DNA of 64,000 bases from Chloroflexota bacterium. GTDB lineage: Bacteria; Chloroflexota; Limnocylindria; Limnocylindrales; CSP1-4. The stretch spans positions 1 through 64,000 of the forward strand of contig JAFMJV010000005.1 in the NCBI GenBank assembly GCA_017853275.1, in the 5' to 3' direction. The notes beneath the pieces are model-generated. The model was not told the DNA's origin, did not search any database, and saw nothing but the letters and a program-made list of their open reading frames with translations. Positions 1-64,000 of this stretch are shown one piece after another; the stretch's first letter is position 1; each line of letters opens with the position of its first letter. A program made the position numbers and the translations under genes.

Positions 1-2
1 TC

Positions 3-203
3 GTGGAGGCGACGCTCATCGTCCCCGCCCACATGCTCACCGGCGAGATGGTGGAGATGGAGACGCCGGTGGAGGCGCACGGGATCGCGATCTACACGAT
101 CGGGTGCGGCCAGATCCAGGAGAGCTCGGTCCTCCTCGACACCTACGGCCTGCTCGTCGGCCTCGGCCTCCTGCCGGCGCCCCAGATGCCGGCCGCCGGC
201 TGA
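3..203 (+). CDS. C-terminal fragment, possibly SnoaL-like ester cyclase/NTF2-fold protein (5' truncated by window)
   Basis: Open from window start; C-terminus ...GQIQESSVLLDTYGLLVGLGLLP resembles the SnoaL-like C-terminal pattern. Confidence 0.4.
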   Translation: MEATLIVPAHMLTGEMVEMETPVEAHGIAIYTIGCGQIQESSVLLDTYGLLVGLGLLPAPQMPAAG

Positions 204-213
204 TCCTCCTCAC

Positions 214-248
214 TCACGGGGTGAGCCTCCCGGAGGCTCACCCCGTGA
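214..248. terminator. Perfect 17-bp inverted repeat, probable U-less terminator hairpin
   Basis: TCACGGGGTGAGCCTCC-c-GGAGGCTCACCCCGTGA directly after the stop at 203. Confidence 0.6.
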
Positions 249-318
249 CACCCCTCCCCGCCTCGTCCGGACCGGTATCCTCGGCGCTGCCGGAACCCGA
301 TCTGCCCGAGGCTCCCTG

Positions 319-1656
319 ATGCGCCCCGCCCCCCTTCTCCTCGCCGCCGCGCTCGCTGCGGCCCTCCTTCCCTCTGCTGCCGGTGCCGCCGAGCCTGCGC
401 GCCTCGCGATCGAGGAGCTCGGAAGCGAGCGGATCTCCGTGGATGCGGCGATCCCCGGCCCGTCCGCGGGCGACCGGACGGTCTTCCGCGGACCGATCCG
501 GCTGGCGGACGGGACCGGCGGCACGGTGGCCGGTGTGACGACGGTCGTCCGGACCGCGGGCGATCTTGCCCCGGACGGAGTGGCGGTCACCTTCCTTGCC
601 TACGACCTCGGCGGTGGCGACACGATCGTCCTCGCCGGCACCGGCCCGGCTGCCACGGACGGCCTCCCCCCGGTGGGGACGGTCGTCACCCGGGCGGTCC
701 TCGGCGGGACGGGGCGCTTCAGCGGGACGCGCGGGGAGCTCGTCTCCACGGTCGGCGCGGACGGGACCTGGGCGAACGAGCTGACGCTCCACGGGATCGG
801 CGATCCGGTCGTCCGGACCCTGGAGGTCGTGGTCCCGATGGCGAGCGCGCCGGGCGCCCCGCCGCCGACCCCGATCGAGCCGGGCGAGACGGGGACGGAC
901 TGGTTCCCGCTCACGATCGGCGGCGGGCCGGCCGGTCGTGGCGCGGCGACCCTCACGGGCGTCGGCGGCGCGCTCGTCCCGGATGACCCGATGCGCAGCC
1001 TCCTCTGCCTCGTCTCCCTCGTCCTCGGCGATGGCGACCGGCTCTTCCTCGCGGGCTTCACCCCGATGCTCGCGGGCGACCCCGGGGTCCGGCGCCCCAC
1101 GACCCCGCTCGCGATCATCGGCGGGACGGGCCGCTTCGATGGCGCCCGCGGAGAGGACGTGGTCACCTTCCGCCCCGATGGCTCGCTCCACGCCCTCCGG
1201 ATCGTCGGGGTCGGTGCCGGGAGCGCCCCCGCCGGGTCCGCGTGGCCGGGCGAGGGGCTGGAGCTCGCGACCGTGGAGAACGATCCCGCGGAGATCGAGC
1301 TCGGCGGCGGTGCCGGGACCTCGCTCGGGGACCTGTGGACCTGGACGAGCCGGACGGAGATCGTGGGCAAGACCGGCGGGACGAGCGTGGGGCTCCTCAC
1401 GAACGTCGCCCGGGACGCCGATTCCGTCCACCGGCTCGGCCTCGCCTTCTACGAGGACCCGACGGGCACGCTCGTCGTGGCCTCGCTCGATCCCTACCCG
1501 GCACCGGGTGCGCCGCTCACCGTGGGATCCGTCCGGCTGCGCGCGGCGGTCGGCGGGACCGGTGCCTACCGCGGGGCGGCCGGGGCGGTGGAGATCGCGC
1601 GGGCGGGCGACGACCGCTTCGACTACATCTTCACCTTCGTCCGGCCGGGCGCCTGA
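319..1656 (+). CDS. Secreted protein with three tandem AOC-barrel/dirigent-like domains
   Basis: Signal peptide; three GGTGxaxGarG motifs (LGGTGRFSGTRG, IGGTGRFDGARG, VGGTGAYRGAAG). Confidence 0.7.
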   Translation: MRPAPLLLAAALAAALLPSAAGAAEPARLAIEELGSERISVDAAIPGPSAGDRTVFRGPIRLADGTGGTVAGVTTVVRTAGDLAPDGVAVTFLAYDLGGGDTIVLAGTGPAATDGLPPVGTVVTRAVLGGTGRFSGTRGELVSTVGADGTWANELTLHGIGDPVVRTLEVVVPMASAPGAPPPTPIEPGETGTDWFPLTIGGGPAGRGAATLTGVGGALVPDDPMRSLLCLVSLVLGDGDRLFLAGFTPMLAGDPGVRRPTTPLAIIGGTGRFDGARGEDVVTFRPDGSLHALRIVGVGAGSAPAGSAWPGEGLELATVENDPAEIELGGGAGTSLGDLWTWTSRTEIVGKTGGTSVGLLTNVARDADSVHRLGLAFYEDPTGTLVVASLDPYPAPGAPLTVGSVRLRAAVGGTGAYRGAAGAVEIARAGDDRFDYIFTFVRPGA

Positions 1657-1715
1657 CGGGCGGCCGCGGGGCGGTCCGATACGATAGGGTCGCAGTGAGA
1701 GGAGACCCCCCACCC

Positions 1716-2984
1716 GTGCCCAGCAGCGACCTGTCCCGGCGCGCCGTCGTCACCGGCCTCGGCGCCGTCACCCCGATCGGCAACGACCATCCGACCTTCT
1801 GGCGCAACCTCGTCGCCGGCGTCTCGGGCGGTGGCCCGATCACCTCCTTCGATGCGAGCGCGTTCGACGTGCGGATCGCGGCCGAGGTGAAGGGCTTCGA
1901 CCCCACGATCGCCATGGACCGCAAGATGGCGCGCCGGATGAGCCGCTTCATCCACTTCGGGATGGCCGCGGGCAAGGAGGCGGTGGCGGATTCCGGTCTC
2001 GACTTCACGGGCTGGGATCCGGACCGGCGGGATCGGGTCGCCGTGGCGGTGAACACGAGCGGCGGCGGCCAGGAGCAGGTGATCGACGGGACCGCCACGC
2101 TGGCGGCGAAGGGCCCCGGGCAGGTGAGCCCCTTCGCGATCCCCGCCCTGTCGGGCTCGATGGCGGCCTGCCAGCTCTCGATGGAGTACGGGCTGACCGG
2201 TCCGGTGATCACCCAGGTCGCCGCCTGCGCGAGCTCGATCATCGCCTTCCAGGACGCGCTGCGGATGATCCAGCGGGGCGAGGTGGATGTCGTCCTCGCC
2301 GGTGGCTCCGAGGCCCCGCTCCTGCCCGTCGCCTTCGCGGCGCTCGCGAACATGGGCGCGCTCTCCAAGCGGAACGACGACCCGGCGCGCGCCTCGCGCC
2401 CCTTCGACCGGGACCGGGACGGCTTCCTCTTCGGCGAGGGGGCGGGTGTCGTCGTGGTGGAGAGCGCGGAGCACGCGCTCCGGCGTGGCGCCACGATCCA
2501 CTGCGAGGTCATGGGGGCGGCGCTCACCGCGGACGCGTTCCACATCTCCGCCCCCGAGCCCACCGGCCGGGGCGCGACGCGTGCGATGACCCTTGCGATG
2601 CAGGATGCCGGTGTGGCGCCGGACGAGGTCGACTACGTGGTGGCCCACGGGACCTCCACGCCGCTCAACGACATCACGGAGACGCGCGCGATCAAGGCGG
2701 CGCTCGGCGCCCACGCCGGACGCGTCTCGATCTCGTCGCCGAAGTCGATGGTCGGCCACCTCCTCGGCGCGGCGGGCGTGATGAGCGCGCTCACCGCGAT
2801 CGGCGCGATCCGCGAGGGGATCATCCCGCCCACGGCGAATCTGGAGAACCCGGACCTGCCGGAGTGCGACCTGGACTACACCCCGAAGGTCGCGCGGACG
2901 CGCCGGGTGGAGACGGCGATGATCAACGGCTTCGGCTTCGGCGGCCAGAACGCGGTCGCGATCTTCCGGCGCTTCGAGCCCTAG
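1716..2984 (+). CDS. fabF: Beta-ketoacyl-ACP synthase II
   Basis: RRAVVTGLGAVTPIGN, ACASS active-site Cys, AHGTSTPLND, SMVGHLLGAAG; GTG start. Confidence 0.93.
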   Translation: MPSSDLSRRAVVTGLGAVTPIGNDHPTFWRNLVAGVSGGGPITSFDASAFDVRIAAEVKGFDPTIAMDRKMARRMSRFIHFGMAAGKEAVADSGLDFTGWDPDRRDRVAVAVNTSGGGQEQVIDGTATLAAKGPGQVSPFAIPALSGSMAACQLSMEYGLTGPVITQVAACASSIIAFQDALRMIQRGEVDVVLAGGSEAPLLPVAFAALANMGALSKRNDDPARASRPFDRDRDGFLFGEGAGVVVVESAEHALRRGATIHCEVMGAALTADAFHISAPEPTGRGATRAMTLAMQDAGVAPDEVDYVVAHGTSTPLNDITETRAIKAALGAHAGRVSISSPKSMVGHLLGAAGVMSALTAIGAIREGIIPPTANLENPDLPECDLDYTPKVARTRRVETAMINGFGFGGQNAVAIFRRFEP

Positions 2985-3490
2985 GCGAGCGGCGGCTCCA
3001 CGGTCTCGGCGGGGAAGCGGCGCGGGATCGGGCGACCCTCGAAGGCCTCGATCGCGCCGAGCAGGTCCGCCGGGAAGCGCGCCACCCGGCCGGAGACGGG
3101 GTCCACCATCACCTGGGAGGTCGCTCCGTCCGCGATCGTCCGCGCCGGCGCGATCGGCCCGCCCTCCGACACGACCCGGTACTCGAAGCCGAACGAGGAG
3201 CGGGAGATCCAGGCGATCCGCGCCTCCACCACGAGCGGCTCGCCGAAGAAGGCGGGTGCCCGGTAGGCGAGGTGGGCCTCCGCGATGACGAAGGTGTGGC
3301 GGGCCGCGTCCGGGCCGGTCCCGAAGGGATGGCCGGTGATCCGGAGGTAGTAGGCCGCGCGCGCCGCCTCGAGGTAGGCGAGGTAGGTGGCATTGTTCAC
3401 GTGACCCATCGCGTCCGTATCCCCGAAGCGGACCTCGATCGGGTGGCGGAAGCGGAAGATCCCTTCCACGGGGCGGGAGCGGCCGCTCAT
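2981..3490 (-). CDS. Acyl-CoA thioesterase, 4HBT hotdog family
   Basis: VRFGDTDAMGHVNNATYLAYLEAAR motif; ATGA overlap with upstream sedolisin. Confidence 0.88.
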   Translation of the reverse strand: MSGRSRPVEGIFRFRHPIEVRFGDTDAMGHVNNATYLAYLEAARAAYYLRITGHPFGTGPDAARHTFVIAEAHLAYRAPAFFGEPLVVEARIAWISRSSFGFEYRVVSEGGPIAPARTIADGATSQVMVDPVSGRVARFPADLLGAIEAFEGRPIPRRFPAETVEPPLA

Positions 3491-5202
3491 GGCGCCTCCG
3501 GGAGGGCGGCGACGATCGCCGCCGCGAGCGTGGCGAGGTTCGGCGTTCCGAGGCCGGTGGCGTAGTCCCAGCCCTCCCCTGCGGCGTCCAGGAGGTTGCC
3601 GCCGCGCGTCACGTCGTAGAAGGCCTCCGGGGTCTCCCGGGCGATCCGGTAGAGCTCCGGGGGCAGGAAGCCGAGGCGCCCGGGCACGCCGCCGAGCCCC
3701 CGCCCCTCCTCGCGGGCGACCTGCGAGATGAGCGCGGCCATCGCCGCCCAGAGGGGCGCGGCGGCGCTCGTCCCGCCGATCATCTGCCAGCCGGCCTCGC
3801 CGGTCTCCGGGTCCGTGAAGAAGACGTGGTATCCCGTGTCCGGATCCGCGGCCGCGGCCACGTCCGGGCACTGGCGCATCCCGGTGGAGCGCTCGTTCTC
3901 CACGCCGGGCGCGCGCTGCCAGGCCGGACGCGGGTCGACCGGGTTCACCCCGCCGCCCCCACCCGCGGTCACGAGGTAGTCCTGCCAGCCGGTCTCGCGG
4001 AAGCGGGTCCCGTCCTCCCGGGTCTCGAGGAAGGTCCCGCCGACGGAGATCACGTTGTCCGCGCAGGAGGGCCAGGCAGGCGTGGGGCGATGGTCCTCCG
4101 GGTCGAACATGTGGCAGGTGTAGGCGCCGGTATCCCCGGAGGCGACGAAGACGTTGACCCCGAGCGCGGCGGCGGTCGCGAAGAGCGCCTGACCGGCCGC
4201 CACCTCGGCATCGCTGATGTACTCCCCGGGAAGGAAGCACTTGCCGTAGGAGATGGAGATGATCTCCGCCTCCCCGCGACTGACGATCTCGTCCACGGCG
4301 AGCGCCATGCTGAACGTGCTGGGGAACCCGTAGACGATGATCCGGGCGCCGGGTGCAGCGGCCCGCACCACCTGGGTGTCGAGCGTGGCCTCGCCCGCGA
4401 AGTCGTCCGGGGCATCCGCCAGCCCGCCCGCGATCCCGATCCGCTCCGGCGGCGGGGCCTCGATCCCGAAGGTCGCATCGAAGACCGCGAGGTCCTCATC
4501 CGTGTCCACGCCGTACTGGAGGATCGCGACCGTGCTCCCGGTCCCGTCGATGCCGGCCGCCCGGAGCTCCGCGAAGCCGTAGGCGCGTGCAAGGTCGACC
4601 GGCTTCAGGCCACGCCCGGGGAGCGGCGGCGCGTCGTCGGGGTCGATCGCGGCGCGTGGCAGCCGGCGCTCAAGGCCGGTGATCGTGAGGACCCGGTCCG
4701 CGATGGCCACCGGGACGGCGACCTCCGTGGGCGCGGCGAGATGCCTCAGGCCGGTGAGCGGGTCCGAGAGCGCCTCGAGCGGGGTGCCCAGGAAGGCGCT
4801 CACGTGCGCGGCGCTCCCCCTCACGGAAAGGCTCGTCCGCTGGGGGACGCTGCGCACGACCTCGAGGCCGGCCGCAGCGAGCTCGGCGATGAGGGCGGCG
4901 TGCGCGTCCGCCGGAAGGCCGAAGCGCTCCGCGTACGTCTCCGGGGTGAGGTAGGCGCGGTACTCCGGGGCGTCGGGGTCGGCGACCGCCGCGAGGAAGG
5001 CGGTGAGCCCCTCGGGATCGCGGCCGCGGAGGACGAGGCCGATCTCCACCGGCTCGGCGGGATCGACGGGGAGGACGACGGGGTCGGCCGCGGGCGCAAC
5101 GGGCGCGGGGTGCGGATCGGCGGCGGTGGCCGGGAGGACCGTTCCGGCGAGCGCGAGAGAGGCCGCGAGGAGGACGGCGATCGTCGTGCGGTGTCGCTGC
5201 AT
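3487..5202 (-). CDS. Sedolisin (S53) serine-carboxyl peptidase with pro-kumamolisin domain
   Basis: Signal peptide; GEATLDTQ (E/D), SGDTGA, GGTSAAAP (Ser); N-terminal propeptide. Confidence 0.9.
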   Translation of the reverse strand: MQRHRTTIAVLLAASLALAGTVLPATAADPHPAPVAPAADPVVLPVDPAEPVEIGLVLRGRDPEGLTAFLAAVADPDAPEYRAYLTPETYAERFGLPADAHAALIAELAAAGLEVVRSVPQRTSLSVRGSAAHVSAFLGTPLEALSDPLTGLRHLAAPTEVAVPVAIADRVLTITGLERRLPRAAIDPDDAPPLPGRGLKPVDLARAYGFAELRAAGIDGTGSTVAILQYGVDTDEDLAVFDATFGIEAPPPERIGIAGGLADAPDDFAGEATLDTQVVRAAAPGARIIVYGFPSTFSMALAVDEIVSRGEAEIISISYGKCFLPGEYISDAEVAAGQALFATAAALGVNVFVASGDTGAYTCHMFDPEDHRPTPAWPSCADNVISVGGTFLETREDGTRFRETGWQDYLVTAGGGGGVNPVDPRPAWQRAPGVENERSTGMRQCPDVAAAADPDTGYHVFFTDPETGEAGWQMIGGTSAAAPLWAAMAALISQVAREEGRGLGGVPGRLGFLPPELYRIARETPEAFYDVTRGGNLLDAAGEGWDYATGLGTPNLATLAAAIVAALPEAP

Positions 5203-7106
5203 CAGGGGACCTCGTCGCTCGGCCAGGCGAGCGCGTTGTTCAGGCTGTCGCCGAGCTGGAGGCCCGCATCCCGGACCTCGAAGGGGACGATGACGGAGGC
5301 GAGACCGATCGCGGAGCCATCCACGGACCCGACGATCGCGACGGAGACCTCCTGGCCGGGTCCCTGCGGGCTGTCGATCGTCCCGCCGAAGAGCCCGCCG
5401 ATCCCCGGCCGGTGGCCGAGGGTCGGCGTGCCGAGCAGGCGGCGCGCCGGCTCCCGGTCCTTCTCGAACCCGAGGAGGCGTGTGCGGAAGAAGTCGCGGC
5501 GCAGGTCGAAGAGCCCCTGGAGGTCGAGCTCGCCGCGGCGCGCCGTGTCCAGGATCCAGCTGATCACCCCGCCGTAGCCGTCCAGGGCGAGGAAGCCCGC
5601 GTCGTTCGCGGAGACGACCCAGATCTCCGGGTCGTAGGTGACGGCGATCCCGCTCGCGCTCTCCGCGACGGTGGCATAGCCGGGGAAGGGGGGTCCGTCG
5701 ACGGCGTCCGCGGAGGTCGCCAGGCGCGGCAGCGCGATCGCCGCGAGGGGGCAGGGCTGCTCGCGGTCCGGACAGGCCGGGCGGTCCAGGCCCTGCCCGA
5801 TCATCCACGCGACGACGAGCGCCACGATCGTGACGGCGGCCAGGAGGACCCCGAAGGCGATGAGGAGGCGTTGCGCCCCGAGCCGCGCATGAGCGGCCGG
5901 AAGGGGTGCCGCCGTGGCGTCGCCGCGCTCCTTGGGGAGGGCGCGCAGCGCGACCCCGCAGGCGCCGCAGAAGGTGTGCCGGGGCGTCGCCTCGCCGCAG
6001 CTCGCGCAGGCGGCCGGAGGACCCACGGGGATCTCCAGCGATTCCTGGATCAGGCCGGTGTGGATGATCCGGCGCAGCCAGAGGAGGGCGACCGCCGCCA
6101 CGAGGACGAGGAGGACGAGACGGACGACCTGGACCGGCGCCTCCTCGCCACCGATGGCATCGATGACCGGCGTCGCGACGAGGAGCGCGGCCGCGAGGAG
6201 CGCGGCGACCGGCGGGAGGCCGAGGGGGCCGAGCATCCCCTCGTGCGCGTCCGGCCCCCGGAGGCGGAGCCAGAGGACGCCGGCGAGACCACCGACCGCC
6301 GCGGCGGCGATCACCGGGGTGACGACCCCGAGGGAGAGGAGGCGGACGACCCACGAGAGGACCTCGGGGGAGACGGGCCGGAGGCCGGACTGGAAGAGGC
6401 CGGCGGAGGTGACGATCGTCTGGGCCCCCACGAAGGCGACCGCGGCCGTGACGCCGAAGGTCGCGCCGTCCAGGACGTCGTTGAAGCGCCGGTAGCGGAG
6501 GAGGAAGAGGGGTCCGGCGAGCGCGATCAGGCCACCCGCGATGGGCGCGACGATCGTCCGGCCCACCGGGAAGCCGGGCGGCGCAGCCACCCCGAGCGGC
6601 CCGGCCGCCAGGCCCGCCGCCACGCCGACCGGGAAGATCCGGTCGAGCGCGAGGGCGAAGAGCGCACCGGTCAGGGCACCCCACAGGAAGGTGACCGCGA
6701 GAACGCGGAGCGGCTCATCCTCGTAGGTGTCCACGTCCACGAGGTAGAGGATCGTGACGAGCGGGACGAGGACCGCGGCGGCGACCACCGCGACCGGGTG
6801 GAAGCCGAGGGCGGCGAGGAGGATGACGAGCAACGTGCCGCCCACGAGCGCGGCCTGGAAGGTGCGGATCTCCTCGCGCGGCAGGGCCGGGTAGAGGGTG
6901 CTCACAAGGCGGACGGCGCGGGCGCGCTCCTCGGGGGCGGCGGCGAAGGCTTCCCGGACGCGGCCGGAGCGGCCGCGCCGGCGCTCCGGGCCGAGCGGAT
7001 CTCCGCAGCGGATGCACCACGCGAGGGCCGGGACCTCCTGGCCGCACTGGTCGCACGGGACCGCGCCCACCGGGGACGCACCCTCCTGCGCCGGGTCCTC
7101 GCTCAC
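5202..7106 (-). CDS. Multi-TM protein, PrsW-like putative intramembrane protease with two zinc ribbons
   Basis: CDQCG..CIRCG and CASCG..CGACG ribbons; DTYEDEPLRVLAVTFLWGALTGA and RRFNDVLDGATFG; several TM segments; GTG start. Confidence 0.7.
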   Translation of the reverse strand: MSEDPAQEGASPVGAVPCDQCGQEVPALAWCIRCGDPLGPERRRGRSGRVREAFAAAPEERARAVRLVSTLYPALPREEIRTFQAALVGGTLLVILLAALGFHPVAVVAAAVLVPLVTILYLVDVDTYEDEPLRVLAVTFLWGALTGALFALALDRIFPVGVAAGLAAGPLGVAAPPGFPVGRTIVAPIAGGLIALAGPLFLLRYRRFNDVLDGATFGVTAAVAFVGAQTIVTSAGLFQSGLRPVSPEVLSWVVRLLSLGVVTPVIAAAAVGGLAGVLWLRLRGPDAHEGMLGPLGLPPVAALLAAALLVATPVIDAIGGEEAPVQVVRLVLLVLVAAVALLWLRRIIHTGLIQESLEIPVGPPAACASCGEATPRHTFCGACGVALRALPKERGDATAAPLPAAHARLGAQRLLIAFGVLLAAVTIVALVVAWMIGQGLDRPACPDREQPCPLAAIALPRLATSADAVDGPPFPGYATVAESASGIAVTYDPEIWVVSANDAGFLALDGYGGVISWILDTARRGELDLQGLFDLRRDFFRTRLLGFEKDREPARRLLGTPTLGHRPGIGGLFGGTIDSPQGPGQEVSVAIVGSVDGSAIGLASVIVPFEVRDAGLQLGDSLNNALAWPSDEVP

Positions 7107-7225
7107 CGATCTCCCTCGCTCCTCCGCCCGCTCCGCGGCGGGACCGCGACACTTTCGCACGCCGCCCGGCGCGTGTCATCCCCCCGCCCGAGCCGCCGCA
7201 CGAGCGCGCGGCGTACGATGGTGTC

Positions 7226-8020
7226 GTGGATGACCCGGTGCCCTCCCCCCCCGCCGTGCCGGGCCAGGATCCCCATTCCGCCACCGCGATCGAGCGGGGA
7301 CGGGTGAGCGAGACCTGGCGCTTCGGCCAGGACCGCCGCCTCGCGATGGTCCGCGAGATGACCGACCTCAGGGACCGGGCGATCCTCGACGTGGGCTGCG
7401 GGATCGGGACCTATGTCCGGCGCTTCCGCGCCTTCAGCGACGATGTCCACGGCCTCGAGGTGGAGGAGGAGCGGGTCGCGGAGGCGAGCCGGGAGCTGCC
7501 GAACATCGTGTGCGGGGTGGGCGAGGCGCTCCCCTGGCCGGACGACCGCTTCGATCTCGTCTTCTCGAACGAGGTGATCGAGCACGTGGCGGACGATCGT
7601 CGCACGGCGCAGGAGATGGTCCGCGTCACGCGCCCGGGCGGTCTCGTCGTCCTCTTCTGCCCGAACCGCCTCTATCCCTTCGAGACGCACGGCGCGTACT
7701 TCGGGAAGCGCTACGTCTTCGGGAACATCCCCTTCGTCAACTGGCTGCCGGACCCGCTGCGGGTCCGCTTCGCCCCGCACGTGCGTGCCTATACCGGGCG
7801 CGGGATCCGCGCGATCTTCGACGGGACGGGGGCGGAGGTCGTGGAGCACCGCGTGATCTACCCCGGCTTCGACAACCTGACCGCCCGGCATCGGCGCCTG
7901 GGACGGGTCCTGCGCGCCCTCCTCTACGCCGCCGAGCGCACCCCGTTCCAGATCTTCGGCCTCTCCCACTTCCTCGTCCTCCGGAAGCCCGTCGCGGGCG
8001 ATCCGGCGCGCCGGAGCTAG
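7226..8020 (+). CDS. Class I SAM-dependent methyltransferase
   Basis: ILDVGCGIGTYVRRF motif I; FDLVFSNEVIEHV; GTG start. Confidence 0.88.
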   Translation: MDDPVPSPPAVPGQDPHSATAIERGRVSETWRFGQDRRLAMVREMTDLRDRAILDVGCGIGTYVRRFRAFSDDVHGLEVEEERVAEASRELPNIVCGVGEALPWPDDRFDLVFSNEVIEHVADDRRTAQEMVRVTRPGGLVVLFCPNRLYPFETHGAYFGKRYVFGNIPFVNWLPDPLRVRFAPHVRAYTGRGIRAIFDGTGAEVVEHRVIYPGFDNLTARHRRLGRVLRALLYAAERTPFQIFGLSHFLVLRKPVAGDPARRS

Positions 8021-10128
8021 GGCGCCGGGCTCTCGACCTCGTCGTCCACACCCGCCTCGCCGGGGACGAGCGGGGGCGGGGAGGAGATGCTCTCCGGGGC
8101 CGGGGTCTCCGTGACCACCGGCCGCACGTCCGGCCGGTACCAGACCTCGAGGGCGACCGGCTCCGACCAGTTCCCGGCCACATCGCGCCACTGGACCCAG
8201 AGCGTTCGCGGGCCGGGGTCGGCGGGCGGGACCGGGGTCGGCGACGGGGTGGGCACCGGGGTCGGCGTGGGGGATGGGATCGGCGATGGCGAGGGGGATG
8301 GCGAGGGGGAGGCGAGCGGGGCCGGCGAGCCCGATGGGAGCGGCGACCCCGAGGGCGCGGCGGAGGGCTCCGGGGAGCGGGGCCCGCGCGGGCGCGGCGT
8401 CCCGAGCGGATGGACCGGGTGGCCGGTGAGCGGGTCGATCGTGACCGACGAGGTCTCCGGGTAGGTCATCCCGTAGCGCAGCTCACCCGAGGGCTCGCGA
8501 TCGGGCGCCGGCGCGATACGCACATAGGCGAGCCCGGAGCCGCCGCGGTCCCGCGCCTCGAGCCGGAGACGGAGCTCCCCGCCCACGACCGGCAGGCCGT
8601 CCCGCTCGCCGTCCGTCCAGCCCGGGTCGATCCGGACCGAGCCCTCCGGGGCCTCCGGGTCCGTGGCGCCCCCGATCGTGTGGCGGATCGCGGACCACAT
8701 CTCCCCGCCGCTCCCCTGGTAGCCGAGCGCCCAGAAGCCGACGCCGCCGAGCTCCAGCTCCTGGGCGAAGCGGATCTTCGCGATCGTCGCGTCCACATCG
8801 TCGTACCAGAGCTGCCGCCAGGTGACCCGGCAGTCGGTGCAGCCCGGCTTGAGCGCGGGATAGAGGGTCCACGCGGAGGCCTCCACGGGGTCCCAGCGGC
8901 GCCCGCTCCGCTGCGCCTGGGCGACCGCGTCGCGGTAGAGGATCGTCACCGAATCGGGGGCTCCCTCGCCGCTCCGCGTGGACGACCGGGGGAGATCCGT
9001 GAAGGTGGACCAGACCCGCCCGTACCAGGGGAGGCCGAGGATCACGCGCCGGGGCGGGATCCGCTCCACGATCGCGCCGACCGTGCTCGCCAGGTCATCG
9101 CCCGGCTCCCCACCCGGCTTCCGGAGCGGCGCGTTCGACCCGGAGCGCGCGGAGGCGCCGGTGAGGAACTCGTAGCCCATGACGAAGACGGCGTCCGCGG
9201 CATCCTCCGCGGTGAGCGCCTCCAGGTCGTAGCCCACGGCGGAAGGCATCGCGTCGAAGGTGAGCTGATAGCGCGTGTCCACCGCGTTCATCGCCGCGCG
9301 CAGCTCCCGGACGAGCTGGGTGAACTCCTCGCTCACCTCCGCGGGCATCGGCTCGAAGTCGAGGTTCACGCCGTCCGCATCGCCCTCCCGGACGACCTCC
9401 ATGATCTCCGCCACGAGGCGGATCCGGTTCGCGGGGTTCTGGAGGAGGCGGATCGTCCGCCGCGTCTGGCCCTCCGTCCAGGAGAAGCGCTGGATCGTGA
9501 CCACGACCCGGATGCCACGCTCCCGGGCACGCGCGGCGAGCGAGCGCCACTCCTCGCTCGTCCAGCCGGCCCAGCCGCTCGTGGGGCGTCCGGCACCGTC
9601 CTCCCGGACGAGGGAGCCGCGCGAGCCGGCCTCGATCCCGAACCAGGCGAGGGTCGTGATCCGGTCGAGGTCGATCGAGTCGGCGTCCTCCAGCTCCCAC
9701 GAGGGGAGGAAGCCGTAGACCTCGGTCGGCGCCAGCGCACGGCGCCGCTCGGGACCCGGGGTGAGCGAGGGGGGCGGCACGGTGGGCCGCGGCGTGGGCG
9801 TGGGGGCGAGCGAGGCGGAGGGATCCGGGCTCGCGACGCCCGCCGCCGTCGCTCCGCCCTCGCCGGCCGGCGGGGGCGTGCCGGGGGCATCGGTCGCGGG
9901 CACGGCGGGCCGCTCCGTGGGGGCGGGGGTCCGGTCCGGGCGGCCGGTCCGCTCGGCGGGTGCCGTCGCGCCGGGCACGCCGGCGGTGGGATCGGGGGCC
10001 GCGGGCGGGGTGACCGAGACGCAGCCGGAGACGACGAGCGCGACGGAAAGCGCGATCAGGGCGGCCGGGACGCCGGTGCGACGCCGTGCGCCGGAGGCGC
10101 CGCGACGCTGCCGGGAGGCAGGCTCCAT
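8017..10128 (-). CDS. Glycoside hydrolase family 18 lipoprotein with Ser/Pro/Thr-rich linkers
   Basis: Lipobox LVVSGC; catalytic DGVNLDFE (DxxDxDxE-like); YQGSGGEMWSA. Confidence 0.85.
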   Translation of the reverse strand: MEPASRQRRGASGARRRTGVPAALIALSVALVVSGCVSVTPPAAPDPTAGVPGATAPAERTGRPDRTPAPTERPAVPATDAPGTPPPAGEGGATAAGVASPDPSASLAPTPTPRPTVPPPSLTPGPERRRALAPTEVYGFLPSWELEDADSIDLDRITTLAWFGIEAGSRGSLVREDGAGRPTSGWAGWTSEEWRSLAARARERGIRVVVTIQRFSWTEGQTRRTIRLLQNPANRIRLVAEIMEVVREGDADGVNLDFEPMPAEVSEEFTQLVRELRAAMNAVDTRYQLTFDAMPSAVGYDLEALTAEDAADAVFVMGYEFLTGASARSGSNAPLRKPGGEPGDDLASTVGAIVERIPPRRVILGLPWYGRVWSTFTDLPRSSTRSGEGAPDSVTILYRDAVAQAQRSGRRWDPVEASAWTLYPALKPGCTDCRVTWRQLWYDDVDATIAKIRFAQELELGGVGFWALGYQGSGGEMWSAIRHTIGGATDPEAPEGSVRIDPGWTDGERDGLPVVGGELRLRLEARDRGGSGLAYVRIAPAPDREPSGELRYGMTYPETSSVTIDPLTGHPVHPLGTPRPRGPRSPEPSAAPSGSPLPSGSPAPLASPSPSPSPSPIPSPTPTPVPTPSPTPVPPADPGPRTLWVQWRDVAGNWSEPVALEVWYRPDVRPVVTETPAPESISSPPPLVPGEAGVDDEVESPAP
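8220..8330. repeat. Degenerate short tandem repeat encoding PSPSPSPIPSPTPTPVPTPSPTP linker
   Basis: Repeating GGCGATGGCGAGGGGGATGGCGAGGG units inside the GH18 gene. Confidence 0.75.
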
Positions 10129-10295
10129 GCGGGGACCGTACACCGGATGGCGGGACCTGTCAGATGCGCGCACCGGTCGCGCACCGGCCTCTCCTTGCCT
10201 CCCGGGGTATCCTTGCCCCGCCGGAGGGCCGCGCACCGATCGTGACCCCTCCGCTCCCGGCACCGCCGGTGACCACCCCTCCGCACGAGGAGCCC

Positions 10296-12161
10296 GTGCG
10301 CCGAACCCTCCGCGCGGCGATCGTCGCGCTCCCATTCCTCCTCTCTGCCGTCCTCCCCGTCCGGGGCGCTTCCCCCGTGCTCACGGAGGGGTTCGAGAGC
10401 GGGATCGGGGCGTGGGCCGTGACGACGACCGGGACCGGCCTCGCGCGGGCGACGGCCGCCGCCGCCCGCTACGGCACGCGCGGCCTTCTCCTCCAGGCGA
10501 GCGCCGCGGATGAGGCGTGGGTGACGCGTGCGCTCACGGAGCGGCTGCGCCGCACGGTCGTCACCCTCTCGGTCCGGCGCGAACGGCCGGCGGGCGGGAC
10601 GCTCCTCGCGCTCCGGGACGGGGCGGAGGTCCGCGCCGCGCTCGTCGTGGACGCGGACGGGAAGCTGCGGGTCACGGCAGCGGGCGATGAAAGGACGCGC
10701 GTCCTCCAGCGGATCCCGGTGGACCGCTGGGTCACCCTCACCCTCACCCTCGACCCGGCGGAGGACCGCGTGGGACTCGCGCTCGGGTCCGGCAAGCCGG
10801 CCTGGGCCACGCTGCCGGGGGGTGCCGTGGAGGCGATCCGGCTCGGTGGCCCCGGAAGCGGCCTGCGGGCCCTCGCGCTCGACCGGCTCGTGGTCACCGG
10901 GGATCCGGTCGCCACCCCGAGCCCGAGCCCCACGCCGGAGCCCACCCCGGATCCCGTGGCGCGCTATCGCTTCACCGGACGCGGCTCGGACCACGGCGTC
11001 GGCCTCAGCCAGGCAGGGGCCTATGGTCGTGCCGAGGCGGGCCAGCTCTACCCCGAGATCCTCGCCCACTACTACCCCGGCACCACGCTCGAGGTCCGTC
11101 CCGGGTCGGCGGACCGGATCGTCCGCGTCCTCGTCCTGGACAACGAGCCGGTGAGCGCCCAGCGCCCCCTGATCGTGTGCGGCGTGGGCGGCCCCTGGAC
11201 GATCGCCGGGAGCGAGCTCACCTTCCCCCGCCAGGCCTGCGCCGCCTTCACCCCCGGCACGCCCGCCGAGGTCGTCGTCCGGAGCGAGACGGACGAGGAG
11301 CTCTACCGGGGCGAGGGAACGGACGTGATGATCGAGCCGGCCGGCCCCACGACCCTCCTGCGGGTCCCGGCGCGCAGCGAGGACCGGCTCCGCGGCTCCC
11401 TCCAGGTCCGGATGATGCCGGCCAAGGCGGACGTCATCGACCACCTCCCGGTCGACCTCTACCTGCGCGCGGTCGTCCCCCGCGAGATGTACACCGAGGC
11501 GCACATCGAGGCGCTCCGGACGCAGGCGGTCGCGGCTCGCTCGTACGTCATCCACCAGCTGAAGGGTCCGGAGGTCCACTGGGACGTCCATGACGACTCG
11601 CGCAACCAGGTCTACGGGGGCGTGGGCTCGGAGACCGCGCGCACGACCCTTGCGGTGACCTCCACGATCGGCGAGGTCCTCGTCTACGACGATCGGGTGG
11701 CGAACGCGATCTACCACGCCCAGGGCGGCTGGGCGACGGAGGACGCCCGGAACGTCTTCACCAGCTGGACCGGGGCGGTGGGCGTGGATATCCCCTACCT
11801 GCGCGGCTCCCCGGACCTGGACCCGGACGGGAACCCGTACGACGAGGGCGGCCCCTACGATTCGTGGGGGACGGACGGCTTCACCTGGGCCGAGCTCTCC
11901 CGGATCACCCAGCGCGATGCGCGGACGGACGTGGGCCCGCTCAAGGACCTCCTCCTCCTGGAGAAGAACCGCGGCGTCTCCGGACGACTCACGCGCGTCA
12001 CGCTCGTAGGGACGGACGGGACGCGGAAGACGGTGGCCGGCTGGTACTTCAAGTCCGTCTTCAACCGCCACACCACGAGCGACCGGCTCCTCCGCTCCAC
12101 GCTCTTCTTCCTCACCCCGATCCCGACCGCGACGGCGGCCCCCGCCCGGGAGGTCAGGTAA
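10296..12161 (+). CDS. SpoIID/LytB domain protein with N-terminal beta-sandwich module
   Basis: [48 protein letters not shown]; signal peptide from GTG 10296. Confidence 0.85.
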
Positions 12162-14463
12162 GGAGCCGGACCCGGCGGAGGCGGAGCGAGTTGAGGACGA
12201 CGCTCACGCTCGAGATCGCCATCGCCCCCGCGGCGAGCCCCGGGTCGAGGAGGATCCCCGCCACCGGGTAGAGGACGCCCATCGCGACGGGGATGAGGAC
12301 GACGTTGTAGGCGAAGGCCCAGAAGAGGTTCGCGCGGATCACCCCGAGCGTCCGGCCGGAGAGGTCGATCGCCGCGGCAGCCAGGCGCGGGTCGCCGCCC
12401 ACGAGCGTGATCTCCGAGGCCTCGATCGCGACATCCGCGCCGGTCCCGATCGCGATCCCCACGTCCGCCTGGGCGAGCGCCGGGGCATCGTTGATCCCGT
12501 CCCCGACCATCGCCACGCGCCGTCCGGCCGCCTGGAGCCCGGCCACGACCGCCTGCTTCCCGCCCGGGGCGACCTCGGCATCGATCTCCGTGATCCCCGT
12601 CTCCCGCGCGACCACCTCGGCCGCGGCCCGGAGGTCCCCCGTGATGAGGCGGACGGCGATCCCCCGCGCCCGGAGCCGGCGGACCGCCTCCGCGGCCTCG
12701 GGGCGGACCGGATCGCCGATCGCGATGAGGCCCGCCGGACGCCCGTCGATCGCGACGAGGACCGGGGTCCGGCCGGCGGACGCGGCCGCGCCGAGCGCGG
12801 GCTCGAGCGGGGTGAGGTCGATCCCTGCCTCCACGAGGAGCCGGCGGTTGCCGGCAAGGAGCGCACGCCCCTCGACCCGTGCGCGCACCCCGGCACCCAC
12901 CTCGCTGTGGAACTCCTCCGCGGCGGGGAGGGCAAGGTCGCGTGCCGCGGCGGCGGCGAGGATCGCGGCGGCGAGCGGGTGGACCGACCCCTGCTCCGCT
13001 GCGGCCGCAAGCCGGAGGAGGGTCTCGGCGTCCGTCCCGGCCACGACCTCGATCGCCTCCACGACCGGGCGGCCGGCCGTGAGCGTGCCCGTCTTGTCGA
13101 AGCAGACCGTGTCCACGCGCCCGGCCGCCTCGAGCGCCGCGCCTCCGCGGATGAGGATCCCGGCCTCGGCACCTCGCCCGGTCCCCACGATGATCGCGGT
13201 GGGGGTCGCGAGGCCCATCGCGCAGGGGCAGGCGATGACGAGGACGGTGATCGCGGCGGAGAGCGCCCACGGGAGAGCCGGGGCCGGCCCGAGGGCGAGC
13301 CAGACGAGGAAGGTGATCGCCGCCACCCCAAGGACGAGCGGGACGAAGCGCGCGCTCACCTGGTCCGCGAGGCGGGCGATCGGAGCGCGCGATCCCTGCG
13401 CCGCCTCGACCATCCGGACGATCTGGGCGAGGACGGTCTCGCTCCCCACGCGGGTGGCGCGGAAGGTGAAGGAGCCGGTGGTGTTCAGGGTCGCGCCGAT
13501 CACCTCGTCGCCGGGACCCTTGGCCACGGGGAGCGGCTCCCCGGTGAGCATCGATTCGTCGACCGCCGAGGCGCCATCCACGACGACCCCGTCCGTGGGG
13601 ACCCGCTCGCCCGCCCGGACACGGATCCGGTCGCCGGCGCGCAGCTCGGCCACCGGGACCTCGCGCTCCCCGGCTTCCGTGAGGACGCGGGCGGTCCGCG
13701 CCGCGAGGCCGGCGAGGGCACGGATCGCGCCGGAGGTCCGCCGGCGGGCGCGGAGCTCGAGGTAGCGCCCGGCGAGGACGAGCCCCACGATGACCGCCGA
13801 GCTGTCGAACCAGGTGACCGGCTCGATCCCGGCCGCCATCAGCGCGTGGGGCCAGGTCGTCACGAAGGCGCTGTAGCCCCACGCGGCGAGGGTGCCGATC
13901 GCGACGAGGGTCTCCATCGTCACGCTCCGGTGGCGGGCCGCGGAGGCCGCACGCCGGAGGATCACCCCGCCCGCCCAGAACTGGACGAAGGTCGCGGGCC
14001 AGAGGGCGATCGCGTTCACCTCCTCCATCGCGAGGCCGGTGACCGCGGTCGTGAGCATGAGCGCCATGATCCCGGCGCCGATCGCGACCGCGACGACCGC
14101 CCGGATCGCGAGATCGCGCAGCTCGGCATCCCGGAGCCGGTCCTCCGCCTCCGCCGCGGCTGAAGGATCGGTCTCGCCCGCCGTCACCGCCGGCTCCGGC
14201 CGCACCGCGTAGCCCGCGGCCTCCACCGCGTGGACGAGCTCCGCGCGTCCCGCGACGGCCGGGTCGACCTGCACGGTGGCGCGCTCGGTGGCGAGGTTGA
14301 CGGAGGCGTCCGTGACCCCGTCCGTACGGCGCAGGAAGCGCTCGATCCGGTTGACGCAGGAGGCACAGGTCATCCCCTCGATCGGGAGGACGATCTCGAT
14401 CGGGGCCGCCGCCACGGGCGGGGTGGAGAGGTCGCGGCCGGGCCGCGCGTCGTGCTCGCTCAT
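12154..14463 (-). CDS. copA: Copper-translocating P-type ATPase
   Basis: HMA domain [27 protein letters not shown]. Confidence 0.95.
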
Positions 14464-14512
14464 GCGGGTCTCCCCGCAGGATACCCCCGGTCCGTCCGGA
14501 GGCCGGTGGAGC

Positions 14513-14884
14513 TCAGCGGCCGACCGGGCGCATCGGGTAGACGCCGACGACGACGCGGACCTCCGGGTCGAACGAGGTCTCGATGCCGACGTCGCCCTGG
14601 CGGAGGAGCTCGCCGAGGAAGCCCGCCTCACGGGGCGGGAGACCGACCCAGAGGGTGCCGTCCGGGGTGGGGATCGGGGTCACGTCATCCGGACCACCGC
14701 CGAGGTCGAACCGCCGGCGCAGCTCATGGAGCGGCAGGTACGAGCGCGAGCGGATGAAGCGCCGGAGCTGCGCCTGGGTGCAGCGGCTGCGGTCCTCGCC
14801 GCCGGGCGGGCGGCCCGCCGGGGCGGCGTCGACCGCCTCGTCCTCCCCGGCGGGAGGGCGGGGGCGTCCGGGGGGTGGGGCCAT
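14513..14884 (-). CDS. Conserved hypothetical protein (123 aa)
   Basis: Coding-like frame; [18 protein letters not shown]. Confidence 0.6.
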
Positions 14885-14976
14885 CTCGTCTCGCTCCCTG
14901 GCGGTCCCGGATCCGGGGCGGGCGCCCGCGGTCCGGCTGGGTGAGCGGATGATACCGGGGGCGGCGGCGGGGCCGG

Positions 14977-16119
14977 TCAGATGCCCCGGACGACGACGAG
15001 CCCGCGCTCCGCCTGGTTCAGCGATTCCCCACCGCTCTCCGTGCAGCGGACCTGGTCCTCGATGCGCACGCCGTAGCGGCCCTCGAGGTAGACCCCGGGC
15101 TCCACGCTGAAGGTGTTCCCCGGCACGAGGAGCGCCTCGTTCCCCTCCACGACGTAGGGGTCCTCGTGGACCTCCAGGCCGATCCCGTGGCCGAGGCGGT
15201 GGAAGAAGTCCGGGCCGTGCCCGGCGGCCTCGATGACGTCCCGCGCCGCGCGGTCCAGGGAGGCGAAGCTGACCCCCGGCCGGACGGCAGCGCGGCCTGC
15301 CGCCTGCGCCTCCTGGACGATCGCGTGGATGCGCCGGAAGGCGTCGTCCGGACCGACGTCCTCGGCGCCGCTGACCCACGCGGTCCGGGTGATGTCCGAG
15401 CAGTAGCCGAGCCGGCGGCCACCGATATCGAGGAGGAGGGGCTCGCCGGCGCGGATCACGCGCTCCGAGGCGTCGTGATGCGGGGAGGCGGAGGCCGGCC
15501 CACCTGCCACGATCCAGAACTCCGCGGTGTCGTGGCCCTCCGCGATCAGGCGGTCGCGCACCTCGCGCGCGACGTCCGCCTCGGTCCGGCCGACGAGACG
15601 TCCCCGGAGGAGCCCCTCCACCGTCCGGTCCGCCGCACCGGCCGCGGCGCGGAGGAGCGCGAGCTCCTCCGCGTCCTTCACCTGGCGGAGCGGCGAGAGG
15701 ACACCCGTGGCGAGGAGCCAGCCGGCCGCCGGCAGGGCGGCCTGGAGGCGGAGGAGGAAGGCCGCCTTCAGGGCATCCGAGACGAGGAGCCGGCCGCCGG
15801 CCGGACCGAGACGGGCGGTGACGCGCGCGATCGGGTCCTCCGTCTCCTGCCACGGGATGAGCTCCACGAGGCCGGCCGCGGGACCGGGCGCCGCCATCGC
15901 CGCCCCCACCTCCAGGCGGGGGAGGATGAGCGCGGGGCGGCCGGAGGCCGGGATGACGAGGAGGGTGAGGCGCTCATGGCCGCGGGCCGGGTAGCCGATC
16001 AGCCACTCCAGCTCCGGCCCCACCCCGATGAGGAGCGCCGCGTGCCCCGCGGAGGCGAGCGCCTCGCGAGCCCGTCCGATCCGCTCCTCGTAGCGGGCCG
16101 CCGTGATCCCCTCGCTCAT
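14977..16119 (-). CDS. M24-family Xaa-Pro peptidase
   Basis: LLLDIGGRRLGYCSDITRT, GHGIGLEVHEDPYV, IEDQVRCTE. Confidence 0.93.
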   Translation of the reverse strand: MSEGITAARYEERIGRAREALASAGHAALLIGVGPELEWLIGYPARGHERLTLLVIPASGRPALILPRLEVGAAMAAPGPAAGLVELIPWQETEDPIARVTARLGPAGGRLLVSDALKAAFLLRLQAALPAAGWLLATGVLSPLRQVKDAEELALLRAAAGAADRTVEGLLRGRLVGRTEADVAREVRDRLIAEGHDTAEFWIVAGGPASASPHHDASERVIRAGEPLLLDIGGRRLGYCSDITRTAWVSGAEDVGPDDAFRRIHAIVQEAQAAGRAAVRPGVSFASLDRAARDVIEAAGHGPDFFHRLGHGIGLEVHEDPYVVEGNEALLVPGNTFSVEPGVYLEGRYGVRIEDQVRCTESGGESLNQAERGLVVVRGI

Positions 16120-16505
16120 CCTTCGTTCCCCCTCCGCTGAAGCCAGTCCCGCACGATCGTCCCGCCCTCCCGATGGAAGCGGTTGTAGGAGTAGACGCGC
16201 TCCGCTCCGGCCGCCCGGGCCGCGGCGCGCGCGGCGGCATCGTCATGCTCGGCGACGGCGATCACCGGCAGCCCGGCGCCGGCGAGCCGACCGATCGCGG
16301 CCGCCGCATCCACGCGACGGGCGAAGAGGTCCACCACGGCGCCGGCGAGCGGGTCGCCATCCTGCCCACCGCCCGCGAGAAGCTCGTCCAGGGCGGCACC
16401 GGTCGAGATCCGGACGGGCCGGGCATCCGCCTGCCGCACCGCCTCCACGATCCGGCTCGCCCAGATGAGGTCCTCGGCGACGACCGCGACGGCGGGGAGG
16501 CTCAT
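16116..16505 (-). CDS. Small receiver-like/hypothetical protein
   Basis: ATGA overlap with M24 gene; alternating beta/alpha pattern, receiver phospho-Asp not clear. Confidence 0.6.
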   Translation of the reverse strand: MSLPAVAVVAEDLIWASRIVEAVRQADARPVRISTGAALDELLAGGGQDGDPLAGAVVDLFARRVDAAAAIGRLAGAGLPVIAVAEHDDAAARAAARAAGAERVYSYNRFHREGGTIVRDWLQRRGNEG

Positions 16506-16524
16506 CCGCGGGGTGCCGGACGGG

Positions 16525-17544
16525 TCAGGAGACCGTCCAGGTCTCCCCGGCGAGGAGGAGCTTGCCCAGGTCGCCCGGGCCACGCTTCGCGAGGGCCTCG
16601 GCCATCTGCGCCTCGATGAGCGCGTCATGGGTGGGTGCCTGGACCCGGCGGAGGACCCCCACCGGGACCGGGAAGTCCGGGTAGGTCAGCCGGGAGAGGA
16701 TGTAGGCGAGGGTCGGGTCCGCCGCGGTCTCGTCGTGGACGAGGAGGTCCGCCACGGACCACTCCTTGCCCAGCTCCACCACGACCGGCCGCAGCCCGTC
16801 CAGGCGGATCCCCTTGTCCCGCTCCTTCCCGAAGACGAGCGGCTCCCCATGCCGGAGGACGAGCATCCGGTCCTCGCGGACGTCCTTCGCCGTGAAGGGG
16901 GCGAAGGTGTCGTCGTTGAAGATCACGCAGTTCTGGAGGACCTCCACGAAGGCCGAGCCCCGGTGGTGGCCGGCCGCGAGGAGCGTCTCCTGCATATGCG
17001 CGGTGTCCGTATCCACGGAGCGGGCGACGAAGGTCGCCTCCGCGGTGAGCGCGACGGAGAGCGGGACGATCGGACGATCCACCGTCCCCTGGGGGGTGGA
17101 CTTCGTCTTCTTGCCGATCTCCGAGGTGGGGGACGCCTGGCCCTTGGTGAGGCCGTAGATCTGGTTGTTGAACATGATCAGGCGGATATCCACGTTCCGG
17201 CGCATCGCGTGGATGACGTGGTTGCCGCCGATGGAGAGCGCGTCCCCGTCCCCGGTGATCACCCAGACCATGAGGTCCGGCCGGGCGGCCTTGAGCCCGG
17301 TGGCGATCGTGGGGGCGCGGCCGTGGATCGTGTGGAAGCCGTAGGTGGCCATGTAGTACGGGAGCCGGCCGGAGCAGCCGATCCCGGAGATGAAGACGAT
17401 CTTCTCGCGCGGGACGCCGAAGTCCGGCATCGTCTTCTGCGTCTGGGCGAGGATCGAGTAGTCCCCGCAGCCGGGGCACCAGCGGACCTCCTGGTCCGAC
17501 ACGAAGTCCTTGCGGGTGAGGACGGGAAGGGTCTCGGCGGTCAC
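16525..17544 (-). CDS. korB: 2-oxoacid:ferredoxin oxidoreductase subunit beta
   Basis: WCPGCGDYSILAQTQKT, TPP motif GDGDALSIGGNH; GTG start. Confidence 0.95.
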   Translation of the reverse strand: MTAETLPVLTRKDFVSDQEVRWCPGCGDYSILAQTQKTMPDFGVPREKIVFISGIGCSGRLPYYMATYGFHTIHGRAPTIATGLKAARPDLMVWVITGDGDALSIGGNHVIHAMRRNVDIRLIMFNNQIYGLTKGQASPTSEIGKKTKSTPQGTVDRPIVPLSVALTAEATFVARSVDTDTAHMQETLLAAGHHRGSAFVEVLQNCVIFNDDTFAPFTAKDVREDRMLVLRHGEPLVFGKERDKGIRLDGLRPVVVELGKEWSVADLLVHDETAADPTLAYILSRLTYPDFPVPVGVLRRVQAPTHDALIEAQMAEALAKRGPGDLGKLLLAGETWTVS

Positions 17545-19409
17545 TGGGCGGCTCCCTCGGTGAGGAGAAGGCGGGCGGCCTCCTCGATCTCCGCGATCCG
17601 GTAGGGCTTCCCGCGGACCTTGTTCAGGCCCACGGCGTCCACGAGGTAGCGGGCCCGGATGAGAAGCCGGAGCTGCCCCATGTTCACCTCCGGCATGAGG
17701 ACCCGGCGGTACGCGCCGAGGACCTCGCCGGTGTTGCGCGGGAACGGGTTGAGGTGGCGCAGGTGGGCGTGGGCCACGGCGTGACCCTCGGCCTGGAGGC
17801 GCTCCACGGCGGAGCGGATCGCCCCGTAGGTGGAGCCCCAGCCGAGGATGAGGAGGTCGCCGCGGGAGGGCCCGTAGACCTGGAGGTCCGGGATGTCGTT
17901 CGCGATGTTCGCGATCTTCTGATGGCGCAGCTGCGTCATCCGGTGGTGGTTCTCCGGGTCGTAGCTGATGTTGCCCGAGAGGTCCGCCTTCTCCAGGCCA
18001 CCGATCCGGTGCTCCAGGCCCGGGGTGCCGGGGACGGCCCACGGGCGGGCGAGCGTCTCCGGGTCGCGCCGGTAGGGCCGGAAGGTCTCCCGGTCCGTCC
18101 AGCCCTCCACGGCGATGCTCGGCAGGTCCGCCACGGAGGGGACCTTCCACGGCTCCGAGCCGGTGGCAAGGAACCCGTCCGAGAGGTAGGCGACGGGCGT
18201 CATGTAGCGGAGGGCGATCCGCCACGCCTCGATCGCGTAGTCGAAGCACTCGGCGGGGGTGGCGGGCGCCACGATCGCGATCGGGGCGTCGCCGTTCCGG
18301 CCGTGCATCAGCTGGAGGAGGTCCGACTGCTCGACCTTCGTGGGCATCCCCGTGGAGGGGCCGGCGCGCTGGACGTCGATGACGACGAGCGGCAGCTCCA
18401 CCATGACCGCGAGGCCCATCGCCTCGGTCTTCAGCGCGATCCCCGGGCCGGAGGTGGAGGTGAGCCCCATCGAGCCACCGTAGGCGGCGCCGATCGCGGC
18501 GCCGATCGCGGCGATCTCGTCCTCGGCCTGGAAGGTCTTCACGCCGAAGTGCTTGTAGGTGGAGAGCTGGTGGAGGATGTCGCTCGCGGGGGTGATCGGG
18601 TAGCTGGCGAGGAACATCTGCCGCCCGGCGAGCTGCGCCGCCGCCACGAGCCCGAGCGCGGTCGCCTCGTTCCCCGTCACGTTCCGGTAGGTCCCGGGCG
18701 GGAGGGAGGCGCGCTTGACGCGGTAGTGGGTGTGGAAGATCTCCGTGGTCTCGCCGAAGGCATAGCCCGCCTTCAGCGCGCGGGCGTTCGCCTCGGCGAT
18801 GACCGGCTTGGACGAGAACTTCTCCTCGATCCAGCGCAGCGTGGGCTCCATGCTCCGCTCGTAGAGCCAGAACATCAGGCCGAGGGCGAAGAAGTTCTTC
18901 GTGAGGTCGACCTGCTTGCTCGTCATCGCGAGCCCGTCCAGGGCCCGGGCGTTGAGCGTGGAGATCGGGATCTCGAAGAGGTTCCAGTCCTTCAGCGAGC
19001 CGTCCGAGAGCGGGTTCTCCGCATAGCCGGCCTTCTGGAGGTTGTTCGCCGTGAAGGCGTCCGCGTTGACGATCAGCGCGCCGCCGGGCGGCAGATCGGC
19101 GAGGTTCGTGCGCAGCGCGGCCGGGTTCATCGCCACGAGGACATCCGGGGCGTCGCCCGGGGTGTGGATGTCGTTGGAGGAGAAGCTGATCTGGAAGCCG
19201 GAGACCCCGGGGAGGGAGCCGGCGGGAGCGCGGATCTCGGCCGGGAAGTCCGGCAGGGTCGCGATGTCGTTGCCGAAGGCGGCCGTGGTCCGGGTGAACT
19301 GCGTCCCCGTCAGCTGCATCCCATCGCCGGAATCACCGGCGAAGCGGATCGTGACCCGGTCCAGCTCCTGGACCTGCGGCCGCGGCTCGGCCGTGCTCTG
19401 CGTCGTCAC
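17541..19409 (-). CDS. korA: 2-oxoacid:ferredoxin oxidoreductase subunit alpha (gamma-alpha fusion)
   Basis: RFAGDSGDGMQLTG gamma domain then YPITPASDILHQL alpha domain; GTGA overlap with korB. Confidence 0.95.
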   Translation of the reverse strand: MTTQSTAEPRPQVQELDRVTIRFAGDSGDGMQLTGTQFTRTTAAFGNDIATLPDFPAEIRAPAGSLPGVSGFQISFSSNDIHTPGDAPDVLVAMNPAALRTNLADLPPGGALIVNADAFTANNLQKAGYAENPLSDGSLKDWNLFEIPISTLNARALDGLAMTSKQVDLTKNFFALGLMFWLYERSMEPTLRWIEEKFSSKPVIAEANARALKAGYAFGETTEIFHTHYRVKRASLPPGTYRNVTGNEATALGLVAAAQLAGRQMFLASYPITPASDILHQLSTYKHFGVKTFQAEDEIAAIGAAIGAAYGGSMGLTSTSGPGIALKTEAMGLAVMVELPLVVIDVQRAGPSTGMPTKVEQSDLLQLMHGRNGDAPIAIVAPATPAECFDYAIEAWRIALRYMTPVAYLSDGFLATGSEPWKVPSVADLPSIAVEGWTDRETFRPYRRDPETLARPWAVPGTPGLEHRIGGLEKADLSGNISYDPENHHRMTQLRHQKIANIANDIPDLQVYGPSRGDLLILGWGSTYGAIRSAVERLQAEGHAVAHAHLRHLNPFPRNTGEVLGAYRRVLMPEVNMGQLRLLIRARYLVDAVGLNKVRGKPYRIAEIEEAARLLLTEGAAQ

Positions 19410-19492
19410 GCGCCCACGCGCTCCTTCTGCTGCGGTGTGGACCTCCCCGCATATCGTACGACCTGCGGGGAGGAGTGGGTGGGCGACCCGCG

Positions 19493-19520
19493 CGGCCGGC
19501 GCCCTCGCGGACGCCGGCCG
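19493..19520. terminator. GC-rich hairpin between the riboswitch ABC operon and korA
   Basis: CGGCCGGCG...CGCCGGCCG, 10-nt loop, no U tract. Confidence 0.45.
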
Positions 19521-19531
19521 GCGGGCGGAGG

Positions 19532-20560
19532 TCACTCCTCGACGGTGAGGAGATCCTGGGTGATCACGTCCTCCACGCTGACGGGACCCGCGACCGGGCT
19601 CTCCGGGAGACCGGAGAGGAAGTCGATCGTGGCCCCCCACGCGGCCGGGTCGATCGCCCCATAGCCGTTCGCCTCGGTGTAGGCGTTCGACCAGCCGGCG
19701 ATCGTCGCCTCGAGGACGGCGCGCTGCGCCTCCGGCTCGGCGGCGAGCTCCGGGATCCGCGCGAACGCGGCGTCGATGCCGCGCTGCGGATCCTCCGCGA
19801 TCTCGGCCATCGCGCGGGTCGTGGCCGCGACGAAGGCCCGCAGGGCATCCCCCTTGGCCGCGAGGGTGGCGTCGCCCACGACGAGCCCGGGGCCCGGCAG
19901 CGGGACGATGTCATCCACGCGGAGGACCGTCACCTCCTCGCCGGTGAGGGCGAGACGGACGGGCTCGTTGTTCGCGAAGCCGGTCGCGGCGTCCACCGCG
20001 TCCGCCCCGACCGCGGCCCCCTGGCCGAAGTCCGGGTAGAGGACGATCTCCAGGTCGTCCGGGGTGAGCCCGGCCGAGCCAAGGAGCGCCTGGAGCATGA
20101 CCCAGCTCGTGCCGAACTTGCCGGGGATCCCGAGGCTGCGGCCCGCGAGATCGGCCGGGGAGGCGATCCCGGACGACGCCTTGGCGAAGACGACGGACGG
20201 GAAGTCCGCGTAGATCGTCGCCGCGTAGCGCACGGGGATCCCCTGGCTGCGGGCGGGGATGACGCTCGTCCCGTCGCCCATCCCGATATCGACCGCCCCC
20301 TGGCCGATGAGGGTGATGAGCTCCGGGTCGATCTTGTTCTCGAAGGTCACGTCGAGGCCGGCATCCCGGTAGTAGCCGGCGGCATCGGCGAGGTAGAAGG
20401 CCGCGAACTGGACGCTCGGGATATAGCCGAGGCCGACGCGCAGGGGGACCGGGGCGGGCGCGCTGCTCGCGTCCTGTGCGGTGACCGCGCCGGCACCGAG
20501 GACGGCGAGGCCGAGCGTTGCCGCGAGCGCCGCGGCGAGAGGGGAACGACGACGATCCAT
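19532..20560 (-). CDS. ABC transporter substrate-binding protein, NMT1/THI5-like (putative riboflavin binder, RibY-like)
   Basis: Signal peptide; RVGLGYIPSVQFAAFYLADAAGYYRDAGLDV; last gene after FMN riboswitch. Confidence 0.85.
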   Translation of the reverse strand: MDRRRSPLAAALAATLGLAVLGAGAVTAQDASSAPAPVPLRVGLGYIPSVQFAAFYLADAAGYYRDAGLDVTFENKIDPELITLIGQGAVDIGMGDGTSVIPARSQGIPVRYAATIYADFPSVVFAKASSGIASPADLAGRSLGIPGKFGTSWVMLQALLGSAGLTPDDLEIVLYPDFGQGAAVGADAVDAATGFANNEPVRLALTGEEVTVLRVDDIVPLPGPGLVVGDATLAAKGDALRAFVAATTRAMAEIAEDPQRGIDAAFARIPELAAEPEAQRAVLEATIAGWSNAYTEANGYGAIDPAAWGATIDFLSGLPESPVAGPVSVEDVITQDLLTVEE

Positions 20561-20573
20561 GGGGCTCCTTTCC

Positions 20574-21332
20574 CTATGACCGCTGGTGCGGGGCGCCGAC
20601 CAGCCGGCGCTCCACAAGAACGACGAGGAGGTAGAGCGTCACGCCGAGACCGGCGATGACGACGAGGGTGGCGAACATCAGGGGGATATCGAAGAGGCTC
20701 CCTCGCGCAAGGTTGATGAGGACCCCCAGCCCCCGGTCGCCACCCGCCCACTCGGCGACGATCGCGCCGACGACGGAGAGGGTGACCGCGACCTTCAGGC
20801 CGCCGAGGATCTGGGGGAGAGCGGCGGGGACCTCGATCGTCCGGATGAGCTGCCGCTGGGTGGCGCGGAGGCTCCGGGCGAGCTCCACGAGACGCGGGTC
20901 GATCGAGCGCAGGCCGACGGTGGTGGCGACGACCATGGGGAAGAAGCAGATGAGGGCGCAGATGAGGACCTTGGAGAGGAGCCCGCTCCCGAACCAGAGG
21001 ACGATCACCGGGGCGAGCGCGAGGATCGGCGTGGCCTGGGCGGCCACGAGGTAGGGCGAGAGGAGCCGGTCCGCCAGGCGGGACCGCGCGAGGAGGAAGC
21101 CGAGGAGGAGGGCGGTGGAGACGCCGAGGGCGAGACCGAGCGCGATCTCCACGAGCGTGGTGAGGAGATGCGGGAAGAGGATCCCCGTTCCGGCCGCGGA
21201 GGCGAGCCGCCCGGCGACCGCGAAGGGGCTCGGCAGGATGTACGGCGGGTAGCCGCCGATGAGGACGATCGCCTGCCAGACGGCGAGGAAGAGGAGGCCG
21301 ACGCCGGCGGTGAGCAGGAGATCGCGCCTCAT
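20574..21332 (-). CDS. ABC transporter permease (putative riboflavin transporter, RibX-like)
   Basis: BPD_transp_1-type TM protein; ATGA overlap with ATPase gene. Confidence 0.88.
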   Translation of the reverse strand: MRRDLLLTAGVGLLFLAVWQAIVLIGGYPPYILPSPFAVAGRLASAAGTGILFPHLLTTLVEIALGLALGVSTALLLGFLLARSRLADRLLSPYLVAAQATPILALAPVIVLWFGSGLLSKVLICALICFFPMVVATTVGLRSIDPRLVELARSLRATQRQLIRTIEVPAALPQILGGLKVAVTLSVVGAIVAEWAGGDRGLGVLINLARGSLFDIPLMFATLVVIAGLGVTLYLLVVLVERRLVGAPHQRS

Positions 21333-22042
21333 TCGCCGGCCTCCGGATCCGCGCTCTCCTCGAGCGCCCGGCGGATCGCCGCCGCCGCGCGGCCGCTCTC
21401 CACGCCGTCCAGGTCCGCCCACCGGCGCGGGCGGGGGAGCGCAACGGGGATCTCCGCCACGACCCGGCCGGGGCGCGGGGAGAGGACGACGACCCGGTCC
21501 GCGAGGAAGACGGCCTCGGGGATGCTGTGGGTCACGAGGACGATCGTGGAGCCGGCGCGCTCCCAGAGCCCGAGGAGCTCGGCGTCCAGGCGGTCGCGGG
21601 TGAGCGCGTCCAGCGCGCCGAAGGGCTCGTCCAGGAGGAGGACGGGCGGCGCCAGGACGAGCGCCCGGGCGAGGCCGACGCGCTGCGCCATCCCGCCGGA
21701 GAGCTGGGCGGGGCGGGCATCGCCGAAGCCATCGAGCCCGACCGATGCGAGGAGCTCGTCCGCCCGGGCGAGCCGCTCGGCACGCGGGACGCCGCGCAGC
21801 TCGAGGGGGTAGGCGACGTTCTCCCGGGCGCTCCGCCAGGGGAGGAGGCGCGGCTCCTGGAAGACGAGGCCGACCCGCGCATCCGGGCCGGTGACCGGGT
21901 CGCCGAGGAGACGGACGGTGCCGCCGTCCAGGGAAAGAAGGCCCGCGACGATCCGGAGGAGGGTGCTCTTCCCGCAGCCGCTCGGGCCCACGACCGCCAC
22001 GACCCCGCCCTCCGGGACGGCGAGCCGGACCCGGTCGAGCAC
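21329..22042 (-). CDS. ABC transporter ATP-binding protein, NitT/TauT class; N-terminus uncertain
   Basis: [30 protein letters not shown]; frame stays open upstream of 22042 with no ATG/GTG/TTG. Confidence 0.9.
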   Translation of the reverse strand: MLDRVRLAVPEGGVVAVVGPSGCGKSTLLRIVAGLLSLDGGTVRLLGDPVTGPDARVGLVFQEPRLLPWRSARENVAYPLELRGVPRAERLARADELLASVGLDGFGDARPAQLSGGMAQRVGLARALVLAPPVLLLDEPFGALDALTRDRLDAELLGLWERAGSTIVLVTHSIPEAVFLADRVVVLSPRPGRVVAEIPVALPRPRRWADLDGVESGRAAAAIRRALEESADPEAGE

Positions 22043-22224
22043 GGGCAGGCTGCGCCCGTGGAGCGGGAAGGCGCGGGAGGCATCCTCGATCTCGATCGCG
22101 TTCGTCGTCCGGTCCTCGTCCTGTCCGGCCTCCCGGGGACGGAAGCGCGCAGGGACGGACGGGACGGGACGCCCGGGCGAAGCGCGTGCGAGGGCAGCGC
22201 CACACCCGGCCGGACCGACCGGAC

Positions 22225-22375
22225 CGCCTGCCTTCTCCCATCCGGACTCTTACCGTCGGCTCCCTGCCAGGGGATCCACCGTCGCCGCAGAGCGGCGCCG
22301 GGTCGTGGGCTGAGCGGAGGGCGTTCCCACCGCTCGACCACCGGTCGGGACTTTCACCCAACCCCGAAGGAGGCG
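22225..22375 (-). ncRNA. FMN riboswitch (RFN element)
   Basis: Minus strand TTCGGGGTTGGGTGAAAGTCCCGACCGGTGGT ... CAGGGAGCCGACGGTAAGAGTCCGGATGGGAGAAG; P1 CGCCTCCTTC/GAAGGCAGGCG pairs with one bulge. Confidence 0.96.
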
Positions 22376-22445
22376 TCTTGATTCGATGCTGACCTCATCT
22401 TATCGCGGCGGCCCCCGGGGGCGGATGGGAGGGGGCAGCGGGAGG

Positions 22446-23909
22446 TCAGCCCCGGGCGGCGGCGGCCCCGAGCCGGTGGACGAGGGGGGCGGTCGCGGGA
22501 TAGAGCGCGCGGTAGGCCGCGTAACGCTCGTCGTAGCAGTGGCGCAGGGCGGGGTCGGGGTCGATCCGCTCCCCGATCCGGACCATCGCCGCGATCGCGG
22601 ACGGGGCGTCCGGATGGAGCCCGGCACCGAGCGCCGCGAGGATCGCCGCACCCACGACCGCGGTCTCGGGGATGACCGGGACAAGGACGGGGAAGCCGGT
22701 GATATCCGCCTTCATCACGCTCCAGGCGCGGGTGGCCGCGGTCCCGCCGGAGACGACCATCCCGCGCACGCCGACCCCGGCATCCACGATCGGCTCCGCC
22801 ACGTGGCGGAGCGCGTAGGCCGCGGCCTCCAGGACCGCGCGCGCCATGTGGGCCCGTCCGTGGCGGAGCGTGAGCCCGGCGAGGACGCCGCGGGCGCGGT
22901 CATCCCAGACGGGCGAGCGCTCCCCCGCGAGGTAGGGGAGGAAGACGAGGCCTTCCGCACCCGCAGGGACCCCGGCCGCCTCGGCGAGGAGCCGCTCCGG
23001 CGCGACCGGGTCGGCGGGGGCACCGAGCGCTTCCCCGAGCCAGGCGAGGGCCCGGCCGGTCGCGTTCATCGCGCCTCCGTAGATCCAGATCCCCGGGAGC
23101 GGTGCGCGGGCCCGGTAGGTCCCGGGAAGCTCGAGGCGGTGGTCCCAGTAGACGCCGAACCCGCCGGAGGTCCCCCCGGTATCGACGGCGTCGCCGGGAG
23201 CGTGCATCCCCGCGCCGTGGAAGCTCGCGAAGGCATCGTTGCCGCCCGCGACGACCGGGACGCCGGCGGGGAGGCCGAGCTCCGCCGCCGGACCCGGGCG
23301 GAGCGTGCCCACGACCGTGGCCCAGGGGACGACCCGGCCGAAGCGGGCCGGATCCCCGCCGCCGGCACGGATCGTGGCGTCCGACGGCTCGCCGGAGCCG
23401 GGCGGGACGGAGCGGACCGCTTCCCCGGAGAGACGGAGCGTGAGCCAGTCCCAGGCCCCGAGGTGATGGGCCGCGCGGGCCGCGACCTCCGGCTCGTGCT
23501 CCGCGATCCAGCGCTCGTGGGGGAGCGGCCCGAGCTGCCAGGCGCTGATCCCGATCCGCGTCGCGAGCGAGTCGGCGATCCCCGCCGCCCGCGTGTCCTG
23601 CCAGCCGATCGCGGGCCGCAGCGGCCGGCCCTCCGCATCCGCGCTCACCGTGGTGGGGCCCTGGCCCACGACCGCGATCGCCCGCAGCCCGCGTGCCGCT
23701 TCGGGGGCCGCCGCCACCGCGGCACGGACCGCATCCGCGATCGCCGCCCACCATGCCCCGGGGTCCTGCTCCGCGCGCCCGTCCGCGGGCTCCTGCGCGG
23801 GGTAGCCGCTCCGGGCGATCGCGAGGAGGCGGCCATCCGGGGCGACGATCCCCGCCTTCGCCTGGGAGGTCCCGAGGTCGATCCCGAGGACCGCGTCGCC
23901 GTCGCTCAC
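22446..23909 (-). CDS. FGGY-family carbohydrate kinase (xylulokinase-like)
   Basis: VLGIDLGTSQAKAGIV, VVAGGNDAF, DTGGTSGGFG, LPYLAGERSPVWD; GTG start. Confidence 0.88.
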   Translation of the reverse strand: MSDGDAVLGIDLGTSQAKAGIVAPDGRLLAIARSGYPAQEPADGRAEQDPGAWWAAIADAVRAAVAAAPEAARGLRAIAVVGQGPTTVSADAEGRPLRPAIGWQDTRAAGIADSLATRIGISAWQLGPLPHERWIAEHEPEVAARAAHHLGAWDWLTLRLSGEAVRSVPPGSGEPSDATIRAGGGDPARFGRVVPWATVVGTLRPGPAAELGLPAGVPVVAGGNDAFASFHGAGMHAPGDAVDTGGTSGGFGVYWDHRLELPGTYRARAPLPGIWIYGGAMNATGRALAWLGEALGAPADPVAPERLLAEAAGVPAGAEGLVFLPYLAGERSPVWDDRARGVLAGLTLRHGRAHMARAVLEAAAYALRHVAEPIVDAGVGVRGMVVSGGTAATRAWSVMKADITGFPVLVPVIPETAVVGAAILAALGAGLHPDAPSAIAAMVRIGERIDPDPALRHCYDERYAAYRALYPATAPLVHRLGAAAARG

Positions 23910-23976
23910 GAGCGGGACGATAGCGGAGCCGTGGCGGCGGGGCCGACGGACGACGCAGCGCGGGGATAGCATCGGG

Positions 23977-24969
23977 GTGGTGAGCCGCCCACGCCCCCGA
24001 CCCCGTGCCACCGAGATCGCCGGGGTCGCCCTCATCCTCCTCTCGGCGGCCTGCTTCGGATCGGGAGCCCTGCTCGCGAACGCCGCCTTCGACGCGGGGA
24101 TGGCGCCGCTCCCCGTCCTCTTCTGGCGCTTCCTCGGTGCGGCGGTCACCGCCTGGCTCTTCACGCTCGTCAGCCCGGCCGGACGCGCCTCGCTCGCAGG
24201 GCTGCAGCCACGCCGGGCGGGGACGCTCCTCTTCCTCGGCACGGTCTACGTGGGGAACGGCTGGGCCTTCGTCGCCTCGCTCGCCCTCCTCCCGGTCTCC
24301 CTCGTGGCGATGGTCGTCTACCTCCACCCGGTCTTCGTGGCGGTGGGGGCGAGCCTGCTCGGGACGGGGCCACGCGGCTCCCGCGCCTGGGTCGCGCTGG
24401 GGGTCGCGATGGCCGGCCTCGTCCTCTCCGTGGGCGGCGTCCCGGCGGGGGTGGAGCCGGACCCGCTCGGGCTCTTCCTCGCGATCCTCTGCCCGCTCAT
24501 CTACTCGGGCTGGATCCTCCTCGCGGCCCGCCTCACCGGGGACCGGCGCGGGAGCGCGCCGGGGGAGGGCGCCACGACGACCGGTGCGAGCGTCGCGACC
24601 GCCCTGATGATGAGCGCGACCGCCGTCGCCTTCGGTGCGATCGTCCTCCTCTCGGGCGGGTCGATCGCGCCCGCGGACGTCCCCGCGGACGCCTGGCCCG
24701 CCCTCATCGGGTTCGGGGCAGCCTCCGGGATCGCGGTCCAGTCCTTCTACGCCGGGGTGCGCCGGATCGGCGGGGCACGCGCGGCGATCGTCTCCGCCGT
24801 GGAGCAGGTCTACACGATCATCCTCGCCATCCTCCTCCTCGGGGAGGCGGTGACGGCGGTCCAGGTCGTGGGCTGCGCGCTCGTGATCGGCGGGATCGTC
24901 CTCGCCGAGAGCGCCGGCGCCGGGGGGCGGGCGCGGAGGGCGGAGGCCTCCGCCGCGGAGAGCGGCTAG
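23977..24969 (+). CDS. EamA/DMT superfamily transporter
   Basis: About 10 TM segments with duplicated EamA pattern; GTG start at 23977 or 23980. Confidence 0.85.
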   Translation: MVSRPRPRPRATEIAGVALILLSAACFGSGALLANAAFDAGMAPLPVLFWRFLGAAVTAWLFTLVSPAGRASLAGLQPRRAGTLLFLGTVYVGNGWAFVASLALLPVSLVAMVVYLHPVFVAVGASLLGTGPRGSRAWVALGVAMAGLVLSVGGVPAGVEPDPLGLFLAILCPLIYSGWILLAARLTGDRRGSAPGEGATTTGASVATALMMSATAVAFGAIVLLSGGSIAPADVPADAWPALIGFGAASGIAVQSFYAGVRRIGGARAAIVSAVEQVYTIILAILLLGEAVTAVQVVGCALVIGGIVLAESAGAGGRARRAEASAAESG

Positions 24970-26252
24970 CGACCGATCGCGGCGAGCTGCGTGCGGAAGA
25001 TCCCGATCGCCTCGGCGATCTCCGCGCTCGTCACGTCCAGCGGGGGGATCCAGCGGACGATGTTGTGGTGGGCGCCGCAGGTGAGGAGGAGGAGCCCGGC
25101 ATCGGCGCAGCGCTCGATGAGCGGATCGCCGATCGGGTCCGGCTCGCGGGTGGCGCGATCCTTCACCAGCTCGACCCCGATCATCAGGCCGGGGCCGCGG
25201 ACGTCCCCGATCCGCGGGTCCTCCGCGGCGAGCGCCTCGAGGCCGGCGCGCAGCTCCGCCCCGCGGGCCGCCGCGTTCGCGATCAGCTTCTCGTCCCGGA
25301 TCGTCTCCAGGACCGCGACGCCGGCCGCGCAGGCGACCGGGTTGCCGCCGTAGGTGGAGCCGTGCGAGCCGGTCCCCCAGCGCGCCTGGAGGTCACGCCG
25401 AGAGACGAGCGCCGCGAGGGGGAGGCCGTTCGCGATCGCCTTGGCCACGAGGACGACGTCCGGGACGATCCCGGCGTGCTCGAAGGCCCACATCTTCCCG
25501 GTCCGGCCGTAGCCCGCCTGGATCTCGTCCGCGACGAGGAGGATCCCGTGCCTGTCCGCAAGCTCGCGCAGGCCGCGCAGGAAGGCCGCCGGGGCGGGGA
25601 CGAAGCCGCCCTCGCCCTGGACCGGCTCGATGATGAAGGCGGCCACCGAGGAGGGGGCGAGCTGGCTCGCGAAGAGCCGCTCGAGGTGGTCGAGGCAGAC
25701 GCGGACGGCCCGCTCCTCATCTCCGCCGAAGTCGCGGTAGACGTTCGGGAAGGGCGCGATGTGGACGTCCGGCAGGAGCGGCCCGTGGCCGGTCCGGTAG
25801 TTGACGTTCGAGGTCGTGAGGGAGAGCGCCGCGTAGGTCCGCCCGTGGAAGCCACCGGAGAAGCCGATGATCGCGGGGCGGCCGGTCGCCTTGCGGGCGA
25901 GCTTCACGGCGCCCTCGATGACCTCCGCGCCGGAGTTCCCGAAGTAGACGGTATCCAGCCCCTCGGGCATCGTGGCCACGAGGGCGTCCGCGAGCCGGGT
26001 GACGGGGTCCAGGAAGCCGAGCCCGTTGCACATGTGCATGAGCGTGTCCACCTGCGCGTGGATCGCGGCGCTCACGCGCGGATGCCGATGGCCGAGGACG
26101 GTGACCGCGATCCCGCAGGCGAAGTCGAGGTACTCCTTCCCGTCCCCGTCCCAGAGGCGGTGCCCTTCCCCGCGCACCCAGGTCCGCTGGAAGTAGCGGC
26201 CGAGGACGGGCGAGAGGTGGGGCGCGGGCGAGGTGGGGGCGGGGGTCGTCAT
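24966..26252 (-). CDS. Class III PLP aminotransferase (4-aminobutyrate/acetylornithine-like)
   Basis: GNSGAEVIEGAVKLARKATGR, IIEPVQGEGGF, LLVADEIQAGYGRTG, VLVAKAIANGLPLAA. Confidence 0.9.
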   Translation of the reverse strand: MTTPAPTSPAPHLSPVLGRYFQRTWVRGEGHRLWDGDGKEYLDFACGIAVTVLGHRHPRVSAAIHAQVDTLMHMCNGLGFLDPVTRLADALVATMPEGLDTVYFGNSGAEVIEGAVKLARKATGRPAIIGFSGGFHGRTYAALSLTTSNVNYRTGHGPLLPDVHIAPFPNVYRDFGGDEERAVRVCLDHLERLFASQLAPSSVAAFIIEPVQGEGGFVPAPAAFLRGLRELADRHGILLVADEIQAGYGRTGKMWAFEHAGIVPDVVLVAKAIANGLPLAALVSRRDLQARWGTGSHGSTYGGNPVACAAGVAVLETIRDEKLIANAAARGAELRAGLEALAAEDPRIGDVRGPGLMIGVELVKDRATREPDPIGDPLIERCADAGLLLLTCGAHHNIVRWIPPLDVTSAEIAEAIGIFRTQLAAIGR

Positions 26253-26301
26253 CGGGTCCTTCCCTGGGCTGCGGCGGGGGTGGTTCGGGTGGGGGCCGGG
26301 G

Positions 26302-27048
26302 TCAGAGACGCCGGCCGCGTGCGCGTTCGATCGAGAAGCGTGCCGTATCCGCGATCGCCATGACGGCCATCGTCCCGGCCTGGACGGGATCCGAGACGAC
26401 GAGGTCCGCGACCTCGACGACGCTCCCGACCATGTTCAGGGAGACGACCGGGAGGCCGGTCTCCTGGAGCTCGCGGACGGCCTCCGTGATCTCGCCGCCC
26501 ATGATGCTCCCCGCGAGGACGAGGATGTGGGCGCGCGGGAGGTCCGCCACGGCGCGCACGGCACGCGCGATGTTCTCCTCGCCCACGAGGGCGATCGTAT
26601 CCACGGAGATGCGCTCGCCGCGCAGGTTGTGGCGGTCCGCCTCCGTCACCGCGCCGAGCGTGACCTGGGAGACCTGGGCGCCGCCGCCGATGACGATGAC
26701 GCGCTTGCCGAAGATCTGGCCGAGGGTGGGGCGGGCCTCCGCGGAGGCGACCCCGGGGACGCCCTGGGCGATCCCGGCCGCCTCCACCGGGTCGAGGTCG
26801 TGGAGCTCGATGTCGAAGACGCGCGTGACCCCGGGCTCGCCCTTGGTGGCCGGGAAGGAGTTGATCGTCACGACCTCCGCGCCGGCGCTGCGCAGCCGGA
26901 CGAGGATCTCCACGAGGTCCGCCTCCGGGCGCGCGCGGACGCTGACGGCGGAGAGAAGCCGTCCGGGCTCGGGGATGGCGAGGTCGGGGTGCGCGTGCGC
27001 GGCATCCGCCCCGCCGGCGCCGCCGCTCGCGGCCGTCTCGTTGGACAT
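26302..27048 (-). CDS. Conserved protein resembling archaeal DUF5612/ACT-like family
   Basis: [45 protein letters not shown] and [11 protein letters not shown]...SLNMVGSV motifs; family name from memory. Confidence 0.7.
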
Positions 27049-27119
27049 CGTCGCCTCACTATCGCACACCCTCCGGACGAGGGGCCGCCTGCGCCTCCCG
27101 GCGCTATCATCCGCGTGCC

Positions 27120-28193
27120 ATGCAGCCACGCTCCGCCACCCCTGCCGGCGACCGGATCCGGGTCGCGATCATCGGCGCCACCGGCTATGTCGGCGGCGAG
27201 CTCGTCCGTCTCCTGGACCGCCACCCGGACGTCGTGGTCACCGGCCTCTGGGCGCGTGACCGCGAGGCCGAGCCGGTCGGACGCGCGCATCCCCACCTCT
27301 CCACCACGGGTCACCTCGTCCACGGGACGCTCCCGGAGGCGGATGCCGTCTTCCTCGCCCTGCCCCACACCGCCTCCGCCGCGCTCGTCCCGGAGCTCGT
27401 GGCGGCGGGCCGGACGGTGATCGACCTCGGGTCGGACTTCCGGCTCAAGGACCCGGAGGACTACCCGCGCTGGTACCGGATGACCCACCCGCACCCGGAG
27501 CTCCTCGCCCAGGCGGTCTACGGGCTCCCGGAGCTCCACCGTGCCGAGCTCGCCGCCCTGCGCGGCGCCGCCACCCGGATCGTGGCCGCCCCCGGCTGCT
27601 ATCCCACGGCCACGATCCTCGCCCTTGCGCCGCTCGCTCGCGCGGGTCTCATCGCCGACCTCGTGGTGGACGCCAAGAGCGGCGTCTCCGGTGCGGGGAA
27701 GGAGCCCAAGCCGGAGCTCACCTTCAGCGAGGTGAACGAGAGCGTGAAGGCGTACGGCGTGGGCGGCCACCGCCACGTGGCGGAGATGGAGCAGGAGCTC
27801 GGGCTCCTCTCCCCCGCGGGGACGAACCCGGGGGTCCGGGGGATCGACTTCCTCCCCCACCTCATCCCGATGACGCGCGGGATCCTCTCGGCCTGCCACG
27901 TCCGCCCCACCCGCCCGGTCTCGGCGGACGAGCTCGCGGCGCTCTACCGCGACGCCTACGCGGAGGAGGCCTTCGTCCACGTGGTGGACGCGCCGCCCAC
28001 GACCGGCAACGTGATGGGCAGCAACCATGTCCGGATCCACGCGAGCGTGGACGAGCGGACCGGCCGGATCCTCGCGATCGGCGTCATCGACAACCTCGTG
28101 AAGGGAGCCGCGGGCCAGGGCGTCCAGGCCTTCAACGTGGTCCATGGTCTCCCCGAGACCGCGGGCCTCGAGCAGCTCCCGCTCGCCCCCTGA
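27120..28193 (+). CDS. argC: N-acetyl-gamma-glutamyl-phosphate reductase
   Basis: [41 protein letters not shown]. Confidence 0.95.
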
Positions 28194-28222
28194 CCCCACC
28201 CCACCCCGCAGGAGCGCCCCGG

Positions 28223-29605
28223 ATGCCCGACACCGGAACCGGCCGGCCGGCCTCGATCGCCGGCCCCCTCCCCTCCGCCCTCCCCGCCACCGAGCCGCTG
28301 GCGGCGCTCCCGCTCGGCTTCCGGGCCGGCGCGGCGACCGCGGGGATCAAGGCCTCCGGCAAGCCGGACCTCTCCGTCGTCGCCGCGGCGCACGGACCGG
28401 TCCCGGCCGCGGCCACCTTCACGACGAACCGCTTCGCGTCCGCCCCGGTCCTCCTCAGCCGGGCCCATCTCGCCGAGACGGAGCCGGACGGCGGGGGCGG
28501 CTACGGGATGGTCGCGGGCCTCCTCTCCACGAGCGGCTGCGCGAACGCCGCCACGGGCGATGCCGGCCTGGAGGACCAGCGCCGGCTGGCGGAGGCGCTC
28601 GCCGTCTCCCTCGGGACCGCGCCCGAGCGGACGCTCGCCGTCTCCACCGGCCTGATCGGGACGCGGCTCCCCGTGGAGAAGGTCGCGCCCGCGATCGCCC
28701 GCCTCGTGGCGGACGGCCTGCGTGCCGAGGACGCCGCCTTCGGGGACGTGGCGGAGGCGCTCCGGACCACCGACTCCCACCCCAAGTGGGCGACGGTCCG
28801 GCTCACCCTGCCGGGCCCGGACGGGCGGGCGGTCCCGATCGTCGTCTCCGGGGTCGCGAAGGGCGTGGGGATGATCCACCCGCGGATGGCGACGATGCTC
28901 GCCTACGTGCTGACGGACGCCACGATCGCGGCCGACGCGCTCCACCGGATGCTCCGGCCGATCGTGGCCCGGACCTGGGACCAGCTCTCCGTGGATGGCG
29001 ACACGAGCACCAGCGATACCGTCTTCCTCCTCGCCTCCGGCGCCGCGGGGAGCGCGCCGGTCGCGGAGGGGACCGCCGCCTGGGCGGCCCTCTCCGGGGC
29101 GGTCGAGGCGGTCGCCCGGACGCTCGCCCGGCTCCAGGCCGCGGATGGCGAAGGGGCGCACAGCCTGATCACCTGCCAGGTGAGTGGCGCGGTGGATGAC
29201 GTGGAGGCGCGCGCGCTCGCCCGCGCGGTCGTGGTGAGCCCGCTCCTCAAGGCTGCGGTCCACGGCCGGGACCCGAACTGGGGCCGGGTCGCGGGCGCGC
29301 TCGGGAACGCCCAGGTCGCGGATGCCGCGGTCCTCGAGGCGGCCGGCCTCTCCGCCACGGAAGCCGCGCTCCGCGCCGGCCGGCGGGTCGATCTCGACCA
29401 GGCGAGCGTGCGCATCGCGATCGCAGGGACCGAGGTCTTCGCGGGGACCCCCCTCCCCTTCGACAAGGGCGCGGTGAGCGCGGCGATGGCCGCGGACGAG
29501 GTCCTCATCCGGGTCGCGGTCGGGGACGGCCCCGGCAGCGGCGAGGCGTTCGGCTGCGACCTGTCGGAGGAGTACGTGATCGAGAACAGCGAGTACTCGA
29601 CATGA
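28223..29605 (+). CDS. argJ: Glutamate N-acetyltransferase/amino-acid acetyltransferase
   Basis: GFRAGAATAGIK, autocleavage region KGVGMIHPRMATMLAYVLTDA, GRDPNWGR. Confidence 0.95.
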   Translation: MPDTGTGRPASIAGPLPSALPATEPLAALPLGFRAGAATAGIKASGKPDLSVVAAAHGPVPAAATFTTNRFASAPVLLSRAHLAETEPDGGGGYGMVAGLLSTSGCANAATGDAGLEDQRRLAEALAVSLGTAPERTLAVSTGLIGTRLPVEKVAPAIARLVADGLRAEDAAFGDVAEALRTTDSHPKWATVRLTLPGPDGRAVPIVVSGVAKGVGMIHPRMATMLAYVLTDATIAADALHRMLRPIVARTWDQLSVDGDTSTSDTVFLLASGAAGSAPVAEGTAAWAALSGAVEAVARTLARLQAADGEGAHSLITCQVSGAVDDVEARALARAVVVSPLLKAAVHGRDPNWGRVAGALGNAQVADAAVLEAAGLSATEAALRAGRRVDLDQASVRIAIAGTEVFAGTPLPFDKGAVSAAMAADEVLIRVAVGDGPGSGEAFGCDLSEEYVIENSEYST

Positions 29606-30378
29606 GCGCACGGAGCGGTGCCCCGGTCGTCGTCAAGCTCGGCGGGACGACCCTCGCGGAGCAGCGGGGTGTCCTGGACGAGGTCGCCCGCCACGCGGAG
29701 CGGGAGCGGATCGTCCTCGTCCACGGCGGCGGCAAGCGCCTCACGGAGTGGCTCGCCCGGATGGGCGTGGAGAGCCGCTTCGAGGGTGGCCTCCGGGTGA
29801 CGGATGACGCCGCCCTGGAGGTGGCGCTCGCCGTCCTGCGCGGGGTGATCAACGCGGAGCTCGTGAGCGTCCTGCGCGATGCCGGGGCGGATGCCGTGGG
29901 GCTCTCCGGCGTGGACGGCGGCCTCCTCATCTCGGAGCGGATCCCCACGCTCGGGCGGGTCGCCACGGTGACCGGGGCGCGCGGCACCCTCCTCGCCACC
30001 CTCCTGGACGCCGGCGTCCTCCCGGTCATCGCACCGCTCGCGCGGGATGCCGAGGGCGTGATCTGCAACGTGAACGCAGACGATGCCGCCGCGGGCCTCG
30101 CGGGCGCCCTCGGGGCGCGCCTCATCCTCCTCACGGACACGGACGGTGTCCGGGGCGCGGACGGGAAGCGGATCGCCTCGCTCACGGACCGCGAGATCGG
30201 CGGGCTGATCGACACCGGCGTGATCTCCGGCGGGATGATCCCCAAGGTCCGCTGCGCGCTCCGGGCGCTGGCGTGGGGCTCCCCGGAGGTCGTCATCGCG
30301 GACGGCGCCGCGGACCGGGCGCTCGAGCGGGCGCTCGGGGACCCCGGGTTCGGGACCCGGACGCACGCGGCGGGCTGA
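29602..30378 (+). CDS. argB: Acetylglutamate kinase
   Basis: VVKLGGTTL, VLVHGGGKRLTEWL, ISGGMIPKVRCAL; ATGA overlap with argJ. Confidence 0.93.
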   Translation: MSARSGAPVVVKLGGTTLAEQRGVLDEVARHAERERIVLVHGGGKRLTEWLARMGVESRFEGGLRVTDDAALEVALAVLRGVINAELVSVLRDAGADAVGLSGVDGGLLISERIPTLGRVATVTGARGTLLATLLDAGVLPVIAPLARDAEGVICNVNADDAAAGLAGALGARLILLTDTDGVRGADGKRIASLTDREIGGLIDTGVISGGMIPKVRCALRALAWGSPEVVIADGAADRALERALGDPGFGTRTHAAG

Positions 30379-30393
30379 GCCGCCGCGACGGGA

Positions 30394-31347
30394 TCAGCCT
30401 GCGCGGGGCCCGGCGATGAGGCGCTCGAGGAGCGCCATCTGGACCCACAGCCGGTCCTCGGCCTGGTCGAAGATCACGCTCCGCGGGCCGTCCAGGACGG
30501 CATCCTCCGCCTCCTCGCCCCGGTGCGCCGGAAGGCAGTGGAGGAAGAGGGCGCCCGGGCTCGTGGCGAGCATCGCCTCCGTCACCCGGTAGGGCGCGAA
30601 GATCACCCGGCGCGCCTCCGCCTCGTCCTCCTGGCCCATGCTCGCCCACGCATCCGTGTAGACCGCGTCCGCGCCACGTGCGGCGCCGGCGGGGTCGGTC
30701 TCGATCTCCACCTCGGACCCGCTCTGCGCAGCGAGCGCGCGGGCACGGGCGACGATCGCGGGGTCCGGCGCATAGCCGGCGGGTGAGACGACGCGGATGT
30801 GCATCCCCACCGATGCGCACGCGAGGAGGAGGGATGCGGCCACGTTGTTCCCGTCCCCCACGTAGACGAGCCGGCGGCCGGGGAGCGCGCCGAGATGCTC
30901 GCCGATGACCATGAGGTCCGCGAGCGCCTGGCAGGGATGCTCGGTATCGGAGAGGGCGTTCACCACGGGGATCGCGACCCGTGCCGCCAGCTCGTCCAGG
31001 AGCCCGTGGCGGAAGACCCGCGCCACGATCGCATCCGCGTAGCGCTCGATGACCCGCGCCACATCCGCCGCGGCCTCGCGCTTGCCGAGCCCCACCTCCG
31101 CGCCGGTGAGCGTGATCGCCTGGCCGCCGAGGCGGTGGATCCCGACCTCGAACGAGATCCGCGTCCGGAGGCTCGGCTTCTCGAAGAGGAGGACGACGCT
31201 CCGGCCCGCGAGGGGGCGCGCCTCCGGCCCCGTGACCCGGCCCGCCTTCAGCTCCGCGGCGCGCGCGATGACGGCACGGATCGCGGCCGGGTCGAGGTCC
31301 GTGACGCTGCGGAAGCCGGGGGCAGGGATCGGGGAGGCTGCGGTCAT
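30394..31347 (-). CDS. argF: Ornithine carbamoyltransferase
   Basis: FEKPSLRTRISFEVG, HPCQALADL, HCLPAHRGEE. Confidence 0.95.
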   Translation of the reverse strand: MTAASPIPAPGFRSVTDLDPAAIRAVIARAAELKAGRVTGPEARPLAGRSVVLLFEKPSLRTRISFEVGIHRLGGQAITLTGAEVGLGKREAAADVARVIERYADAIVARVFRHGLLDELAARVAIPVVNALSDTEHPCQALADLMVIGEHLGALPGRRLVYVGDGNNVAASLLLACASVGMHIRVVSPAGYAPDPAIVARARALAAQSGSEVEIETDPAGAARGADAVYTDAWASMGQEDEAEARRVIFAPYRVTEAMLATSPGALFLHCLPAHRGEEAEDAVLDGPRSVIFDQAEDRLWVQMALLERLIAGPRAG

Positions 31348-31366
31348 CGCGGGAGTGTGCCACGCC

Positions 31367-31396
31367 TTGACAGGCGCTGCACGCTTCTGCAATACT
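31367..31396 (+). promoter_or_regulatory. Candidate sigma70-like promoter for argG
   Basis: TTGACA (31367-31372), 18-bp spacer, AATACT (31391-31396), in an AT-richer island. Confidence 0.5.
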
Positions 31397-31457
31397 CTGC
31401 GACTAGAGCGCAAGTTAATGCAGGACTGTGAGCCGCGACCGCGCTCGAACGATCGCC

Positions 31458-31485
31458 GGGCGCCCGATCCCTGGGTCGGGCGCCC
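31458..31485 (+). other. Stable hairpin in argG 5' region
   Basis: GGGCGCCCGA-TCCCTGGG-TCGGGCGCCC, perfect 10-bp stem. Confidence 0.55.
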
Positions 31486-31595
31486 TCGCGCGTCACCCAC
31501 ACGGCGGGGACGGGCGGGGCCGCGCGTGGCACGATGCGCGGTGCCGCGGCGGATGCGCCGCCGACCCGAGCCCAGCGCCCAACGAGAGGTCCCAC

Positions 31596-32861
31596 GTGAA
31601 GAAGGTCATCCTCGCCTACTCGGGCGGGCTGGACACCTCGGTCGCCGTCGCCTGGCTGCGCGAGCAGCACGGGGTGGAGGTGATCACCCTCACGGTGGAT
31701 GTGGGCGGCGGCTCGATCGGTGACGGTGTGGCGGAGCGGGCGCTCGCTGCCGGTGCCTCGCGCGCCTACGTGGTGGACGGGCGGGAGCGCTTCGTCCGCG
31801 ACTTCGTCTTCCCCGCCCTCCAGGCGAACGCCCGCTACCAGGGCGTCTACCCGCTCGCCACCGCGCTCGCGCGGCCGCTCATCGCGCAGCTCCTCGTGGA
31901 GGTCGCGGACCGGGAGCGGGCGGAGGCGGTCGCCCACGGCTGCACGGGCAAGGGGAACGACCAGGTCCGCTTCGATGTCGCGGTCCAGGCCCTTGCGCCG
32001 CGGCTCGAGGTCATCGCACCGATGCGCGTCGGGATGGGGCTCTCGCGCGAGGAGTCGATCGCCTACGCCGCCGCGCGAGGGATCGCGGCGCCCCTCGAGA
32101 AGGCCTCGATGTACTCCGTGGACCACAACCTGTGGGGCCGCTCGATCGAGACCGGGATCCTCGAGGACCCGTGGCAGACCCCGCCCCCGGACGTCTACGC
32201 GTGGACCGTGGAGCCCGCCGCGGCACCCGCCATCCCGACCCAGCTGACGATCGGCTTCGAGGCAGGGATCCCCGTCTCGCTCGACGGCGAGGAGATCGGC
32301 CCGGTGGAGCTCGTGGAGCGCCTGAACGCGCTCGCCGGCCGGCACGGGATCGGCCGGATCGACCACGTGGAGGATCGCCTCATCGGCCTGAAGAGCCGGG
32401 AGATCTACGAGGCGCCCGCCGCGGTCGTCCTCCAGGCGGCCCACGAGGCCCTGGAATCGCTCACCCTCTCGCGGGAGCAGCTCCGCTTCAACCGGATCGT
32501 CTCGGACCAGGTGGCCCAGGCCACGTATGACGGCCTCTGGTTCAGCGCCCTCCAGCGCGACCTCCTCGAGTACGTCCGCTCCTCGCAGCGCGTCGTCACC
32601 GGCCAGGTCCGGCTCCGGCTCGATCACGGGAGCGCGATCGTCACCGGCCGCCGGAGCGACGAATCGCTCTACGACCGCGCCCTCGCCACCTACGACGCGG
32701 GCGACACCTTCGACCACGCCGCGGCGGTCGGCTTCATCCGCATCTTCGGCCTCCCGCTGCGCACGGAGGCGGCCCGTCACGGCTCCGCGTGGACCTGGAC
32801 GAAGCCGCTCCTCGGCGAGCTCCCGATGAGCGTCGCGGACCGCGCCGGGACCGGCTCCTGA
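31596..32861 (+). CDS. argG: Argininosuccinate synthase
   Basis: KKVILAYSGGLDTSVAVAWL, CTGKGNDQVRFD; GTG start. Confidence 0.95.
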   Translation: MKKVILAYSGGLDTSVAVAWLREQHGVEVITLTVDVGGGSIGDGVAERALAAGASRAYVVDGRERFVRDFVFPALQANARYQGVYPLATALARPLIAQLLVEVADRERAEAVAHGCTGKGNDQVRFDVAVQALAPRLEVIAPMRVGMGLSREESIAYAAARGIAAPLEKASMYSVDHNLWGRSIETGILEDPWQTPPPDVYAWTVEPAAAPAIPTQLTIGFEAGIPVSLDGEEIGPVELVERLNALAGRHGIGRIDHVEDRLIGLKSREIYEAPAAVVLQAAHEALESLTLSREQLRFNRIVSDQVAQATYDGLWFSALQRDLLEYVRSSQRVVTGQVRLRLDHGSAIVTGRRSDESLYDRALATYDAGDTFDHAAAVGFIRIFGLPLRTEAARHGSAWTWTKPLLGELPMSVADRAGTGS

Positions 32862-32877
32862 GCCGCCGGGGGACGCG

Positions 32878-34311
32878 ATGAAGGCCTGGGGCGGACGCTT
32901 CACCGAGGGGCCGGATCCGGTCGCCGCCGAGTTCGGCCGGTCGATCGAGGTGGATCGCGAGCTCGCGCTGGACGACCTGACGGGGTCGATCGCCCACGTA
33001 CGCGGGCTGGAGCGTGCCGGGCTCCTCAGCGTGGCCGAGCGCGATGCGCTCGTCGCCGGGCTCGAGGGCCTCGCCACCGAGGTCGAAGGCGGCGGGTTCC
33101 CGTGGGACCCGGAGCTCGAGGATGTCCACCTCAACCTGGAGATGGCGCTCGCAGCACGGATCGGGCCGGTCGCGGGCAAGCTCCACACCGGCCGCTCGCG
33201 GAACGACCAGGTCGCGACCGACCTCCGGCTCTGGCTCCGGCGGACGGCGGCGGGGCTGGATGCACGGATCCTCGACCTCGAGGGGGCGCTCGTCGGCCTC
33301 GCGCGCCGCGAGGAGGGGACGGTCATGCCCGGCCACACCCATATCCAACCGGCCCAGCCGGTCCTCCTCGCCCACCACCTCCTCGCCTACGTGGAGATGC
33401 TCGAGCGCGACCGGGGCCGCTTCGCAGATGCCGTCCGGCGCGCGAACCGCTCCCCGCTCGGCTCCGGCGCGATCGCGGGAACGGGCTACCCGATCGACCG
33501 CGCGGCGGTGGCTGCCGAGCTCGGCTTCGACGGACCGACGCACAACTCGATCGATGCCGTGGGTGACCGCGACTTCGTCATCGAGAGCATGGCCGCGGCG
33601 GCGCTCACGATGGCCCATCTCTCCCGGCTCGCGGAGGAGATCGTCTGGTGGACGCATCCGGCCTTCGGCTGGATCCGGCCCGCGGACGCCTTCTCCACCG
33701 GCTCCTCGATGATGCCGAACAAGCGGAACCCGGACCCCGCGGAGCTCGTCCGTGGCCGGGCCGCCCGGGTGATCGGCCAGCTCACCGGACTCCTCGCGCT
33801 CCTCAAGGGGATCCCCGCGAGCTACCAGCGCGACCTCCAGGAGGACAAGCCGCCGCTCTTCGACGCGCTCGCCGTCCTGGACGCCTCCCTCCGGGTCCTC
33901 GCCGGGATGGTGAGCACGCTGCGCGTGGATGGCGAGCGGATGGCCGCGGCGGCCGGACGCGGCTTCACGACCGCGACCGCGGTGGCGGACACGATCGTCG
34001 GCGAGGGGATCCCCTTCCGCGTCGCCCACGGGATCGCGGGCCGGCTCGTGGCGGCGGCCGAGCGGGCCGGGACGGAGCTGGACGGCGTGACGGATGCGGA
34101 CGTGGCGGAGGCCTTCCGGGCAGCGGAGGACCCGGCGGCCCGCGAGCGCGCAGACGACCCGGCCCTCCCCGGCCGGATCCGTGCCGCAGCCACGGTCGCG
34201 GGGGCGCTTGCCCGCTGCGACGTCGTGGGCGGGACGGCGCCCGCCCGCGTGGCGGCCGAGCTCGCGGGGCACGAGGCGCGGCTCGCGGAGGAGACCGGCA
34301 GGGCCCGGTGA
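32878..34311 (+). CDS. argH: Argininosuccinate lyase
   Basis: KAWGGRFTEGPDP, HTGRSRNDQVATDLRL, GSSMMPNKRNPDPAELVRG. Confidence 0.96.
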   Translation: MKAWGGRFTEGPDPVAAEFGRSIEVDRELALDDLTGSIAHVRGLERAGLLSVAERDALVAGLEGLATEVEGGGFPWDPELEDVHLNLEMALAARIGPVAGKLHTGRSRNDQVATDLRLWLRRTAAGLDARILDLEGALVGLARREEGTVMPGHTHIQPAQPVLLAHHLLAYVEMLERDRGRFADAVRRANRSPLGSGAIAGTGYPIDRAAVAAELGFDGPTHNSIDAVGDRDFVIESMAAAALTMAHLSRLAEEIVWWTHPAFGWIRPADAFSTGSSMMPNKRNPDPAELVRGRAARVIGQLTGLLALLKGIPASYQRDLQEDKPPLFDALAVLDASLRVLAGMVSTLRVDGERMAAAAGRGFTTATAVADTIVGEGIPFRVAHGIAGRLVAAAERAGTELDGVTDADVAEAFRAAEDPAARERADDPALPGRIRAAATVAGALARCDVVGGTAPARVAAELAGHEARLAEETGRAR

Positions 34312-34742
34312 CGGAGCGCATCCCGCTCCTCTTCCTGCGGCGGGATCGCGGCCCCTCCGGTGGCGAGTGGAAGGCGCGTGACCTCTTCCTCCACGCGCGG
34401 TCGTCCCGCCGCTTCACCCCGCTCCTCCACCTCGCCGAGGAGCCCGCGGATCCCGCGCTCCGGACCTGGACGGGGATCGGACCACGGACCGACCGCTGGG
34501 AGCCCGAGGCGGCCGGTGGCCTCTTCTGCGGGGGGATCGACTGGCCGGACGATGCCGCCGATCCGGGCCGGCCGGTCTTCACGCTCATCCAGGGCCTCGG
34601 CCAGGCGGATCCGGCCGATCCGCGGCAGGGAGCAGCGATGCGGGCGGCCGGCCGTGCGGAGGCGAGCGCACGGACCGAGGAGCGGGAGCGGGTCGCGCTG
34701 TGCGCGATCCTGGACGGCGAGGCGGTGCCGCGCTGGACGTGA
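34308..34742 (+). CDS. Hypothetical protein (144 aa)
   Basis: GTGA overlap with argH stop; followed by another GTGA overlap. Confidence 0.65.
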   Translation: MTERIPLLFLRRDRGPSGGEWKARDLFLHARSSRRFTPLLHLAEEPADPALRTWTGIGPRTDRWEPEAAGGLFCGGIDWPDDAADPGRPVFTLIQGLGQADPADPRQGAAMRAAGRAEASARTEERERVALCAILDGEAVPRWT

Positions 34743-35680
34743 TCCTCACGGGGATCCCCCGCTCCGGGACGACCCTCGCGACCTCGCTCCTCGACCGGGT
34801 GCCCGGCGTGGTCGCGCTCTCCGAGCCGATCGATCCGGTCTCGCTCCGCGGGATGGGCCGCGAGGCGATCGCGGCCGCGATCGTGCGCTGGATCGGGGAG
34901 GAACGTGCCTCGATCCTCGCCACGGGCCGCGCACGGACGAAGCTGCGCGACGGGGTCGTCCCGGAGGACATGGTCGCCGGGGCTCCCGGCGCGGATGGCC
35001 TGCGCACGGTGCGGGTCGATGACGGGTGGGTCGACGTCCGCGAGCGGGGGCTCCGCCCGGACTTCCGGCTCATCGTGAAGCACCCGGGTCTCTTCGCCGT
35101 CGTCCTCCCCGAGCTCGCTGCGCGGCTCCCGTGCGTTGCCGTCGTCCGGAACCCGCTGGCGACCCTCCTCTCCTGGCAGACCATGGGGATGCCCCTCCGG
35201 GACGGCCATTCCGTGAATGTGGAGGCGGTCGACGGAGACCTCTCCCGGCGCCTCGCCGCCGAGCCGGACCGGCACCGGCGCCAGGTGCTCCTCCTCGGCT
35301 GGTGGGTGGGCCGCTTCCGGCGGACCCTGCCGGATCCGCTCATCGTCCGCTACGAGGAGATCATCGCGACCGGAGGGCGCGCTCTCGCGCCGGCAGCGCC
35401 CGGAGCCGCACAGCTCGACCTTCCCCTCGCGAGCCGGAACCGGAGCCCGCTCTACGACCCCGCGCTCGTGGACCGCCTCGCCGAGCTGCTGCTCGCGATG
35501 CCCGGGGACCACCTCGCGATCCACGGGGCGGAGGCAGTGGAGCAGCTCCGGGCAGAGTGGCGGCGCCACGGCGCGGCGGGACCGGGAGGGGGCGCCGAGC
35601 AGCCGGAGGCCATCGGCGGCATCATCAGTCGGACGGCCGGAGATCCTGCCGGAGATGCGGAAGGGAGCGGGAAACGATGA
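34739..35680 (+). CDS. Sulfotransferase-family protein
   Basis: ILTGIPRSGTTLATSLLD PAPS-loop; AVVRNPLATLLSW; YEEI. Confidence 0.85.
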   Translation: MILTGIPRSGTTLATSLLDRVPGVVALSEPIDPVSLRGMGREAIAAAIVRWIGEERASILATGRARTKLRDGVVPEDMVAGAPGADGLRTVRVDDGWVDVRERGLRPDFRLIVKHPGLFAVVLPELAARLPCVAVVRNPLATLLSWQTMGMPLRDGHSVNVEAVDGDLSRRLAAEPDRHRRQVLLLGWWVGRFRRTLPDPLIVRYEEIIATGGRALAPAAPGAAQLDLPLASRNRSPLYDPALVDRLAELLLAMPGDHLAIHGAEAVEQLRAEWRRHGAAGPGGGAEQPEAIGGIISRTAGDPAGDAEGSGKR

Positions 35681-36834
35681 GGAACGGACGGAGGCGTGCC
35701 CTCGGGGCGCTGGTCGCGATCGGCGCGCTCGGGATCGCCGGGGTCCTCCCCGTAGCGGCCCAACCCCCCGGCTGGACGATCGTGGCGGACGGGCTGGCGG
35801 GGCCCCGGGGCCTCACGCTCGGTCCGGACGGGACACTCTATGTCGCGATCTCGGGGACCGGCGGCAGCGAGTGCTTCGATCACCCGGTCTTCGGCAAGGC
35901 CTGTGTCGGGACGAGCTCGGGGATCGTCGCGATCGGCACGGACGGGACGATCGTGCCGCTGGTGAGCGGCCTGCCGTCCGTCGCGTTCGGGGACGAGGCG
36001 AAGAACCCGACCGGGGTCTCCCATCTCTTCCTCGGCCCGGATGGCGCCTTCATCGCCACGGTCGGTCTGGGTGGTGAGCCCGAGTACCGCGACGGCCTCC
36101 CGGTCGTGGGCAAGGAGCTGATGGGGACGGTGATCCGCGTGGTCCCCGGCGAGGCGCCGGTCGTCATCGCCGACCTCGCGGCGGCGGAGGCGGCCACGAA
36201 CCCCGACCAGGGCGACCCCACCTCGACGATCGACTCCAATGCCTACGGGGTGGCGCTCGCGCCGGACGGCTCGATCTGGGCGGCGGATGCCGGCGGGAAC
36301 ACGATCTACGCGATCGACGCGAGCGGGACGCTGAGCGTCGTCGCGGTCCTCCACGCGACGATGGTCCCCGCGCCCACCGCGCCCGGCGCATCCCCGGACC
36401 CGGCCGCATCGCCGGTGCTGATCCCGATGCAGTCGGTCCCCACGGGGATCGCCGCCGGTCCGGACGGCGCCGCCTATGTCACGCAGCTGACGGGCGCCCC
36501 CTTCCCGCTCGGTGGCGCCGCCGTCTGGCGGATCGTCCCGGGCGAGGAGCCCACCGTCTACGCGAGCGGCTTCACGAACGTCGTCGACCTCGCCTTCGAT
36601 GCGGACGGGAGCCTCCTCGTCCTGGAGTACGCGACGAACCGGATCCCCTCCGGTGACCTGACCGGCGGACTCTGGCGGGTGCCGGCAGGCGGCGGGACGC
36701 CCGTGCAGATCGCATCGGAGGGCCTCACCGCCCCGGGTGGGATCGAGGTCGCCCCGGACGGGACGATCTATGTCTCCACCCTCACCCCGCGATCCGGCGG
36801 CGGTCAGATCCTCGCGCTCGCGCCCGGGTCCTGA
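35677..36834 (+). CDS. Secreted ScyD/ScyE-like beta-propeller protein
   Basis: Signal peptide; repeated xxPDGTxY blades; NPTGVSHLFLGPDG, IWAADAGGNTIY. Confidence 0.78.
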   Translation: MRNGRRRALGALVAIGALGIAGVLPVAAQPPGWTIVADGLAGPRGLTLGPDGTLYVAISGTGGSECFDHPVFGKACVGTSSGIVAIGTDGTIVPLVSGLPSVAFGDEAKNPTGVSHLFLGPDGAFIATVGLGGEPEYRDGLPVVGKELMGTVIRVVPGEAPVVIADLAAAEAATNPDQGDPTSTIDSNAYGVALAPDGSIWAADAGGNTIYAIDASGTLSVVAVLHATMVPAPTAPGASPDPAASPVLIPMQSVPTGIAAGPDGAAYVTQLTGAPFPLGGAAVWRIVPGEEPTVYASGFTNVVDLAFDADGSLLVLEYATNRIPSGDLTGGLWRVPAGGGTPVQIASEGLTAPGGIEVAPDGTIYVSTLTPRSGGGQILALAPGS

Positions 36835-36883
36835 CCCCGGACCGCGGGCCCACCCCAGGGCGCGCGGATCCCGGCCACACGAA

Positions 36884-36911
36884 CGCCGCTCGCCCCTCCG
36901 GGCGGGCGGCG
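36884..36911. terminator. Bidirectional terminator hairpin
   Basis: CGCCGCTCGCCC-CTCC-GGGCGGGCGGCG between convergent genes. Confidence 0.6.
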
Positions 36912-36929
36912 TCCTCATGCCGGGGCGGT

Positions 36930-38225
36930 TCAGCTGCGCGGTGCCACCCGGGGGCGGGCCGCCACGACCCGGCCGCCGCGCACGGCGACCTCGGCGGGGA
37001 TCGGGTGGGAGAGGAAGAGGGGCATCGATTCGGTGAAGCCGTAGGCGCCCGCGTCCACGACCGCGAGGAGGTCCCCGGTCCGCGGCGCGGGCATCGGGAC
37101 CTCCGTGGCAAGGACGTCCAGGCCGGTACAGAGCGGGCCGACGATGTCCGTGACGCCGTCCGCGGGGCGGCCGGCGCCCGCTCCCACGATGAGGGTCCGC
37201 TGGGCGCGACCGATGAGCGCGGGCCGGAGCAGGTGATGGATCCCGCCGTCCGTGACGGCGATCGTCCGGCCACTCCGCTCCTTCGTCCGCACGACGCGCA
37301 TGAGGTAGGCGCCCGCGGGTCCGGCAAGGAAGCGGCCCGGCTCGAAGAGGAGGCGCGTCTCGGAGAGGCCGGTCCGGTCCGCCCAGGTCGCCGTCTCGCG
37401 CGCGAGGCCGTCGCGGAGCAGGTCGAGGTCGAGGGGCGCCTCGTCATCGGCATAGGGGATCCCCAGCCCACCACCGGCATCCACCGTGCGCAGGTGGAGG
37501 CCGTGCCGGGTGGCGAATGCCTCCGCCCGGGCGGCAAGGCTGCGGACGTTCTCCACGATCCGGGTGGCATCGAGGACGTTCGAGGCACCGAAGGCGTGGA
37601 GCCCGAGGAGCTCGTAGGGGGAGCCTGGGCCGCCGATCGCGCCGGCGAGGAGGAGACGGTCCACGGCGGCATCCACCTCGTCCGGGACGAGGCCGAACTT
37701 CCCGGCACCGGGCCCACCGATGATCGGATGCGCCTCGGCACCGATCCCTGCTCCCTCGATCGCGAGGCGGAGGAGGATCCCCTGCCGCGGCGCCGCCACC
37801 GGCGCGAGCTCGATGAGCACGTCGAGCTCCTCGAGCGATTCGACGGTGATCGCCCGGAGCCCGCTGCGGGCGGCGCGCGCGAGCTCCGCATCCGTCTTGC
37901 CCGGCCCGGTGAAGACGACCGAGCGAAGGTCGAAGCCCGCACGGGTCACCGCATCGAGCTCGCCCCCGGAGGCGATATCGGCGCCCACGCCGAGACCGGC
38001 GAGGTGGGCGAGGAGGGCGGGGTTCGGGTTCGACTTCACCGCGAAGGCGAGCTCGGCACGCTCCGGGAGCGCCGCGCGGAGCGCGCTGACGCGCGCCGTG
38101 ACGACGTCCAGGTCATAGACGAAGAGCGGCGAGCCGTGGGCGCGGACGAGCTCCTCGGGGTCCATCCCCGCGATACGGGCCCCCGCCTCGATCCGCGGGT
38201 GCTCCGGAGCCGCTCCTTCGCTCAC
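36930..38225 (-). CDS. lysA: Diaminopimelate decarboxylase
   Basis: FAVKSNPNPALLAHL, DIASGGELDAV, GGGLGIPY, GAYGFTES; GTG start; last gene of dap cluster. Confidence 0.88.
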   Translation of the reverse strand: MSEGAAPEHPRIEAGARIAGMDPEELVRAHGSPLFVYDLDVVTARVSALRAALPERAELAFAVKSNPNPALLAHLAGLGVGADIASGGELDAVTRAGFDLRSVVFTGPGKTDAELARAARSGLRAITVESLEELDVLIELAPVAAPRQGILLRLAIEGAGIGAEAHPIIGGPGAGKFGLVPDEVDAAVDRLLLAGAIGGPGSPYELLGLHAFGASNVLDATRIVENVRSLAARAEAFATRHGLHLRTVDAGGGLGIPYADDEAPLDLDLLRDGLARETATWADRTGLSETRLLFEPGRFLAGPAGAYLMRVVRTKERSGRTIAVTDGGIHHLLRPALIGRAQRTLIVGAGAGRPADGVTDIVGPLCTGLDVLATEVPMPAPRTGDLLAVVDAGAYGFTESMPLFLSHPIPAEVAVRGGRVVAARPRVAPRS

Positions 38226-39130
38226 CGGAGCGCCTCCTCGAGCGCGACCCGCGCCTCCGTGGAGGCGTCGCGGCGCTTGACGATGACGGGGACGGAGAGC
38301 GCGACCCCCTGCGCTGCCGCCCAAGCGCCCGGCGCGGGCCGGCTGCCGGGGATGACGACCGCGCCGGGCGGGACGACGAGCGGCGCCTCCGGCGTGCCGC
38401 GCAGCTCCCGCTCCTCGACGAGGTCGATGAGCCGGCTTTGCCCGGTGAGGATGACACCGGAGCCGAGGACGGCCCCCTGGCCCACGACGACCCCCTCGTA
38501 GAGGCCGCAGCCGCCGCCGACGAAGGCATCGTCCTCCACGACGACCGGGCGCGCTCCGGCCGGCTCGAGGACGCCGCCGACCTGGGCCGCGGCGGAGAGA
38601 TGCACGCGGGCCCCGATCTGGGCGCAGGAGCCGACGAGCGCGTGGGAATCGACCATCGTCCCGCGCCCGACCCAGGCACCGATGTTCAGGTAGGAGGGGG
38701 GCATGATCGTCACGCCCGGCTCGAGGTGGACGCCCGAGCGCGCCGTGCTTCCGCCGGGGACGACACGCCAGGGGGCCCCGGCCGCGAGCGCGGCGCGCGC
38801 GCCCTCGCTCTCGAGGAGGTCGAGGACGCCGTAGGCCACCTTGTCCCGGGCCACCATGATCGGACCGTCCCGGTAGTCGCGCAGGCCGGGGATCCGGAAG
38901 CCGAGGAGGATCCCGCGCTTCACCCACGCGTTCACCCGCCAGCCGCCGGGGGCGGCCGGATCCGGCTCTGCGGCACGCACGGCCCCCGCTTCGAGCGCGG
39001 TGACGAGCTCCGCGGTGAGCTCGACGGCCTCGTCCCGGAGGGCGTCCGGGAGGGGGCTGCCGGCGGCGGGCCAGGCGTCGAGGGTGGCGAGGATCCGGTC
39101 GCGAAGCGCGGCGTACGCCTCGCCGCTCAC
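38222..39130 (-). CDS. dapD: 2,3,4,5-tetrahydropyridine-2,6-dicarboxylate N-succinyltransferase
   Basis: Left-handed beta-helix hexapeptides; IMPPSYLNIGAWVGRGTMVDSHALVGSCAQIG. Confidence 0.92.
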   Translation of the reverse strand: MSGEAYAALRDRILATLDAWPAAGSPLPDALRDEAVELTAELVTALEAGAVRAAEPDPAAPGGWRVNAWVKRGILLGFRIPGLRDYRDGPIMVARDKVAYGVLDLLESEGARAALAAGAPWRVVPGGSTARSGVHLEPGVTIMPPSYLNIGAWVGRGTMVDSHALVGSCAQIGARVHLSAAAQVGGVLEPAGARPVVVEDDAFVGGGCGLYEGVVVGQGAVLGSGVILTGQSRLIDLVEERELRGTPEAPLVVPPGAVVIPGSRPAPGAWAAAQGVALSVPVIVKRRDASTEARVALEEALR

Positions 39131-40047
39131 GCGCCCGCTCCGTCCGCGATCAGCCCCACCGCGGCGAGCGCGGCGCGGAGGGTCGCCCGCTGCGCGTCCG
39201 CGAGCGGCAGGAGCGGCTCGCGGAGGACGTCGTGGATGAGACCCATCTCGGCGAGCGCGGCCTTCACCGGGACCGGGTTCGGGGAGATGAAGTTCACGCG
39301 CATGAGGTCGAGGTAGCGGTGGTGGAGCGCCCGGGCGGTCGCCCAGTCGCCCGCGAAAGCTGCCGCGCAGATCCGCGCCATCTCGGCGGGGATCTCGTTG
39401 GAGGCCACGCTGATCACGCCGTCCCCGCCGAGGGCGAGCATCGGGAAGGTGACCGAATCGTCGCCGGAGAGGACGGAGAAGCCCTCGGGGCGGTCGCGCA
39501 GGATCGTCATGATCTGCTCGATGTTCCCGCTCGCCTCCTTCACCGCGACGATCCCGGGATGGCCGGCGAGGCGCATCAGGGTGGCGGGCTCGATGTTCGT
39601 GCCGGTCCGGCCGGGGACGTTGTAGACGACGACCGGGAGCCCGCCCTCGTCCGCGACGCGCCGGTAGTGGCTCTCGAGCATCCGCTGGTCCGGCTTGTTG
39701 TAGTAGGGCGCCACCACGAGCGCCGCGTCCGCACCGAGCGCCTTCGCGCGGCGGGTCGCCTCGATCACCGTGCGCGTGTCGTTCGAGCCGGTCCCGGCCA
39801 CGACCGGGATCCGGCCTGCGGCACCGCGCCGGCGGACCGCGTCGATCGCGAGGCCGATGATCCGCTCGTCCTCCTCGTGGGAGGTCGTGGGGGACTCGCC
39901 GGTCGTGCCGACCGGGACGAGCCCGTCGATGCCGAGGTCGATCTGGCGCTCGACGAGCCGGACGAAGGCCGCCTCGTCGAAGGAGCCGTCCGGCAGGAAG
40001 GGGGTGACGAGGGCGGTGAAGGCGCCACGCAGGCGGAGGGCGGTCAT
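39127..40047 (-). CDS. dapA: 4-hydroxy-tetrahydrodipicolinate synthase
   Basis: GTTGESPTTSHEE, VYNVPGRTGTNI, VKEASGNIEQ. Confidence 0.96.
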   Translation of the reverse strand: MTALRLRGAFTALVTPFLPDGSFDEAAFVRLVERQIDLGIDGLVPVGTTGESPTTSHEEDERIIGLAIDAVRRRGAAGRIPVVAGTGSNDTRTVIEATRRAKALGADAALVVAPYYNKPDQRMLESHYRRVADEGGLPVVVYNVPGRTGTNIEPATLMRLAGHPGIVAVKEASGNIEQIMTILRDRPEGFSVLSGDDSVTFPMLALGGDGVISVASNEIPAEMARICAAAFAGDWATARALHHRYLDLMRVNFISPNPVPVKAALAEMGLIHDVLREPLLPLADAQRATLRAALAAVGLIADGAGA

Positions 40048-40083
40048 CGTCGTTCGGTCTCCAGGAGGTGGGGGGCGGGTCGG

Positions 40084-40851
40084 TCAGGAGGCGGCCGGGC
40101 CGGCGAGGATCTCGCCGATCAGGCTCGCGAAGGGGATGAGGCCGGCGGGACGGTCCGGGTCCGCGCAGATCCGGTCGGCCGCGAGGAGCGCACCGGCCAC
40201 GTAGGCCGAGCGGTCCCGCGCGGTGACCTGGAGCTCGATCGATTCGCCCGGCGCATCGAACCCCACGATGTGCATCCCGGGGTGGACGCCGGCGCGGATC
40301 GCGACGACCTCGAGCGTCGCGGGATCTGGCGCTCCCTGCCCCTCGGGCAGGAGCGCCCGGCGCTTCGCGGGGAGGTGGGGAAGCATCCGCTCGGCGATCG
40401 CGTTCGCGGTGCCGGAGGGGCGGTCCGCCTTGGCGCGGCGGTGCTGCTCCACGATGAAGGGGTCGAACTCGGGGAAGCGCCCGAAGCGCTTCGCGGCCTC
40501 GACGGCGACCTCGGTGAAGAGGATGACGCCGACGCTGAAGGTGGGGCCGACGACGACGCGCAGGCCACGCTCGGCGATCAGCCGCTCAAGACCCGCCGCG
40601 ATCGCCGGGTCGTGCGCCCAGCCGGTCGTCCCCACGACGATCGAGCGGCAGCCCGCGTCCGCGGCGAGCCGGAGGTTCGGCAGGAAGGTCTCGGCGTGGC
40701 TGAACTCGAAGGCGACGTCCACGGGGGCGAGGGCCGCCGGGTCCGGCCGGTCCGCGCGACCGGTCATCCCGACGACCGCATCGCCGCGGGCCTCCAGGGC
40801 GCCGCGGATCGCGCGGCCCATGTTCCCCGCACCGGTGAGGAGCGCTCGCAT
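40084..40851 (-). CDS. dapB: 4-hydroxy-tetrahydrodipicolinate reductase
   Basis: GAGNMGRAIRGAL, FIVEQHRRAKADRPSGTA. Confidence 0.92.
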   Translation of the reverse strand: MRALLTGAGNMGRAIRGALEARGDAVVGMTGRADRPDPAALAPVDVAFEFSHAETFLPNLRLAADAGCRSIVVGTTGWAHDPAIAAGLERLIAERGLRVVVGPTFSVGVILFTEVAVEAAKRFGRFPEFDPFIVEQHRRAKADRPSGTANAIAERMLPHLPAKRRALLPEGQGAPDPATLEVVAIRAGVHPGMHIVGFDAPGESIELQVTARDRSAYVAGALLAADRICADPDRPAGLIPFASLIGEILAGPAAS

Positions 40852-40873
40852 CGTCCGTCCTTCCTTCTCGCCG

Positions 40874-40913
40874 AAACAAAAACGCCGCGGTCACCGTGCT
40901 CGGTGTCCGCGGC
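40874..40913 (-). terminator. Intrinsic terminator upstream of dapB (candidate attenuator)
   Basis: Minus strand GCCGCGGACACCG-AGCA-CGGTGACCGCGGC then GTTTTTGTTT; 12 bp plus one A/A mismatch. Confidence 0.85.
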
Positions 40914-40924
40914 CCCGGGAGCCT

Positions 40925-40965
40925 GTCCGCCAGGCCCCACGCTTCTCGCGCGCTGCCTAGCGGAC
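40925..40965 (-). promoter_or_regulatory. 11-bp stem-loop between leader ORF and terminator
   Basis: GTCCGCTAGGC / GCCTGGCGGAC, 11 pairs including one G-U, 19-nt loop; 5' arm spans the leader stop codon. Confidence 0.7.
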
Positions 40966-41022
40966 CGCTGCCTCCAGGCAGGGCCGCGTGCGCTTGCGCT
41001 TCGGGAAATCGTGGTTCGCCAT
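40957..41022 (-). CDS. Putative leader peptide MANHDFPKRKRTRPCLEAAVR
   Basis: ATG..TAG, 21 codons, K-R-K-R-T-R run, directly downstream of a good promoter and upstream of terminator/dapB. Confidence 0.6.
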   Translation of the reverse strand: MANHDFPKRKRTRPCLEAAVR

Positions 41023-41033
41023 CTCGGGGGCGG

Positions 41034-41062
41034 AGTATGGGGGCGGGCGGGGAGCGCGTCAA
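41034..41062 (-). promoter_or_regulatory. Candidate sigma70-like promoter for dap leader
   Basis: TTGACG - 17 bp - CATACT on the minus strand. Confidence 0.65.
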
Positions 41063-41167
41063 GCGTGGCGGGACGGGCTCCGCGTCCGGGGGAAGGGGAC
41101 GGGTAGACTCGGCCCCGCACGCGGTCCGGGTGGGACGGACCGGCCGGAGTCGGGAAGGAGACGGGCG

Positions 41168-42346
41168 ATGGGCCGTGGGGCCGGATCGGTGGTCGTGGTC
41201 GCGGGGCTGGCCGTCGCGCTCGGCGGCCTCGTCATCCCGGCCGGAGCGGCGCAGGAGCCGGTGCGCATCGGGGCGGGCTTCGCGCTGAGCGGGAAGGACC
41301 GCTCGATCGGGGAGCCGGCGGCGCGCGGGGCGATGCTCGCGATCGAGGAGATCTCCGCGGCGGGCGGGGTCCTCGGACTTCCCGTGGAGCTGATCGTCCG
41401 GGACAGCACCTCGGACCCGGCGGTCGCGGCGGAGAACGCGCGGCAGGCGGTGACGGAGGATGCGGTCGATCTCTACCTCGGCTTCACGGATACGGACCCG
41501 GTCCTCACGGCCGGCCCGATCCTCCAGGAGGCGGGGATCCCCTTCCTCGTCGTCGGTGCGACCTCACCCCTCCTTCCGGCCACCGTGGGCGACCGCCTCT
41601 TCCTCGTCCCCTTCGGCGACAACACCCAGGCGGCGGCCGGGGTGGAATACGCGATCGACCGCTTCGGGACCACCGCTGCCCTCCTCTGGGACGAGGGGGC
41701 GCAGTACCCCATCGACCTTGCGCGCTACGCGCGGAGCGCGCTCGCGGCGGCAGGCGGGAGCCTCGTCCTCGAGGCGACCTTCGCGGACCGCGACCCGGAC
41801 CTCGCGGAGGCCGTGGCGCGGCTCCGCGCGCTCGAGACCCCTCCGGACTTCCTCTACGTGGCGGCGATGCCCTACAACGTGGGGACCGTCCTCCGCCAGC
41901 TCCGGGATGGCGGCCTCGCGATGCCGGTCGTGGGCGGGGATGGATACGACACGCCGGAGCTCGTCACCGAGGGCGGGGACGCGGCAGAGGGTGCGATCTA
42001 CACGACGCACGCGCTCATGGACCCGGTCTCCGGGAGCGAGCCGGTCCGCCGCTTCATCGCGGCCTACGCGGCACGCCACGGGGAGGGGACCGCGACCTCG
42101 TTCGCCGCGCTCGGCCATGACGCAGCGTCCCTCGCGGCCGCCGCGATCGAGGCGGCGGGGAGCACGGATCCGGAGGCGATCGTGGCGGCGCTCGAAGCGA
42201 CGACCGGCTTCCCGGGGATCACCGGCACGATCGGCTACGCGCCGGGGGTCCACGTCCCGGAGAAGAGCGTGGCGATCGTGGAGATCGTGGACGGCGTGCC
42301 GACGCCGGTCGCGGAGGTGACCCCGCGCTCCGTCCCCGCGCCCTGA
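41168..42346 (+). CDS. ABC transporter substrate-binding protein, branched-chain amino acid (LivJ-like)
   Basis: Signal peptide; GAGFALSGKDRSIGEPAARGAMLAIEEISAAGGVLG. Confidence 0.88.
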   Translation: MGRGAGSVVVVAGLAVALGGLVIPAGAAQEPVRIGAGFALSGKDRSIGEPAARGAMLAIEEISAAGGVLGLPVELIVRDSTSDPAVAAENARQAVTEDAVDLYLGFTDTDPVLTAGPILQEAGIPFLVVGATSPLLPATVGDRLFLVPFGDNTQAAAGVEYAIDRFGTTAALLWDEGAQYPIDLARYARSALAAAGGSLVLEATFADRDPDLAEAVARLRALETPPDFLYVAAMPYNVGTVLRQLRDGGLAMPVVGGDGYDTPELVTEGGDAAEGAIYTTHALMDPVSGSEPVRRFIAAYAARHGEGTATSFAALGHDAASLAAAAIEAAGSTDPEAIVAALEATTGFPGITGTIGYAPGVHVPEKSVAIVEIVDGVPTPVAEVTPRSVPAP

Positions 42347-42367
42347 CGGACCGCTATCCTCCGGACG

Positions 42368-42904
42368 ATGGATGAGCGGACGGGGCGCACGGGGCCGGCC
42401 GGGGCGGGCGGCCCCGGACGGGCGGGGCGCGAGGCGCGCCTGCGGGTGATCGAGGAGCTCGTGAGCGCGCGTCCCGTGACGAGCCAGCGGGAGCTCGGGG
42501 CGCTTCTCGAGGCGCGCGGCTTCGCGGTGGATGCCGCCACGGTGAGCCGGGATCTCGCGGCGCTCGGTCTGGTCAAGGTCATGCGCGATGGCCGGCGCGT
42601 CTATGCTCTCCCCGGCGCGCCGTCCGAGACGGGCCGGGCCGGCGGATCGGCGCTCCGGCGCCTCCTGGACGATCTGCCGATCACGGTGCGGCGGTCGGGG
42701 CTCACGCTCCTCCTCATCACCCTGCCGGGGATGGCGAGCGCGCTGGCCCAGGCGATCGACCTCTCCGAGCTCCAGGAGCAGGAAGGGACGCTCGCGGGCG
42801 AGAACACCGTCCTCGTCCTTTTCGCGGACGAGGCGCGGATGGCGAGCTGGCGGGAGCGCTTCGATGCCCTGCGCGGGGGCGGGGAACGGGAGGGACGCGG
42901 ATGA
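42368..42904 (+). CDS. argR: Arginine repressor
   Basis: N-terminal wHTH TSQRELGALLEARGFAVDAATVSRDLAALGLVKV; C-terminal GTLAGENTVLVLF. Confidence 0.88.
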   Translation: MDERTGRTGPAGAGGPGRAGREARLRVIEELVSARPVTSQRELGALLEARGFAVDAATVSRDLAALGLVKVMRDGRRVYALPGAPSETGRAGGSALRRLLDDLPITVRRSGLTLLLITLPGMASALAQAIDLSELQEQEGTLAGENTVLVLFADEARMASWRERFDALRGGGEREGRG

Positions 42905-43638
42905 CCCAGGGTGGCCGGCCGGCGGCAGGGAGCGGGATGAAGATCCTCGTCGTGGATGACGAGCCGGCGATGGTCGGCGCGCTCGGCGCGCTCCTCGGCC
43001 AGGCGGGCCACCGGATCGTGGCGGCCTACGACGGCGAGGAGGCGCTCCGGCGCTTCGCCTCCGACGCCCCGGACCTCGTCCTCCTCGACCTCGCGATGCC
43101 GGGCCTGGATGGCGCCACCGTCTGCGCCCGGATCCGGGAGATCTCCGAGACGCCGATCATCATCGTCTCGGGCGAGCGCGAGCGGCAGGCGACCGTGGAG
43201 CTCCTGGACGCGGGCGCAGACGACTACATCCGGAAGCCCTTCCGCGCGGATGAGCTGCTCGCGCGGGTCCGTGCCGTCGCCCGCCGGGCGACCCTCGCCC
43301 GGAACGCGGGGGCGGAGGCCACCGCGGCGCCCACCGCCGGCCACGGCCCGGACGCCTGGGAGCTGGACCTGAAGCGCCACGAGATCCGCTGGCAGCGGGT
43401 GGCGGTCCCCGCGACGCTCACCGAGTTCCGGCTCCTCGCGGCGCTCATCGACCGGATCGGCGAGGTCGTCACGCAGGATGCGCTCCTCGCCGCGGGCTGG
43501 CCGGATGTCCCGGACCCGGATCCGCTCTGGCTCAAGCCGCACCTCGCCCGGCTGCGCGAGAAGCTCGTCGCCGTCGGCGCCCCGATCCCGGTGGCGATCC
43601 GCGGCGTGGGCTATCTCCTGGAGACGCCGGCGGGCTGA
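42901..43638 (+). CDS. OmpR-family response regulator
   Basis: ILVVDDEPAM, VLLDLAMPGLDG, IRKPF; winged-helix C-terminus; ATGA overlap with argR. Confidence 0.92.
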   Translation: MTQGGRPAAGSGMKILVVDDEPAMVGALGALLGQAGHRIVAAYDGEEALRRFASDAPDLVLLDLAMPGLDGATVCARIREISETPIIIVSGERERQATVELLDAGADDYIRKPFRADELLARVRAVARRATLARNAGAEATAAPTAGHGPDAWELDLKRHEIRWQRVAVPATLTEFRLLAALIDRIGEVVTQDALLAAGWPDVPDPDPLWLKPHLARLREKLVAVGAPIPVAIRGVGYLLETPAG

Positions 43639-43669
43639 CCCGGGCGCGGCGGAGGCCGCGCCGCCCGGG
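43639..43669. terminator. Bidirectional terminator hairpin
   Basis: CCCGGGCGCGGC-GGAG-GCCGCGCCGCCCGGG between convergent stops. Confidence 0.65.
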
Positions 43670-43670
43670 C

Positions 43671-45002
43671 CTACGCGTCGCGCGCGCTGGCGACGGGCTG
43701 GGCGGGGAGCTCGAGGACGAACTGGGATCCGGCGGGGAGCCGGGGCTCCACGCGCAGGTCGCCACCCATCGAGCGGGCGATATGACGGGCGGCGAAGAGC
43801 CCGATCCCCGCCCCCCGCGGCGAATCGTCCAGGCGCACGAACGGCTCGAAGATCCGTTCCTGCCACGCGGGCGGGATCCCCGGCCCGTCATCCGTCACGG
43901 CGAGATGGGCGCGCTCCCCGTCCACCCAGCCATAGACGTCGATCCCGCCGGACTCCGGCGCGTACTTCGCCGCGTTCTCGAGGAGATAGCCAAGGAGCCG
44001 GCGGAGCTGCTCGTCCGAGCCGAGCGCCCGGATCGGCCGCTCGGTGAAGCTCATCCGCACGGTGTGGCGGCGGAGCATCGGAGCGAGGGAGCGGAGCTCG
44101 CTCTCCACGATCTCGTCCACCCGGATCGGGACGGGGGCGGAGGTGGGCGGCGTGAGGACGCGCAGGCTCTCGAGGATGGAATCGATCGTGCGGTCGAGCC
44201 GGTCCACCTGGGCGAGCGCCTCCGCCTCCCAGTGCGCGGCATCCGGCTCCTCGTGGGCCTGGACGCGTCCGCCGAGAAGCTCCACGTAGGCGCGGACCAC
44301 GGCGAGCGGGGTCCGGAGGGCGTGGGTGACGACCGCGATGAGGTTCGCGCGGGCCTCGTCCAGGGCGCGCAACGATTCCAGCTGGGCGGCCGCCTCGTCC
44401 TGGAGCCGGTGCTTCTCGACGAGCCCGGCGAGGAGGCCGGCGAGCGCCTCGAGGAAGCCGATATCCGCGGCGCTGAAGGCCCGTGGCTCCACCGTCTGGA
44501 CGTTGAGGACACCCACGACCTGGTCGTCCCAGACGAGCGGGACGGAGCACATCGAGGTGAAGCGCGCCTGGTCGACGCCGCGGATCCACGCGAAGCGGGG
44601 GTCGTCGCGCACGTCCAGGGTGGCGATCGGGACCCGGTCCCGCGCCACGAGGCCGGTGATCCCCTGTCCGATCCGGAGCCGTGCGACGCCGATCGCGTGG
44701 CGGTCCAGGCCGTTCGTGGCCGCGAGCGTCACCCCGCCCCCGTCCCGGTCCGCGAGGTAGAGCGAGCAGACGTCCGCCCGGGCGGCGGCACGTGCCCGGT
44801 CGATGATCGTCCCGAGGAGCTCCTCCCAGGTCCGCGCGGAGGCGGCGAGCCGCGCGACGTCGGCGAGGAAGGTGAGCTCCGCGATCGCCACGGCCTCGCC
44901 GGCGCGGCCCGCCTCCGGGGCCCCGGGCGCGGCGGCCGCGGGACCCCGCCGGGTCCGCCGGCGCGGAGCGGCTACCGGTCGTCCAGGTTCGGTGCCAGCC
45001 AT
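43671..45002 (-). CDS. GAF-domain sensor histidine kinase
   Basis: GAF region, H-box [34 protein letters not shown]. Confidence 0.9.
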
Positions 45003-48000
45003 CGCTCGGCCTCCGCGAGCTCCCAGCCCTTCCGGCGGGCGTAGTCGGCGAGCTGGTCGCGGCCGATCCGCCCCAACCCGAAGTACTGTGCGTCAGGGTG
45101 CCAGAACCAGGTGCCGCTCACCGAGGCGCCGGGGAGCATCGCCATCGAGCTCGTGAGCGTCATCCCCGCTGCGGCCTCCGCCCCGAGGAGATCGAAGATC
45201 TCCCGCTTCCCGGTGTGGTCCGGGCAGGCCGGATAGCCGGGCGCGGGCCGGATCCCCTGGTAGCGCTCGGCGATCAGGCCATCGTTGTCCAGCGCCTCGT
45301 CCGGCGCGTAGCCCCACAGCTCGCGCCGCGCCTGCTCGTGGAGCCACTCGGCGAAGGCCTCGGCGAGCCGGTCCGCGAGCGCCGCCGCGAGGATGTCCGA
45401 GTAGTCGTCATGGGCGGCGATGAACGAGGCGCGCAGCTCCTCGAGGCCGTGCCCGGCGGTCACCGCGAAGGCGCCGATCCAGTCGGGGATCCCGCTCTCC
45501 ACGGGGAAGACGAAATCGGAGAGGGCGAGGTTCGGCCGCCCGTCCGGCTTCTCCATCTGCTGCCGGAGGGCGGGGATCCGGGCGAGCTCGGTCCGCCGGG
45601 TCTCGTCCGTGTACAGGACGATCTCGTCATCCGGCGTGGAGGCCGCGGGCCAGAAGCCGGCCACCCCGTCCGCCCGGAGGAGCCGCTCCCGGACGATCCG
45701 GTCGAGGAGCCGGAGGGCATCCGCGTGGAGGGAGCGGGCGGCCTCGCCCACCACCGGGTCGTCCAGGATCGCGGGGTAGCGACCGGCCAGCTCCCAGGTA
45801 TGGAAGAAGGGGCTCCAGTCGATCCGCTCCACGAGGGTCGCGAGGGGGAGATCGCGGAAGGCCCGGGCGCCGGTGAAGGTGGGCGGGATCGGGCGCGCGC
45901 CGGCGGGGTCGAGCCGGAGCCGGTGCGCGCGGGCCTCCGCGAGCGGCAGGAGGCGGCGGGTGGTGGCGCGCTCCTCGTGGATCCGGCGGGTCTCCGCGTA
46001 CTCCTCGCGCGTCCGCTCCACGAAGCCGGTGCGGCTCTCCGCGTTGAGGAGGGCACCGGCGACCCCGACGGCGCGCGAGGCGTCCAGGACGTGGACGACC
46101 GGGCCGGAGTAGGCGGGCTCGAGCCGGACGGCGGTATGGGCCTTCGACGTGGTGGCGCCACCGATGAGGAGCGGGACGCTCATCCCGGCGCGCTCCATCT
46201 CCGTGGCCACCGTGCGCATCTCCTCGAGCGAGGGTGTGATCAGCCCCGAGAGCCCGATGAGGTCCGCCCCCTCGGCCTGCGCGGTCTCGAGGATCCGCGT
46301 CCAGGGGACCATCACCCCGAGGTCGATGACGCGGTAATCGTTGCAGCCGAGCACGACCCCCACGATGTTCTTCCCGATGTCGTGGACGTCCCCCTTCACG
46401 GTCGCCATGACGATCGTGCCGGCGGCACCGCGGGCATCGCCGGCTGCCTCGCCGCGCGCCAACTTCTCGGCCTCGATGTAGGGGACGAGGTGGGCGACCG
46501 CCTGCTTCATCACGCGGGCGCTCTTCACGACCTGGGGGAGGAACATCCGGCCGGACCCGAAGCGGTCGCCGACGATGTTCATCCCGTCCATCAGCGGACC
46601 CTCGATGACGTCGAGCGGGCGGGCGGAGGTGGACCGTGCCTCCTCGGTGTCCTCGACGATCCAGTCCGCGATCCCCTCCACGAGCGCGTGGGTGAGCCGC
46701 TCGCGGACCGGCTTCTCGCGCCAGGTGAGGTCGCGCGCATCCCCGGTGGCACGCGCGCGGGCCGTGTCCGCGATCTCGAGGAGCCGTTCCGTGGCATCCG
46801 GCCGGCGGTCGAGGACGAGGTCCTCCACGCGCTCGCGCAGCTCGGGGTCGATCTCGTCGTAGACGGGGAGGGCGCCCGCGTTGACGATCGCCATCGCCAT
46901 CCCGGCGTGGATCCCGTGGTAGAGGAAGACCGCGTGGATCGCCTCGCGGACCGGGTCGTTGCCCCGGAAGGCGAAGGAGACGTTGGAGACGCCGCCGCTC
47001 ACGAGCGTGCCGGGGAGCTCCGCGCGGATCCGGCGCGTGGCGGCGAAGAAGTCGACCGCGTAGCGCGCGTGCTCCTCGATCCCCGTCCCGATCGCGAAGA
47101 TGTTCGGGTCGAGGATGATGTCCTCGGGCTGGAAGCCGACCCGGTCCACGAGGAGACGGACCGCGCGGTGGGCGACCGCGACGCGCCGCTCCACGCTCTC
47201 CGCCTGGCCGGCCTCGTCGAAGGCCATGACGATGACGGCCGCACCGTAGCGGCGCGCCAGCTCGCCCTGGCGGAGGAGCTCCTCCTCCCCTTCCTTCAGG
47301 CTGAGCGAGTTGACGACCGCCCGCCCCTGGACGTGGCGGAGGCCGGCCTCGAGGACCGACCATTTGGACGAGTCGATGACCACGGGGACGCGCGAGATGT
47401 CCGGCTCCGCCGCGATGAGATCGAGGAAGCGCGCCATCGCCGCCTCGGAATCGAGGAGCGCCTCGTCCATGTTCACGTCGATCATCTGGGCGCCGTTCGC
47501 GACCTGCTGCCGGGCGACCTCGACCGCGTCGGCGTAGCGGTCCTCGAGGATCAGCTTCGCGAAGCGTCGCGACCCGGTCACGTTCGTTCGCTCGCCCACG
47601 TTGACGAAGAGCGAATCGGGACCGATCTCGAGCGCCTCCAGCCCGGCGAGGCGGGTCCGGCGGGGGATCTCCGGCACGACCCGCGGCCGGCCCGCGGCCG
47701 CCACCGCGGCGATCGCGCGGATGTGCGCCGGGGTCGTCCCGCAGCATCCGCCGACGAGGTTGACGCTCCCCTCCTCCACCATCGCGGCGAGCGTGGCGGC
47801 GGTCTCCTCCGGGCCCTCGTCATACCCGCCGAAGGCGTTCGGGAGGCCGGCGTTGGGGTACGCCGCGACGAAGGTCTCCGCGATCCCCGCGAGCTCCCCG
47901 ATGAAGGGACGGAGCTGGCGCCCGCCGAGCGCGCAGTTGAAGCCGATCGAGAGCGGCCGGGCATGGCGGACGCTGTTCCAGAAGGCACCCACCGTCTGAC

Positions 48001-48703
48001 CGGAGAGGGTCCGCCCGGAGGCATCCGTGATCGTCCCGGAGATCATCACCGGGAGCCGCTCGCCGGTCTCCGCGAAGAGCTCCTCGAGGGCGAAGATCGC
48101 GGCACGCGCGTTCAGGGTGTCGAAGATCGTCTCCACGAGGAGGAGATCGGCGCCGCCCTCCACGAGACCACGGGCCGCATCCAGGTAGGCGGTGCGCAGC
48201 TGCTCGAAGGTGACGTTCCGGGCGCCCGGGTCGTTGACGTCCGGGGAGATGCTCGCGGTCCGGGTCGTGGGGCCGATCGCCCCGGCGACGTAGCGGGGCG
48301 TTCGGGGGTCCGCGGCCTCGGCATCGTCCGCGGCGGAGCGGGCGAGCGCCGCCGCCGCCCGGTTCACCTCGCGGGCGAGCTCCGCAAGCCCGTAGTCCGC
48401 GAGCGAGACCGCGTTCGCGTTGAAGGTGTTCGTGCTGACGATGTGCGCGCCCGCGGCAAGGTAGTCCGCGTGGATCCCCCGGACGGCGTCCGGGCGGGTG
48501 AGGACGAGGAGGTCGTTCGCGCCGCGCAGGTCGCGCGCGTGGTCGGCGAAGCGCTCCCCGCGGAAGTCGGCTTCCCCGAGGGCGAGCCCCTGGAGCATCG
48601 TCCCCATCGCCCCGTCCAGGACGAGGATCCGCTCCCGCAGGAGGCCGGGGAGCGCAGCGATCCGGGATCGGCGACGTCCGGCGTCGGCAGGAGAGTGGGA
48701 CAC
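44972..48703 (-). CDS. metH: Cobalamin-dependent methionine synthase
   Basis: [27 protein letters not shown]12 motif DVHDIGKNI, activation domain. Confidence 0.97.
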
Positions 48704-48750
48704 GGGCGCAGTCTACTCCCGTCCGGGCGGCCACCCGGCACCGGGGCCGG

Positions 48751-49755
48751 TCAGCGGATCGTGTCCCGTCCCGCGACCGCGAGGAGCGCGTCGAGCTCGC
48801 GCCGGGTGGGGATCCCCTCCAGGTCCCCCACCGTGGTCACGACCGCGGCGCCCGCCGCGTTGCCGGCCCGGAGCGCCTCCACGGGGTCCGCGCCCTCGAG
48901 CGTGAAGGCGATCCAGGCGGCGGTGAAGGCATCGCCGGCCCCCACCGGATCCACGACGCGGACGGGGAGCGCGGGTGCCCGCCGGGTCACGCGTGTGCCG
49001 TCGGGAAGACGGGCGCGCTCGAGGGCACCGTCCGCCCCCACCTTGATGACCGCGCGCGCGGGCCCGAGATCGAGGAGGGCATCCGCCGCGGCGACCGGGT
49101 CGGCGCGGACGCCCAGCTCCAGGTCCGTGCTCAGGCCGCCGATGAGCGCCGCCTCCTCCGTCCCCCCGATGACGACATCGCAGCGGGCGGCGAGCGGGGC
49201 GAGCGTGGCACGCGCCGCGTCCTCGCTCCACAGGCGGCGCCGGATGTTCAGATCGAGGCTGACCGTGGCGCCGCGCGCACGGCCGATCGTGACCGCCGCC
49301 TCCACCGCCGCCGCCGCGCTCGGGGAGAGGGCGGGGGTGATCCCCGTCACGTGGACCCAGCGGACGGCATCGAAGGCACCGTCCGCCTCGGCCTGCCGGA
49401 TCTCGTCCGGGCCGACGCGCGAGGCGGCGGACCCGGCGCGGTGGTAGACGACCTCCATCGGACCGAGGTCACGGAGCTCGCGGAACATGACGCCGGTCGG
49501 GGCATCCGGGTCCGCACGGAGCCAGCGGGTCTCCACCCCCTCGCCGCGGAGGGCGCGCCGGATCGCCGTGCCGAAGGGGTCGTCCCCGAGACGCCCGAGG
49601 TAGGCGACCGTGTGCCCAAGGCGGGCGAGCCCGACGGAGACGTTCGCCTCCGCCCCGCCCACGACGCGCAGGTAGCGGGTCGCGGCGGCGAGCGATCCAC
49701 GCTGCTCGGCGATGAACGAGGCCATCGTCTCGCCGAGGGTGACGATCTCCGTCAT
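48751..49755 (-). CDS. kdgK: 2-keto-3-deoxygluconate kinase (PfkB family)
   Basis: TLGETMASF, GGAEANVSVGLARLG, DPVGAGDAFTAAW. Confidence 0.85.
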   Translation of the reverse strand: MTEIVTLGETMASFIAEQRGSLAAATRYLRVVGGAEANVSVGLARLGHTVAYLGRLGDDPFGTAIRRALRGEGVETRWLRADPDAPTGVMFRELRDLGPMEVVYHRAGSAASRVGPDEIRQAEADGAFDAVRWVHVTGITPALSPSAAAAVEAAVTIGRARGATVSLDLNIRRRLWSEDAARATLAPLAARCDVVIGGTEEAALIGGLSTDLELGVRADPVAAADALLDLGPARAVIKVGADGALERARLPDGTRVTRRAPALPVRVVDPVGAGDAFTAAWIAFTLEGADPVEALRAGNAAGAAVVTTVGDLEGIPTRRELDALLAVAGRDTIR

Positions 49756-50414
49756 GCCCCCGGCCCCGCGGCGGCGATCGCGGCGATCACCGCGGCCGCG
49801 CGCTCCCGGACCCCCGCCGGGTCGCCGTCCCCGATCAGCCGCCCGCCGAGCCCGACCGCGACCGCACCCGCCGCGAGGAAGGCGGCCACGTTCTCCGCGC
49901 TCACGCCGCCGGTGGGGATGATCGGGATCTCCGGGAAGGGCCCGGCGAGCTCCCGCAGGTAGCCCGGTCCGCCGACGGTGGCCGGGAAGAGCTTCACCGC
50001 GGTCGCGCCGGCCTCCCACGCACGATGGACCTCGGTCGGCGTGAAGCCGCCGGGGAAGATCGGGATCCCCCGCCCGGCGGCCCAGCGGATGAGCGCCTCG
50101 TCCGTATGCGGCGCCACGAGGAAGGTGGCGCCCGCGTCGATCGCGCGGCGCGCGGCGGGGATGGAGCGGACGGTCCCGGCGCCCACGAGCATCCGGTCCC
50201 CGTGACGGCGGGCGGCGATCCCGATCGCCAGGAGGGCATCCGCCTCCGGCTCGTTGAGGGTGATCTCGAAGGCGCGGACCCCGGCGTCCGCGAGCGCGCC
50301 GGCGACCGCGTCCGTGCGGTCGGACGCCAGCCGGCGACCGATCGCGACGAGCCGGCCCTCCCGGACGGGGGCGGGGATCGGGGCGCGAGCGGGGGTCGGG
50401 GAGAGGCTGGACAT
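49752..50414 (-). CDS. eda: 2-dehydro-3-deoxyphosphogluconate aldolase
   Basis: EITLNEPEA, VGAGTVRS, KLFPATVGGPGYL, IPTGGVS. Confidence 0.92.
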   Translation of the reverse strand: MSSLSPTPARAPIPAPVREGRLVAIGRRLASDRTDAVAGALADAGVRAFEITLNEPEADALLAIGIAARRHGDRMLVGAGTVRSIPAARRAIDAGATFLVAPHTDEALIRWAAGRGIPIFPGGFTPTEVHRAWEAGATAVKLFPATVGGPGYLRELAGPFPEIPIIPTGGVSAENVAAFLAAGAVAVGLGGRLIGDGDPAGVRERAAAVIAAIAAAGPGA

Positions 50415-50511
50415 CTTCGGGGAGGGACCTCCGGAGGGTCGCCGACGTGGGCGTGGCGACGGCGAGGATACCGCGCGGCCGGGCGCTCGCGGTCACCGTA
50501 GACTGACGGCG

Positions 50512-51336
50512 ATGCAGATGAGCACAGGTGGCACGTCGGTCGGCCGGCTCACCGGCCGGACCGCGATCGTCACCGGGAGCACGGGGATCGCGGAGGCTGC
50601 CGCGCGGCGGTTCGCGGCGGAAGGGGCGCGCGTCTTCGTCATCTCCCGCACGGAGGCGGGCTGTCGCGCGCTCACCGACCGGATCGCCGCGGAGGGCGGT
50701 GACGCGGGCTGGGCCGTGGCGGACCTGGAGGACGAGGCCCAGGCGGACGCGGCCATCGCGGCTGCGGCCGCGCGCCTCGGACGGATCGACGCCTGCCTCG
50801 CCGTCGCGGGCGGGAGCGGCCGGCGTCACGGGGACGCGCTCGTCCACGAGATGACGATGGAGGGCTGGGAGCGGACGCTCGCGATGAATGCCCGGACCCA
50901 GGTGACGACGCTGCGGGCGGTGGTGCGCGCGATGCGCGCGCAGCCCGCGGATGCCGGCAGTGCGCGCGGCTCGATCGTGACGATGGCGAGCATCCTCGCG
51001 CTGCGCCCCGACCCGGCCCACTTCCCCACCCACGCCTATGCAGCCGCGAAGGGGGCGATCGTCTCGCTCACGACGGCGATGGCCGCAGCCTATGTCCGCG
51101 AGGGGATCCGGGTGAACGCCCTCGCGCCCGCGCTCACCGTGAGCCGGATGTCCGAGCGCGCCCGATCGGACCCCGCGACGCTCGCCTTCGCGGCGCGGCG
51201 TCAGCCGCTCGTGGACGGGTTCCTCGCCGCCGAGGACGTGGCGGACGCGGCGCTCTTCCTCGTCTCCCCGGAGAGCCGGGGGATCACCGGCCAGGTCCTC
51301 GTGGTGGACGGCGGCTGGTCGGTGACGGGGGAGTAG
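50512..51336 (+). CDS. SDR-family oxidoreductase
   Basis: GRTAIVTGSTGIAEAAARRF; YAAAKGAIVSL; C-terminal GQVLVVDGGWS. Confidence 0.9.
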   Translation: MQMSTGGTSVGRLTGRTAIVTGSTGIAEAAARRFAAEGARVFVISRTEAGCRALTDRIAAEGGDAGWAVADLEDEAQADAAIAAAAARLGRIDACLAVAGGSGRRHGDALVHEMTMEGWERTLAMNARTQVTTLRAVVRAMRAQPADAGSARGSIVTMASILALRPDPAHFPTHAYAAAKGAIVSLTTAMAAAYVREGIRVNALAPALTVSRMSERARSDPATLAFAARRQPLVDGFLAAEDVADAALFLVSPESRGITGQVLVVDGGWSVTGE

Positions 51337-51340
51337 CCGG

Positions 51341-52678
51341 ATGTCGTCGCTCACCTCCCTCCCGCTCCTGGCCTCGGCGGATGTCGTCGTGGTCGGCTCC
51401 GGATCCGCCGGGTCGAGCGCGGCGATCGCGGCCGCACGGACCGGCGCCGCGACCCTCCTCGTGGAGAAGCTCCCCTTCCTCGGCGGCAGCAGCACCGCCG
51501 TCCTCGACACCTTCTATGGCTTCCGCACCCCGGGCAGCCGCGCGCGGAAGGTGGTGGGCGGGGTCCCGGACGACGTGGTCGCCGCGCTCCGCCGGATGGG
51601 TCCGGTGGTGGAGCGACCGAACACCTACGGCGCCGGGCTCGGGATCACCTACATGCCCGAGCACCTCAAGGTCGCCTGGGAGACGCTCGCCCTTGATGCA
51701 GGCGTACGCGTCCTCCTCCACAGCTTCCTCCAGGCGGTGGAGGTCCGGGACGGGCGGGCGACCGGGCTCGTCGTGGCCACGAAGGCGGGCCTCGCGCGCA
51801 TCGAGGGGCGGGTCTTCATCGATGCCTCCGGCGACGCCGACCTTTGTCACCACGCGGGCTTCGGCTACGAGACCGCGGGCGAGCTCGACCCGGCGCAGAC
51901 GCTGACCACGACCTTCAAGGTCGTGAACGTGGAGATGACGCGCCGGCGGACGATCACGACCGCGCGGCTCCACGAGCTGATGGGCGAGGCGGCCGATTCG
52001 GGCGCGTACGACCTGCCGCGCCGCGAGGGCTCGGACCACATCACGACCGTCGAGGGGATGACCGCGACGGTGATGACGCGGCTCGAGTCGGTCCGCCGGG
52101 TGGACGGCCGGATCGTGAACCCCACGGACCCCTGGCTTCTGAGCGAGCTGGAGATGGCGGGTCGGCGCCAGGCGCTGGAGTACGTCCGCTTCCTCGTGGA
52201 CCGGGTCCCGGGCTACGAGCACGCCGCGCTCGCCGGCCTCTCCGTCCAGGTGGGAGTGCGCGAGACACGCCGGGTCCACGGGGATGCGCGGCTCACCCGC
52301 GACGATGTGCTCGGGGCGCGCCGCTTCCCGGACGAGATCGGCCTGTGCGGCGCGCCGATCGAGGACCACCGCGGCGGTCCGGATACCCGCTGGGCCTACC
52401 TGCCGGACGGCGAGGTCGTGGGGATCCCGTGGCGCACCCTCCTCGTGCGGGACGCAGCGAACGTCCTCGTGGCCGGCCGCTGCTTCTCGGCGACGCACGA
52501 CGCCCACGCCTCGGTCCGCTCGATGGGCCAGTGCATGGCGATGGGCCAGGCCGCGGGCACGGGCGCGGCGCTCGCGGTCGCCGCAGGCCGGGACCCGCGC
52601 GACCTCGACCCGGATCGGCTCCGTGCGCGCCTGCACGCGGATGGCGCGCTCCTCGAGCCCGAGGACGACCGATCGTGA
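51341..52678 (+). CDS. FAD-dependent oxidoreductase (FAD_oxidored type)
   Basis: ADVVVVGSGSAGSSAAIAAARTGA; VLVAGRCFSATHDAHASVRSMGQCMAMGQAAG. Confidence 0.88.
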   Translation: MSSLTSLPLLASADVVVVGSGSAGSSAAIAAARTGAATLLVEKLPFLGGSSTAVLDTFYGFRTPGSRARKVVGGVPDDVVAALRRMGPVVERPNTYGAGLGITYMPEHLKVAWETLALDAGVRVLLHSFLQAVEVRDGRATGLVVATKAGLARIEGRVFIDASGDADLCHHAGFGYETAGELDPAQTLTTTFKVVNVEMTRRRTITTARLHELMGEAADSGAYDLPRREGSDHITTVEGMTATVMTRLESVRRVDGRIVNPTDPWLLSELEMAGRRQALEYVRFLVDRVPGYEHAALAGLSVQVGVRETRRVHGDARLTRDDVLGARRFPDEIGLCGAPIEDHRGGPDTRWAYLPDGEVVGIPWRTLLVRDAANVLVAGRCFSATHDAHASVRSMGQCMAMGQAAGTGAALAVAAGRDPRDLDPDRLRARLHADGALLEPEDDRS

Positions 52679-53646
52679 CGGGGGCCGCGTTCGTCCGGAC
52701 CCTCCTCGGCGACATCGATCCCGCGGATCTCGGCGTCACGTACGCCCACGAGCACCTCATCATCCAGGCCTCCTGGACCACGCTCCACCACCCGGACCAC
52801 CTCCTTGATTCGGTCGAGGACGCGGTCGCGGAGCTCGCGCCGGCCCAGGCGCTCGGGCTGCGCGCGGTCGTGGACGGGATGCCCGCGGATACCGGCCGGG
52901 ATGTCCTCGCGCTCGCGGAGATCGCGCGCCGGACGGGCCTCCATCTCATCGCGCCGACCGGCTTCCACCACGAGCGCCACTACCCTCCGCGCCACTGGAC
53001 GGGCCGGATCGGCACGGATGAGCTGGCGGGGGTCCTGATCGGGGAGATCGAGGTGGGGATCGATGCCCTCGACCTCTCCGCGCCGGTCGTCCGGCGGACA
53101 CCGCACCGGGCAGGGCTGATCAAGGTCGCCGGATCGCTCGGCGGACCCTCCCCCCGGGATACGCCGATCTTCATCGCGGTGGCGACCGCCCAGGCACGGA
53201 CGGGCTGCCCGATCCTCACCCACTGCGAGCAGGGGACGGGCGGGCTGGAGCAGGTCGCGCTCCTCGAGCGCCACGGCGGGAACGCGGCCGGGATCGCCCT
53301 CTCCCACGTGGACAAGGTCGTGGACCGTGGCTACCACCGGGAGCTCCTCGCGACCGGGGCGACACTGGAATACGACCAGTCCTTCCGCTGGGGCACCGCC
53401 GAGAACGGGACGCTCCGGCTGCTCGCCTGGGCCGCGGAGGACGGCGCGCTGGATCGGATCGTCCTCGGGATGGATGCCGCGCGACGCGGCTACTGGCGCG
53501 TCCACGGTGGAACGCCGGGGATGGAGTGGCTCCTCGGCCCCTTCGCTGCGCGGATGCGGGAGATCGGGCTGGATGAGACCGCGATCGCCCGGCTCTTCGT
53601 GGCGAACCCCGCCCGCGTCTACGCCTTCCGGCCGCCCGCGGCCTGA
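52675..53646 (+). CDS. Phosphotriesterase-family hydrolase/lactonase
   Basis: TYAHEHLIIQ, GLIKVAGS, LTHCEQGTGG, LSHVDK; GTGA overlap. Confidence 0.88.
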   Translation: MTGAAFVRTLLGDIDPADLGVTYAHEHLIIQASWTTLHHPDHLLDSVEDAVAELAPAQALGLRAVVDGMPADTGRDVLALAEIARRTGLHLIAPTGFHHERHYPPRHWTGRIGTDELAGVLIGEIEVGIDALDLSAPVVRRTPHRAGLIKVAGSLGGPSPRDTPIFIAVATAQARTGCPILTHCEQGTGGLEQVALLERHGGNAAGIALSHVDKVVDRGYHRELLATGATLEYDQSFRWGTAENGTLRLLAWAAEDGALDRIVLGMDAARRGYWRVHGGTPGMEWLLGPFAARMREIGLDETAIARLFVANPARVYAFRPPAA

Positions 53647-53659
53647 CCCACCGTCCGCC

Positions 53660-54499
53660 TCAACCGGGCGCGGAGAGGACGATCTCCACGATCTCCGGCC
53701 AGAGCTTCCCCGTGATCAGCCAGCCGGGGCCGTCCGGGACCCGGGTGATCCCATTGAGGACCGCCGCCGGGTCGGCGCGGGTGGGATGCGGCTCCAGGAG
53801 CCCCGCGAGGTCGAGGATCCCGGTGACGATCCCGCTCGCGGGATCGATGCGCACGATCTCGTCGGTCATCCAGATGTTCGCCCAGATCGCCCCGTCCGCG
53901 CACTCCAGCTCGTTCAGCCGCGCCACGGGGAGCCCGTCGCGGGTGACCGTGACCTCACCGGTGGGGAGGAAGGTGGCCGGGTCACGGAAGGTGAGGCGGG
54001 GCGATCCATCGCTCATCACGAGCCGGGTCCCATCCGAGCAGAGGCCCCAGCCCTCGCCCGCGTAGCTCCACGAGCCGATGACGGTGAGGGTGTCGGGGTC
54101 GTAGCGCCAGGCGATCCCCTCCTGCCACGTGAGCTGGACGAGCTCGCCTGCCGCGCCGATCGCGAGGCCTTCCCCGAAGGCCCCGTCCGGGGTCGGGATG
54201 GAGCGCAGGACGCTCCCCGTGGCCGGATCGAGCTCCCGGACCGTGGAGAGCCCCCAGAGCCCGGTGCTCTCCCAGAGCCGGCCGGATCCGTCGAAGAGGA
54301 GCCCCTGGGTGAAGGCCTCCGTGTCGTGGGGGATCCGGCGCACGACCTCCCAGGTGAGCCGCTCCGGGACGACCGGCGGAGGCATCGATGGAGCGGGCGT
54401 CGTGCCGGCGGCCGGCACGCCGAGCAGGAAGAGGAGGGAGAGGCCGAGGAGCGCGGAGGCACGCGGGGCGCGGCCGCGCGGGCTCCTCCGCTCAGCCAC
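53660..54499 (-). CDS. Glutaminyl-peptide cyclotransferase (glutamine cyclotransferase)
   Basis: DTEAFTQGLLFDGSGRLWESTGLWG; LNELECADGAIWANIW; signal peptide. Confidence 0.88.
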   Translation of the reverse strand: MAERRSPRGRAPRASALLGLSLLFLLGVPAAGTTPAPSMPPPVVPERLTWEVVRRIPHDTEAFTQGLLFDGSGRLWESTGLWGLSTVRELDPATGSVLRSIPTPDGAFGEGLAIGAAGELVQLTWQEGIAWRYDPDTLTVIGSWSYAGEGWGLCSDGTRLVMSDGSPRLTFRDPATFLPTGEVTVTRDGLPVARLNELECADGAIWANIWMTDEIVRIDPASGIVTGILDLAGLLEPHPTRADPAAVLNGITRVPDGPGWLITGKLWPEIVEIVLSAPG

Positions 54500-55352
54500 C
54501 GCGGGCGGGCGGCTCCGGATCGGCAAGCTCCTCTTCCAGCTTCCGCCCCAGCTCCTCGGTCCGGCGCCACGCGGCCCAGACGGCATCGGAGAGGACGGTC
54601 CGGAGACGGCCGGCCTCCAGCTCGCGGAGCGCGGCGGCGGTCGTGCCGCCGGGCGAGGTGACCATGTCGCGGAGCTGGGCAGGATGGCTTCCCGTGGACT
54701 TGGCGAAGAGGGCGCTCCCCTCGAGCGTCTCCACGACGAGCTGGTGCGCCACGTGGCGCGAGAAGCCGAGGTGGACGGCGGCGTCGATCATCGCCTCCAT
54801 GACGAGGAAGAGGTAGGCCGGCCCGCTCCCGCTCACCGCGGTGGACATGGCGACGAGCTTCTCGTCCTGGACCTCGACCTGCTCGCCGAGCGCACCGAGG
54901 AGGAGCCCCGCCGTCTCGCGCTGCGCCGCGCTCACCTCCGGCGTGGCATACCAGACGGTGATCCCGCGCCGGATCTGGGCCGGGGTGTTGGGCATCGCCC
55001 GGACGATCGCGCGGTGCCCGAGCGCCGCGCCGAGGGCGCGCGTGGTGGGGCCGGCGAGGATGCTGATGACGAGCTGATCCGGGCGCAGGACGGGGCGCAG
55101 ATCGCGGCCCACCTCCGCGAGGCTCTGGGGCTTGATCGCGAGGACCACGACCTGCGCGGCGGCCGCGGCCTCGGCGTTGCTCGCGGTGGTCCGGATCCCG
55201 AGATCGGCCTCGAGGTGCGCACGGCGGTCGGCGCGCGGCTCGGAGGCGATCACCTGGTCCGGGCGGAGCCGCCCGCCCGCGAAGAGACCGGCGAGCATCG
55301 AGCCCGCCATCACCCCGGTACCGATCGTCGCGATCGTCATCTCCTGCGCCAT
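54492..55352 (-). CDS. proC: Pyrroline-5-carboxylate reductase
   Basis: IATIGTGVMAGSML, RAMPNTPAQI, VSGSGPAYLF, VTSPGGTTAAAL. Confidence 0.96.
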   Translation of the reverse strand: MAQEMTIATIGTGVMAGSMLAGLFAGGRLRPDQVIASEPRADRRAHLEADLGIRTTASNAEAAAAAQVVVLAIKPQSLAEVGRDLRPVLRPDQLVISILAGPTTRALGAALGHRAIVRAMPNTPAQIRRGITVWYATPEVSAAQRETAGLLLGALGEQVEVQDEKLVAMSTAVSGSGPAYLFLVMEAMIDAAVHLGFSRHVAHQLVVETLEGSALFAKSTGSHPAQLRDMVTSPGGTTAAALRELEAGRLRTVLSDAVWAAWRRTEELGRKLEEELADPEPPARGG

Positions 55353-55390
55353 GGGCGGGAGTATAGGGGCCGCCGGAGCGCCTTCCCCGC

Positions 55391-55807
55391 TCAGGGCTCC
55401 AGCCCCGGGACCGGGATCGCCTCGTCCGGGCCGGGCCAGGGGGGCATCGTGATCGCGACGATCTCCAGGCCGGCGTTCGGCGCGGCGCGGAAGCGGAAGG
55501 CCGTCCCGTGGGGGATCGTGAGGCAGAGGCCGGGGACGAGCGCCGTCCGCTCCGTGCGCCCCGCCTGGCGCCGGACGATCTCGCCCCGGCCCGCCGTGAC
55601 AAGCCAGATCTCCTCCACGCTCCGGTGGATGACGGGATCGGTCACCTGGCCGGGGGTGAGCGTGAAGCGGGCCATCGATCCGCCGCGGGTCGCGAGGAGG
55701 ACCTCCACGGCGGCGCCGTCCGGGGCCGTGGCACGGAAGCCCGCGCCCGGGGCAAGGGTGGCGAACGGGTCGCCGGGCGGGGCCGCGCCCGCGGGGTCGG
55801 CGCTCAC
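55391..55807 (-). CDS. Cupin-domain protein
   Basis: HRSVEEIWLVTAGRGEI...VPGLCLTIPHGTAFRFRA. Confidence 0.82.
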   Translation of the reverse strand: MSADPAGAAPPGDPFATLAPGAGFRATAPDGAAVEVLLATRGGSMARFTLTPGQVTDPVIHRSVEEIWLVTAGRGEIVRRQAGRTERTALVPGLCLTIPHGTAFRFRAAPNAGLEIVAITMPPWPGPDEAIPVPGLEP

Positions 55808-56736
55808 CGGCGCGGTGCGAGCGCGCGGAGGACGGGGAGCGCCTCCGTCGTCCCGTCCGCCGCGACCGGGATGACCGCCACATGGTCCGCTCCCGCGGCG
55901 TGGTGCGCGGCGATCCGTGCCCGGAGAGCGGCCGCATCCCCCCACGCGACCATCGCATCCACGAGCCGGTCCGATCCGGGGAGCGCCCAGTCCTCGGGTG
56001 CGAAGCCCTGGGCCGCCCAGCTCACCTGGTAGTTCGCCGTCCGCAGGTAGGGGGCGAGATAGGCACGCGCCGCGGACCGCGCCCGCTCCGGGTCCGTCTC
56101 CAGGACGCACGCCTGGGTCACGGCGAGGAGGGGCCGGCGTCCGGCGGGGGCCGCCGCATCCAGGACGCCGCGCATCCAGGCGATCCGCTCCGGCGTGACG
56201 AGGTAGGGGAACGCGCCGTCCGCATCCGTGGCGGCGAGGCCGAGCATCCGCTCCCGGAGCGCCGCCACGAGGACCGGCGGCTCGGCCGGGGGGCCGCCTT
56301 CCGTCCCTGCGCCGGCCGGAAGCGGCCCGCGGTAGGGGAGCCGGTGAAGGTCCGCGAGGTAGGCCTGCATCCGGCTGAGCGGGCGCTCGTAGACGTGGCC
56401 GCGGAGCTTCTCCACGAGGTGCGCATGGGAGACGCCGAGCCCGAGGACGAAGCGGCCGCCGGTCAGCTCGTGGAGCGTCTGGGCGCCGAGCTTCGCGGCC
56501 ATCGCGTCCCGGCCGAAGATCGAGACGATCGAGGTCCCGAGCCAGATCCCATCCGCGGCCTGCGCGACCGCCGCGAGGAGCGCGGTGGGCTCACGACCGA
56601 CCGTCTCGGGTGCCCAGAAGGCACCGAACCCGAGCGCGGCGACCTCCGCGATGTACGCCCGCGCATCCGCGGCCGCCAGCGTATCCAGGTGGCCCCAGGC
56701 CCCGATCGGACCGATCCCCGTGCGCAGGTCGCTCAT
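55804..56736 (-). CDS. LLM-class flavin-dependent oxidoreductase
   Basis: IWLGTSIVSIFGRDAMAAKLGAQTLHELTGGRFVLGLGVSH. Confidence 0.92.
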   Translation of the reverse strand: MSDLRTGIGPIGAWGHLDTLAAADARAYIAEVAALGFGAFWAPETVGREPTALLAAVAQAADGIWLGTSIVSIFGRDAMAAKLGAQTLHELTGGRFVLGLGVSHAHLVEKLRGHVYERPLSRMQAYLADLHRLPYRGPLPAGAGTEGGPPAEPPVLVAALRERMLGLAATDADGAFPYLVTPERIAWMRGVLDAAAPAGRRPLLAVTQACVLETDPERARSAARAYLAPYLRTANYQVSWAAQGFAPEDWALPGSDRLVDAMVAWGDAAALRARIAAHHAAGADHVAVIPVAADGTTEALPVLRALAPRR

Positions 56737-57647
56737 CGGCCGAGTGTAGCCGCCGTCTCGGCGGCCGGACCCGGGGGCCGCTCGGCGGCGGCAAGGAGGA
56801 AGAAGCGACCGGTCGTCTCCGTCACGATCCCCGTGAAGCCCGCCTCCGTGAGCGCGGCGGCGAGCGCATCCGCCCCGCGCACGAGGAACGGGATCCGGAC
56901 CTCGCGACCGTCCGGGAGGCGGCGCACGGCGACGCCGTCCACGGGGAGCGGATCGCCCACGGCATCCGTCTCCGGGTCACCGAGCGGCTCGATGAGGAGG
57001 AGGCGCCCGCCGGGCCGGAGCGCGTCCCGGAGGAAGGCAAGGCGCTCCCCGAGCCGGGCGGCGGGGACGTGCCGGAGGCGGAAGGCGAGGAGGATCGTCC
57101 CGGCGGGAGCATCCGGCGGCGTCCACGGGGTGCGCCGGTGGAGGTGGGCGCGCAGCCCGTGCGCGACGAGCCGGCTCCGGGCGGCGTCGAGCGCGGCCTC
57201 GGATGCGTCGTGGATCGAGAGCTCGCCGCGACCGGCGAGGAGCGGCGACCAGAAGCCGGGGCCGGCGGCCGGCTCCACGATCGGGGAGGGCGTGGCCTGG
57301 CGGTCGAGCCAGCCGGTCGCCGCGTCCAGCTCCATCTGCCAGGCGAGATCGCGGACGGGACCGCGGGAGTGGCGGCCGCGCCGGAGGTAGCGGTCCTCCT
57401 CCTCCGCGACGCTCGCCGCGAGCCACGCCGCGAGATCCGCCTCCGGATCGGGCTCCGCACGGGCAGCGGCGCCGGCGCGTCCGCGCTCCGCGATCCCGTT
57501 CCGGAGCCGGTGCGCAAGGAAGCGGTTCTCCTGCGCCCGGCCAAGGCAGGCGGGGCAGAGCTGCGACCAGCCCTCGAGATCGTCCGGTCCGCGCGTCTCC
57601 CAGGCGCTCCCGCACCAGAGGCAGTCGAAGCGCGCCCGGAAGGGCAT
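56733..57647 (-). CDS. SAM-dependent methyltransferase-like protein with N-terminal zinc ribbon
   Basis: CLWCG..CPACL ribbon; VEPAAGPGFWSPLLAG; RPGGRLLLIEPLG. Confidence 0.75.
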   Translation of the reverse strand: MPFRARFDCLWCGSAWETRGPDDLEGWSQLCPACLGRAQENRFLAHRLRNGIAERGRAGAAARAEPDPEADLAAWLAASVAEEEDRYLRRGRHSRGPVRDLAWQMELDAATGWLDRQATPSPIVEPAAGPGFWSPLLAGRGELSIHDASEAALDAARSRLVAHGLRAHLHRRTPWTPPDAPAGTILLAFRLRHVPAARLGERLAFLRDALRPGGRLLLIEPLGDPETDAVGDPLPVDGVAVRRLPDGREVRIPFLVRGADALAAALTEAGFTGIVTETTGRFFLLAAAERPPGPAAETAATLGR

Positions 57648-58528
57648 CAGCGCGGTCCGGGGGCCGGGGCCGGCAGGACGATCGCGCCGGTCTCGGGGAC
57701 GAGGTCGGCGAACCCGTCCGGGTCGAAGAGCCGGGCGAGGAGCGCGATCCCCTCCACGACCCGCGGTCCGGGCCGCGCGAAGAGACCGTCCCCGTCCACC
57801 GCGACGATCGCACGGTCGCGGGCGGCGCGGAGACCGCCGATCCAGCCCGGGACCGGAGCCGCCGCCCAGGCCTCCGCCGCGGCGCGGGCATCCATCCCGC
57901 AGGCCGCCACCACGATCAGCTCCGGGTCGATCTCGCGGACACGCTCCCAGTCGCTCGGTACCGCAGGCGCACCCTCCCGCCCGAGGAGCTCCCAGCCCCC
58001 GGCGCGGCGGACCATCTCCGGGATCCAGTGGCCGGAGGCGAAGGGCGGGTCGACCCACTCCAGGACGACGACCCGGCGGGGCGGGATCCCCGCGAGCCGG
58101 CGCTCCTGGACGCGCGCCTCGATCTCCCCGAGGCGCTCGCGGAGGATCTCCACGAGCCCCACCGCCTCGTCCTCCGCCTCCGCGTAGGCGCCCACCGTGG
58201 CGACCGCGTTGAGGATCCCCTCCACGCTATCCGGCTCGAGGCTCACGACCGTCGCACCGGGGATCCGCTCGCGCGCGATCGCGCGGACCTCATCGGCCCC
58301 CACGGCGCAGACGGTGCACAGCTCCTGGGTGAGGATGAGGTCCGGCGCGGCGGCCACGAGCGCCTCCACGTCCAGCCGGTCGCGCGGCTCCGTGGCGATC
58401 GTGAGGGCGGGGACGGCGGCGATCCCGGGCGGCGCGTCACAGCGGCAGCTCCGCCCCACGAGCTCGTCCGCGAGGCCGAGCGCGGCGACGATCTCCGTGG
58501 CGGCGGGGAGGAGGGAGACGATGCGCAT
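57647..58528 (-). CDS. Cobalamin-binding BtuF-like protein without signal peptide
   Basis: MRIVSLLPAATEIVAALGLADELVG; ELCTVCAV; WVDPPFASGHWIPEMV; alternative start 58537. Confidence 0.82.
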   Translation of the reverse strand: MRIVSLLPAATEIVAALGLADELVGRSCRCDAPPGIAAVPALTIATEPRDRLDVEALVAAAPDLILTQELCTVCAVGADEVRAIARERIPGATVVSLEPDSVEGILNAVATVGAYAEAEDEAVGLVEILRERLGEIEARVQERRLAGIPPRRVVVLEWVDPPFASGHWIPEMVRRAGGWELLGREGAPAVPSDWERVREIDPELIVVAACGMDARAAAEAWAAAPVPGWIGGLRAARDRAIVAVDGDGLFARPGPRVVEGIALLARLFDPDGFADLVPETGAIVLPAPAPGPR

Positions 58529-58594
58529 CGGCCTCATCGTCCCATCCCCGGCCGTGGCCTGCCGGGCGGCGCCCCGCTCGGCTAGGCTTCCGCC

Positions 58595-59524
58595 ATGGAG
58601 CCGGGTGCGATCGTCGCCGTGGACGCGGTCCGGAAGCGGCTCGGCGGGACCGAGGTCGTCGCCGGGCTCTCCTTCGACGTGGCCCCCGGCGAGATCCTCG
58701 GCTTCCTCGGCCCGAACGGCGCGGGGAAGACGACGACGATGCGCATGATCCTGGACATCGTCCGGCCGGATGCGGGGACGATCCGCGTCTTCGGCCAGGC
58801 ACCGGGGATCGCCCACCGCGCCCGGATCGGCTACCTCCCCGAAGAGCGCGGCCTCTACCGGGATGTCCCGGCGATCGAGACGCTCACCTATCTCGGGACG
58901 CTCCGCGGGCTCGCCTCCGGGGAGGCGCGCAGGCGGGGTCTCCGGCTGCTCGGCGAGATGGGGCTCGGTGATGCGGCACGGAAGAGCGGCGCGCAGCTCT
59001 CGCGGGGGATGCACCAGAAGGTCCAGCTGATCGCCGCGATCCTCCACGAGCCCGAGCTGCTCATCGTGGACGAGCCGTTCGGTGGCCTGGACCCGGTGAA
59101 CTCCGACCTCCTGAAGGCCGTCCTGCGCGACCTCCGGGCGCGCGGAACGGCGGTGATCATGAGCACGCACGACATGGCCGATGCGCAGGCGCTGTGCGAC
59201 CGGATCCTCCTCATCGACCGGGGCCGGCGCCTCCTCTACGGCCCGGTGGGGGCGATCCGTGACGCCTTCGCGGACGGGGCGGTCAGCGTGCGCGGCCGTG
59301 GGCTCCCGGGACCGGGCTCCCTGCCGCCCTCCGCCGCGGAGCGGAGCGAGCGCGACGGGACCGTCCGCTACCTCCTCCGGCCGGGGGCGCGGGCCGCGGA
59401 CCTCTTCCGCGAGCTCGCCACGAGCGGGGCGGAGGTGGAGCGCTTCCAGGAGGAGGCGCCGGAGCTCGGGGAGATCTTCGTCCGGGCGGTCGCGGGCGAC
59501 CCGCGCGCCGAGGCGGTCCGGTGA
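58595..59524 (+). CDS. ABC transporter ATP-binding protein (NatA-like)
   Basis: LGPNGAGKTTTMRM, LSRGMHQKVQL, LLIVDEPFGGLDPVN. Confidence 0.92.
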   Translation: MEPGAIVAVDAVRKRLGGTEVVAGLSFDVAPGEILGFLGPNGAGKTTTMRMILDIVRPDAGTIRVFGQAPGIAHRARIGYLPEERGLYRDVPAIETLTYLGTLRGLASGEARRRGLRLLGEMGLGDAARKSGAQLSRGMHQKVQLIAAILHEPELLIVDEPFGGLDPVNSDLLKAVLRDLRARGTAVIMSTHDMADAQALCDRILLIDRGRRLLYGPVGAIRDAFADGAVSVRGRGLPGPGSLPPSAAERSERDGTVRYLLRPGARAADLFRELATSGAEVERFQEEAPELGEIFVRAVAGDPRAEAVR

Positions 59525-60777
59525 GCGGCGGGCGGGCGGGCGGGATCGGCCTCGCGTGGGCGGTCGCGCGGCGCGACTACCTGCGCACGGTGCGCCGGCG
59601 CGGCTTCCTCGTGGCCACCTTCACCCTCCCCCTCACGATCGCGGGCTTCCTCCTTCTCGGCACGCTCGTGGGGAGCTCGGCGGTCCCCGCGGGCGGCGGG
59701 CCGGTCCCGATCGTCGTCGTGGCGGAGACCGCGGTGGACCTGCGCGGGGCCGCGGCGGTCGTCCCCGGCGTCACGCTCACCGACCGGGCCACGGCGGAGG
59801 AGCGGAGCGCGACGGGCGAGATCCCCGCCTGGTTCCTCGTCCCGGAAGGCTGGCCCGCCGATCCCCGGGTGATCCGGACGACCGGGGCGGCGCAGCAGCT
59901 CGACCTCGGCGACGCCGGCCGGGAGAGCGCGGAGCAGGCCTCGCTCGACGCCCTCCTCCGCCTGGCGCTCACGGAGGCCGGCGGTCTCGACCCGCTGGCG
60001 CAGGAGCGGATCCTCCTCCCGGCGATCGTGGAGACGCGCACGGAGACCGGGACGACCGTCTCGGCGGCCGCGCTCGCGGCGTCGTTCATCGTCCCCTTCG
60101 CCTTCGCCCTGCTCTTCGTCCTCGCGATCTTCGTCACGAGCGGCTACCTCCTCCAGTCCGTGACCGAGGAGAAGGAGAACCGGGTCGTGGAGATCGTCCT
60201 CAGCTCCGTCCCGGCCTTTCCGCTCATGGGCGGCAAGATCCTCGGGCTCGGCGCCGCGGGCCTCACCCAGGCGACGATCTGGGCGATCACGGCGCTGCTC
60301 GGGATCTCCCTCCTCGGCGACCGGATCGGCGGCCTGCCGGAGATCGTCCCGGACCCGCTCGTCGTCCTCCTCGCCGCGTCCTACTTCGTCCTCGGCTACC
60401 TCGCCTTCGGGGCGATCTTCGCGGCGATCGGGGCCCTGGCACCCGGGACGCGGGAGGCCCAGCAGTACTCCGGCTTCCTCGGCTTCTTCGCCGTCCTGCC
60501 GCTCGTCCTCTCGGCCGGGATCGCGAGCGATGCCGGCTCGCCGCTCGTCTGGGCGCTGGCGGCGATCCCGCTCACCGCGCCCTCCACGCTCCTCCTCGTC
60601 CTCGCGCTCGGGGACGGGATCCCGTGGCCGATGGTCGGGCTCTCGCTCGTCTCGCTCACCGGCTGGATCATCCTTGCGACCGCGGGGTCCGCCCGCGTCT
60701 TCCGGGCGACGATCCTCCTCTACGGCGCGCGCCCCTCGGTGCGCACGATCGTGGACGCGCTCCTCGCCCGAGGCTGA
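59521..60777 (+). CDS. ABC-2 family permease (NatB-like)
   Basis: TM segments; QSVTEEKENRVVEIVLSSV; GTGA overlap. Confidence 0.9.
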   Translation: MSGGRAGGIGLAWAVARRDYLRTVRRRGFLVATFTLPLTIAGFLLLGTLVGSSAVPAGGGPVPIVVVAETAVDLRGAAAVVPGVTLTDRATAEERSATGEIPAWFLVPEGWPADPRVIRTTGAAQQLDLGDAGRESAEQASLDALLRLALTEAGGLDPLAQERILLPAIVETRTETGTTVSAAALAASFIVPFAFALLFVLAIFVTSGYLLQSVTEEKENRVVEIVLSSVPAFPLMGGKILGLGAAGLTQATIWAITALLGISLLGDRIGGLPEIVPDPLVVLLAASYFVLGYLAFGAIFAAIGALAPGTREAQQYSGFLGFFAVLPLVLSAGIASDAGSPLVWALAAIPLTAPSTLLLVLALGDGIPWPMVGLSLVSLTGWIILATAGSARVFRATILLYGARPSVRTIVDALLARG

Positions 60778-60792
60778 GCCCGGAAACGACGA

Positions 60793-60821
60793 GGCCGGCG
60801 CCCCGCTCGGGGTCGCCGGCC
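60793..60821. terminator. Bidirectional terminator hairpin
   Basis: GGCCGGCG-CCCCG-CT-CGGGG-T-CGCCGGCC between convergent genes. Confidence 0.65.
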
Positions 60822-60846
60822 CGGTGCCGTCAGGAGCGGACGCGGG

Positions 60847-61137
60847 TCAGGCCCGCGGCTTCCACTCGTCCACGGTGGCGCGCGCGGCGGCCCGGTCCTT
60901 GAACCAGCGGGCGTTGACGCCGGCGTACGCGGCCATCTCCGCGGGGAGCGAGTCCTCCGGGTAGATCGCGTTGACCGGGCACTCCGGCTCGCAGGCTCCG
61001 CAGTCGATGCACTCGTCCGGATCGATCGAGAGCATCCGGTCCACACCCTGCTCGAAGTGGATGCAGTCGACGGGGCAGACCGCCACGCACGACTGGTCCA
61101 TCACGTCGATACACGGCTCCGCGATGACGTAGGCCAT
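60847..61137 (-). CDS. Seven-iron-type ferredoxin
   Basis: CIDVMDQSCVAVCPVDCI and CIDCGACEPECPVNAI. Confidence 0.93.
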   Translation of the reverse strand: MAYVIAEPCIDVMDQSCVAVCPVDCIHFEQGVDRMLSIDPDECIDCGACEPECPVNAIYPEDSLPAEMAAYAGVNARWFKDRAAARATVDEWKPRA

Positions 61138-61219
61138 TCCTGTCGCTCTCCCTGGTCAGCCGGCCGTGCAGGCGGCGGCACGCTCGATCGAAGGGCGGCA
61201 GAAGCCGCCGCCCCGCATC

Positions 61220-61747
61220 TTACCCCGCGGCGCGCAGCTCCACCGCCCCCACCATGCCGCGCTCGGGGTGGCCGGGGAGGTTGCAGCGGAGGAGAAGCTC
61301 CACGCCCTCCGGGACCCGCAGCTCCACCACCTCCCGGCCGCCCGATCCAAGGAGGACCCGGAGGCCGGGGATCCCGGGCGGGATGCTCGCCGGCGGTGGC
61401 GTCGTGAAGGGGGCGGGCGGGGTCGCGAGGTCGGCACCCGCCCAGGCCTGCTGGAAGCCCGCATCCCCGAGCGCGAGCTCGTGCTCCACGAGGCCGCCGT
61501 TGAAGACGGTGAGTCGGATCGTCTCGCCGGGGACGAGGACGACCGGGGTGGGGTCGAAGCGGTAGTCGCGCATGATCACGGTGACCGCGCGCGGACGCTC
61601 CGGCGTTCCAGGCTCGGCGATGGCGACCGAGGGGGCGGGGTCGAGCGAGCGCTGGGCACCCACAAGGACGAGCCCGATCGAGATCGCGAAGAAGAGCACG
61701 ACCACGAGGACCGGCGCGCGGGAGATGGGAGACGGGGCGCGCGTCAC
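61220..61747 (-). CDS. Membrane-anchored cupredoxin-like protein
   Basis: N-terminal TM; type-1 Cu ligands VEHELAL and [14 protein letters not shown] start. Confidence 0.8.
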
Positions 61748-61883
61748 GAACGGGAATCTACCCCCTTGCACCGGCGTGCGAAACTTCCCGGCAGGGCCGG
61801 TGGGAGGAGACCGGCCCGCTCCTCCGTGGCACCCGGACCGACCCGGGCCTCCTCCCGCCCGCCGGCGACCGAACCGAGGCCCG

Positions 61884-62981
61884 ATGACCGTCTCGCCGAC
61901 CCCTTCCGCCGCCCCGGGCTCGCCGACGCGCGCCGCGGTCCGGATGGAGGGCCTGCGCAAGACCTACGGCGAGGTCGTCGCGGTCGAGGGGCTGGACCTG
62001 GAGATCGGCGCCGGGGAGTTCTTCTCCCTCCTCGGCCCGTCGGGCTCGGGGAAGACGACGACCCTCCGGATGATCGCCGGGTTCGAGCTCCCCACCGCGG
62101 GCCGGATCCTCCTGGACGGCGAGGATGTCTCCCAGCGGCCGCCCTACGAGCGGGACGTGAACACCGTCTTCCAGGACTACGCGCTCTTCCCGCATCTCAG
62201 CGTGGGCGAGAACGTGGGCTACGGGCTGATGATCCGCAAGGTCCCCCGGGACGAGCGGGCGCGCCGGGTGGCCGACGCGCTCCGGATGGTCCGCCTCACG
62301 GGCCTGGACGACCGGCGGCCGGGCCAGCTCTCCGGCGGCCAGCGGCAGCGGGTCGCCCTTGCCCGGGCGCTCGTCAACCGCCCCCGCGTCCTCCTCCTGG
62401 ACGAGCCGCTCGGCGCGCTCGACCTGAAGCTCCGCCAGGAGATGCAGGTGGAGCTGAAGACGATCCAGCAGGAGGTGGGGATCACCTTCATCTACGTCAC
62501 CCACGACCAGGACGAGGCGCTCTCGATGAGCGACCGGATCGCGATCTTCAACCAGGGCCGGGTGGAGCAGGTCGGCTCCCCGGCGGATGTCTACGAGCGC
62601 CCCGCGACCGCCTTCGTGGCGGGCTTCGTGGGCATCTCGAACATCCTCGAGGGTGCGGTCGCCGCCTTCGTGACGGATGGCGCCGGGACGGTCACCGTGC
62701 GCCCGGAGAAGATCCACCTCCTGGATCCGGGGGACCCGGTTCCGGCCGGCTCGGTCGCGCTCACCGGCCGCGTCCACGATGTCGTCTACCTGGGCTCGGA
62801 CACGAAGTACCTCGTGGAGCTCGACGCGGGCGGGACGCTCGCGGTCATCAAGCAGAACGTCGCGACCTCCTCGATGGAGGCGCTCGCCCTGAAGGGGAAG
62901 CCGGTCCTGCTCGCGTGGGACCGGACGCATACCCTGCCGGTCGCCGCGGATGGCGCCGGCGGGGGTCCTTCCCCGACCTGA
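61884..62981 (+). CDS. potA: ABC transporter ATP-binding protein, spermidine/putrescine type
   Basis: [52 protein letters not shown]-like C-terminus. Confidence 0.9.
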
Positions 62982-63028
62982 AGCACGGCCCCATCGACGG
63001 AGGCGAAGGTTCCAGAGTGGAGGGAACG

Positions 63029-64000
63029 ATGAAGGGATCGATCCGCAGGACGCTCAGCGCGGGGGTCGGGCTCACGCTCGCGCTCGCCGCGATCGCGCCG
63101 GGTGCGACGCTCGCGCAGGACGTGCCCGAGGGCGCGATGACGGAGATCGGTGCGCCGGAAGGTGCGCTCGAGATCGTCGCCTGGGCGGGCTATGTCGAGG
63201 ACGGGTCGAACGACCCGGCGCTCGACTGGGTCTCCTCGTTCGAGGAGGAGACGGGCTGCCAGGTGAACGTGACGCTCGGCAACACGTCGGACGAGATGTT
63301 CACCCTCATGCAGTCCGGGAACTACGACCTCGTCTCCGCCTCCGGTGATGCGTCGAACCGGCTGATCTCGGCGGGCTCGGTGCAGCCGATCAACCTCGCG
63401 CTCATCCCGAACTACGTGGATGTCTTCGAGGGCCTGAAGAACAAGCCCCACAACACGGTGAACGGCGTCCCCTACGGCGTCCCGCACGGCCGTGGCGCGA
63501 ACCTCCTCATGTACAACACCGAGGCCGTGACGCCGGCGCCCGACAGCTGGAGCGTCGTCTTCGACCCGGCCTCCCCGTACGCGGGCAAGGTGACCGCCTA
63601 TGACAGCCCGATCTACATCGCGGATGCGGCGGTCTACCTCATGACCCACAACCCGGAGCTGGGGATCACGAACCCCTACGCGCTGGACGAGACCCAGTTC
63701 GCCGCCGCGGTCGACCTGCTCAAGCAGCAGCGCGCGATCATCGGCCGCTACTGGGCTCTCTACACGGACGAGATCGCGGCCTTCCAGTCCGGCGACAGCG
63801 TCGTCGGCACGACCTGGCAGGTGATCGCGAACGTCCTCCAGGGGAGCGAGCCCGCGACCCCGATCGAGGCGATCCTCCCGATGGAGGGATCGACCGGCTG
63901 GTCGGATACCTGGATGCTCTCGTCGATGGCGCAGCACCCGAACTGCGGCTACCTCTTCATGAACCACATCATCTCGCCCGCGGTGAACGCGGCCGCCACG
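63029..64000 (+). CDS. potD: Extracellular polyamine-type solute-binding protein (3' truncated by window)
   Basis: Signal peptide; IVAWAGYVEDGSNDPALDWVSSFEEETGCQVNV; continues past window; absent from ORF track because no stop. Confidence 0.88.
   Translation, partial: MKGSIRRTLSAGVGLTLALAAIAPGATLAQDVPEGAMTEIGAPEGALEIVAWAGYVEDGSNDPALDWVSSFEEETGCQVNVTLGNTSDEMFTLMQSGNYDLVSASGDASNRLISAGSVQPINLALIPNYVDVFEGLKNKPHNTVNGVPYGVPHGRGANLLMYNTEAVTPAPDSWSVVFDPASPYAGKVTAYDSPIYIADAAVYLMTHNPELGITNPYALDETQFAAAVDLLKQQRAIIGRYWALYTDEIAAFQSGDSVVGTTWQVIANVLQGSEPATPIEAILPMEGSTGWSDTWMLSSMAQHPNCGYLFMNHIISPAVNAAAT

Follow-up and report, generated by a model that had tools for sequence, protein, structure and literature searches.

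Comparative evidence for a lysine leader-peptide attenuator upstream of dapB and for related leaders with exchanged control codons in one class of Chloroflexota

The attenuators of the proteobacterial trp, his, thr, leu, ilv and phe operons combine a leader ORF carrying codons for the operon's product, mutually exclusive antiterminator and terminator structures, and a biosynthetic operon downstream, and such classical attenuators are usually regarded as independent inventions, made operon by operon. Naville and Gautheret 2010 (PMC2965389) placed the leader peptide systems then known in two phyla, Proteobacteria and Actinobacteria, and described a further case from the Firmicutes. The actinobacterial cys leader peptides are short ORFs with Cys codons ahead of cysteine genes, without conserved terminators (PMC1262725). 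Lysine and methionine genes can also be controlled through their leader RNAs by L-box and S-box (SAM) riboswitches, and T-box riboswitches use a single RNA scaffold that is re-targeted by changing the specifier codon. Within the open-access literature that we searched, we found no lysine or methionine leader-peptide attenuator, no leader-peptide attenuator of any kind in Chloroflexota, and no report of one attenuator scaffold with exchanged codons.

Here, we describe the leader that precedes dapB in the window, the whole 64,000-nucleotide stretch of Chloroflexota DNA that was analysed. The leader resembles the proteobacterial attenuators in each of the features listed above, and differs from them in that the control residues of its family are Lys and Met (plus Cys), its start is apparently near-leaderless, one homologous scaffold is common to operons for different amino acids, and the control codons are followed directly by the 5′ strand of the antiterminator, whose pairing with the terminator arm is long-range. 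In contrast to the actinobacterial cys leaders, the Chloroflexi family has both a conserved terminator and a conserved antiterminator. It shares with the T-box the re-targeting of one scaffold, but its codons form part of a translated ORF, where decoding presumably falls to the ribosome rather than to direct binding of tRNA, and unlike the L-box and S-box it gives no aptamer match. We consider it very likely that the element is a ribosome-mediated transcription attenuator with a Lys leader peptide that controls dapB-dapA-dapD-lysA, and that it belongs to a family whose control codons (Lys, Met, Cys) are exchangeable. This reading is inferred from sequence alone; there are no expression data, and lysine-responsive read-through is itself an inference. 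As criteria for membership of the attenuator class, we took a short ORF with a promoter and an in-frame start, control codons that are conserved and match the end product of the operon, an antiterminator exclusive with the terminator, an intrinsic terminator between the leader ORF and the first gene of the operon, choice of the structure by the position of the ribosome, and read-through that follows the level of charged tRNA; the sequence bears out the first four, model folds favour the fifth under some assumptions only, and the sixth is inferred.

Anatomy of the dapB leader and its operon

The features of the leader and the operon, in window coordinates, are as follows.

41034..41062 (-): promoter TTGACG-17-CATACT, from a minus-strand reading of 41300-40700 and a promoter scan
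40957..41022 (-): leader peptide ORF MANHDFPKRKRTRPCLEAAVR followed by TAG, 21 codons, ATG at 41022, stop TAG at 40959-40957; conserved in relatives
40999..41001 (-): first control codon AAG (Lys), nt -14 relative to S1
40993..40995 (-): second control codon AAG (Lys), nt -8 relative to S1
40981..40987 (-): S1, GCGGCCC (codons ..CGG CCC), antiterminator 5′ strand, from conservation and complementarity to S4
40955..40965 (-): S2, GTCCGCTAGGC, spanning the leader stop codon
40925..40935 (-): S3a, GCCTGGCGGAC, partner of S2, nested within S1:S4
40909..40915 (-): S4, GGGCCGC, antiterminator 3′ strand, at the base of the terminator 5′ arm and a perfect complement of S1
40884..40913 (-): intrinsic terminator hairpin GCCGCGGACACCG-AGCA-CGGTGACCGCGGC, from the minus-strand reading and alignment pairing
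40874..40883 (-): U-tract GTTTTTGTTT, from the minus-strand reading
40084..40851 (-): dapB, divergent in sequence, start at 40851, 100.9 bits against an NCBIfam cut-off of 122
39127..40047 (-): dapA
38222..39130 (-): dapD-type acyltransferase
36930..38231 (-): lysA (diaminopimelate decarboxylase), 262.6 bits against a cut-off of 297.9

The initial annotation had proposed the promoter, the 21-codon ORF, the stem spanning its stop codon, the terminator with its U-tract, and dapB behind them, and all of these held when the sequence was re-read. DapB and LysA score under their NCBIfam cut-offs, and the neighbouring genes are right for both. The promoter is the sole sigma-70-like site within 36-44 kb, an 8-kb region in which 0.2 would be expected. 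Since the end of its -10 hexamer lies only 11 nt before the leader ATG, the leader mRNA is likely leaderless or nearly so, an inference that rests on promoter spacing. Across the family, a -10-like hexamer sits 5-13 nt before the leader start in 112 of 119 leaders (mode 9 nt), and in 88 of 94 leaders the first ATG or GTG past the best promoter opens the frame that contains the control codons, meeting the criterion of a short ORF with a promoter and an in-frame start.

The S2/S3a stem forms 11 of 11 pairs if a single U-G is counted. In the terminator (40913-40884), a stem of 12 pairs with a single A-A mismatch closes a 4-nt loop, and the U-tract follows; the hairpin is located between the leader ORF and dapB, as the criterion for the terminator demands. 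This terminator was absent from the output of a terminator scan of the 36-44 kb region, possibly on account of the A-A mismatch in its stem. In folding, the window leader was more stable than all 200 of 200 shuffled sequences (z = -3.0).

Lysine operons are more usually associated with the L-box, as the initial annotation had remarked, and the lysine riboswitch model (RF00168) matched neither in the window nor in 61 genomes of the family, although positive controls were detected; T-box and other Rfam models gave no match at the element. Rfam models matched the window only once, at an FMN riboswitch (RF00050, 22226-22375, minus strand, 69.3 bits). Divergent from the operon lies a gene for a branched-chain amino acid ABC substrate-binding protein (41168-42346, plus strand), for which ATG 41168 is the likely start, rather than GTG 40988, which overlaps the leader; an ArgR-like gene follows it at 42368-42904.

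Conservation of the leader among dapB loci

We sought DapB in the 61 family genomes and read the regions 5′ of 21 strong DapB loci. Every one of the 21 has a short ORF with Lys codons and a conserved WRPCREARA(LGL)-like end, followed by a stem and a terminator. Because a protein-based scan of genome contigs yielded nothing confirmed, we employed a DNA pattern limited to the S1/S2 RNA core, with the Lys codons left out, and searched 84,980 species. The pattern was found on 23 contigs, all from Chloroflexi MAGs, and all 23 carry two to three in-frame Lys codons immediately 5′ of the core and a DapB-like start downstream.

In total, 37 distinct dapB leaders were collected from Chloroflexi MAGs of one class, which we infer is likely to be Limnocylindria, a class described with the families CSP1-4 and Limnocylindraceae (PMC13212565). 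In 37 of 37 there is a leader ORF with two or more Lys codons adjoining GCGGCCC (S1), and it is this conservation that lifts the observation above chance. Lys occupies both -14 and -8 in 33 of the 37, the remaining four having their Lys codons 1-3 nt out of register, and the last Lys codon begins 8 nt 5′ of the core in 32 of 34 distinct aligned leaders. AAA replaces AAG in two leaders (L021 and L092); as the first of these shows, it is lysine and not a nucleotide string that is conserved.

The suggestion that the Lys codons are control-like is supported, with Lys kept in all 37 leaders and its register to the hairpins fixed in nearly all of them. The accompanying suggestion that Arg codons are control-like failed: codons between the Lys codons vary, and those after them are fixed by S1, the CGG-CCC that follows being constrained as RNA. 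Loss of the ORF or of its Lys codons in relatives that keep the hairpin had been set in advance as the refuting case, and the opposite was seen. Ribosome-mediated lysine attenuation, which the initial annotation had offered as inference, is thus supported by comparative evidence, with lysine-responsive read-through still inferred.

The conserved peptide end raises the alternative that the leader peptide acts in trans, in the manner of peTrpL (PMC7298713), besides or instead of attenuation in cis. In its favour, the RRPRR / RPCREARA end is basic and conserved. Against it, RNA pairing accounts for the conservation of the peptide, the RPCREAR part being explained by the S1/S2 pairing constraints, and the N-terminal half is not conserved, so that we regard a trans-acting peptide as very unlikely.

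Exchange of the control codons in related leaders

A covariance model built from the dapB leaders was run on 177 genomes of the class and matched 81 of them, with a second, weaker group of matches at other loci. These loci carry the same core with different codons in the same register, and their representative downstream genes were identified with NCBIfam and Pfam. Met-x-Met (usually ATG TGT ATG) is found before metY, thrC, ABC ATPase, OsmC and beta-carbonic-anhydrase genes, and several of the genes other than metY lead into metY. Cys-x-Cys precedes cysE-cysK or cystathionine beta-synthase (CBS). Met stands at both control positions in 57 of 59 metY leaders and Cys in 7 of 9 tabulated cysE or cysK/CBS leaders; neither Met nor Cys occupies them in any of the 37 dapB leaders, nor Lys in any of the 59 metY leaders. 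Lysine and sulfur pathways are thus kept apart throughout the codon table, meeting the criterion that control codons be conserved and match the end product of the operon. Of the sequence evidence at hand, this swap to Met and Cys on the same scaffold speaks most strongly for the codons themselves being the sensor, a conclusion that remains an inference.

Two alternatives to attenuation are addressed by this exchange. In the first, the element is a metabolite- or protein-binding RNA, the short ORF has no role of its own, and the 'peptide' seems conserved merely because the RNA structure is. RPCREAR can indeed be explained by the S1/S2 pairing, and riboswitches serve lysine and methionine operons elsewhere (PMC1262725). 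Against this, it is precisely the in-frame codons at -14 and -8 that vary with the pathway, with AAA and AAG exchanged synonymously, the in-frame start is kept in 88 of 94 leaders, and no Rfam family matches the element; a binding RNA is very unlikely. In the second, the hairpin is a constitutive terminator between divergent genes that insulates dapB from read-through, and the ORF is untranslated. The neighbouring gene is divergent and there are no transcript data, both of which would allow this, but the promoter lies 5′ of the terminator on the same strand, a complementary S1 is conserved, and three codon classes follow their pathways; we regard an insulator as very unlikely.

Having set these readings aside in favour of attenuation, we view the codon-exchangeable family as the larger finding beyond the attenuator of the window, though experimental proof of regulated read-through is missing. 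The element looks, by inference, like an amino-acid sensor that the ribosome reads and that can be used again for other operons. On a bolder reading, which we hold to be likely, the lysine, methionine/threonine and cysteine/sulfur genes of one uncultured Chloroflexota class are governed by a single homologous family of codon-programmable attenuators, which would be to the ribosome what the T-box is to tRNA. Specificity would come only from which codons occupy the fixed positions -14 and -8, the RNA switch behind them being invariant, and the members of the family would have arisen by copying of the scaffold and exchange of codons. Such a family would add lysine and methionine, described as riboswitch-controlled (PMC1262725), to the leader-peptide systems, would extend leader-peptide attenuation to Chloroflexota, and would supply a natural re-programmable sensor of tRNA charging. 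With the same RNA before operons of three amino acids, the evolution and design rules of attenuation become directly testable.

In a phylum-wide sample of 301 genomes, matches fell in only two families, both of the same class, and a sister family was without matches. R2 matches near E = 0.01-1 (L178-L183, L215-L217) look like chance on inspection and were rejected. The window's own genome carries a Met/Cys-rich leader (..TTCACMEGMMRICMRRRPRRTEDGVPGR) before metY (L164, G000:C26:10167-10306, minus). SAM riboswitches occur in 5 of 10 genomes tested, elsewhere than at the element; the window's genome has SAM riboswitch matches above the cut-off (G000:C92, C61), so that two kinds of Met/SAM RNA control coexist in it.

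Several loci depart from the common arrangement. Met-x-Met leaders precede threonine synthase genes, at the Thr/Met branch point, at three loci (L170, L173, L177), in two of which (L170 and L177) the control codons are displaced by 1 nt. Five leaders of OsmC genes (L168, L174, L205, L209, L214) keep a Met/Cys-rich peptide, their S4 is degenerate and they have no clear U-tract; they count against the general model, and their mode of action may differ. At one locus (L082, G063:C253), a Met leader and a carbonic-anhydrase-like gene lie directly 5′ of a Lys leader and dapB on the same strand, placing two attenuators in tandem. At another (L184, G059:C5:140623-140749), a Met leader before an SCO4226-like gene is divergent from the Lys leader of dapB, and the two share an intergenic region.

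Competing RNA structures and the position of the ribosome

One part of the antiterminator was missing from the initial annotation: the stretch that immediately follows the Lys codons (S1, 40987-40981) also takes part in it. Over the three classes, the invariant alignment columns lie in S1 (GCGG.CC) and S4 (GGGC.G), and the rest of S4 is nearly invariant. The S1:S4 helix reaches at least 7 bp (7-9 bp) in 125 of 134 leaders and is paired in 99.1% of cells, as against 42-51% with slid partners. Its eighth pair is seen as C-G, U-A, U-G and G-C, and one leader (L218) has U-A for C-G at the fifth pair (GCGGTCCT:AGGACCGC). Because seven of the eight pairs never vary on both sides within alignment A2, covariation support for S1:S4 comes down to one position and L218, beside the invariance itself. 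The terminator is paired in 98.4%, with three pairs changed on both sides. For S2:S3 in divergent dapB pairs, a leader's own partner gave -32.4 kcal/mol against -26.7 kcal/mol for the swapped one, and the own partner won over a divergent relative's in 86% of the comparisons for dapB and 73% of those for metY. None of these pairing and swap counts is corrected for relatedness. In relatives, S1 additionally pairs, as the 5′ arm, with the region preceding the leader stop to give a 1:2 hairpin.

Both S1:S4 and the terminator S4:S5 use S4, the base of the terminator 5′ arm, and are therefore mutually exclusive, which satisfies the criterion for the antiterminator.

We propose that, when Lys-tRNA is scarce, the ribosome would halt as the first Lys codon enters its A site, with its leading edge just short of S1. 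S1, left uncovered, would then pair with S4 ahead of the synthesis of S5, and RNA polymerase would read through into dapB. In the sequence, S2:S3 lies nested inside this antiterminator, and the terminator S4:S5 depends on the S4 segment that the antiterminator uses. With ample Lys-tRNA, the ribosome would pass S1 to the leader stop and cover S2, and S4 would be free for the terminator to form.

Equilibrium folds of the full leader showed no antitermination in most leaders, which is why we used truncated transcripts and scans of ribosome position, folding the RNA up to S4 with the ribosome and everything behind it excluded, that is, with no pairing across the ribosome. In these model folds, all three classes gave an S4 capture of 0.98-0.99 only with the A site at the first control codon; later positions gave 0.14-0.76, and the leader stop about 0.5. 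Once S5 was present, the terminator won at equilibrium in nearly all cases at any ribosome position, so the switch must be kinetic. Classical attenuators likewise rely on a kinetic switch. When pairing was allowed across a ribosome at the leader stop, S1:S4 stayed favoured and discrimination was lost in the Lys and Met classes; discrimination by the ribosome at the stop is thus the weakest part of the model and depends on folding assumptions. It also counts against the model that a stall at the -8 codon would mask part of S1, yet -8 is as conserved as -14.

This last point bears on an alternative of the his-operon type, in which a stalled ribosome masks S1, S2:S3a forms, the freed S3b pairs with S4 (GGCUC-loop-GGGCC), and S1:S4 is only a minor conformer. 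A stall at -8 masks most of S1, the fold of one leader (L002) then has S2:S3a together with S3b:S4, and the -8 codon is conserved equally with that at -14. Against this, S3b:S4 is a short helix of 4-5 bp, weak in three leaders (L014, L020, L021), and S1:S4 both covaries and extends over 7-9 bp in 125 of the 134 leaders. We therefore think the his-like scheme unlikely, if less remote than the other alternatives, and retain capture of S4 by S1 as the preferred reading.

The Met class has a further conserved element 3′ of the terminator, CTCCG...CGGGTgaCCGCC, present in none of the dapB leaders and in 38 of the 59 metY leaders. It lies ~10-45 nt past the terminator (for example in L117) and is complementary to CGGAGG and to the leader S1.
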